DNA of 35,614 bases from an uncultured bacterium (GTDB taxonomy: Bacteria > Cyanobacteriota > Vampirovibrionia > Gastranaerophilales > Gastranaerophilaceae), in the NCBI GenBank assembly GCA_902801985.1, contig CADCKD010000018.1, forward strand, positions 1-35,614, read 5' to 3'. The notes under the pieces were generated by a model that was given only the letters and a program-made list of their open reading frames with translations, was not told the DNA's origin and ran no database searches. The position numbers and the translations under genes are program-made. Below, piece by piece: positions 1 through 35,614 of the stretch. How positions within the stretch are numbered: the stretch's first letter is position 1; each line of letters opens with the position of its first letter.

Positions 1-48
1 AATATATAAACGTAGTATTGTATTGCTTCACTCATAGTCGTATTATAG

Positions 49-94
49 GCTGGGTTGCTTCGTCAGTCAATCTTTTGACTTCCTCGCAACGACA
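49..94 (-). repeat. Dispersed intergenic repeat, inverted copy
   Basis: The segment begins GCTGGGTTGCTTCG and ends TCCTCGCAACGAC. It is a diverged reverse complement of the copy at 161-190, with an 18-base insert that itself holds a 6-bp inverted repeat (AGTCAA at 65-70, TTGACT at 75-80). This style of repeat (ATTGCGAGCGAAGCGAAGCAATCC and relatives) is known between genes in several unrelated bacteria. That it is dispersed in this genome is inferred. Confidence 0.6.
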
Positions 95-160
95 TGTTTC
101 AACTATAGTTGTTTGTGCGGGGGTAAATATTGTTTACAATTTTTGCGTGTCTGTTTCTCT

Positions 161-190
161 GTCATTGCGAGCGAAGCGAAGCAATCCAGC
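161..190 (+). repeat. Dispersed intergenic repeat, ATTGCGAGCGAAGCGAAGCA type
   Basis: A 30-bp segment with internal GCGAAGCGAAGC periodicity, ending AATCCAGC. It pairs with 49-94 as an imperfect inverted repeat, so a transcript across both could form a long hairpin. No coding role is visible. Confidence 0.6.
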
Positions 191-262
191 TATTTTAAAT
201 TATTTGTTCAATCCGGCTTTTATATCTGCTTTTAGCTTGTCAATATATATTTTTTTACTCAC

Positions 263-291
263 TTGAGAGGAATATAAAAATATGGTAAAAT
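263..291 (+). promoter_or_regulatory. Sigma-70 type promoter of the pilin gene
   Basis: A -35 box TTGAGA (263-268), a 17-base spacer and a -10 TAAAAT (286-291) preceded by TGG give an extended -10. The predicted start near 298 leaves a leader of about 15 bases carrying AGAGGA. Confidence 0.6.
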
Positions 292-312
292 ATACTTAGA
301 GGATTAATTTGT

Positions 313-984
313 ATGAAATTTAAAAAGATATTGGCTTTTACGTTGGCGGAAGTTTTAATAACAATGACGATAGTTGGTGCTATTGCCGCAATGACTATCC
401 CGACACTTATAAATAAAAGAGTCCAGACAGAGCGCAGTGCCAAACTGCGTAAATTTTATTCAAGAATGACTAATGCCATCGACCTTATGGGTATGAATGG
501 ACAGTCTTTTAAGTATATGAACGCTCCAAGTTCCTCATCTGCTATTTACGATTGGTATATAGCAAATGTAGACCGCTACATGGGGCATAAATATCTTGAT
601 AATAGACGTATATATTTTGCAGATGGCTCATTTTTAAGTTTTAACAGTGCTACTGACTGTAATATGATTTCTGAAGGTTCTGGGGGTGGGGCTAATGATA
701 GATGTATATATTCGTTATATGATACAAACGGGATGAAGCTTCCAAATATTTATGGCGCAGATAGGTATGTGTTTTTGTTCTGTTTTAGTCCAACAGTAAG
801 ACAAAAATATTTGGGTAATTCTGATACCTTTTTTGGTGCTTTTTCTAAAAGTGTAAGTTCTACAACTACAGACGTTCAAATGCGGGCTTTATGCAATAAT
901 TCGGGCAATAATTGCCGTGCGGTTTGCACCAAATGGCTTCAGATTAATAACTGGGAGTATCCTGAAAATTATCCGTTCAAATAA
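313..984 (+). CDS. Type IV pilin-like / pseudopilin protein with prepilin N-terminus
   Basis: This 223-residue protein starts with a short basic leader (MKFKKILA) followed by FTLAEVLITM and a hydrophobic helix reaching about residue 35. That is the prepilin signature: cleavage and N-methylation by PilD would occur between Ala8 and Phe9, with the conserved glutamate at mature position 5. The rest is a soluble domain with several cysteines, some clustered near the C-terminus (LCNNSGNNCRAVC), which may form disulfides outside the membrane. Such proteins build type IV pili, type II secretion pseudopili or competence pili. No assembly genes lie beside it, so which machine it serves is unknown. AGAGGA at 298-303 is the ribosome binding site. 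The family call is secure; the exact role is not. Confidence 0.8.
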   Translation: MKFKKILAFTLAEVLITMTIVGAIAAMTIPTLINKRVQTERSAKLRKFYSRMTNAIDLMGMNGQSFKYMNAPSSSSAIYDWYIANVDRYMGHKYLDNRRIYFADGSFLSFNSATDCNMISEGSGGGANDRCIYSLYDTNGMKLPNIYGADRYVFLFCFSPTVRQKYLGNSDTFFGAFSKSVSSTTTDVQMRALCNNSGNNCRAVCTKWLQINNWEYPENYPFK

Positions 985-1000
985 TTTTTGCCAAATTTTG

Positions 1001-1009
1001 TGCTAAAAT
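1001..1009 (+). promoter_or_regulatory. Extended -10 promoter of nadD, likely leaderless
   Basis: TGC followed by TAAAAT (1004-1009) forms an extended -10. A start 7 bases downstream falls at 1016, the A of the nadD ATG. There is no Shine-Dalgarno sequence. A good -35 at normal spacing is not seen. Confidence 0.45.
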
Positions 1010-1015
1010 CGTTGT

Positions 1016-1609
1016 ATGAATTTGTGTGTTTTTCAAGGAACATTTAATCCTATTCACAATGCGCATTTACGTGTTGCTAAATATGTTATGGATAAATACA
1101 AGTTTGATAAACTGATATTCATTCCTGCTTTTAATCCTCCACACAAAAATTGTGACAAAACTATGGCTCAACATAGATTTAATATGGTAAAAGCAGCGTT
1201 AAATCAATATAAAAATATAGAAGTATCTGATATTGAATATAGAAGAAAAGGTGTTTCATACACATATTTGACTATATGTGAACTTATCAAAATGTATAAT
1301 CTTGATAATCAAAAAATAAATTTTATTATCGGCACTGATGCTTTTGAAAAAATTGAAACTTGGTATAATATTGATGAGTTAAAAAAACTTGTTCATTTCA
1401 TAGTGTTTGTAAGAGAAGATAATTTTAATCCCGATAAACTTGAAAAATTGAGAAAAAAAGGCTATGATTTTGTAATTGAGTCTTTGGAATTTGAAGATAT
1501 ATCTTCAACGGAGCTTCGACAGAGGATAAAAAATAATGAACAAATTAGTGATATAGTATGTAAAGAAGTAGAGGAATATATTTATCAAAATGGTTTATAC
1601 AAGAGTTAG
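1016..1609 (+). CDS. nadD: Nicotinate-nucleotide adenylyltransferase
   Basis: NadD joins nicotinate mononucleotide to the AMP of ATP, giving deamido-NAD in NAD synthesis. The 197-residue length is normal. The nucleotidyltransferase motif GTFNPIHNAH is at residues 9-18, the middle carries IIGTDAFEKIETW, and the C-terminal SSTELRQRI matches the family's ISSTxxR nucleotide-binding motif. It overlaps yqeK by 20 bases, the common nadD-yqeK pairing; the usual third partner rsfS is absent. No ribosome binding site precedes the ATG and the likely promoter ends six bases before it, so translation may start on a leaderless mRNA. Confidence 0.92.
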   Translation: MNLCVFQGTFNPIHNAHLRVAKYVMDKYKFDKLIFIPAFNPPHKNCDKTMAQHRFNMVKAALNQYKNIEVSDIEYRRKGVSYTYLTICELIKMYNLDNQKINFIIGTDAFEKIETWYNIDELKKLVHFIVFVREDNFNPDKLEKLRKKGYDFVIESLEFEDISSTELRQRIKNNEQISDIVCKEVEEYIYQNGLYKS

Positions 1610-2183
1610 CGAAAAAGAAATATTAAAATGGCTTAAAAAAAATATGGACAAAGAGCGTTATGAGCATTCTTTGGGTACGGCAGAGTGTGCAAAAAATTTA
1701 GCTCTAAGGTTTGGGCAAAATCCTGATAAGGCATATATAACGGGTTTATTGCATGACTGCGCAAAGTGTTTTGATAAAGATAAACAACTGAAAATTATAA
1801 GAAACTTTTTACAGGTAAGCGATAGTGAAATTATTGCGCCAAAAACTTGGCATGCTCCGGTTAGTGCTTATGTTGCAAAAAATGAGTTTGGGGTGACCGA
1901 TTCAGAAATTTTGACTGCTATCAGGTGGCATACTTTGGGCAAAGTCAATATGAATACGTTTGAAAAGATTATATTTCTTGCGGACAAAATTGAACCCGCA
2001 ACAAGAACTGAAGATTATGTTCAAAAAACAAAAGAATTATTGGAAGAAGAAAACGGTCTTGATAAAGCAGTGCTAAACTGCTACAAAGAAACTATTAAAA
2101 GCCTTGTAGAACGCAATCTGAAAATTTCTCCGATGACAATAGATATATATAATCACATGCAAGACTTTATAAATGTTAATTAA
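1590..2183 (+). CDS. yqeK: HD-domain nucleotide hydrolase, YqeK family
   Basis: YqeK proteins are metal-dependent HD phosphohydrolases; characterised members split diadenosine tetraphosphate symmetrically. The 197-residue protein shows the metal ligands in order: His26 (HSLGTAECA), His55-Asp56 (LLHDCAK), His88, His114 and Asp132 (LADKIEP). It starts inside the 3' end of nadD in another frame, so the two are probably translationally coupled. This pairing is conserved in many bacteria and fits a role in adenine-nucleotide housekeeping. The family call is strong; Ap4A as the substrate here is by homology only. Confidence 0.88.
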   Translation: MVYTRVSEKEILKWLKKNMDKERYEHSLGTAECAKNLALRFGQNPDKAYITGLLHDCAKCFDKDKQLKIIRNFLQVSDSEIIAPKTWHAPVSAYVAKNEFGVTDSEILTAIRWHTLGKVNMNTFEKIIFLADKIEPATRTEDYVQKTKELLEEENGLDKAVLNCYKETIKSLVERNLKISPMTIDIYNHMQDFINVN

Positions 2184-2215
2184 CTTAATAATTGTATATT
2201 AAAACGGACTTTTCA

Positions 2216-2224
2216 TGGTACAAT
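2216..2224 (+). promoter_or_regulatory. Extended -10 promoter upstream of the HerA-like gene
   Basis: TGG followed by TACAAT (2219-2224) is a good extended -10, with a predicted start near 2231. An ATG at 2215 overlaps this element and so cannot begin the protein. The start at 2248 lies just downstream, behind GAGGGAG. Confidence 0.5.
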
Positions 2225-2247
2225 CTGTCTATAAAATGAGGGAGTAT

Positions 2248-4194
2248 ATGAAAGTAGTAGAAATTAGAAATAATTTGGTTAAGATAGAGTTTGAAAGTGA
2301 TGAAGGGTTGGTCTTGGGGCGTTTTATAGTGCTTGCATCCGAACAAAATTCTTATGTCGCCCAAATTATAAATATAAAAATTGATGAAATACAAAAACAT
2401 GCCATAGCAAAATTGATGTTTACATTCACAAATGATGGCGTAGTTGATAATTATGACGGCTCAATACCTGATATGAATTCAGAAGCATCTTTGCTCCCTG
2501 CTCAAGAGTTGTTAGACTTACTCCCGGTTGAAACAGCTGTAAAATTTGGGCATTTGGCGCAAGAGGATTCTGTTTTAAGTTTGGATATTTCTATTTTTGA
2601 ACACAATATGACTGTATTTTCTGATCATGATTTTGAAAAGAGAACATTTATATCCAATTGTGTGAATCAGTTGGCAAATATGAATGAAAAAAGTGTTGTA
2701 ATTGATGATGCTAATCTTTTTGAGAATGTAAAAAAATGTGTTCCGGGGCGCGATTTTAAATTACCTTTGAATTCAGAAATGATTGATTATCTGTTTGATA
2801 ATGAATTGACTGATATCGGAACTGATTCAAAAGCTGTTATAAAAGATATTTTTTATGCTGTTCAACAGTATATCGATACTTTAGATAACAAATTTTTGCC
2901 TATTGACAAATTTGTTGATGTAATAGCTTCTCAATATCAACAGAATAATATACCTGAATTGGCATTGTTGAAAAATAAATTATTGAAGTATAAAGATAGC
3001 AATTTGTTTGCTAATAGTGAAGAAGAAATAAATGTTATTGCAAATATGCTTGACACAAATAATACTATTTATGTTGATATCAAGGATTTTTCTGCTCCGT
3101 TGCAAAACAAAATTATCAATATTATTCATAATGAGTTAAATTTGATGAGTGGATATATATATTTCTTTGTGCCTATTCGCGATGATAACTCAGATAAGCC
3201 GTTAATAAGAAAATTTATAAATCACAGTCACATATTTACAACAATATTTGCAAGCCACGCATACAAATACGCTGCAGAATTGAAAGAACATGCAGAAAAT
3301 ATTGTGTTGTATACTCCTCAAACAATTACGCATGAATTTGCTTCATATAATACGTTTTTAAATAAATTAAATCATGATGAATTTGTAATATATGGCAAGT
3401 TGACTCAAGGAATACCGTTTATAGTTGAGTCTGAAGTTGTTGAACCCCAAAATTTTGCGCAGCAGGAAGCTCAAATTATTAAACAAGAACTCGAACAAAA
3501 AAGTAATGTAGAATCATATAGCGAAGTCGAACAAGGACAGTATTCTCAAAAATCAGAAATTCCGGAACAATTTGAGAATAAAACAATTTTAGAACCTGTT
3601 GAAAATATAATGTCTGATGATGAGCTCGGGCAAGAAGAAAATATTGAACAAGATTTAGAAGAAGAACAGATAGTTGAGCAAGAAGACGAGCTTGATGAAG
3701 TGGTTTCAGAGGGGCTTCCGGAAGATGAGGAATATATGGAGCATCCTAATATTTCTGAGATTGCATCAGAACTTCAAGAACCCCTTGAACTTGATTTGCC
3801 TGAAGATGAGTTGTCTGAAGAAGATTTAGTTGAGGATGATTTATCTGAAGAGGATTTGGATTATATTGATGATGCTCTGCCTACTTTAGAAGAACCTGAA
3901 GCACAGGGCGAGGATATAGCAGATATTTCCGAGGACGATTTGTACAGTCAAGATGAAGAAGAATTTGACAAACCTCCTGTTGTACCTATCTATCCGGCAG
4001 AAGGTGTAGAATCAGAAGCTGCAGATGACGCATTCGGATATGCTCAAGGGGATGTTGTTACTCATCCGAGATATGGTCGAGGAGTAATTGAAAAAATAAT
4101 TAAATACGGTAACAAAACTCTTTGTTCTATCAGTTTTGATAATGTTGGCAGAAGGTTATTAGACCCGTCAATTTCTGAATTTGAAAAAGAATAA
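2248..4194 (+). CDS. HAS-barrel, HerA-like protein with decayed P-loop and C-terminal Tudor-like domain
   Basis: No characterised family is recognised for the whole 648-residue protein. Residues 1-60 look like the HAS barrel at the front of HerA-type ATPases. Residues 121-160 occupy the place of the HerA Walker A strand and loop, but the expected GxxGxGKS is replaced by SDHDFEKRTF. TIYVDIKDF (273-281) sits where Walker B would be, and LTQGIPFIV (385-393) resembles the closing barrel strand. Residues about 395-595 are very acidic and low in complexity, probably disordered. The tail (600-640; GDVVTHPRYGRGVIEKI, then SISFDNVGRRLL) resembles the Tudor-like domain that ends UvrD/PcrA helicases. 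The ATG at 2248 is preferred over 2215 and 2236 because GAGGGAG precedes it and the promoter overlaps 2215. Its stop lies one base from the convergent aroH stop. The domain reading is inference. Confidence 0.6.
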   Translation: MKVVEIRNNLVKIEFESDEGLVLGRFIVLASEQNSYVAQIINIKIDEIQKHAIAKLMFTFTNDGVVDNYDGSIPDMNSEASLLPAQELLDLLPVETAVKFGHLAQEDSVLSLDISIFEHNMTVFSDHDFEKRTFISNCVNQLANMNEKSVVIDDANLFENVKKCVPGRDFKLPLNSEMIDYLFDNELTDIGTDSKAVIKDIFYAVQQYIDTLDNKFLPIDKFVDVIASQYQQNNIPELALLKNKLLKYKDSNLFANSEEEINVIANMLDTNNTIYVDIKDFSAPLQNKIINIIHNELNLMSGYIYFFVPIRDDNSDKPLIRKFINHSHIFTTIFASHAYKYAAELKEHAENIVLYTPQTITHEFASYNTFLNKLNHDEFVIYGKLTQGIPFIVESEVVEPQNFAQQEAQIIKQELEQKSNVESYSEVEQGQYSQKSEIPEQFENKTILEPVENIMSDDELGQEENIEQDLEEEQIVEQEDELDEVVSEGLPEDEEYMEHPNISEIASELQEPLELDLPEDELSEEDLVEDDLSEEDLDYIDDALPTLEEPEAQGEDIADISEDDLYSQDEEEFDKPPVVPIYPAEGVESEAADDAFGYAQGDVVTHPRYGRGVIEKIIKYGNKTLCSISFDNVGRRLLDPSISEFEKE

Positions 4195-4195
4195 G

Positions 4196-4546
4196 TTATT
4201 TTCTTAAATCTTGTGCACCTTTTAGGTATACAAATTTTGGTTTGAAATTTTCTTCGCAGTTGAGTACAACAAGTACTCTAAGGCACATTGGAAGTGAATT
4301 TGGAACATCAAGCTCGTGAAAGCACATCATTGCTACTTCTTTCCACCCCAGAGTTGTTCGTGCATATTTTGCGGGAAAATCAATATTCAAGTCTTTTGTT
4401 GTAGTGAAAATCACGTGAGAAATATTATCAATTTTTATAGAGTTTTGTGCAACAATCTCATTCAAAAGCTCTGTCGTGGCTCTTTCTAAAGCTGATTTAG
4501 TATTGTTATCAACAGTAATTGCACCTCTGATACCTTTTGTTATCAT
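4196..4546 (-). CDS. aroH: Chorismate mutase, AroH type
   Basis: Chorismate mutase converts chorismate to prephenate, the first step towards phenylalanine and tyrosine. This is the monofunctional trimeric Bacillus-type enzyme, not the helical AroQ type. At 116 residues the active-site residues keep the Bacillus numbering: Arg7 (GIRGAIT), Arg63, Cys75, Glu78 (CFHELDVPNSLP) and Arg90, with a tyrosine at 107. It begins 12 bases after fmt, behind AAAGGAG, and so is the third gene of a def-fmt-aroH operon. Metabolically it fits aroE elsewhere in this window rather than its two operon partners. Confidence 0.93.
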   Translation of the reverse strand: MITKGIRGAITVDNNTKSALERATTELLNEIVAQNSIKIDNISHVIFTTTKDLNIDFPAKYARTTLGWKEVAMMCFHELDVPNSLPMCLRVLVVLNCEENFKPKFVYLKGAQDLRK

Positions 4547-4558
4547 ACCAAACTCCTT

Positions 4559-5473
4559 TTATACGTTGTGAAGACCATTATACCAATCACGTGCAAGCAT
4601 TTCGCCTTTGCCCTCAGGTTTAACCTTGATTAATCTTACAAGCCCGTCTGCACATGCAATATCTACACCTTCTTTAGAATGAGATGTTATTTCTCCGACT
4701 TTTCCGTTGCCGTCAATTGGTTTTGTTTCAATAACTTTTATAATTTTGTCTTGGAATTTAAAATAAGCTCCGGGGCTTCGGCATATTCCTCTTACGAGAT
4801 TGTGTACTTGTTTATTGGATTTGTTCCAGTCAATTTGGCATTCTTCTTTTGTAAGTTTATTTGCCATACAAACTCCGTCTTTACATTGTTTTTGCGGTGT
4901 AAGAGTGCCGTTTTTTAGCTTTATTAAAGTTTCTTCAAGCATTTTTGGAGATTTTTCTCCGATTTCTTCCCAAAGTTCTTCACAATTCATTGTTTCAGAA
5001 ATGGGGATAACAAGTTTTTGGCAAATATCTCCGCAATCAAGTCCGAGTTCGGTTATCATTGTGCAAATACCTGTTTCTTTGTCGCCATTTATAATTGCTC
5101 TTTGAATAGGATTTGCTCCTCGATATTTGGGTAGTAGCGAGGCGTGAAGATTTATTGTTTCGTATTTAGGAATATCCAAAACTTCTTGAGATAAAATTTG
5201 TCCAAAAGCAAAAGTTACAAAAAAATCAGGTTCTAATTTTTTCAATTCGCTTTGTATTTCGGGTTCTTTTCTGATGGATTTTGGTTGAAAAACAGGTATA
5301 TTATGTTCAATAGCATATTTTTTTATAGGTGACATTTGCAATTTATGGCCTCTGCCTGCAGGTTTGTCAGGTTGAGTTACAACCGCAAGTATCTCTATTT
5401 TATCTGAATTATTCAAATAATCCAGTGATTTCAAGCCAATATCCGGTGTTCCGAAAAAGACAACTTTTATCAT
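4559..5473 (-). CDS. fmt: Methionyl-tRNA formyltransferase
   Basis: Fmt moves a formyl group from 10-formyl-THF onto Met-tRNAfMet to make the initiator. The 304-residue protein has the catalytic Asn108, His110 and Asp146 (INLHASLLPKYRGANPIQR and ELGLDCGDI), the tRNA-facing loop QPDKPAGRG near residue 35, and a C-terminal OB-like domain. The ATG overlaps the def stop by four bases (ATGA), so the two are translationally coupled. Product and neighbour form one cycle: Fmt adds the formyl group, Def removes it. Confidence 0.95.
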   Translation of the reverse strand: MIKVVFFGTPDIGLKSLDYLNNSDKIEILAVVTQPDKPAGRGHKLQMSPIKKYAIEHNIPVFQPKSIRKEPEIQSELKKLEPDFFVTFAFGQILSQEVLDIPKYETINLHASLLPKYRGANPIQRAIINGDKETGICTMITELGLDCGDICQKLVIPISETMNCEELWEEIGEKSPKMLEETLIKLKNGTLTPQKQCKDGVCMANKLTKEECQIDWNKSNKQVHNLVRGICRSPGAYFKFQDKIIKVIETKPIDGNGKVGEITSHSKEGVDIACADGLVRLIKVKPEGKGEMLARDWYNGLHNV

Positions 5474-6024
5474 AGCTGCGATTTCATCTCCTCTTCGTCA
5501 ATAAGCATATCGGGATCTAAGTCAGGGAGGTTGTATTTTTTTAAGACTTCCTGAGTTTCAAATCTATTAAGGCAATGATCAATAAATAAAATCCCGTCAA
5601 GGTGGTCATTTTCGTGTTGAATAGCTCTTGCGAGCAGATTTCCGCCTTTAACCTCCATAACAAAAGGTTTTCCGTTTTCATTTATGGCTTTAACCATGAT
5701 ATTTTCATAACGAACGACATCTGTGTAAGCATCAGGAAAACTCAAACAACCCTCGTTACTTTTCACGGCACCGCTTTTTTTAATTATTTTCGGATTGATA
5801 AATACCATAGGCTCAAGCGGTTCCTCGTTTGTGGATGCATCAATTACAAAAACTCTCAAATTAACACCAATTTGAGGCGCCGCAAGTCCAACACCGTTTT
5901 GTGCGTACATTGTATCAAATAAGTCCCGAATTAATTCCGTAATTTTTTTAGAAACTTTATGAACTTCCTTAGATGGTTCTCTAAGAGAGGGTTCTCCGTA
6001 GTGTAAAACTTTTTTTATTGACAT
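5470..6024 (-). CDS. def: Peptide deformylase
   Basis: Def removes the formyl group from nascent proteins using a divalent metal. The 184-residue protein has all three motifs: GVGLAAPQIG (44-53), EGCLSFPD with metal ligand Cys93, and QHENDHLDG with ligands His137 and His141 and catalytic Glu138. A short acidic C-terminal tail follows. The ribosome binding site is GGAAGG, the complement of 6031-6036. It is the first gene of the def-fmt-aroH operon and faces away from the TPR gene that starts at 6170. Confidence 0.95.
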   Translation of the reverse strand: MSIKKVLHYGEPSLREPSKEVHKVSKKITELIRDLFDTMYAQNGVGLAAPQIGVNLRVFVIDASTNEEPLEPMVFINPKIIKKSGAVKSNEGCLSFPDAYTDVVRYENIMVKAINENGKPFVMEVKGGNLLARAIQHENDHLDGILFIDHCLNRFETQEVLKKYNLPDLDPDMLIDEEEMKSQL

Positions 6025-6126
6025 AACAAACCTTCCATTAAACGTATATTCCTAACTCCATACTACTATAAATTTTATGCCTTTGCAATAAATGTTTATA
6101 AATGTATGGTTATTATAGTCGGCATG

Positions 6127-6135
6127 TGTTATAAT
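6127..6135 (+). promoter_or_regulatory. Extended -10 promoter of the exported TPR gene
   Basis: TGT directly before TATAAT (6130-6135) is a consensus extended -10. The predicted start is near 6142, giving a leader of about 28 bases that carries AAGGAG (6156-6161). The -35 region is weak, as is usual for this class. Confidence 0.55.
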
Positions 6136-6169
6136 TTATTCGGGTTGAAAGTTTCAAGGAGAAATTGAA

Positions 6170-6667
6170 ATGAAAAAATTTTTCTTAGTTGCTGTTATGT
6201 TGTTGTGCTTTGTTTGTGCCTCTGCTCTAGCTGTTTATGCAAACTCCACACCGGAAGAAGACAAAATTGTTTCAGAAATAGGTGTTTTGGTAAATAAAGG
6301 GAAATATAATGCAGCTTTGAAAAAGGTAAATACTTCAATTGCAAAATATCCGGAAAATGCTTTTTTGTATTATTGGAAAGGAACTGTACTGAGCTCTTTG
6401 GGCGATAAAAAAGCTGCAGTAGAGAGTTTTTCAAAATCAATTTCTATTGCTCCTGAAAATGTCGGAAGTTATATACTCAGGGGTGTTTGTAAATATGAAT
6501 TAAATGATTATGAGGGTGCATTAGCAGATTATAATAAAGCTATTGAACTTGATCCTCACAATGTTTCTGCGTATTATATGCGTGCAGCATTAAAATTGCA
6601 TATTGGTGATCTCGATGGTGCGAATAAAGATTTTGATCAACCTGACAAAGTAAAAGATGAAAATTAA
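6170..6667 (+). CDS. Exported TPR-repeat protein
   Basis: A 165-residue protein with a typical signal peptide: basic MKKF, a hydrophobic core to about residue 18, then ALAVYA before NSTPEED as a plausible signal peptidase I site. No lipobox is placed correctly for a lipoprotein. The mature part holds about three tetratricopeptide repeats (for example NAFLYYWKGTVLSSLGDKKA, then SYILRGVCKYELNDYEGALA and a third ending HIGDLDGANKDF), a scaffold for protein-protein contacts. It would work in the periplasm or at the cell surface. Its partner is unknown. AAGGAG sits eight bases before the ATG. It stands alone between the def operon and rel. Confidence 0.8.
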   Translation: MKKFFLVAVMLLCFVCASALAVYANSTPEEDKIVSEIGVLVNKGKYNAALKKVNTSIAKYPENAFLYYWKGTVLSSLGDKKAAVESFSKSISIAPENVGSYILRGVCKYELNDYEGALADYNKAIELDPHNVSAYYMRAALKLHIGDLDGANKDFDQPDKVKDEN

Positions 6668-6717
6668 TTTCGCTTAATATTGAGCTAGTATTTTTATACG
6701 AAATTTTTCCAATATTA

Positions 6718-6746
6718 TTGAAAAACGTAATTATAATTTATATTAT
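6718..6746 (+). promoter_or_regulatory. Promoter of rel, likely near-leaderless
   Basis: TTGAAA (6718-6723), a 17-base spacer and TATTAT (6741-6746) predict a start near 6753, three bases before the ATG at 6756. A second -10-like TATAAT at 6732-6737 would give a 12-base leader. Neither leader contains a Shine-Dalgarno sequence. Confidence 0.5.
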
Positions 6747-6755
6747 GTTTATGTT

Positions 6756-8954
6756 ATGTCAGACATAGAAACGTTTAAACAAATAAAAGAAATCCTTGAA
6801 CAGCAGGGACATACTTCGGAAGATATTGCATTAGTTGAAAAAGCGTATAAGTTCGCTAAAAAGACTCATGAGGGTCAGTTTAGGGTATCCGGAGAACCTT
6901 ATATTATTCACCCTGTTGAAGTTGCGAAAATATTAGTTCATTTAGAAGCTGATATTCATACTCTTATGGCAGCTTTTTTGCATGATGTATTAGAAGATAC
7001 TGATACTTCGCCGGAGCTGATTAAGGAAAAATTTGGCGAAGATGTTCTAAATCTTGTTCAAGGGGTAACAAAACTTGGGAAGTTGCAGTTCAAGTCAAAA
7101 GAAGAAAGACAGGCAGAAAATTTCAGACGTCTTTTCATTGCAATGGCAAATGATATAAGGGTTATATTTTTAAAACTCGCTGACAGATTGCACAATATGC
7201 GAACTCTGAATTTTATGGAAACATCAAAGCAGAGAAAAATTGCGCAGGAAACATTAGAAATTTTTGCTCCTTTGGCTAATCGTTTAGGTATTTATAAAAT
7301 AAAGGCTGAACTTGAGGATTTATCATTAAAATATTTAGAGCCGGAAAAATATTATGAAATTGCACAACTTGTTGCTCAAACAAAAGCTGATAGAGAAGAA
7401 ACAGTTAATGAACTAATTGATAAAATATCTCATGATGTTGAAAAAAGCGGTATAAAAGCTCAAATTACAGGTCGTGCAAAGCATTATTACAGTATTTATG
7501 CCAAAATGAAGCGTCAAAACATTACATTTAATGATTTGTATGATGTTACGGCAGTGCGTGTAATTGTGGATAATATAAAAGAATGTTATGAGGTTTTGGG
7601 GATAATTCATTCACAATTCAAACCTATTCCCGGCAGATTTAAAGACTATATTGCAATGCCAAAAGGCAATATGTACCAGTCTTTGCACACTTCTGTTATA
7701 GGCCCTAGATTAAAACCTTTGGAAGTTCAAATAAGAACATGGGATATGCATAAAACGGCGGAATATGGTGTTGCCGCACATTGGCGCTATAAGGAAAAAG
7801 GTTCTCAAAAAGCAGATAATTCAACTGATAAACAGTTCTCGTGGCTGCACAAACTTGTTGAATATGAAAAGGAAATGAAAAATGCTAAAGATTATGTTAG
7901 CAGTGTAAAATTGGATTTGTTTTCGGATCAGGTTTTTGCGTTTACCCCGAACGGTGATATTTATGATTTCCCAAAAGATGCTACTCCGGTGGATTTTGCA
8001 TATAGAATTCACACTGATGTCGGGCACAAGACAGTGGGTGCATTGATAAACGGGCGAATAGTACCATTGAGTACAAAGTTAAATAACGGAGATATTGTTG
8101 AAGTTTTGACTTCAAAAACACCCGCTCCTCGCCTTGATTGGTTAACTTTTGTTGTAACAAAGCAAGCATCTTCAAAGATTAAACAATGGTTCAAGAAAAA
8201 TAAACGTGATGAGCATATCAATCTTGGGAAAGCTAGTCTTGAACACGAACTTACGAAAGCAGTATTTGATGAATATGTAAAACAAGGTGAATTTGATAAT
8301 GTCGCTAAAATTATGAATTATGAGTCTGCGGATGATTTATTTGCCGCGCTCGGTTATGGCGAAACTACATTAAATAAAATCGTAAATAAATTGAAAAAAC
8401 CTGAAGAAAAACATCCTGAAGATGGCTTTAGAAAATCTTCAAGAAAAGCATCTGATAAGGATATTATCGGGTTGGAAGGTTTGTTATATTCATTTGCTCG
8501 TTGTTGTTCTCCGATTCCGGGAGAACCGATAGTCGGAGTTGTTACAAGAAATAAGGGTGTTACAGTCCACAGGGCTGATTGTAAAACATTGGAAACTATT
8601 CCGCCGGAACGTTTGATGGATGTTCGTTGGGCCGGTGTTAATACTAATAAAACATATACAACTACGATAAGAATTGAAACCGCTGAGAAATTGGGACTTT
8701 TGAAAGATGTTATTGCAGCTGTTTCTGATAATAATACGAACATTGTTAACGCTAATATTAAAACAAAAAATCATGTCGGTATTATTGAAATCGGTATTCA
8801 ATTAGACAATGTTGATACCCTAAAAAAAGTTATAAACTGTATTCAGGCATTGCCCGATGTATATAGTGTAAAACGAATTCAAACATCGGCAAACATGATA
8901 AAAAATGCAACAGGTGTGAAACCTCAAAAGAAAAACACAAAGAAAAGTAAATAA
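6756..8954 (+). CDS. rel: Bifunctional (p)ppGpp synthase/hydrolase, RelA/SpoT family
   Basis: Rel enzymes make and degrade the alarmone (p)ppGpp in the stringent response. At 732 residues all domains of the long form are present: the HD hydrolase (His76-Asp77 in LHDVLEDT), the synthetase (GRFKDYIAMPKGNMYQSLHT near 290-310), TGS (from about 390), a zinc-finger-like segment with adjacent cysteines (FARCCSPIPGEPIVG), and a C-terminal ACT domain from about 640. The intact HD motif argues for a bifunctional enzyme, as expected if it is the only long homologue. It has no ribosome binding site. Fifteen bases later comes the NfeD-like gene, so rel probably heads a three-gene transcript. Confidence 0.94.
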   Translation: MSDIETFKQIKEILEQQGHTSEDIALVEKAYKFAKKTHEGQFRVSGEPYIIHPVEVAKILVHLEADIHTLMAAFLHDVLEDTDTSPELIKEKFGEDVLNLVQGVTKLGKLQFKSKEERQAENFRRLFIAMANDIRVIFLKLADRLHNMRTLNFMETSKQRKIAQETLEIFAPLANRLGIYKIKAELEDLSLKYLEPEKYYEIAQLVAQTKADREETVNELIDKISHDVEKSGIKAQITGRAKHYYSIYAKMKRQNITFNDLYDVTAVRVIVDNIKECYEVLGIIHSQFKPIPGRFKDYIAMPKGNMYQSLHTSVIGPRLKPLEVQIRTWDMHKTAEYGVAAHWRYKEKGSQKADNSTDKQFSWLHKLVEYEKEMKNAKDYVSSVKLDLFSDQVFAFTPNGDIYDFPKDATPVDFAYRIHTDVGHKTVGALINGRIVPLSTKLNNGDIVEVLTSKTPAPRLDWLTFVVTKQASSKIKQWFKKNKRDEHINLGKASLEHELTKAVFDEYVKQGEFDNVAKIMNYESADDLFAALGYGETTLNKIVNKLKKPEEKHPEDGFRKSSRKASDKDIIGLEGLLYSFARCCSPIPGEPIVGVVTRNKGVTVHRADCKTLETIPPERLMDVRWAGVNTNKTYTTTIRIETAEKLGLLKDVIAAVSDNNTNIVNANIKTKNHVGIIEIGIQLDNVDTLKKVINCIQALPDVYSVKRIQTSANMIKNATGVKPQKKNTKKSK

Positions 8955-8969
8955 AAGGAGAAAAAAGTA

Positions 8970-9536
8970 ATGGTCGCAGATGGAACAACACTTAGTATGA
9001 TGCCTCAAATATTTTATAATATCGCTTTATTTTCAACGATATTCTTTGTAATAAAATTGATAATATTTATGGTATTTGGCGGAGATACGGAAGTTAATGC
9101 GGATTTCAATTCCGAATTTGATACGGATACTTCGTTTAATTTTATATCTGTTCAGTCGTTATTAGCGTTTTTAATGGGTTTTGGCTGGATGGGTTATGCC
9201 GCTCTAAATCAATTTGGCTGGAGTAATATGAATGCTATTTTATCAGCGGTTGGTGTTGGTTTAGCATTTATGTCTGTTTCTGCGCTTTTGATGTTCGGTG
9301 TTAAAAAACTTGAAAAGAACGTAAAAAAAGATAAAACTACTGCAATTGGCAAAACCGGAAAAGCGTATACAAGCTTTGACGAGCAAGGGAACGGCAAAGT
9401 AGAAATAGAAATTTCCGGTCAATTAACTGTTGCAGATGCCCGTAACAAGGGCGATAACCCGATCAATTCGTTTGATACGGTTAAAGTTGTCGGCCTTAAA
9501 GACAATATTTTGGAAGTAGAAAAAGTTATAGAGTAA
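8970..9536 (+). CDS. NfeD/YuaF-like membrane protein
   Basis: This 188-residue protein has three likely membrane helices (about 12-36, 58-78 and 84-108), a basic segment (KKLEKNVKKDK) and a soluble C-terminal domain of about 65 residues (AIGKTGKAYTSF to ILEVEKVIE) that looks like the OB fold of NfeD proteins. NfeD-type proteins are typically encoded beside a flotillin, as here, and work with it in membrane microdomains (YuaF-YuaG in Bacillus, YqiJ-YqiK in E. coli). AAAGGAG precedes the ATG. Low sequence conservation makes the call rest partly on the neighbour. Confidence 0.7.
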   Translation: MVADGTTLSMMPQIFYNIALFSTIFFVIKLIIFMVFGGDTEVNADFNSEFDTDTSFNFISVQSLLAFLMGFGWMGYAALNQFGWSNMNAILSAVGVGLAFMSVSALLMFGVKKLEKNVKKDKTTAIGKTGKAYTSFDEQGNGKVEIEISGQLTVADARNKGDNPINSFDTVKVVGLKDNILEVEKVIE

Positions 9537-9556
9537 TAAATAAAAAGGAGAGAGAA

Positions 9557-10984
9557 ATGTTTGGACTTATTGTAGCAGCGGCTCTGATATTGATTGCTAT
9601 ATTTGCATTTGTAGCAAATCAATATAAAAGATGCCCATCAAACAAAATTATCGTAGTTTACGGTAAAACAGGCGGTGAAAGAACTGCAAAATGTGTTCAC
9701 GGTGGCGGCACGTTTATCATTCCGTTAATTCAAGATTACGGTGTATTGTCATTAGAACCGATGACGACTGATATTGATCTTAAAGGCGCACTTTCTAAAG
9801 GTAATATTCGTGTTGCGGTACCTTCAACGTTTACATTCGGTATTTCAACAGAACCATCTATTATGATAAATGCTGCTGAACGTTTGTTAGGTCTATCAAG
9901 AGCAGAAGTAATTACTCAAGCAAGTGATATTATTTTAGGTCAATTGCGTCTTGCAATTGCAACACTATCAATTGAAGAAATTAACCAAGACCGTGAAAAA
10001 TTCTTAGAACAAATTAACGCAAACGTAAATACAGAGCTTAAAAAAATTGGTCTTGAAATTATAAACGTAAACATTAAAGATATTACCGATGAATCAGGAT
10101 ATATCGATGCTATCGGTAGAAAAGCTGCAGCAGAAGCAATCAACAAAGCAAAAGTTGAAGTTGCACAACAGGAAAAACTCGGTGCAGTCGGGGAAGCTGA
10201 AGCTAACAAAGAAAAAGAAGTTCAAGTTGCGCAACAGTCTGCTCAAACTCAAATTGGTAAAACAAATGCCGAAAAAGAACAACGTATTCAAACAGCAGAT
10301 TTGGAAGCTCAAGCTGTTGAAGGTGAAAACATAGCGAAAGCAAATATTGCAGAATATAATGCTACTTTGTCAGTAAAACAGGCTGATGCATTCAGAGAAG
10401 GTGAAGTCGCAAAAGCGAATGCGCAGCGTGATGTATTACTCGCACAAAAAGAACAAGAAGAAGCAAAATTAAAGAAAGAAGAACTTGCAAGAAAAGAAGT
10501 TGAAAAATTGAAAATTCAGGTAGAAGCAGACGCAGAAGCTGAAAGATTAAGACGTGTAGCAGCCGGCCAAGCAGATGCTATAAAAGCTAAATACTTCGCA
10601 GAAGCAGAAGGTGTTAAGGCTGTACTTGAAGCAAAAGCAAAAGGTTATGCGGAACTTGTCAGAATTTCTAATAACAGACCTGAGATTGCTACAAGCTTCT
10701 TGATGATTGAAAAAGTTCAAGATATCGTTGCAAAACAAGTTGAGGCAATTAAAAATATTAAATTTGATAAGATTACTGTTTGGGACGGTGGTGCAGGCTC
10801 TGCAAACGGCTCTACAACAGCTAATTTCATGAAAGATTTAATTAAATCACTTCCTGCAATGCATGATCTTGCAAATCAAGCAGGCATTGAATTACCTCAG
10901 GTATTAGGCAAAGTTGATAGCGGGCTTGAAGAAGCTGTGTCTGTTTCAACCCCTCAGCCAAAACCAGAAAAGAAAGAAAAATAA
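9557..10984 (+). CDS. Flotillin-family SPFH protein
   Basis: A 475-residue flotillin of the FloT/YuaG type. Residues 2-20 form a membrane anchor, about 25-195 the SPFH domain (including LGQLRLAIATLSIEEINQDR and IGLEIINVNIKDITD), and about 195-370 a long Ala/Glu/Lys/Gln-rich coiled coil (repeated EAxAxA patterns). A Pro/Lys-rich tail ends the protein. Flotillins oligomerise on the inner face of the membrane and organise microdomains that affect signalling, secretion and fluidity. An NfeD-like partner lies 20 bases upstream and a strong hairpin terminator follows at 11005. Clustering with rel is unusual and discussed separately. Confidence 0.9.
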   Translation: MFGLIVAAALILIAIFAFVANQYKRCPSNKIIVVYGKTGGERTAKCVHGGGTFIIPLIQDYGVLSLEPMTTDIDLKGALSKGNIRVAVPSTFTFGISTEPSIMINAAERLLGLSRAEVITQASDIILGQLRLAIATLSIEEINQDREKFLEQINANVNTELKKIGLEIINVNIKDITDESGYIDAIGRKAAAEAINKAKVEVAQQEKLGAVGEAEANKEKEVQVAQQSAQTQIGKTNAEKEQRIQTADLEAQAVEGENIAKANIAEYNATLSVKQADAFREGEVAKANAQRDVLLAQKEQEEAKLKKEELARKEVEKLKIQVEADAEAERLRRVAAGQADAIKAKYFAEAEGVKAVLEAKAKGYAELVRISNNRPEIATSFLMIEKVQDIVAKQVEAIKNIKFDKITVWDGGAGSANGSTTANFMKDLIKSLPAMHDLANQAGIELPQVLGKVDSGLEEAVSVSTPQPKPEKKEK

Positions 10985-11004
10985 TTTACTAAATAAATAA
11001 TCCA

Positions 11005-11040
11005 AAACGGCATTCTTAAAAAAAGAATGCCGTTTCCTTA
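11005..11040 (+). terminator. Rho-independent terminator after the flotillin gene
   Basis: A perfect 13-bp stem, AAACGGCATTCTT (11005-11017) with AAGAATGCCGTTT (11023-11035), closes a 5-base A loop. A short pyrimidine-rich tail (CCTTATT) follows. It isolates the rel-nfeD-flotillin transcript from the murF promoter that starts at 11041. Confidence 0.8.
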
Positions 11041-11069
11041 TTGAAAATTATTGGATTTAAGGATATAAT
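11041..11069 (+). promoter_or_regulatory. Promoter of the MurF-like gene, leaderless architecture
   Basis: TTGAAA (11041-11046), exactly 17 bases, then TATAAT (11064-11069). The predicted start is 11076-11077, on the ATG at 11077. The in-frame TTG at 11041 is therefore the -35 box and not an initiation codon. The promoter begins immediately after the preceding terminator. Confidence 0.65.
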
Positions 11070-11076
11070 TGCTCAT

Positions 11077-12474
11077 ATGAATTATTGGACAAAAGAAAAT
11101 TTAATTTCGGCGCTTCCGAATGCAAAATTTTACAATTTTAATGAGACATTCAAACCTGCTTCAGGGGTTCGTGTTACTTTTTTGAATTTTGATGAAAATT
11201 GTATCGCCCTAATACGTTTGCAGGGCGAAGAAAAAGGTATACCTCTACAATATATCGATAAAATAAAAGATAAAGCTTCTGCTTTTTTGACAACTGATGC
11301 GAAAGCAGTAGAAGGTTATGGATTGCCAATTATAGAAGTTGAAAATGTTCATAAGGCAATTTTTGTTATGGCTCGTTACAAAAGAGCTCGTTTTAGCGGG
11401 AAAGTGGTGGACATAACCGGTTCTGCAGGTAAATCAACTACAACAAAAATGTGCTATTTGGCTTTGGAGGAGTATGGCGCCAGTGCAAATTTAAATCAGG
11501 CAAATACAAATTTCGGTATCGCATGGAATTCTACCAATTATGCACAAACTGATAAATATTGGATAAATGAAACTTCTTTAGGTGGGGGTATTTCGTTAAA
11601 CTCTTTGTTAACAATGCCTAATATTGCAGTTGTGACAAATATTGCTCCTGTTCATTTAAAACCGACTCAACCGCTCAAGAATGTTGCTATTGAAAAAGCC
11701 AAAATTTTTGATTATATAAAAAAAGATGGTTATGCAATTTTGTACAAGGAAATGGTTTATTTTGATTATGTTTGTGAAGCAGCTAAAAATAAAAATTGCA
11801 ATATTATAACTTTTGGTGAAAGTGAAGATGCAGATGTAAGAGTTGAAGCGGGGGATTTGAATTATATATCTGTATTTGGGCAAAAATATTTATTTAGTTC
11901 TAATCCTGTGCCAACACATATATTATTAGATGTTGCGATTGTAAGTGCGATATTGCATATTTTAGGCTTACCAATTGAACATGCATACGAAAAACTCAGA
12001 GAATTCAAGTCATTGCCCGGACGTGGAGAAGTGCTTTGCGGAAATATTTTTTCCGATAAATATGTTACGGTTGTAGATGAATCTTTTAATGCAAATCCTT
12101 TATCTATGAAATTTTCTATTCAAGGTTTTAATAGATTATATGGGGAAAAAGAAAATAAAATTCTTATTTTGGGTGATATGGCAGAAGGTGGTCCTGATAC
12201 TGTTAAACAGCATGTTGAACTTGCAAAATATATTCAGGAAGTTAATCCTTCAAGGGTTTTGTTGTGTGGGAAGGAAATGAAAAATTTATGGGAGGTTATA
12301 AAGAGCGATTACAAAGGGAATTATTATGAGAATTCGGATGATTTGATTAATGAATTATCTGATTATATTGTTGACAATGATTATATTCTTGTAAAAGCCT
12401 CTCATTCTGTTGAATTATTTAAAGTAGTTACGAATTTAAAAAAAATAATGCAAGAGAGTAATCTAAAGCAATAA
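11077..12474 (+). CDS. murF: Mur ligase family protein, MurF-like
   Basis: MurF adds D-Ala-D-Ala to the UDP-MurNAc-tripeptide in peptidoglycan synthesis. The 465-residue protein has a short N-terminal domain, an ATP-binding loop GSAGKSTTTK (115-124), NIAPVHL with His193, a lysine at 209 (EKAKIF) in the place of the carbamylated lysine, and the hinge motif DESFNANP (334-341) close to MurF's DDSYNANP. The loop reads GKS rather than the usual GKT. No other mur gene is adjacent, so a related ligase acting on another substrate is possible. A start at 11077 is chosen because the upstream TTG belongs to the promoter. No ribosome binding site is evident. Confidence 0.75.
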   Translation: MNYWTKENLISALPNAKFYNFNETFKPASGVRVTFLNFDENCIALIRLQGEEKGIPLQYIDKIKDKASAFLTTDAKAVEGYGLPIIEVENVHKAIFVMARYKRARFSGKVVDITGSAGKSTTTKMCYLALEEYGASANLNQANTNFGIAWNSTNYAQTDKYWINETSLGGGISLNSLLTMPNIAVVTNIAPVHLKPTQPLKNVAIEKAKIFDYIKKDGYAILYKEMVYFDYVCEAAKNKNCNIITFGESEDADVRVEAGDLNYISVFGQKYLFSSNPVPTHILLDVAIVSAILHILGLPIEHAYEKLREFKSLPGRGEVLCGNIFSDKYVTVVDESFNANPLSMKFSIQGFNRLYGEKENKILILGDMAEGGPDTVKQHVELAKYIQEVNPSRVLLCGKEMKNLWEVIKSDYKGNYYENSDDLINELSDYIVDNDYILVKASHSVELFKVVTNLKKIMQESNLKQ

Positions 12475-12505
12475 TCAGCTTTACAATTTCTCAAAAACAA
12501 CAGTT

Positions 12506-12516
12506 TATAATATAAT
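12506..12516 (+). promoter_or_regulatory. Possible -10 elements upstream of nfnA
   Basis: Two overlapping TATAAT hexamers (12506-12511 and 12511-12516) lie 24-34 bases before the nfnA start, with AAAGGAGAG downstream. No well spaced -35 is seen, so only the -10 is offered. Confidence 0.35.
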
Positions 12517-12539
12517 AAATAAGATTAAAGGAGAGTTAT

Positions 12540-13382
12540 ATGGGATATAAAATCCTATCGAAAAAAGAAATTTGTCCAAATCAATATGAAATAACAATTG
12601 ATGCTCCATACGTTGTACGTAATGCAAAAGCGGGGCAATTTATAATATTCCGAGTAGAAGAAGACGGAGAAAGGGTACCTTTAACTATCGCCGATATAGA
12701 TAAAGAAAAGGGTGTATTAACTCTTGTCTTTATGGCTGTTGGGTATTCTACTAAAAAACTTGCGCAGCTTGGTGTGGGGGATGAACTTGTAGATCTTGTC
12801 GGGCCATTGGGTAAACCTACCGATATAAAAAAATACGGTACAGCAGTTTGTGTTGCAGGAGGGTATGGTGCAGCACCTTGTTATTTAATTTCAAAGGCTT
12901 TAAAAGATGCGGGAAACAAGGTTTATATGATTTCAGGTGCAAGGACAAAAGATTTGTTATTCTGGGAAGATAAAATGAAAGAAGCCTGCACTGAATTATA
13001 TATGACTACAGATGACGGTTCATACGGTATAAAAGGTTTTGGTACAACTGTGTTAAAAGATATAATTGAGCGTGAGAAAGTCGATTATGTTATTGCTGTT
13101 GGTCCGATGCCAATGATGCGTGCTGTTGCGGAATTAACCAGAGAAAAAGGTATTTATACGGAAGCAAGTATGAACCCGATAATGGTTGATGGTACGGGTA
13201 TGTGTGGTGCTTGCAGATTGACTGTTGGCGGTGAAACAAAATTTGCATGTGTTGATGGTCCTGATTTTGATGCCCATAAGATTGATTTTGATGAAGTAAT
13301 AAATCGTACAAAAATTTATAAGGATCAAGAACGTAAACGAGATGAGGGTTGTAATTTATTAAAACAAGGTGAAAGAATATAA
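12540..13382 (+). CDS. nfnA: NfnA / sulfide dehydrogenase-like FAD/NAD(P)-binding subunit
   Basis: A ferredoxin-reductase-fold protein of 280 residues: an FAD-binding barrel (RVPLTIADID near 45-54), an NAD(P) domain (CVAGGYGAAPC near 104-114), and a C-terminal iron-sulfur segment with Cys222, Cys225 and Cys237 (GMCGACRLTVGGETKFACVD). Asp217 occupies the place of the fourth, outer ligand, a pattern known from NfnA. NfnA with NfnB forms the bifurcating NADH-dependent reduced ferredoxin:NADP+ oxidoreductase; the NfnB partner is not in this window. PyrK, the dihydroorotate dehydrogenase partner, is a relative, but the C-terminal motif and length favour NfnA/SudB. AAAGGAGAG precedes it and a small cysteine gene follows 9 bases later. 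Confidence 0.85.
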   Translation: MGYKILSKKEICPNQYEITIDAPYVVRNAKAGQFIIFRVEEDGERVPLTIADIDKEKGVLTLVFMAVGYSTKKLAQLGVGDELVDLVGPLGKPTDIKKYGTAVCVAGGYGAAPCYLISKALKDAGNKVYMISGARTKDLLFWEDKMKEACTELYMTTDDGSYGIKGFGTTVLKDIIEREKVDYVIAVGPMPMMRAVAELTREKGIYTEASMNPIMVDGTGMCGACRLTVGGETKFACVDGPDFDAHKIDFDEVINRTKIYKDQERKRDEGCNLLKQGERI

Positions 13383-13391
13383 GGAGGTATT

Positions 13392-13568
13392 ATGTCTGAT
13401 AATGATATTCCAAAGTGCCCGTTATTGAGTGTAGGTACAGGTATTGATATGGTTTGTACCCAAGCAGAGTGCGCATGGTATATTCCCAGTGTAAAAAAAT
13501 GTTCAATGTATCTAATGGGATATAATGCTCTTTTAGATGTGAATCAAAAACAAAGAAATAAGGGTTAA
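13392..13568 (+). CDS. Small conserved-looking four-cysteine protein
   Basis: A 58-residue gene with a very strong ribosome binding site (AAGGAGG, 13381-13387, overlapping the nfnA stop). The product has four cysteines at residues 9, 22, 27 and 37 (CPLL; VCTQAECAWYIP; KKCSMYLMG), a spacing suited to a zinc or iron-sulfur site, and a Lys/Gln/Asn-rich tail. No signal peptide or membrane segment is visible. It is tightly coupled to nfnA and followed by etfB, so a part in electron transfer is plausible but unproven. The spacing and ribosome binding site make it a real gene. I do not recognise a named family. Confidence 0.75.
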   Translation: MSDNDIPKCPLLSVGTGIDMVCTQAECAWYIPSVKKCSMYLMGYNALLDVNQKQRNKG

Positions 13569-13630
13569 AAATAATACCCAATAGTATGTTTATTTTATAA
13601 ATGTTTATGTAAAAAGAGGGAAATACTATT

Positions 13631-14470
13631 TTGAAAATAGCATTATGTGTAAAGCAAGTTCCTGATACAACAAATATTAAGTGGACCGAAAATAATACTA
13701 TGCAGAGAGAAGGGGTTGAAAGTATTATCAATCCTTACGATGTATATGCTGCTGAATTGGCATTAAAAATTAAAGAAAGTATAGATAAAGATGTTGAAAT
13801 AACGGCATTTACAATGGGGCCTATGCAGGCTTCGGATATGCTAAGAAAACTTATTTCATTAGGTGTTGATAATGGTGTTTTAATTTCTGACAGAAAATTT
13901 GCCGGAGCTGATACTTATGCGACGGGTAAAACTATTGCAGCTGCAATCAAGACTGTTATGCCCGATTTTGATTTAATTATATGCGGTCAATTTGCGGTTG
14001 ATGGCGATACTGCTCAGACAGGTCCTTCTATTGCGGGGAATTTAGGTATTTCTCAAGTTACTTATGTTAAATCATTTGAAAAAATTGATAAAAAATCTAT
14101 TGTTTTGAAAAGGGAACTTGATGATGGTATAGAAACTGTAAAAGCTTCATATCCTTTGCTATTGTGCGTTTTGCAGGACACTTTTGAACCAAGACGCCCT
14201 TTAATTAATGGCATTAAACTTGCTTCAAAATCCGAAATAAAAATTTTGAGTGCGGATGATATAGGATTAAATCCGGAAGATGTCGGATTAAAAGGCTCTC
14301 CAACATTTGTAAGCAGGGCATATCGTAATTTATCAAATCATAATGCACAAAAATATGAGTTGTCAGTTGAAGAAAGTGCTGAGCTTTTAAAAAACAAATT
14401 AGAGGAGTACTGCCATTCTGAATTTGACTTAAAATCTGATAATTCGCAAAAGGAGGCAAATGATGCCTAA
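13631..14470 (+). CDS. etfB: Electron transfer flavoprotein, beta subunit
   Basis: EtfB with EtfA carries electrons between flavin dehydrogenases and other acceptors; some pairs bifurcate electrons to ferredoxin. The 279-residue protein has the family start KIALCVKQVPDT, the INPYDVYAAELAL segment and the late signature YPLLLCVLQDTFEPRRP. It begins at a TTG (13631), because the conserved first strand starts there and GAGGG lies ten bases upstream. It overlaps etfA by several bases. The 62 bases before it hold no obvious promoter, so it may be co-transcribed with nfnA and the small cysteine gene. Whether this pair is bifurcating cannot be told by eye. Confidence 0.93.
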   Translation: MKIALCVKQVPDTTNIKWTENNTMQREGVESIINPYDVYAAELALKIKESIDKDVEITAFTMGPMQASDMLRKLISLGVDNGVLISDRKFAGADTYATGKTIAAAIKTVMPDFDLIICGQFAVDGDTAQTGPSIAGNLGISQVTYVKSFEKIDKKSIVLKRELDDGIETVKASYPLLLCVLQDTFEPRRPLINGIKLASKSEIKILSADDIGLNPEDVGLKGSPTFVSRAYRNLSNHNAQKYELSVEESAELLKNKLEEYCHSEFDLKSDNSQKEANDA

Positions 14471-15458
14471 TCAAGATTATTCCGGAATTTTAATATATGC
14501 TCAGTTAACTCGTGAAAATTATATTCATACTGTCTTTTATGAGCTTTTGGATAAAGCAAAAATGTTATCAAAAAAGTTAAATGGTGTGGACGTTAATGCT
14601 GTTATTTTTACTAATCCCAAAAATATTGAGGGGTTAGAAGAGTCTTTCAAAAATATGGGGGTTAATAAGGTATATTATTGTGATGATAAACGTTTGAAAG
14701 ATTATTCAACGCAATATTATTCTAAAATCATTGTTGATTTGGTTGAACAAACAAAGCCTGAAATATTATTGATAGGGGCTACAAATCAAGGAAGGGATCT
14801 TGCTCCAAGAGTATCAAGAGCTTTACACACCGGTTTGACAGCGGATTGTGTGGATTTAGATATCAATGAAAATGGCAAACTTGCTGCGACTCGTCCGACT
14901 TTTGGGGGCGAACTTATGGCGACAATTTTATGTAAGAATTATCCTCAGATGGCAACAGTGAGACCAAATGTATTTAAGGTCGGAAGTGTCGAGGATTATG
15001 TTAATTCGGAATTTATTTTGCTTGATGCTAATTTAGAAGGTATAAATAATAATGTAGAAATTATTGATTTTAAAAAGACTTTGGAAACAGAAATAAATAA
15101 TTTAGATAATGCGCAAATTATTGTAGCTGGTGGCATGGGGCTAAAAAACGAACAGGGTTTCAAGTTGTTAAAAGAATTCGCAGATTCAATCGGGGGTGAA
15201 ATAGCTGCATCGCGTCCTGCCGTAGAAGCCGGATTTGCCTCAAAATCAATTCAAATAGGGCAAACAGGGAAAACTGTTCGACCAAAAGTTTATATTGCCT
15301 GTGGAATTTCAGGAGCAATTCAGCATACTGTCGGAATGGAAAACTCTGAGCGTATTATTGCAATAAATAAAGATCCCGAGGCTCAAATTTTTGATATCGC
15401 AGATGTTGGAATTGTGGGTGATTTTTTTGATATTATTCCTAAATTTTTGCAAAAATAA
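14463..15458 (+). CDS. etfA: Electron transfer flavoprotein, alpha subunit
   Basis: EtfA of 331 residues. The N-terminal half is the EtfAB-like fold (GATNQGRDLAPRVS, then FGGELMATILC) and the C-terminal half the FAD-binding domain with GQTGKTVRPKVYIACGISG, QHTVGM and AINKDPEAQIFDIADVG. The start overlaps the etfB end. Two ATGs stand side by side at 14460 and 14463; GGAGG at 14452-14456 is better spaced for the second, so that is used. No acyl-CoA, lactate or other dehydrogenase partner is next to it in this window. Confidence 0.94.
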   Translation: MPNQDYSGILIYAQLTRENYIHTVFYELLDKAKMLSKKLNGVDVNAVIFTNPKNIEGLEESFKNMGVNKVYYCDDKRLKDYSTQYYSKIIVDLVEQTKPEILLIGATNQGRDLAPRVSRALHTGLTADCVDLDINENGKLAATRPTFGGELMATILCKNYPQMATVRPNVFKVGSVEDYVNSEFILLDANLEGINNNVEIIDFKKTLETEINNLDNAQIIVAGGMGLKNEQGFKLLKEFADSIGGEIAASRPAVEAGFASKSIQIGQTGKTVRPKVYIACGISGAIQHTVGMENSERIIAINKDPEAQIFDIADVGIVGDFFDIIPKFLQK

Positions 15459-15460
15459 AA

Positions 15461-16039
15461 TTAGTATTCTATCCCTTTTCGTGCTGCAATTCCTGTATCC
15501 CAGTAATGTTTTATCGGGTTAATTTCTGATACAAGGTGTGCAATTTCAATTATTTTGGGGTGCGCATTTCGTCCTGTTAAAACAATTTCCATTTCCTCAG
15601 GTTTATTTTTTAAGACATTTACGACTTCATCGACATCAAGAATGCCCAAATCTATTGCGATATTTGCTTCATCAAGAATTATCAATTGGTATTCGTGATT
15701 TTTTATTGCGTTTTTTGCAAGTTCCCAACCTTTTTTAATTTCTTTATAATCATCTTCGTTTTGATTATCAAAATATACAATACGGTCAAGTCCTGCTTGA
15801 ACAATATTTAGGTTAGATGATATTTTGGGTGAAAGTTCTCTGAATGAATTCAATTCTCCATAATCATCTCCGCCTTTAGTAAACATTATAATAAGGACTT
15901 TCCAATCGCGCCCAAGAGCTCTCATTGCAAGACCTAAAGATGCGGTAGTCTTACCTTTGCCGTTCCCTGTATAAACTTGGATATAGCCGTGTTGTGCCCA
16001 ATTGGGATTTATTAAATTTTTCTCTAAATTTTCTACCAT
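15461..16039 (-). CDS. cobO: Cob(I)yrinic acid a,c-diamide adenosyltransferase
   Basis: The CobA/CobO/BtuR enzyme adds the adenosyl group of ATP to reduced cobalt corrinoids, making adenosylcobalamin. The 192-residue protein has the P-loop GNGKGKTT (25-32), GLAMRALGRDWKV, the Walker B strand IILDEANIAID and LTGRNAHP near the C-terminus, all typical. It ends three bases after the convergent etfA stop. It starts opposite the cyclo-ligase gene, with only 29 bases between them. No ribosome binding site is seen before the ATG. No other corrinoid genes are nearby, consistent with salvage or a dispersed pathway. Confidence 0.93.
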   Translation of the reverse strand: MVENLEKNLINPNWAQHGYIQVYTGNGKGKTTASLGLAMRALGRDWKVLIIMFTKGGDDYGELNSFRELSPKISSNLNIVQAGLDRIVYFDNQNEDDYKEIKKGWELAKNAIKNHEYQLIILDEANIAIDLGILDVDEVVNVLKNKPEEMEIVLTGRNAHPKIIEIAHLVSEINPIKHYWDTGIAARKGIEY

Positions 16040-16068
16040 TTTTATTCAATTTATTATATATTAAAAAA
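16040..16068. promoter_or_regulatory. 29-base divergent promoter region, cobO / cyclo-ligase
   Basis: The only space between two opposite start codons. On the minus strand TATAAT (complement of 16053-16058) predicts a start about 7 bases before cobO. On the plus strand TATTAT (16052-16057) or TATATT (16057-16062) predict starts at 16064 or on the ATG at 16069. The -10 boxes overlap and neither gene has a Shine-Dalgarno sequence. The -35 regions would fall inside the opposite coding sequence and are weak. Confidence 0.35.
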
Positions 16069-16575
16069 ATGGATAATAAAACAGACTTACGATTATATGC
16101 AAAGAATATAAGAAAAAACTTGCCTCTTGAGATAATATCTAAAAAAGCGGTAGAATACTTGAGAGAGGATGATTTATATAAAAATTCTAAAAATATAATG
16201 TTATTTTATCCAACAAAAAATGAGATAAATTTACTTGAAATTTTGCAAGATGATAAAAATTTTTATCTCCCTCGTGTGAGAGGTAAGAAATTGGATGTAT
16301 GCCCGTACAAAATAGGGGACAAACTTGAAAAATCGGATTTTGGGATAATGGAGCCGGTGTGTTTGCCTGTGTCAAAGGAAGTTTTAGATTTGGTTATTGT
16401 TCCTGCATTGATGGCTGATTCGGCAAATTATAGACTTGGTTATGGCGGAGGATTTTATGATAGGTTTATATCACATGAAATGAAGACTCTGGTTGTCCTT
16501 CCAAAAGAGCTATATATAGACAATTTGCCGGTAGAAAATTTTGATAAAAAAGTCGATAAAGTAATTCTTATATAA
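16069..16575 (+). CDS. 5-formyltetrahydrofolate cyclo-ligase
   Basis: This enzyme (YgfA/MTHFS type) uses ATP to convert 5-formyl-THF to 5,10-methenyl-THF, returning stored folate to the one-carbon pool that also feeds Fmt. The 168-residue protein has an N-terminal Arg/Lys-rich helix (RLYAKNIRKN), FYLPRVRG in the middle, DLVIVPALMAD, and the diagnostic RLGYGGGFYDRF. The frame opens further upstream at 15994, but that part would lie inside cobO and is hydrophobic junk; the ATG at 16069 fits the family length. It has no ribosome binding site. A hairpin follows at 16581. Confidence 0.9.
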   Translation: MDNKTDLRLYAKNIRKNLPLEIISKKAVEYLREDDLYKNSKNIMLFYPTKNEINLLEILQDDKNFYLPRVRGKKLDVCPYKIGDKLEKSDFGIMEPVCLPVSKEVLDLVIVPALMADSANYRLGYGGGFYDRFISHEMKTLVVLPKELYIDNLPVENFDKKVDKVILI

Positions 16576-16580
16576 CGGAA

Positions 16581-16614
16581 ACAGGGCTTAAATTCGATTG
16601 AATTTAAGCCCTGT
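16581..16614. terminator. Bidirectional hairpin between convergent genes
   Basis: A perfect 15-bp stem, ACAGGGCTTAAATTC (16581-16595) with its complement (16600-16614), closes a 4-base loop. It lies between the convergent cyclo-ligase and the Met/Gln-rich gene. The tails on both sides are only weakly T-rich, so efficiency is uncertain. Confidence 0.65.
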
Positions 16615-16661
16615 TAATAGGGTTAGTTTATTTTAGGATAAAGTTAAGTTATAAACTTATT

Positions 16662-17189
16662 TTAAGCTTGCGCTGTATAATTTGGTTTCATATCTTTGAT
16701 GTCTTGATTTCTTGCATCTCTTGCGCTTTGCAGTTCTTGAGTTATTTCTTGATGCAAGGTTTCAAGTTGTTCTTTTTCATTCATCAACCTTGTTTCTTCT
16801 TCTTTCAAATTTCTTGTTTCTATTTGCGCAGCTCTATCACGCCCTTGAGTATATAATGAACGCATAATATAGTTGTTCATATATTGTTGCTGTTGAGCGT
16901 TTTGTTGAGCACCCATCTGTTGCATATACATTTGTTGCATCATTGGTGCATTTTGTTGCATATACTGCAATGAACTATTGTGTGCAAATGCTAAATAATT
17001 CATTGATCTGTTCATCATTGAACCCGGAGTATTTAACAAATCACCGATTGTTACTCCTCCATTCGCAACTAATGTTGAATACTGTTGCATCTCTTTAATC
17101 TTTTTCGTCAATTTTGCCATTTTGTACTCGACTTCATGTTTTTGGTGAATCAAGTCGTGCACCCTAGCAGTAAAAATTAAGAAACCCAT
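16662..17189 (-). CDS. Met/Gln-rich coiled-coil protein of unknown function
   Basis: I do not recognise this 175-residue protein. Residues about 10-40 (HDLIHQKHEVEYKMAKLTKK) and about 115-160 (EEETRLMNEKEQLETLHQE) are strongly charged with coiled-coil heptads. Between them lies a Met/Gln/Asn/Tyr-rich segment (about 72-107, with repeated MQQMYMQQM and QQQQYMN). No signal peptide or membrane helix is clear, although the first residues (MGFLIFTA) are hydrophobic. The two-helix layout around a flexible centre could suit an assembly, secretion-substrate or adaptor protein, but that is speculation. AGGTAGG lies upstream of the ATG. It stands alone between two hairpins. Confidence 0.7.
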   Translation of the reverse strand: MGFLIFTARVHDLIHQKHEVEYKMAKLTKKIKEMQQYSTLVANGGVTIGDLLNTPGSMMNRSMNYLAFAHNSSLQYMQQNAPMMQQMYMQQMGAQQNAQQQQYMNNYIMRSLYTQGRDRAAQIETRNLKEEETRLMNEKEQLETLHQEITQELQSARDARNQDIKDMKPNYTAQA

Positions 17190-17248
17190 AATTTACCTAC
17201 CTTTAACCTTTTAACTAACCTTAAATTTTTCTAACCTACATATATAAA

Positions 17249-17280
17249 AAAACATGCAATTCCCGAAAATTGCATGTTTT
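17249..17280 (-). terminator. Rho-independent terminator of clpP
   Basis: A perfect 13-bp stem (17249-17261 with 17268-17280; core ACATGCAATT) closes a 6-base loop. Read on the minus strand, downstream of the clpP stop, it is followed by a run of T, as expected for intrinsic termination. Confidence 0.8.
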
Positions 17281-17320
17281 GAAAAATATATTAAGTTTTG
17301 TTAAAAGAACTGTTAAATTA

Positions 17321-17935
17321 CTAAGCCTGAGTTTTTTCTACGACTTTGTCAATAAGCCCGTATTCTAAGGCTTCTTGAGCAGAAAGATAATGGTCTCTTT
17401 CGCAATCTTCTCTAACTTTATCAGGAGATTGTCCGGAGTTTTTAGCGATAATATCAATTAACATATCTTTCATTCGTCTTATTTCTTTTGCTTCAAGTTC
17501 AATATCTGTTGCTTGTCCCTTTGCTCCTCCAAGAGGTTGGTGAATCATAATACGCGAGCGAGGGAGTGACATTCTTTTTCCTTTCGCACCGGAGCAAAGC
17601 AAAAACGCTCCCATAGATGCAGCTTCGCCAAGGCATATTGTTGCAACATCAGCTTTAATAAGGTTCATGGTGTCATATATTGCCATACCTGCAGTTATAA
17701 CACCTCCGGGGCTATTTATATATAACATAATATCTTTTTCAGGGTTTTCACTATCTAATAATAATAGTTGCGCAACAATTGAATTTGCAACTTCATCATC
17801 AATTTCTGTGCCAAGGAAAATAATTCTTTCTCTTAAAAGTCTTGAAAAAATATCAAAAGAACGTTCTCCTCTTGATGATGCTTCAATAACTGTAGGAACA
17901 TACCCCATAATCTTCATATATGTTTCTTGATCCAT
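17321..17935 (-). CDS. clpP: ATP-dependent Clp protease proteolytic subunit
   Basis: ClpP forms the double-heptamer chamber that degrades proteins fed by ClpX, ClpA or ClpC. The 204-residue protein has the full triad: Ser107 (GEAASMGAF), His132 ([10 protein letters not shown]) and Asp181 ([19 protein letters not shown]), plus the oxyanion segment [24 protein letters not shown] precedes the ATG. It has its own promoter and terminator and so is a single-gene unit; no clpX is adjacent here. Confidence 0.96.
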
Positions 17936-17956
17936 TTTTCTCTCCTTCTTGGTTGT

Positions 17957-17985
17957 ATTTTATAATAAATCTCTATTTTTTTCAA
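17957..17985 (-). promoter_or_regulatory. Promoter of clpP
   Basis: On the minus strand TTGAAA (complement of 17980-17985), 17 bases, then TAAAAT (complement of 17957-17962). Transcription would start near 17950, giving a short leader carrying AAGGAGAG. Confidence 0.6.
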
Positions 17986-18041
17986 GATATCAATAGCTGT
18001 GGATAATTTAGCAAAAGACTCTATGCTTTTTTGAAATTATA

Positions 18042-18050
18042 TGATATAAT
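18042..18050 (+). promoter_or_regulatory. Extended -10 promoter of the glucan phosphorylase gene
   Basis: TGA followed by TATAAT (18045-18050) forms an extended -10, predicting a start near 18057. The -35 at normal spacing is weak. The start site falls inside the inverted repeat at 18053-18073. Confidence 0.5.
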
Positions 18051-18052
18051 GT

Positions 18053-18073
18053 TTATGCATATCCTATGCATAA
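18053..18073. promoter_or_regulatory. Palindromic operator candidate at the glgP transcription start
   Basis: A perfect 9-bp inverted repeat, TTATGCATA (18053-18061) and TATGCATAA (18065-18073), separated by TCC. It lies directly behind the -10 and spans the predicted start, a place where a bound dimeric repressor would block transcription. It is short, AT-rich and lacks a T-tract, so a terminator is unlikely. Confidence 0.45.
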
Positions 18074-18121
18074 GAAAAATTTAGAGTATAAGTTAATAGT
18101 TTTAAAGAAGAGAGGTTAATT

Positions 18122-19816
18122 ATGTCATTACCAAATGTAGCGTATTTTTCTATGGAAATGGCGATAGACCAATCATTGAGTACATATTCAGGCGGTTTAG
18201 GCTTTTTGGCAGGTTCACATATGTTGTCTGCCGGATACCTGCAGATGCCGATGGTTGGTGTAACAATTTTGTGGTCATACGGTTACTATGATCAACGTAT
18301 AAATCATAATGGTGATGTTGAAGTTGCATATATAAGAAAATACTATGATTATTTGACTGATATCGGTGTTCAAACTGAAGTTGATATTTTCGGTGAACGT
18401 GTAAAAGTTAAAGCATACAAGGTTGAACCGGAATTATTCGGAACTTGTCCTGTATACTTGTTAACAACAGACATAGAAGGAAACAGTGATTGGGCTAAAA
18501 GTATTTCTCACCGTTTGTATGACGGCAATGAAAAAATAAGAATTGCTCAAGAAATTGTTCTTGGTATTGCTGGTGTCAGAATACTTCAGGCTGTTGGTTA
18601 TAATTTTGATGTTATTCATATGAACGAAGGTCATGCACTTCCTGCTGCTTTTGAACTTTTAAGACAATTTAACGGAGATTTGAATGAAGTAAAAAGACGT
18701 ACTGTATTTACAACTCACACTCCTGTTGCGGCGGGGAATGAAGTTCACTGGGTAGATACATTGTTAGAAGGCGGATTCTTTGCGGGGGCATCTCGTGAAA
18801 CGGCGGTAAATCTTGGAGGTGAAAACTTCTCTCTTACTGTTGCGGCTTTGAGAATGTCCAGAATTGCAAACGCTGTATCCCAATTGCACGGGCTTGTTGC
18901 TAATAAAATGTGGGAATGGGTTGATGGCAGATGTCCTATTCGTGCGATTACAAATGCCGTTAATCTTGAATACTGGCAGGATAAACGTGTAAAATCAGCA
19001 GAAAATGATTTGCAAAAATTACTTGATGTAAAACGTGAAATGAAAGCTGAACTTTTCAAATACGTTGCAAACGTTGCGGGTAAGAGATTTAATCCAGATG
19101 TATTAACAATCACTTGGGCAAGAAGATTTGCTGACTATAAACGTGCTTGGTTAATATTGATGGATAAAGAAAGAATTGAAAAACTTCTTAATGAAGATAA
19201 ACTTCAAATTATATTCGCAGGTAAATTCCATCCGGATGATGTTATGGGACGTGAAATGTTTAACAAATTATTACACCGTTCACATTCTCTCAAGAATGTT
19301 GTTGTTCTTCCGGGGTATGAATTACAATTATCAGGTATGTTAAAACGTGGTTCTGATGTGTGGTTAAATACTCCGCTAAGACCGTTTGAGGCTTCAGGTA
19401 CATCAGGTATGAGTGCGAATGCTAACGGTGCTGTTCACTTATCTATATTTGACGGATGGACAGTTGAAGGTACATTTAACGGAATTAACGGTTACTCTAT
19501 TGAGTATCCTGAAATTGATGATGAAATGTCTTGGGAAGAAAGACATTGGAAAGATCATAAATGTCTGATGAGCATCATTGAAGATCAAATTATTCCGACA
19601 TATTATGATAACAAAATGGAATGGGCAAGAATTATGCGTCAAGCTATCAGAACTTCTGAAGCATATTTCAACTCAGATCGTATGGTAATAGAGTATTATA
19701 ACAGATTGTATAAACCAATTGCTCATGACGGCGAATGCTCAGGAACAGAATCTCACGAAATTCAGGTGAAAGAAGCTCCTACATTCGATGCATGGACATT
19801 TGCAAATATAAAATAG
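18122..19816 (+). CDS. glgP: Short-type alpha-glucan phosphorylase homologue lacking the PLP lysine
   Basis: The 564-residue protein has the fold and most motifs of the short-type GT35 alpha-glucan phosphorylases, which release glucose-1-phosphate from glycogen or maltodextrins with pyridoxal phosphate. Seen in order: YFSMEMAID and YSGGLGFLAG, HMNEGHALPAAF, FTTHTPVAAGNE, the phosphate-contact segment ARRFADYKRA (Arg335, Lys340) and RPFEASGTSGMSANANG. In the family as I know it this last motif reads GTSGMKAxxNG, and the lysine forms the Schiff base with PLP. Here position 431 is serine (AGT, 19412-19414). The usual GDHLKSAS near the N-terminus is also changed, to GSHMLSAG. It may be inactive as a phosphorylase, bind PLP differently, or do another sugar-transfer job. 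GAGAGG precedes the ATG, and it is a single-gene unit. Confidence 0.8.
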   Translation: MSLPNVAYFSMEMAIDQSLSTYSGGLGFLAGSHMLSAGYLQMPMVGVTILWSYGYYDQRINHNGDVEVAYIRKYYDYLTDIGVQTEVDIFGERVKVKAYKVEPELFGTCPVYLLTTDIEGNSDWAKSISHRLYDGNEKIRIAQEIVLGIAGVRILQAVGYNFDVIHMNEGHALPAAFELLRQFNGDLNEVKRRTVFTTHTPVAAGNEVHWVDTLLEGGFFAGASRETAVNLGGENFSLTVAALRMSRIANAVSQLHGLVANKMWEWVDGRCPIRAITNAVNLEYWQDKRVKSAENDLQKLLDVKREMKAELFKYVANVAGKRFNPDVLTITWARRFADYKRAWLILMDKERIEKLLNEDKLQIIFAGKFHPDDVMGREMFNKLLHRSHSLKNVVVLPGYELQLSGMLKRGSDVWLNTPLRPFEASGTSGMSANANGAVHLSIFDGWTVEGTFNGINGYSIEYPEIDDEMSWEERHWKDHKCLMSIIEDQIIPTYYDNKMEWARIMRQAIRTSEAYFNSDRMVIEYYNRLYKPIAHDGECSGTESHEIQVKEAPTFDAWTFANIK

Positions 19817-19836
19817 AGATTAAATGCAATAAAAAG

Positions 19837-19862
19837 GAGGAACAATTTGTTCCTCTTTTTTT
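19837..19862. terminator. Bidirectional terminator between glgP and aroE
   Basis: GAGGAACAA (19837-19845), one central T, and TTGTTCCTC (19847-19855), followed by seven T on the plus strand and preceded by a run of A, which gives a T-run on the minus strand. It serves both convergent genes; the T-run overlaps the aroE stop codon at 19861. Confidence 0.8.
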
Positions 19863-21156
19863 ATATGTTTTCTAAAGCTGCAATTTTCATATCTTTGAAA
19901 TCAGGAGTTCTGCCAGTCCATATTTTTTGTGCTTCAACTGCCTGATAAACGAGCATATCCATACCTGTAACTGTTCTATAATGATATTTTTGTGCAAGTT
20001 TTATAAGAAGCGTCTTTTTAGGATTATAAATAACATCATAAACAAGCGCATGAGCCGGTAGTGTTCGTAATTCGTTTTCTTCAACCGGAGAATATCCGCC
20101 GCTAATACCTGCCATGCCGATAGGAGTGGCATTTACAAGTATATCTATATCAGATAAATCTCTAATTCTTTCTATCGGATATGAATTAAACTCAATTTGC
20201 GGATAAGTTTTGCGTAAATAATTTAATAATTCAATAGTATTTGATACGTTTCTTGTATAGAGTTTCATCCCTCTTACTCTACGCATTGCAAGGGATGCTA
20301 TTGCTGCCCTTGCAGCTCCGCCTGTACCAAGAATACCTGCAACTTTTCCGCATAAATCTATATCCTTTGGAATTGCTCTGTCAAAGCCTGCAACATCAGT
20401 ATTGTAACCTTTTAAAAATTTTGTTTGAGGGTCAATCATTACAGTATTTATGGCGTTAACAGTGTTTGCAGATGGATCGATTTCATCTAAAAACATTGTA
20501 ACAGGTAATTTAAGCGGTATAGTTACGTTAAAACCGCTGTAACCACTTGTTTTTAAATATTTAATTGTATCTACAAGTTTTTCCGGCGGGGTTTCAATAA
20601 GCTCGTATGTCGCTTTTATTCCTAAACTTTCAAAGCCTGCAAGATGTATATATTCAGATAATGAATGTCCTAAAGGACAGCCTATTAGTGCAAATTTATA
20701 CACATTTGGAGTTTGATGTTCTGTTGTGGATTGAACGTTACCCGTGTATGGCACTGCAGGCTCCGACGGTGTATAAGGCTGTGTAGTTTGAATTTTTTCA
20801 TTCATCCCGACGAATTGCGAACTATAACCTGCCTTTATCTCTTCATTTGGTTGATATGAAACAGATGATGAAGAGTAAGACTCTACGCTTGTTGATTGCG
20901 GTAATTGGTTTGAATTCATATTTGAATATGTGTTATTCCAATTTTGCGTTGTCGTTTCTTGTGTAATTTGTTGTGTTTGTACATTTTGTTCCGTTGCAGA
21001 ATAAGTGTTTATAGAATTTTGAGAGGACGAAAGTGCTTTAAATCCGCTTGAAGCGCTATTGCTACCGGAATTTGCGCAATTCCCCGTAACAACATTTGCC
21101 CCCTTTGCTGCCTTCATCGCTTTATATCGCTCATATAATTCTTTATTTATAGCCAT
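19861..21156 (-). CDS. aroE: Shikimate dehydrogenase with long disordered N-terminal extension
   Basis: AroE reduces 3-dehydroshikimate to shikimate with NADPH. Residues from about 152 to 431 are a complete enzyme: GCPLGHSLS (159-167), NVTIPLKLP with catalytic Lys216, GYNTDVAGF with catalytic Asp254, the NADP loop GTGGAARA (277-284), and NATPIGM. The first 150 residues are extra. After a short helix (MAINKELYERYKAMKAAKGA) they are rich in Ser, Thr, Asn, Gln and Tyr with few charged or hydrophobic residues, so probably disordered. Normal AroE is about 270-290 residues. The frame is continuous and AGAGG (complement of 21165-21169) stands 8 bases before the first ATG, so the extension is translated. 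No signal peptide is visible. The gene closes the dprA-topA-aroE run. Confidence 0.92.
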   Translation of the reverse strand: MAINKELYERYKAMKAAKGANVVTGNCANSGSNSASSGFKALSSSQNSINTYSATEQNVQTQQITQETTTQNWNNTYSNMNSNQLPQSTSVESYSSSSVSYQPNEEIKAGYSSQFVGMNEKIQTTQPYTPSEPAVPYTGNVQSTTEHQTPNVYKFALIGCPLGHSLSEYIHLAGFESLGIKATYELIETPPEKLVDTIKYLKTSGYSGFNVTIPLKLPVTMFLDEIDPSANTVNAINTVMIDPQTKFLKGYNTDVAGFDRAIPKDIDLCGKVAGILGTGGAARAAIASLAMRRVRGMKLYTRNVSNTIELLNYLRKTYPQIEFNSYPIERIRDLSDIDILVNATPIGMAGISGGYSPVEENELRTLPAHALVYDVIYNPKKTLLIKLAQKYHYRTVTGMDMLVYQAVEAQKIWTGRTPDFKDMKIAALENI

Positions 21157-21213
21157 TTCATTAACCTCTTATTTTTATCTTTGATAGATTAAGATTGTTG
21201 TTTAATTTGTGGG

Positions 21214-21240
21214 AGATTCTGAAACAAGTTCAGGCTGCCA
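21214..21240 (+). repeat. Dispersed intergenic repeat fragment, CTGAAACAAGTTCAG type
   Basis: AGATTCTGAAACAAGTTCAG followed by GCTGCCA lies in the topA-aroE gap. Its core CTGAAcAAgTTCAG-like inverted repeat matches a style of short intergenic repeat seen in many bacterial genomes. Only one copy is in this window, so its repeat status here is inferred. Confidence 0.45.
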
Positions 21241-21247
21241 TAAATAT

Positions 21248-23536
21248 TTACCCCTCTTTTTTATAGTGGCATTTGATATTTGAACAGGTTATTGTTTCTC
21301 CGCTTTTTAGTACTTTTTTAACAAGCAGTGAGCCGCATTCAGGACATTTTTCTCCTGTCGGTTCATTCCAAAGAACAAAATTGCATTGAGGATACTGGTC
21401 GCATCCGAAAAATACTGTTCCTCGTTTTGATTTGCGCTCCACAATTTCACCTTTGCCGCATTTTGGGCAGGTTACGCCGGTTGTTTTGCGGTATGGTTTT
21501 CTGTGACCGCAATCAGGAGAAGTGCATTCTAAGTATTTGCCGTATGGTCCTATTTTGAATTTCATATCAGAACCGCATTCAGGACATTTCTCCTCGCAAA
21601 TCTCTTCCTGTTTTTCGTTGTCAGGGTTTTCGTCAGATCCCTCCAACTCTTGCAATACATTTAGTGACATCGCTGTTTTACAATCAGGATATCCGCTGCA
21701 ACCTAAGAATTGGGAACCGCTTTTGCTTGTTCTTAGTACCATTGGTTTGCCGCAATTCGGACATTTTACATTTGTTGAAACAGTTATTTTATGTGCTGTT
21801 TGCATAACTTTGTTTACTTCTTCCATAAACGGAGCGTAAAAATCATTTAAAACCTTTATCCATTCAACCTTTTTATCTGCGATTTCATCGAGTTTGGCCT
21901 CCATTCCTGCGGTGAATTTATAATCCATAATGTCTGCAAATTCCGTAACGAGTTGTTTGGAAACTGCACGCCCAAGTAGTGTTGGGTGAAGTGCCTTGTT
22001 TATTTTTTCTACATATTTACGGGTTTGGATAACCGTAATAATAGTAGCATAAGTTGATGGACGTCCAATTCCGTATTCTTCCAATGCTTTTACAAGAGAT
22101 GCTTCGTTGTATCTTGGAGGCGGCTGGGTGAAGTGTTGTTTTGGTTCAATTTTTTTGCATGCAACTTTGTCCCCTTTTTCTAAATCAGGGATTTTTGCAT
22201 CCGCATCTTGTCCTTCTTCCTCTTCATCATCATTGTAAAGTGTCAAAAAGCCGTCAAACATAACTTTGCTTGTGCCTGCTTTTAGGGTATAATCGCCAGA
22301 TTCAATTTCAATTGATTTGTTTGCAATTTCGGCAGGAGCCATTTGAGAAGACATAAATTTTTCCCAAATGAGTTTATATAGTTTGTATTGATCGTTATCT
22401 AAATATTTTTTTATGCTCTCCGGTGTTCTTTCAGGGTATGAAGGACGAATTGCTTCGTGTGCGTCTTGAACGTTTTGTTTCCCTTTTGCATAAACATTTG
22501 CTTCTTTTGGATAGTATTCTTCTCCATAATTTTGCAAAATATAATCGTGTGCCATGTTTTGTGCATCATCAGAAACACGGACTGAGTCTGTTCTCATATA
22601 GGTAATCAAACCGACAGGAGCGCCGTCAATTTCTATACCTTCATAAAGCTTTTGAGCTACCTGCATTGTTTTTGAAACGCCGAAACCGAGTTTAGAACTT
22701 GCTGCACGCTGCATTGTTGAAGTTATAAAAGGTGCTGTCGGTTTACGTTTTATTGTTTTTTTAGTAACTTTAGAAACGGAATATTCAGTTGTCGGATTAG
22801 ATAAGTAGTCGACAATTTTTTGTGCTTCTTCTTGATTTTTAATTGTTTTTTCTAATGATTTCCCTTTAATTTTTGCAAGCTCTGCTTCAAATTGTTTGCC
22901 TTCTTTATCTAAAAGTGCATGAATTGACCAATATTCTTGCGGTTTAAAAGCTTCAATTTCTTCTTCTCTTTCGCAGATCATGCGTAGTGCAACCGATTGA
23001 ACACGTCCTGCTGAGAGTTTTCTGTTCCCCATTTCTTTCCATAGAACAGGTGAAAGCTTGTAACCTACAAGTTTATCAAGAATTTGACGGGTTTGTTGTG
23101 CTTTTACCATATCCATATCAATATCTCGAGGATTTTCAACAGAATATTTTACGGCTTTTGGTGTAATTTCGTTGAATACAATTCTGCGAATTTTTTCATC
23201 CGGAACTTTTAATATTTGGCGCACATGCCAAGCTATTGCTTCTCCTTCGCGATCGGGGTCGGATGCAAGATAGATAGTGTCGGATTTTTTTGCTAAATCA
23301 TTTAACTTTCTGACTACTTGTTGTTTCCCCGGTATTATTTCAAATTTTGGTTCAAAGTTGTTGTTAACATCAAATCCGAGATTTTCTGTTGCAGCATCTT
23401 TAGTCGGAAGATTTCTAACGTGTCCGAAACTTGCTTCTATTTGGTATGAATCTCCCAAGATTTTTTTTATGGTTTTTGATTTTGCCGGAGATTCGACTAT
23501 TACTAATGCTTTTTCTTTCTTTGCAGCTTGTGCCAT
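21248..23536 (-). CDS. topA: DNA topoisomerase I
   Basis: TopA relaxes negative supercoils by single-strand passage. The 762-residue protein has the Toprim metal residues (Glu15 in IVESPAKSKTI; SDPDREGE at 92-99), the active-site Tyr313 (GLITYMRTDSVR), SAGRVQSVALR and GIGRPSTYATI. The C-terminus carries four Cys4 zinc-ribbon units (starting CPNCGKPM, CPECGSDM, CPKCGKGE, CPECGSLL), which hold single-stranded DNA. AGAAGGAT precedes the start. It follows dprA by 27 bases, a widespread gene pair. Confidence 0.96.
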   Translation of the reverse strand: MAQAAKKEKALVIVESPAKSKTIKKILGDSYQIEASFGHVRNLPTKDAATENLGFDVNNNFEPKFEIIPGKQQVVRKLNDLAKKSDTIYLASDPDREGEAIAWHVRQILKVPDEKIRRIVFNEITPKAVKYSVENPRDIDMDMVKAQQTRQILDKLVGYKLSPVLWKEMGNRKLSAGRVQSVALRMICEREEEIEAFKPQEYWSIHALLDKEGKQFEAELAKIKGKSLEKTIKNQEEAQKIVDYLSNPTTEYSVSKVTKKTIKRKPTAPFITSTMQRAASSKLGFGVSKTMQVAQKLYEGIEIDGAPVGLITYMRTDSVRVSDDAQNMAHDYILQNYGEEYYPKEANVYAKGKQNVQDAHEAIRPSYPERTPESIKKYLDNDQYKLYKLIWEKFMSSQMAPAEIANKSIEIESGDYTLKAGTSKVMFDGFLTLYNDDEEEEGQDADAKIPDLEKGDKVACKKIEPKQHFTQPPPRYNEASLVKALEEYGIGRPSTYATIITVIQTRKYVEKINKALHPTLLGRAVSKQLVTEFADIMDYKFTAGMEAKLDEIADKKVEWIKVLNDFYAPFMEEVNKVMQTAHKITVSTNVKCPNCGKPMVLRTSKSGSQFLGCSGYPDCKTAMSLNVLQELEGSDENPDNEKQEEICEEKCPECGSDMKFKIGPYGKYLECTSPDCGHRKPYRKTTGVTCPKCGKGEIVERKSKRGTVFFGCDQYPQCNFVLWNEPTGEKCPECGSLLVKKVLKSGETITCSNIKCHYKKEG

Positions 23537-23563
23537 CTTATCCTTCTTATTATACGAAACTAT

Positions 23564-24649
23564 CTATAGCGCTTTATACCTGTCGCCGTTACCTTGTTTT
23601 ATTATGCCTTTAAGCTCCATGGTTGTCAAGTTCATAAGCAAATTGTCAAGTTTTAAACCTGTTAATTTAAGCAGTTCATCTACTCCTTTTTCTTCTATTT
23701 GTAGGTTTTCATAAATTATTTCTTCATCAGGAGTAAGTGTAGGCAGTGTTAATTGTGTTTGTGTTTCTTGTTTTATTTCCCAACCAAGTGAATCCAATAT
23801 ATCGTTACTTTCTGTCACCATTGTGGCTCCGTTTTTTAGAAGTTTGTATATCCCTTGAGTATTCGGGTTAGAGATCTCTCCCGGCATACACATAAGTTCT
23901 CTGCCTTGTTCTAAAGTAAGATTTGCGGTAATAAGTGCTCCGCTTTTTAAAGATGCTTCTGCAACTAATGTGCCGTAAGATAGGCCTGAAACTATTCTGT
24001 TTCTTTGCGGAAATCTAAATTTAATGGGTTCAAATGTCGGATAATATTCGCTTACAACCGCGCCGTATCCGTTTTCTATTGTTTCATAGAGGGTTTTGTT
24101 TTGGGTTGGATATACAAAATCAAAACCGCTGGCTATTACGCCGATTGTTTTTAAATTATTTTCAATGGCTGCTGTGTGTGCAACAGAATCAATTCCAGAT
24201 GCAAGACCTGAAACAATGCATATATCTGTGTTTGAAAGACCGGAAATTATTCTTCTCAAATTATCTCTTGAATTTGTACTTGCACGTCTTGAACCTACAA
24301 CGGCTAATGTTTTTTCCAAATTACATTCAAACAACTTGCCTTTGTAGTACAAAACGGCAGGAGGATTTTCGATATTTTTAAGCATATAAGGATATTTTTC
24401 ATCCTCCAATGTTAAAAAGTTAATCCCTTTTGTTTCTACAAGTGCAAAAGCCTTATCTATATCAACTTTATCTCTAAGTTTAATAAAGTTTTCAGCCTTT
24501 TTTACAGAAAGGCCGTCAATATTTTCCAGTTCGTTCAGGTTGCAATTAAAGGCTTTCTCAATGTCTCCGAAATAATCATACAGACGTTTTATAAAACGAC
24601 TATCTATCTGCTCTATTGATGAAAATGCTATCCAATATTTTTCTTTCAT
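23564..24649 (-). CDS. dprA: DNA-processing protein DprA
   Basis: DprA protects incoming single-stranded DNA and loads RecA during natural transformation. The 361-residue protein has an N-terminal helix-hairpin-helix-like part (NELENIDGLSVKKAENFI), the Rossmann-like core (AVVGSRRAST, SGLASGIDSVAH, RFPQRNRIVSGLS, VVSEYYPT, ALITANLTLEQGRE) and a C-terminal winged-helix domain (about 300-361). It is followed by topA. With the pseudopilin at 313 it hints at natural competence, but no other competence gene is in the window. Its ribosome binding site (GTGAGG) comes from a repeat-like sequence just upstream. Confidence 0.94.
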   Translation of the reverse strand: MKEKYWIAFSSIEQIDSRFIKRLYDYFGDIEKAFNCNLNELENIDGLSVKKAENFIKLRDKVDIDKAFALVETKGINFLTLEDEKYPYMLKNIENPPAVLYYKGKLFECNLEKTLAVVGSRRASTNSRDNLRRIISGLSNTDICIVSGLASGIDSVAHTAAIENNLKTIGVIASGFDFVYPTQNKTLYETIENGYGAVVSEYYPTFEPIKFRFPQRNRIVSGLSYGTLVAEASLKSGALITANLTLEQGRELMCMPGEISNPNTQGIYKLLKNGATMVTESNDILDSLGWEIKQETQTQLTLPTLTPDEEIIYENLQIEEKGVDELLKLTGLKLDNLLMNLTTMELKGIIKQGNGDRYKAL

Positions 24650-24651
24650 AA

Positions 24652-24684
24652 AACCTCACCCTACCCCTCTCCATTGGCGGGGAT
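24652..24684 (-). repeat. Repeat-derived segment acting as dprA leader
   Basis: On the minus strand the stretch reads GGAGAGGGGTAGGGTGAGG just before the dprA ATG. This is the same GGGAGAGG...GGGTGAGGG style as the intergenic element at 32211-32262. It fills the 40 bases between the TPR gene and dprA, and its last GTGAGG acts as the Shine-Dalgarno sequence. Confidence 0.4.
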
Positions 24685-24689
24685 AAAGC

Positions 24690-25457
24690 TTATATTTTTT
24701 CTTTTATTCTGTCAATTAACTTATCAATATTTGCTTTTTCTTCTTCAGGGATACCAAGGTTTTTGTAATCTTCGAAATATTCTATTGCATCTTCTTTGTC
24801 TCCGCGTGCCATAAATAAAATTGCAGCTTTTTTATAAGGAAGTGCAAATTTGTTATTTCTTGCGATAGATTTTAAAAAGTTTGAAAGAGCTTTATCAATT
24901 TCGTCATTTGCTTGATATGCTTCCCCAAGATAATAATAAATCCATTCGTTTTCATCTTTGTATTCAAGAATATTTTCGAAGTTTTCTATCGCACAATCAT
25001 AATCCCCAAGTTCAAAATAAACTCTGCCTAAATCATAATACGCATCATAATTGTCCGGTTGTTTGTCTAAAATGTACTCAAGTTCATCTATCGCAAGATC
25101 TCGTTTGGCATCTTCCATATAAAATCTTGCAAGATAATGTCTGAAAATCAAATCATCAGGCAACATGTCTATTGCATAAGAAAGGATATTTATACCTTCC
25201 GCATAACGTTTTTGTTTGTAGTATATATCAACAAGGTTAATATATGTTTGTGCAATTTGCGGGTTTAATTCGATACTTCTTAAGTAATTTTTTTCCGCTT
25301 TTTCGTCATTATCCATATTTGCATAGCACAAGCCAAGGTTGTTATACACTTCAGCATTAGACGGATCTGTTTCCAACTCTGCGATAAATAAATCTGCAGC
25401 CTTGTTCCAATCTTTATTTTTAAAACACTCTATTGCTTTATCTATTCTGTTTTCCAT
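24690..25457 (-). CDS. TPR-repeat protein
   Basis: A 255-residue protein made almost wholly of tetratricopeptide repeats, about seven in tandem (for example AEVYNNLGLCYANMDNDEKA, AYYDLGRVYFELGDYDCAIE, IYYYLGEAYQANDEIDKALS), ending in a charged helix. No signal peptide is present with the start used here, so it is probably cytoplasmic. The ATG at 25457 is preferred over one at 25499: the -10 box (25488-25493) lies between them, and the repeat pattern begins right after ENRIDKAIECF. It stands 40 bases before dprA in the same direction. TPR scaffolds bind partner proteins; none is evident. Confidence 0.8.
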   Translation of the reverse strand: MENRIDKAIECFKNKDWNKAADLFIAELETDPSNAEVYNNLGLCYANMDNDEKAEKNYLRSIELNPQIAQTYINLVDIYYKQKRYAEGINILSYAIDMLPDDLIFRHYLARFYMEDAKRDLAIDELEYILDKQPDNYDAYYDLGRVYFELGDYDCAIENFENILEYKDENEWIYYYLGEAYQANDEIDKALSNFLKSIARNNKFALPYKKAAILFMARGDKEDAIEYFEDYKNLGIPEEEKANIDKLIDRIKEKI

Positions 25458-25487
25458 AACTAATCTCTTTTCCTGTCGATTAGTTAT

Positions 25488-25493
25488 ATTATA
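25488..25493 (-). promoter_or_regulatory. Possible -10 of the TPR gene
   Basis: On the minus strand TATAAT (complement of 25488-25493) predicts a start near 25481, 24 bases before the ATG at 25457. GGAAAAGAG stands in the leader. The -35 is weak. Confidence 0.4.
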
Positions 25494-25505
25494 GTACAAA
25501 TTATT

Positions 25506-27005
25506 TTAATTTGGGAGATTATTTTTTATTGTTTCAATTAATTTTTCAGGGTTAATTAATCTACCGACGTATGTCCCTGTATCATTATTATGACATTCAT
25601 TTGATGTTTCTAGTGCGTATTCCCAAAATTTTTCAGGAGTAATAGAAGAATCAACTTGTTTTGCTAAGACGTACATACCCGCAAGCCAAGGAGTAGCCCA
25701 ACTCATACCTCCGTCATTCCCATCATATCTGTATGATGAACTGTCGGTATAATCCGCTACTGTTCTATGATCCATTGGTACAAGTAACGTCTTATTTTTT
25801 TCTTCAATCATATTTTGCCTATATTCTGTAGGAATTGGCACTTCGGAAAATTTTTTAAAAAATGCTCCAGCTTCGTAATTATCAGAATTTTCCAGATCAC
25901 CTTTAGGATTTCTGTTTGCCCCATTAAACAAAAATCCATATTGCTCTGATAATGCTGTTGATACTATGAAAACACCCTGTTCCTTTGCCCTTGCCACTGC
26001 TTTTTGTAATTCTTCGTATCCCGGAGCTGATTTATTAAATCCCCAGCTTATAGAAATTACTGAAACCTTTTCATTCTCAGATGATTTTTCATTATTGTCT
26101 AAAATTTGATTAATAGCATCAACATAAGGTTTATTACTCGATATAAAACCAAATTGTTCTGCAGTTTTTACGTTATTCATTATGTCTATTTTTTGGTCAT
26201 CTGAAGTTTGTTCATCTTTTAATTTAGGGATATTTTCTTTTTTGTAATTCTCTATATCATTAGAATTTGTTGTACAATTTATTGCCGAGTAATATTCTAG
26301 TTCTGCATCAGGGGCTACTCCAACTGATTTACCTACTGCAATAGATGCAACAGCGGCGCCATGCATGCTTGCTTTATCATAATCCCACCTGGAAGCAAAT
26401 TCTTCCATATTAATATTGTGTATGGCTTTTATATTATTACTATACTCTTTGTGCTTACCAAGAGGTTGATCTATGATTGCTATTTTTACTCCTTTTCCGG
26501 TAATTCCCTGAGCGTGAAGATTTCTTATCCCAAGCCCTGGATTTTTTGCTTTTTCCATGTACTCTGAGATTATTTCTTGTTGCTCCTGTGACATTATTGT
26601 AGTTTTATCAATGATAAGATTTAGTAAATCTTCTTCTTTGAGTTTAAGGTTACGGATATCACAATATCTTGCTATTCGAACATTGTCATGCGATCCTAAA
26701 GGTATATCTTCAATGTTATGTACTATTTTTGTAGGCGGGGTGTATAATTCATTATATTCCGCATAACCGTTAGGAAGCAAATTTGAAAGCTTTTCTTTTC
26801 CAAAGAAATTGGTTAAAGTCTTTTTTACATTATCAAACATATCTTTAGGGACACCGGCTTGCACAATTTCTTTGTCGCTGACGGTCCCGCTTTTATCAGC
26901 ATCAAAGTGTGCAAAAATACTAGATTTATCTTGTTTGTTAAGATTATCCAGCGAAAAATTCTGTTGAGAATTATTAGTTGGGCCGATCGGTGGGACTCCG
27001 GACAT
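25506..27005 (-). CDS. Subtilase-family serine protease with EF-hand-like N-terminus
   Basis: A 499-residue S8 (subtilisin-like) protein. Catalytic candidates in order are Asp179 (VKIAIIDQPLG), His215 (SMHGAAVASIAVG) and Ser435 (GGMSWATPWLAGMY). Near the N-terminus DADKSGTVSDKE (35-46) fits a single EF-hand calcium loop (Asp35, Asp37, Ser39, Thr41, Glu46). Residues 240-310 are a polar insert between the His and Ser blocks. The usual oxyanion asparagine (AAGN) seems replaced: the matching strand reads VSTALSEQYG. No signal peptide is visible at the start (MSGVPPIGPTNNSQQ), so it is either cytoplasmic or exported by an unusual route. TAGGAGA precedes the ATG. It follows lptA by 78 bases. The protease fold is secure; activity is not. 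Confidence 0.82.
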   Translation of the reverse strand: MSGVPPIGPTNNSQQNFSLDNLNKQDKSSIFAHFDADKSGTVSDKEIVQAGVPKDMFDNVKKTLTNFFGKEKLSNLLPNGYAEYNELYTPPTKIVHNIEDIPLGSHDNVRIARYCDIRNLKLKEEDLLNLIIDKTTIMSQEQQEIISEYMEKAKNPGLGIRNLHAQGITGKGVKIAIIDQPLGKHKEYSNNIKAIHNINMEEFASRWDYDKASMHGAAVASIAVGKSVGVAPDAELEYYSAINCTTNSNDIENYKKENIPKLKDEQTSDDQKIDIMNNVKTAEQFGFISSNKPYVDAINQILDNNEKSSENEKVSVISISWGFNKSAPGYEELQKAVARAKEQGVFIVSTALSEQYGFLFNGANRNPKGDLENSDNYEAGAFFKKFSEVPIPTEYRQNMIEEKNKTLLVPMDHRTVADYTDSSSYRYDGNDGGMSWATPWLAGMYVLAKQVDSSITPEKFWEYALETSNECHNNDTGTYVGRLINPEKLIETIKNNLPN

Positions 27006-27083
27006 GATTTTCTCCTATAAATCATCTATACTTGTTTATACGGCAAAAAACAAAAAAACTTTAACCCTTTAGAAAATTTTGAA

Positions 27084-28055
27084 TTACAAACCTAATGTCA
27101 TGTTATCATCCGAGCCGGAACCGATATTCTTAATAACTGTTCTTGTATTGCCTTGTGCATCAAAGCTTTTTGGATTCATAACCATCTTAATTTTGTCGGC
27201 ATAAATTGTTCGAACCCCTTGAGTTATGCTTGAACGCCCGATAAAATATGCTTCATTCGGTTTTGTTGTTCCTGCACCCGGATATAATGTAACTTTCGGC
27301 CCTGCCGCATAGTAATCTTGATACCAAATGCGAACATTGCCGCTGGCATTAAAGATTGAACGTTTTTGGTTATATTCCTGATAATTAGATTTAAGAGTAA
27401 GTTTTGCTCCGTCATCCATAATTGCATTTGAAGTTGTATTGCCGTATGCAGTTAAATTACCTGTCGTGGCATCATATACGAATTTGTCGGCAAGTGTTTC
27501 GTTGTTTGTTTGTTTTACTCTTGCATTACCGGTCAAAACAAGTTTTTTTAAATCGCCGTTTTTGTCGGTTGTAATTTCTGCATCATTAGAAAATGTTTCA
27601 ATGTCTTTATACAACATTGTAACTGCCCCATTTGCAGTCATAATACCAGTTTTGGTGTTGTATTCCTGAGTATTTGCGTTGATTACCACAATAGGTGTTT
27701 TACCGTCAAATACGACTGATTGTGTATCACCTTCAGCTCTTATAATTTTATTAATTAGCGAAACTTTTAAAATATTTGCTTTTACTTCTCTTTTTTTATT
27801 TTTCTTAATTTCAAAAGCGTATGGCTTATCATAAAATGTCGCGGTATCAAGCTGCTGCTTATCAGTAATATTTACATCTGCACTATCCCCAACAACTTTC
27901 ATATCATCAACCGTAACTTTAACGTCCCCGTTGAACTTAATCTTTTGGTCTGCTTCGACATAATTTTGATTTTTTGATTCAATTATTAAATCAGAAGCCA
28001 AAACTACGCTTGTTAATAAAAATATTGCGCCAAGAACTGTTAATATCTTTTTCAT
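27084..28055 (-). CDS. lptA: LptA/OstA-like LPS transport protein
   Basis: LptA bridges the periplasm, carrying lipopolysaccharide from LptC to the outer-membrane LptD. The 323-residue protein begins with a signal peptide (MKKILTVLGAIFLLTSVVLA, cut before SDLIIES) and continues as repeated beta strands of the OstA type (KIKFNGDVKVTVDDMKVVGD; ATTGNLTAYGNTTSNA; IFNASGNVRIWYQDY). It is clearly longer than the roughly 185-residue E. coli LptA and may hold two OstA units. The ATG at 28055 comes one base after the lptC stop. An upstream in-frame ATG at 28073 would overlap lptC and weaken the signal peptide, so it is not used. Confidence 0.82.
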   Translation of the reverse strand: MKKILTVLGAIFLLTSVVLASDLIIESKNQNYVEADQKIKFNGDVKVTVDDMKVVGDSADVNITDKQQLDTATFYDKPYAFEIKKNKKREVKANILKVSLINKIIRAEGDTQSVVFDGKTPIVVINANTQEYNTKTGIMTANGAVTMLYKDIETFSNDAEITTDKNGDLKKLVLTGNARVKQTNNETLADKFVYDATTGNLTAYGNTTSNAIMDDGAKLTLKSNYQEYNQKRSIFNASGNVRIWYQDYYAAGPKVTLYPGAGTTKPNEAYFIGRSSITQGVRTIYADKIKMVMNPKSFDAQGNTRTVIKNIGSGSDDNMTLGL

Positions 28056-28056
28056 A

Positions 28057-28638
28057 TTATTCTTTATCCTCATAAACTTTTGATACCGTATTTCCCTCTA
28101 TTTTAAAACTTTCATACGACGGGCTGATAGTAATTTTGTCAGCTGTCGAAATAAGTTGATTAGCTTTTCTTATTTTAATATGCCCCTCTGCAACGATAGG
28201 AGAGTGAGAATTTTGCCACACCAATTTATCAGCATTTAGTGTGATACCGTCTTTCAATACAATTAGTGTATCTTCATACAAGGTAACTGCTTTGGTGTTT
28301 GAATTGTAAATTCCCTTTGACGATTTTAGACTCATTGAAACTTCATTATCTTTATAAAAATTAGCCAAAACGCCGTCTAATTGAGCTTCCCCATTGTTGC
28401 TGTTCCAACGTCCGGAATCTCCGTATATTTCCCAATATTTCTGGTCATCTTTTGTTTCTGTTAATATAACGCCATGAACTAAGGCTTTTTGTTCATCTTG
28501 TCTGCCTTCAACTTGTTGTCGGTTAAAATCATGTGTTATAACTTTCGCGCTTATAAAAGCCCACATCAAAATTCCTGTCAATGACAGTGAAATAATTACA
28601 TAGAGACGTTTCTTCTTTGATAATTTCTTCCAATCCAT
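28057..28638 (-). CDS. lptC: LPS export protein LptC
   Basis: LptC sits on the inner membrane next to the LptBFG transporter and hands LPS to LptA. The 193-residue protein has a single N-terminal membrane helix (about 11-31, RLYVIISLSLTGILMWAFIS) after a basic start (KKLSKKKR), then a beta-rich periplasmic domain (LTETKDDQKYWEIYGDSGRW; GIYNSNTKAVTLYEDTLIVL; NADKLVWQNSHSPIVAEGHI). The adjoining lptA supports the call. LptB, F and G are not in the window. No ribosome binding site precedes the ATG. Confidence 0.82.
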   Translation of the reverse strand: MDWKKLSKKKRLYVIISLSLTGILMWAFISAKVITHDFNRQQVEGRQDEQKALVHGVILTETKDDQKYWEIYGDSGRWNSNNGEAQLDGVLANFYKDNEVSMSLKSSKGIYNSNTKAVTLYEDTLIVLKDGITLNADKLVWQNSHSPIVAEGHIKIRKANQLISTADKITISPSYESFKIEGNTVSKVYEDKE

Positions 28639-28646
28639 AACGAAAT

Positions 28647-28655
28647 ATTATCACA
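28647..28655 (-). promoter_or_regulatory. Extended -10 promoter of lptC, likely near-leaderless
   Basis: On the minus strand TGT followed by GATAAT (complement of 28647-28652) predicts a start near 28640, two bases before the lptC ATG. There is no Shine-Dalgarno sequence in the gap. Confidence 0.45.
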
Positions 28656-28722
28656 AAATTAAACTAAAGTCGCATAATTATTAATTTTCTCTTAATATTT
28701 ATGCTTTAGGGTATTTTTGTAA

Positions 28723-28728
28723 TATAAT
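28723..28728 (+). promoter_or_regulatory. -10 element of dapA
   Basis: TATAAT at 28723-28728 predicts a start near 28735, giving a 28-base leader with GAGGG. This rules out the in-frame ATG at 28733 as start. The -35 is poor. Confidence 0.45.
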
Positions 28729-28762
28729 TAGCATGTATTATTTTAAAGACGAGGGAAAGAGG

Positions 28763-29671
28763 ATGACATTAAGATTTGATTGCGGAGAGGTTATTACAGC
28801 AATGGTTACTCCTATGGATTCAAAAGGGGCTATCGATTATGACAAAGTAGAATCTCTTGCAAAATATTTAATAAATAACGGTAGTGACGCAATATTGGTT
28901 GCGGGTACAACCGGTGAATGTCCGACTTTGACTAACGAAGAAGAAAGAGAACTAATCAGTACCGTAAAAAGAGCCGTTGAAAATAAAGCAAAAGTTATTT
29001 TAAGTGCAGGCTCAAATTGTACTCAAACGGCCGTTCAATTTACTAAAAACGCTCAGAAAGAGGAGGCGGATGCAATATTATCTGTTGTTCCTTACTATAA
29101 TAAACCTAATCAAAGAGGATTGATTGAACATTTTTCAGCCGTTGCTGAAGCAACAGATTTGCCGATTATTTTATACAATATACCGTCAAGAACAGGTATT
29201 AGTATTGAGCCAACTACTGTTGCATATTTAGCTTCAAAATATGAAAATATTGTCGGTATTAAGCAAAGCTGCGGCGATATGGATAAACTTTCCGAGATGA
29301 AAATATTATGTCCGGAAGGTTTTGTTTTGTATTCCGGGGACGATAGCTTGACTTTGCCTATGATGGCGATAGGTGCACATGGGGTTATTTCTGTGGCATC
29401 TCATTTATTTGGTTCAGAAATAAAATCTATGATAAGAAACTTTAAAGCGGGTAATATCATGGCTGCACGTAATATGCACAAAGCTTTATTCCCTGTATTC
29501 AAACATTTATTCATGGCACCAAATCCTATACCTGTAAAAGCTGCTCTTGCATATAGAGGTTTGATTGAGGAATATGTAAGACGTCCGCTGGCTTTATTAA
29601 ATGAAGATGAAAAAATCAATTTGTATAAAGTTGTTGATCAGGTAAAACAAGATTTTGAAGAATTAGAATAA
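28763..29671 (+). CDS. dapA: 4-hydroxy-tetrahydrodipicolinate synthase
   Basis: DapA condenses pyruvate with aspartate semialdehyde, the first committed step to diaminopimelate and lysine. The 302-residue protein has GTTGE (48-52), YYNKPNQRG with Tyr111-Tyr112, the catalytic Tyr138 (ILYNIPSRTG), Arg143 and the Schiff-base Lys167 (VGIKQSCGD). The start at 28763 follows GAGGG and agrees with the family length; the ATG ten codons earlier overlaps the predicted transcription start. It is divergent from lptC and lies 31 bases before secD, so it may be co-transcribed with secDF. Diaminopimelate also links to the MurF-like ligase. Confidence 0.95.
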   Translation: MTLRFDCGEVITAMVTPMDSKGAIDYDKVESLAKYLINNGSDAILVAGTTGECPTLTNEEERELISTVKRAVENKAKVILSAGSNCTQTAVQFTKNAQKEEADAILSVVPYYNKPNQRGLIEHFSAVAEATDLPIILYNIPSRTGISIEPTTVAYLASKYENIVGIKQSCGDMDKLSEMKILCPEGFVLYSGDDSLTLPMMAIGAHGVISVASHLFGSEIKSMIRNFKAGNIMAARNMHKALFPVFKHLFMAPNPIPVKAALAYRGLIEEYVRRPLALLNEDEKINLYKVVDQVKQDFEELE

Positions 29672-29702
29672 CATTTTAGTAATTATATAAGAGGGTAGAA
29701 AA

Positions 29703-31034
29703 TTGAAAAACAAAATTATTATGTTCTGGGTTATTGTAGCAATAGTAATTGCATCTGTTTTTACTATTTACAAAAAACCTACAAAATTGGGGCTTGATTT
29801 GGTTGGGGGTTCAAGAATTATGCTTGAAGCTCAAACAACTCCTTCAGTTCCAAAAATTACTCCTGACACTATGAGTCGTTTGCAAACTGCAATTGAAAAC
29901 CGTGTTAACAAGCTTGGTGTTTCTGAAACAACAGTTGCTCAAGTCGGAGAAAAAAGATTATTAATTGAAATTCCAGGGGTTATGGATTCAAAAGAAGCTG
30001 AACAAATTTTGGGTAAAACAGCTCAATTAGAATTCAAACAACCGGTATTGGATGCAAATGGAAAGCAAAAAATGGACCAAATGGGACAACCTGTTTGGGA
30101 GAGCGCAGGTTTGACAGGTGAAGATTTGAAAGATGCTAATCTGAGTACAAACCAAGCAGGCCAATGGACTGTAAACCTTGAATTTAATGCAAAAGGTGCA
30201 ACAACTTTTGGAGAGTTGACTTCAAAACTCGTTGGTCAGCCAATGGCTATATATTTTGACGGAGATCAAATTTCCGCTCCTGTTATCAGAGAACCAATCT
30301 ATGGCGGCAGAGCAGAAATTTCCGGTGGTGATTCAGGTTTTTCTCCTGAAGAAGCTCAAAGAATGGTTGATTTGTTAAAAGCCGGTGCACTTCCTGTACC
30401 GTCTGATATTATCCAAGAAAATACTGTTGGCCCGACATTGGGTGCTACAAGTATTGAAAAATCTAAATTCGCAAGTGTTGTAGGTATCGGGCTTGTTATG
30501 TTGTTTATGATTATGATGTATGCAGTTCCGGGTATTATTGCTGATATTGCGCTTATTGTATATGGATTAATACTTTTTGCATTATTCAAGATATTTGGAG
30601 TTGTATTAACTCTTGCCGGTATTGCGGGTTTTGTATTGAGTATAGGTATGGCGGTTGATGCGAATATCTTGATATTTGAAAGAACAAAAGAAGAATTAAG
30701 AGCCGGCAGAAATTTATTTACCGCTATTAATTCAGGTTTTGACAGAGCATGGGCAAGTATTTTCGATTCAAATATGACGACGATATTAACTTGTGTAATC
30801 TTGTATTTCCTAGGTACAAGTGTTGTTAAAGGTTTTGCTCTTACATTGTTTATTGGTATTTTGGTTTCATTGTTCACAGCAGTTACTGTTACAAGAAACA
30901 TGATGCATATAATCTTTGGTACAGGCGAGCTTAAGTATCCGAAATTATTTGGTTTGAAGAAAGAAGAAATCGGACAAGCTACTGTATTTGAAGAAACAAA
31001 AAGAGAAAAAGCTAGATTTGGTATTTTGGACTAG
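29703..31034 (+). CDS. secD: Protein translocase subunit SecD
   Basis: SecD with SecF uses the proton motive force to help pull proteins through SecYEG. The 443-residue protein begins at a TTG (29703), seven bases after GAGGG. It has an N-terminal helix (about 5-22), the signature LGLDLVGGSRIMLEA, the periplasmic P1 part with VNKLGVSETTVAQVG, EEAQRMVDLLKAGALPVP, and five C-terminal helices from about 255 (with GIAGFVLSIGMAVDANILIF). It is shorter than E. coli SecD (615 residues), as in cyanobacteria and other groups with a reduced periplasmic domain. SecF follows 25 bases later. Confidence 0.95.
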   Translation: MKNKIIMFWVIVAIVIASVFTIYKKPTKLGLDLVGGSRIMLEAQTTPSVPKITPDTMSRLQTAIENRVNKLGVSETTVAQVGEKRLLIEIPGVMDSKEAEQILGKTAQLEFKQPVLDANGKQKMDQMGQPVWESAGLTGEDLKDANLSTNQAGQWTVNLEFNAKGATTFGELTSKLVGQPMAIYFDGDQISAPVIREPIYGGRAEISGGDSGFSPEEAQRMVDLLKAGALPVPSDIIQENTVGPTLGATSIEKSKFASVVGIGLVMLFMIMMYAVPGIIADIALIVYGLILFALFKIFGVVLTLAGIAGFVLSIGMAVDANILIFERTKEELRAGRNLFTAINSGFDRAWASIFDSNMTTILTCVILYFLGTSVVKGFALTLFIGILVSLFTAVTVTRNMMHIIFGTGELKYPKLFGLKKEEIGQATVFEETKREKARFGILD

Positions 31035-31059
31035 GAAATAATAAAGAGGTAAAAATAAA

Positions 31060-32034
31060 ATGTTTAATTTTAATAAAAACGGATTACATGTTGTTAAACA
31101 CAGAGTATTGTGGATGTGTTTATCAGCGCTTTTGATTGTGCCGGGTATTGTTGCAATGATATATTCTATGATAACTTATCCGACTCATTCACCACTAAAG
31201 GTCGGTATTGATTATACAGGTGGTTCAATTTTGCAGTATGAAACATCTGCTCAGGTTTCTAATGCTGATGTTAATACCACTCGTGAAGCACTTACAAAAG
31301 AAGGTATTACAAATACTTATATTCAGGTATTAAAAGATACTTCTGGTAATTCTGATGCAAAATCAATGGTTTCAATCAGAACAAAGTTTATTGATGAAGG
31401 TTCTGAAGAAGCTGCAAAAATAACTCAGGTTGTTGAAAGCCAATACAAAGATGCTCAACTTGTACAATTTACATCAGTTGGCCCAACACTCAGCAGCGAA
31501 TTGTTTAGATTGTCATTTATAGCATTGCTTGTTGCTATATTAGGTATAATTGCATATATTTCGTTCAGATTTGAATTCAAGTATGCGGTATCTGCTATTG
31601 CGGGGCTTATACATGATGTATTATTCGTAATGGGTGTCTTTTCAATACTTGGTTTGTTATGCAATGTTGAAGTTGACGGTTTATTCTTAACTGCAATATT
31701 AACGGTTATAGGTTATTCTGTTAACGATACGATTGTAACTTATGACCGTATCAGAGAAAATTTAAGATACAACGGTAAGAGAATGTCTTTTGGTGAAATT
31801 GTTGATGCATCTGTGCAACAGACAATTACAAGAAGTATAAATACATCAATGACTACATTTTTAGCATTGGCAGCATTGTATTTCTTTGGTGGTGTAACAA
31901 CAAGAGATTTTGTTCTTGCAATGATGCTAGGTGTTCTTATCGGAACGTATTCAAGTATATTCTTCTGTTCAATGCTTATTGATTTTTGGATGGAAAGAGC
32001 GAATGCTCCTAAAAGACCTGCGATAGAAGGTTAG
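31060..32034 (+). CDS. secF: Protein translocase subunit SecF
   Basis: The 324-residue partner of SecD. It has an N-terminal helix (about 17-39), VGIDYTGGSILQYE, a periplasmic domain with VGPTLSSELF, and a five-helix bundle carrying DGLFLTAILTVIGYSVNDTI and TYDRIRENLR, the SecF/RND fold. The last residues are charged (WMERANAPKRPAIEG). It is followed directly by a strong terminator, which closes the dapA-secD-secF unit. Confidence 0.95.
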   Translation: MFNFNKNGLHVVKHRVLWMCLSALLIVPGIVAMIYSMITYPTHSPLKVGIDYTGGSILQYETSAQVSNADVNTTREALTKEGITNTYIQVLKDTSGNSDAKSMVSIRTKFIDEGSEEAAKITQVVESQYKDAQLVQFTSVGPTLSSELFRLSFIALLVAILGIIAYISFRFEFKYAVSAIAGLIHDVLFVMGVFSILGLLCNVEVDGLFLTAILTVIGYSVNDTIVTYDRIRENLRYNGKRMSFGEIVDASVQQTITRSINTSMTTFLALAALYFFGGVTTRDFVLAMMLGVLIGTYSSIFFCSMLIDFWMERANAPKRPAIEG

Positions 32035-32038
32035 TAAG

Positions 32039-32067
32039 AAAGCCGGTTGTTATCAACCGGCTTTTTT
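32039..32067 (+). terminator. Rho-independent terminator after secF
   Basis: An 11-bp stem, AAAGCCGGTTG (32039-32049) with CAACCGGCTTT (32054-32064), closes the loop TTAT and runs into six T. Confidence 0.88.
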
Positions 32068-32085
32068 ATTGATTGATAGGTAAGT

Positions 32086-32393
32086 TAAGTAGGATAGGTT
32101 TGATAAGTAGGATAAGTTCTTATAGGTTTATTTAGTTTATTATAATCTGTTCGGATGTTTACCATCCCTTCCCTTAAGAGAGAAGGTTTCAAATTAAAAA
32201 ATATACTTTCCCTCTCCCGTAACGTTTTAGACGGGAGAGGATGAGCTAAGGGCGGGTGAGGGAATAGGAATGGGTGGTAATTTATTAAAACAAAACGGCA
32301 CCCATCTTTCACTCCCCTCCACAAGGGGAGAATGCTGATAAATTCTCGTAAAGAATGTCCTACCTATCCAACTTAGCAAACCTATCCAACTTA
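32086..32393. repeat. 308-bp intergenic element with 31-bp terminal inverted repeats
   Basis: Left end 32086-32116 and right end 32363-32393 are inverted repeats that agree at 27 of 31 positions by eye. Each end holds a near-duplicate of TAAGT(A/T)GGATAGGTTTG. Inside are further hairpins: CCTCTCCCGT/ACGGGAGAGG (32211-32220 and 32231-32240), CTCCCCT/AGGGGAG (32312-32318 and 32324-32330) and a CCTTC/GAAGG pair near 32169-32186, plus GGGTGAGGG. No transposase or gene is visible. The layout resembles a miniature inverted-repeat element, possibly with an older repeat nested inside; that reading is inference. Confidence 0.55.
32211..32240. repeat. Internal hairpin of the 32.1-32.4 kb element
   Basis: CCTCTCCCGT (32211-32220) and ACGGGAGAGG (32231-32240) are a perfect 10-bp inverted repeat around a 10-base loop. 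Similar GGGAGAGG and GGGTGAGGG motifs occur upstream of dprA (24652-24684). Confidence 0.6.
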
Positions 32394-32444
32394 TATAATT
32401 AAGCTTAATAAATAATCTTGCTTTTATAAAACTTTATTTAAAGT

Positions 32445-32473
32445 TTGTATATTACATATTTGTATAGTAAAAT
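32445..32473 (+). promoter_or_regulatory. Promoter of mtnP
   Basis: TTGTAT (32445-32450), 17 bases, then TAAAAT (32468-32473). The start near 32480 gives a leader of about 32 bases with AAGGAG before the ATG. Confidence 0.5.
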
Positions 32474-32511
32474 ACATTTATTGATTAGAGGATTTTTAAT
32501 AAGGAGAAATT

Positions 32512-33312
32512 ATGGAAATATTAGATAAAGCTACAATTGGTGTATTTGGCGGTTCAGGATTTTACAGCTTTTTAAAAGATATCGAAGAAGTTAAGGTTGA
32601 GACCCCTTATGGCCCAACAAGTGATAGCGTATTTATCGGCAAAATCGGGCCTCATAAGGTCGCATTTATGCCAAGACATGGAAGAAATCATTCAATTCCA
32701 CCTCATTTGGTAAATTTTAGAGCAAATGTTTGGGCAATGAAACATTTAGGTTGTAAAAGAGTAATTTCGCCTTGTGCTGCAGGCAGTTTACAAAAAGAAG
32801 TTAAACCTGGAGATTTTGTTATCTGTGATCAGTTTGTAGATTGGACAGACGGTAGAAAAACAACTTTCTTTGAAGGACCTGTTGTTCAGCATCCGTCACC
32901 TGCCGATACATATTGTCCTGAATTAAGAAAATTGGCGGTTGAAACTGCTAAAGATTTGGGAATTACTGTACATGACGGTGGTACTGTTGTTGTAATTAAT
33001 GGACCAAGATTTTCTACAAAAGCTGAATCAGCATTCTTTACAAGACAAGGTTGGCAAGTTATTAATATGACAGCATTCCCTGAAGCATATTTGGTAAAAG
33101 AACTTGATATGTGTCCGTTAAATATTTCTTTAATAACAGATTATGATGCGGGACTTGTCGGGGATGTTCCTCCTGTTTCTCACGAAGCTGTTTTAGAAGT
33201 ATTTAACAGTAATGTCGAAAAATTGAAATCATTATTATTTGAAATGATTGAAAAAATTCCGGCAGAATTAAATAATTGTGAATGTGCAAAATCAACAAAA
33301 TTAGATTTTTAA
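32512..33312 (+). CDS. mtnP: S-methyl-5'-thioadenosine phosphorylase
   Basis: MtnP splits methylthioadenosine, the by-product of polyamine synthesis, into adenine and methylthioribose-1-phosphate for methionine salvage. The 266-residue protein is of the purine nucleoside phosphorylase fold with GGSGFY (14-19), PRHGRNHSIPPHLVNFRAN, SPCAAGSL, GPRFSTKAE and INMTAFPEAYLVKE. The NMT in the base-binding site and the asparagine-adenine pattern favour methylthioadenosine over guanosine substrates. The C-terminal tail has two cysteines (NNCECAK). AAGGAG precedes the ATG. The next gene starts 11 bases later. Confidence 0.92.
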   Translation: MEILDKATIGVFGGSGFYSFLKDIEEVKVETPYGPTSDSVFIGKIGPHKVAFMPRHGRNHSIPPHLVNFRANVWAMKHLGCKRVISPCAAGSLQKEVKPGDFVICDQFVDWTDGRKTTFFEGPVVQHPSPADTYCPELRKLAVETAKDLGITVHDGGTVVVINGPRFSTKAESAFFTRQGWQVINMTAFPEAYLVKELDMCPLNISLITDYDAGLVGDVPPVSHEAVLEVFNSNVEKLKSLLFEMIEKIPAELNNCECAKSTKLDF

Positions 33313-33323
33313 AAGAGATAATT

Positions 33324-33701
33324 ATGGCAAAATTTATTATATTTTTAGACAGATTAATTAATTATTATTTGTATTTTGTAGTTATGGCATGCTTTTTGTC
33401 ATTGGTACCGAATATAAATCCTGATTATCCATTGTTTGATTTTATATTCAAAGCCGCAGGTTTTTATTTAATACCTTCATTTTGGGGTATAATATTCTCT
33501 CCTGCAGTGGTAATGATTTGTTTGGCATTAATTTCTGCAGGACTTCATAAAATATATTATAAATATTATGCAAAAGATGAACCGCAAATTATTGTTATGA
33601 GTCCTGAGGAATTTATGAAAAAAGTTCAGGAAAAAAATTTGGAAAATGATATAATAACCTCACCGGAAGAAAAGGAGGATAAAGAAGATGATAGCAATTA
33701 A
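33324..33701 (+). CDS. Small membrane protein, YggT-like
   Basis: A 125-residue protein with two hydrophobic stretches (about 5-29 and 49-75) and a charged C-terminal tail (PEEFMKKVQEKN to EEKEDKEDDSN). The loop between them (SLVPNINPDYPLFDFI) resembles the WLPNVNWENPIF loop of the YggT-family protein encoded next, so it may be a diverged copy with an added tail. The ATG at 33324 is used because AAAGAGAT precedes it and an upstream frame start lies inside mtnP. It overlaps the next gene by 14 bases. Function is unknown. Confidence 0.65.
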   Translation: MAKFIIFLDRLINYYLYFVVMACFLSLVPNINPDYPLFDFIFKAAGFYLIPSFWGIIFSPAVVMICLALISAGLHKIYYKYYAKDEPQIIVMSPEEFMKKVQEKNLENDIITSPEEKEDKEDDSN

Positions 33702-33984
33702 AATTATTCAGGCAGTAAATACTTGCTTTTATATATATTCATTAATGATTATTGCAAGATGTTTATTGACGTGGTTGCCAAATGTTAATTGGGAAAATCC
33801 TATATTTGCAGGCTTAAAATCTTCTGTGGACTTGTATTTAAATGCTTTTAAAAGAATTTTACCTCCGATAGGTATGTTTGATTTTTCTCCAATATTAGCG
33901 ATATTCCTTTTATATCCTTTGAATTGGATTGTTGTGAAACTGCTTGTGCTAATTTTTGGCACATTAGGAATGTTAGGACAATAG
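33688..33984 (+). CDS. YggT family membrane protein
   Basis: A 98-residue protein with two membrane helices (about 10-31 and 67-90) and the YggT signature: ARCLLTWLPNVNWENPIF, then LYLNAFKRILPPIG and DFSPILAIFLLYPL. YggT proteins are widespread in bacteria, cyanobacteria and chloroplasts; links to osmotic balance and to cell division and membrane organisation have been reported. AAGGAGG, inside the end of the preceding gene, is its ribosome binding site. Three bases separate it from trkA, so it probably shares the potassium-uptake transcript, which fits an osmotic role. Confidence 0.88.
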   Translation: MIAIKIIQAVNTCFYIYSLMIIARCLLTWLPNVNWENPIFAGLKSSVDLYLNAFKRILPPIGMFDFSPILAIFLLYPLNWIVVKLLVLIFGTLGMLGQ

Positions 33985-33987
33985 AAT

Positions 33988-35328
33988 ATGAAAATAATTA
34001 TATACGGTGCAACGGAAATAGGATGTCTTCTTGCGACGGAGTTTTTTGAAGATCATGATATTACTGTTATTGATAAGGAAGAAAACAGGACAGAAGAATT
34101 CGATCGCCTTGATATAAGTTTTGTTCAAGGAAATGCGACGGATATTAAAGTTTTAAAAAGTGCGGATATTCTGAATAGCGACGTGTTTATCGCTTGTACC
34201 GCATTGGATGAAGCCAATATTGTTGCTTGCCTTTCTGCCAAAAAAATCAGCGGAATTAGGACTATTTGCTTTGTCTCAAAAGAAGAATACCAAAATGCAA
34301 TGGCTTTTGATAAATCGGAAGATTATTTAGGCGATTTCTTTATTGATAATATTATTTGGCCGGAGGGATTGTTAACTCAAGAATTATTTAGAATAGTAAC
34401 TGTTGCGCACGCTCTTGATGTTGAGAACTTTGCAAACGGTAGGGCTCGACTTTTAGAATACAAAGTCAAACCTACATCAAAAATTGTTGGTAAAATGGTA
34501 AAAGATTGTGCTTTTACTAAAGATACAATTATTGTCGGTATTAAGCGCGGGGATTTATTATTCTTGCCAAATGGCTTAACTGAAATTAATGCAGATGACA
34601 AATTGATATTTATGGGAACTTCAAGATCCTTAGATATACTTGCGGGAACATTTTTCCACGAGAAAGAACAAGTTAAATCTGTTGCAATCATTGGCGGCGG
34701 CAAAATTGGATATATGCTTGCAAAAACTTTGGAAGAAATAAAAATCAAAGCAAAAATTATTGAAAAAGATTATGACCGTTGTGAATATTTATCTCAAGAA
34801 CTTAATACAACTATGATAATAAATGGTGACGGTACAAACTTAAAACTTCTTGACGAGGAATATATCGGAGAAACTGATGTTGTCATTTCGGTTACAAATA
34901 ATGACGAAAGAAATCTTTTATGCTCTTTGCTTGCAAAACAGTTAGGTGCAAAAAGAGTTATTTCTCGAGTGTCAAAGGTTGTAAATATTCCGTTATTTGA
35001 AAAAGTTGGTATAGATATTGCAGTGTCTCCAAAAACTTCTGCGATAAATGAAGTTCGCAATGATTTAGATGAAACGGATGTAGATATTCTTGCAACTGTT
35101 GAGCAAGGGCAGGCAGAAGTTCTGGAAATTGCTATTAAAGAGGATTTCAGCGGTAGTAAGATTATGGATTTAAAATTTCCTGCTCCGGCAATTATTGGGG
35201 TTGTTCAACGCAGAAATCATGTAATAATCCCGAAAGGGGATACTGTTATTAAATCAAAAGATATTTTGATAATTTTCACAATGGCGGAAAATGCGCAAAT
35301 AATAAAGGAATATTTCAAGGTAGCGTAG
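33988..35328 (+). CDS. trkA: Trk potassium uptake regulatory subunit TrkA
   Basis: TrkA is the cytoplasmic NAD(H)- and nucleotide-binding regulator that gates the TrkH channel. The 446-residue length fits the tandem form with two RCK_N-RCK_C units. The first Rossmann loop is YGATEIGCLLA near residue 6 and is less typical; the second is IIGGGKIGYMLA near residue 235. Other landmarks are VQGNATD, ARLLEYKVKPTSKIVGK (first RCK_C), INGDGTNLKLLDEE and the second RCK_C (ATVEQGQAEVLEIAI). It is followed within five bases by a TrkH start. Confidence 0.93.
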   Translation: MKIIIYGATEIGCLLATEFFEDHDITVIDKEENRTEEFDRLDISFVQGNATDIKVLKSADILNSDVFIACTALDEANIVACLSAKKISGIRTICFVSKEEYQNAMAFDKSEDYLGDFFIDNIIWPEGLLTQELFRIVTVAHALDVENFANGRARLLEYKVKPTSKIVGKMVKDCAFTKDTIIVGIKRGDLLFLPNGLTEINADDKLIFMGTSRSLDILAGTFFHEKEQVKSVAIIGGGKIGYMLAKTLEEIKIKAKIIEKDYDRCEYLSQELNTTMIINGDGTNLKLLDEEYIGETDVVISVTNNDERNLLCSLLAKQLGAKRVISRVSKVVNIPLFEKVGIDIAVSPKTSAINEVRNDLDETDVDILATVEQGQAEVLEIAIKEDFSGSKIMDLKFPAPAIIGVVQRRNHVIIPKGDTVIKSKDILIIFTMAENAQIIKEYFKVA

Positions 35329-35332
35329 TATT

Positions 35333-35614
35333 ATGAGATTGAATTATATAGCAAATGCTCTGGGTATAATTTTGGCGGATGTAGGATATTTCGTATTCGT
35401 GCCAATAATTGTCGCTGCGATATATCAAGAGTGGGGCTGTGTTTTATCATTTTTATTTGCCGGACTTTTGGCGTTAGCTATTGGTAACAGTTTGAGAAAA
35501 ATTGATAAAAATGCTTATAATAATGATGAATTAAATGATATAAAACGAACAGAAGCTCTTACTGTTGCATCTTTAGCTTGGATATTGTTTTGTATAATTG
35601 GAGCAATTCCGTTT
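35333..35614 (+). CDS. trkH: Trk potassium uptake protein TrkH, N-terminal part
   Basis: An open reading frame begins at ATG 35333, four bases after the trkA stop, and runs off the window end after 94 codons. It encodes MRLNYIANALGIILADVGYF, a second hydrophobic segment, a short polar loop (NSLRKIDKNAYNNDELND), and then TEALTVASLAWILFCIIGAI ending PF. Helix order and the closing W-L/I, GAIPF motif match the first helices of TrkH/KtrB-type K+ transporters. It would form the ion pore controlled by TrkA. AAGG lies just upstream. Truncated by the window edge only. Confidence 0.85.
   Translation, partial: MRLNYIANALGIILADVGYFVFVPIIVAAIYQEWGCVLSFLFAGLLALAIGNSLRKIDKNAYNNDELNDIKRTEALTVASLAWILFCIIGAIPF

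Follow-up and report, generated by a model that had tools for sequence, protein, structure and literature searches.

What would a HerA-type ATPase fold do in a protein that appears to have lost its ATP site and that ends in a Tudor domain of the kind found in UvrD and PcrA? The question is raised by a reading frame, verified as open over 648 codons, at positions 2248-4194 (+ strand) of the 35,614-nucleotide stretch of DNA analysed here (the window), which comes from an uncultured member of the Gastranaerophilales. The encoded protein, referred to below as pseudo-HerA, consists almost certainly of a HAS barrel, a dead HerA core, an acidic linker and a UvrD-type Tudor domain, in that order (Table 1).

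Table 1. Features of the pseudo-HerA locus and their positions in the window
Feature	Residues	Position	Strand	Basis or remark
Putative extended -10-like promoter element, TGGTACAAT (wider TTTTCATGGTACAAT-type element, 2214-2224)		2216..2224	+	Conservation only
Ribosome-binding site GAGGGAG before ATG2248		2238..2244	+	Sequence; GAGGG conserved in relatives
HAS barrel	1-103	2248..2556	+	AlphaFold strands from 2-7 to 97-103; alignment with HerA structures starts at model residue 1
HerA/FtsK RecA-like core, apparently without nucleotide-binding motifs	104-396	2557..3435	+	Profile, AlphaFold and fold search; DUF87 in relatives
Presumed place of the lost Walker A motif, SDHDFEKR (HerA, AATGSGKS)	125-132	2620..2643	+	Profile alignment to 4d2i
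TIYVDIKDF, strand preceding Walker B (HerA TVIRLDGL-like strand)	272-280	3061..3087	+	Predicted strand order; inspection against HerA
Presumed place of the lost Walker B motif, YIYFFVPIRDD	303-313	3154..3186	+	Strand 304-309; acidic pair not conserved in relatives
Long acidic linker	400-598	3445..4041	+	Composition
Linker motif LSEEDLDYIDD	532-542	3841..3873	+	Loose pattern in 59/67 relatives
PPVVPIYPAE before the Tudor domain	576-585	3973..4002	+	No variation at P580 or Y582 among 12 full-length sequences
PcrA/UvrD-type Tudor domain	600-648	4045..4191	+	H606, Y609, F630, R635 and L637 at PcrA RNA-polymerase-binding positions

The start of the gene is likely to be ATG2248, because this codon is preceded by GAGGGAG and the alternative ATG2215, which would add 11 codons, adjoins the conserved extended -10-like element. 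In most relatives within the family, TGnTAnAAT is kept 20-30 nucleotides 5' of the start codon, and members of the genus conserve the TTTTCATGGTACAAT-type element, with no obvious -35 element beside it. Since a general promoter scan of the upstream region gave no excess over shuffled sequence, it is conservation by itself that argues for the element. Farther upstream, the window holds a short, GC-rich, repeat-like stretch at 163-187 (CATTGCGAGCGAAGCGAAGCAATCC), which occurs there in one copy and whose 20-base core was found in no other loci.

The original prediction had described the N-terminal part as a HAS barrel leading into a RecA/HerA core, and the fold evidence bears this out: the outcome that would have refuted it, a predicted structure with no such core, did not occur. 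Residues 1-401 of the window protein alone gave no Pfam match. When an alignment of 42 relatives from the order (A1) was used as a profile, the search reached the structure of the HerA hexamer (4d2i, E = 7.4e-7), with an alignment that spans the Walker A position, and DUF87 was matched by 5 of the 42 members, two of them above the curated threshold of 23.2 bits (L064, 35.2 bits; L066, 38.2 bits). AlphaFold2 modelled residues 1-400 with a pLDDT of 90.7 and a pTM of 0.88, and the predicted structure is a HerA fold: all 50 matches listed by Foldseek for the core model were HerA or HerA-type ATPases, and the VIA-align comparison with 4d2i chain B gave a Z of 26.7 and an rmsd of 4.3 over 378 residues. 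HHalign gave no significant match between the core and four canonical HerA proteins from sister families (probability 1.4), although it placed the lost P-loop consistently. A SepF-like segment, seen in 8 of the 42 members (best E = 1e-3; 3zii), scored below the curated cut-off and lies over an unremarkable alpha-beta region of the HerA core; it was taken as a chance match. Compared with HerA of the HerA-NurA translocase (4d2i, 9x1m and 7wrw), pseudo-HerA has in common the HAS barrel and the RecA-like core over the whole 400 residues, including the final strand segment, but it lacks the Walker A and B motifs and continues into a long acidic linker that leads to a Tudor domain at the C-terminus.

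The sequence at the Walker A position differs from that of HerA in every relative collected. In the profile alignment, HerA LAILAATGSGKSNT was paired with the family consensus llilsdkkeekatl, so that AATGSGKS falls on SDHDFEKR, as had been proposed for the segment SDHDFEKRTF. A regular-expression scan at this position found a P-loop in none of the 42 relatives from the order and in none of the nine from other orders; a single AITSGGKS in L012 lies inside the HAS barrel, not at the Walker A place. No residue of the glycine-rich loop is conserved across the 42 relatives of the order, and K131 of the window protein occupies the position of the Walker A lysine. Relatives in family f9 hold P-loop fragments, namely GTCVAGKQ (G226), GNALGVKR (G216) and GPNFLLKY (G245), and these look like the result of P-loop erosion. 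In a non-exhaustive sample of one genome per species, no relative with both a strict P-loop and a Tudor domain was found.

For Walker B, the original assignment did not hold. TIYVDIKDF had been read as its relic, but AlphaFold predicts the order strand 273-277, helix 283-298 and strand 304-309, which puts the Walker B strand about 30 residues further on, at residues ~303-309 (YIYFFVP), where the acidic pair is missing; this placement comes from predicted strand order and inspection, not from a residue-level structural alignment. These comparisons make it highly probable that the ATP site has been lost from the pseudo-HerA core. Elsewhere in the same genome, a 1832-residue open frame (G000:C26:14717-18023, L193) carries an intact HerA-type P-loop, GTSGSGKT, together with a DUF87 match.

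The gene itself is well maintained. It is present in 189 of 192 genomes of the Gastranaerophilales, usually as a single copy, and in 40 of 40 genomes of the genus, and the dN/dS of the core is 0.03-0.09 (six pairs, some with saturated dS), indicating strong purifying selection. The term "decayed" in the original prediction thus fits the ATPase site and not the gene. Since almost all members of this large order of gut dwellers, whose genomes are small, carry the gene, pseudo-HerA probably does something basic. Elsewhere in the class and the phylum, the A1 profile found no match at E = 1e-3, and the plasmid and phage collections searched contained no relatives. Within the class, a search for the Tudor family showed that families f9, f14 and f15 encode a second Tudor protein besides UvrD, and that most f8 and f10-f13 genomes encode a single one. 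The non-UvrD proteins inspected begin with a HerA-like part, which a linker joins to a Tudor domain at the C-terminus. The same layout occurs in three more families of the class, in most cases beside rarA and/or ileS. The alignment of the distant cores with A1 covers their full length (hhalign 94.5%, E = 8e-8), and the predicted structure of one distant relative (pLDDT 79.5) again had HerA as its best match (Z 21.2). Because relatives of the same layout in other orders align end to end, the family is, judged by sequence, older than the order or was transferred.

The SIR2-HerA, DUF4297-HerA and TdpAB defence complexes have the HerA fold in common with pseudo-HerA; they combine an active HerA with an adjacent effector gene, whereas pseudo-HerA is encoded by a core gene of its order. 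Neither the window protein nor an f9 relative matched the PADLOC defence HMMs, and with no relatives in the plasmid and phage collections searched, a defence gene was rejected. Where motors of the AAA+ and RecA types have dead copies, these often prove to be regulators. No description of a HerA without its ATP site fused to a Tudor domain was found in the open-access literature.

The region between the core and the Tudor domain has 74 Asp or Glu against 5 Lys or Arg in 206 residues, in agreement with the roughly 200-residue acidic stretch predicted originally. Across 67 relatives, the linker varies from 123 to 613 residues (median 238), with a median of 32% Asp and Glu. Two short elements recur within it, a motif that can be generalised as the LTxxDLDFID type and VPVYPAE-like residues that stand before the Tudor domain in the relatives, and both may be additional docking motifs.

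The C-terminus is, by sequence, a Tudor domain of the UvrD/PcrA type, as predicted. PF21196 was matched by 33 of 33 relatives (E <= 1; best E = 5.5e-9), and the best solved structures found by sequence search were UvrD/PcrA Tudor domains; the Tudor domain of the window protein alone scored 20.4 bits, below the Pfam cut-off of 23.9 bits. A weak PF02559 match points to the RNA-polymerase-binding domains of Mfd (RID) and CarD, whose Tudor-like fold it would share, but the sequence is nearer to PcrA/UvrD (best E of 5.5e-9 against 3.7e-5). As in PcrA and UvrD (5dma, 6yi2 and 9dqs), the domain is small, forms the very C-terminus after a flexible linker and keeps the RNA-polymerase-binding face; here, however, it is borne by a dead HerA core, and there by an SF1 helicase. 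In Geobacillus PcrA, each of the substitutions H681A, W684A, K712A and L714A severely reduces RNA-polymerase binding (Sanders et al., PMC5397179). These residues, in the PcrA sequence confirmed from the PDB, correspond to H606, Y609, R635 and L637 of pseudo-HerA, the W-to-Y and K-to-R replacements being conservative, not identical. Across the order, the pseudo-HerA Tudor domain has His at the first position in 32/32 sequences, an aromatic residue or His (Y/F/H) at the second in 32/32, Arg at the third in 30/32 (Ile in two) and Leu at the fourth in 29/32, the rest having Val or Ile; L070 lies outside the fitted Tudor pattern but reads RRLL. This pattern gives reasonable grounds for believing that the pseudo-HerA Tudor domain uses the UvrD-type face.

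In contrast, the Tudor domain of UvrD in the same order has partly lost that face. It reads GKKAMDA instead of GKKLLDP (G000:C11:49089-49232 and tails L270-L279) and is changed in all 16 genomes sampled: the residue at L714 is Ala in 14, Ser in one and Thr in one, and the residue at W684 is aromatic in only four. In the UvrD of other orders, Phe and Leu occupy the W684 and L714 positions in 17 of 17 fitted sequences. Because L714 is replaced by Ala, Ser or Thr and L714A is disruptive in PcrA, UvrD of this order naturally carries the substitution that impaired binding by PcrA in the laboratory. In family f9, where UvrD and pseudo-HerA coexist, both proteins keep the Tudor binding face. The three members of the order without a pseudo-HerA match (G085, G196 and G201) also carry the changed UvrD; assembly gaps may account for the missing gene in these genomes. 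The Tudor sequences within each group are related and do not represent independent events, and one early loss in the order could explain all of the UvrD L714 changes.

The partner of the Tudor domain might be expected to carry the helicase interaction motif, [VIL]DxxTGE[VIL][VILT], which was mapped in Bacillus (PMC8318588). The strict motif was not found in the beta2/SI1 region of RpoB. A [TS]GE loop in RpoB beta1 is present in every tested genome with pseudo-HerA, but it is also present in families f10-f12, which lack that protein, and it therefore does not discriminate. RpoB was dropped as a proven partner for these two reasons. A scan of the whole genome for the motif pattern gave 5 matches, against 2 in the reversed control, with none in RpoB. 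A tether to RNA polymerase, as suggested in the original prediction, is plausible from the binding face that the Tudor domain keeps; that RNA polymerase is the main partner of the Tudor domain is possible but rather doubtful. In five of five f8 genomes searched (G215, G230, G235, G244 and G252), a second, more diverged RpoB-like match was observed (PF04561, 57-66 bits).

The reading that we tentatively prefer is that pseudo-HerA is an adaptor, in which a HerA platform that does not hydrolyse ATP has assumed the Tudor-mediated docking of UvrD. Residues 1-400 would keep the HerA fold, possibly still as a ring, and, because they would be unable to bind ATP in the manner of HerA, would act as a docking platform and not as a motor. 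The flexible, strongly acidic linker of 200-400 residues would hold the UvrD-type Tudor domain, which would grip a partner in transcription or repair, either the beta subunit of RNA polymerase or UvrB, by its helicase interaction motif, a beta-hairpin. In the Gastranaerophilales, the docking role would have moved to pseudo-HerA from UvrD. The fold, the loss of the motifs, the conservation, the Tudor family and the contrast between the two Tudor faces are observed; we infer the partner, the platform role, the takeover and a part in transcription-repair or transcription-replication conflicts. The full form of the proposal, in which the dead HerA replaced UvrD order-wide in reading the helicase interaction motif and transcription or repair partners recruit the adaptor in place of UvrD, is one that we advance with less confidence than the adaptor itself; the change in the UvrD Tudor domain may instead reflect neutral drift or a switch of partner. 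If true, Tudor docking would have passed, across a whole order, from a working motor to one that is dead. The reciprocal change in UvrD offers a ready natural experiment on the purpose of the UvrD Tudor contact.

Several other explanations have to be weighed against the adaptor. UvrB, and not RNA polymerase, might be the main partner of the Tudor domain, in which case pseudo-HerA would be a scaffold for repair, bringing in or holding back UvrD and UvrB at damage. UvrB of the same genome (G000:C21, L257) carries IDNVSGEIV, a near match to the motif with Ser for Thr, and that of G060 carries IDNVTGEIL, while RpoB lacks the strict motif, and in Bacillus both UvrB and RNA polymerase bind PcrA through this same motif (PMC8318588). 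The motif is nevertheless imperfect in f2 and f14, where its Asp is replaced by Asn, and it is absent from f9 UvrB despite the presence of pseudo-HerA, and we regard this alternative as unlikely. The core might also act as a sensor, with an altered pocket that still binds a nucleotide or another small ligand, as would suit the confidently predicted fold, the lysine at position 131 and the Gly and Lys retained by f9 relatives (GTCVAGKQ and GPNFLLKY). Given that the glycine-rich loop is lost in 42 of 42 relatives of the order, with no loop residue conserved, a sensor of this kind is quite improbable. Virtually no probability attaches to a decaying pseudogene or an accidental resemblance to ATPases, for which the missing Pfam match of the window core could be cited: the occurrence in nearly all genomes, with frames open throughout and dN/dS well below 1, rules out decay, and the agreement on HerA of profile, Pfam (in the relatives) and predicted structure rules out chance.

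The gene neighbourhoods bear on both the adaptor and a further alternative. In the main clade, the gene follows nadD and yqeK and is succeeded by aroH, fmt and def in variable orientation; these neighbours give no pointer to repair and count against the adaptor. No nuclease was recognised among the neighbours inspected, and no NurA lies beside pseudo-HerA in these neighbourhoods, a further difference from the HerA-NurA translocase. Conversely, neighbours in other lineages encode ATPases of DNA maintenance (RarA in several, YifB/ComM in f2-f4), which favours the adaptor. In f9 and f15 (G265), rarA and/or ileS lie beside the gene, and rarA is again a neighbour, differently oriented, in G126 from the same family as the window. 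These two independent rarA placements do no more than hint at replication-fork maintenance, and would suit a replication-fork or recombination scaffold acting with RarA and YifB, in which a ring of dead HerA would surround DNA or dock onto it and the Tudor domain would bind DNA or a fork protein. The YifB/ComM gene, with a 158-residue frame upstream, in f2-f4, and the weak binding of DNA by the UvrD Tudor domain (PMC7585439), count in the same direction. Since the rarA linkage is missing from the main clade and from most loci of the same family, and since gene neighbourhood is weak evidence, such a scaffold has only a small share of the probability. The frame of about 158 residues, which belongs to no Pfam family, lies directly upstream of the gene at L061:3059-3535, L062:1015-1488, L064:2850-3374, L065:4973-5440 and L067:4719-5255.
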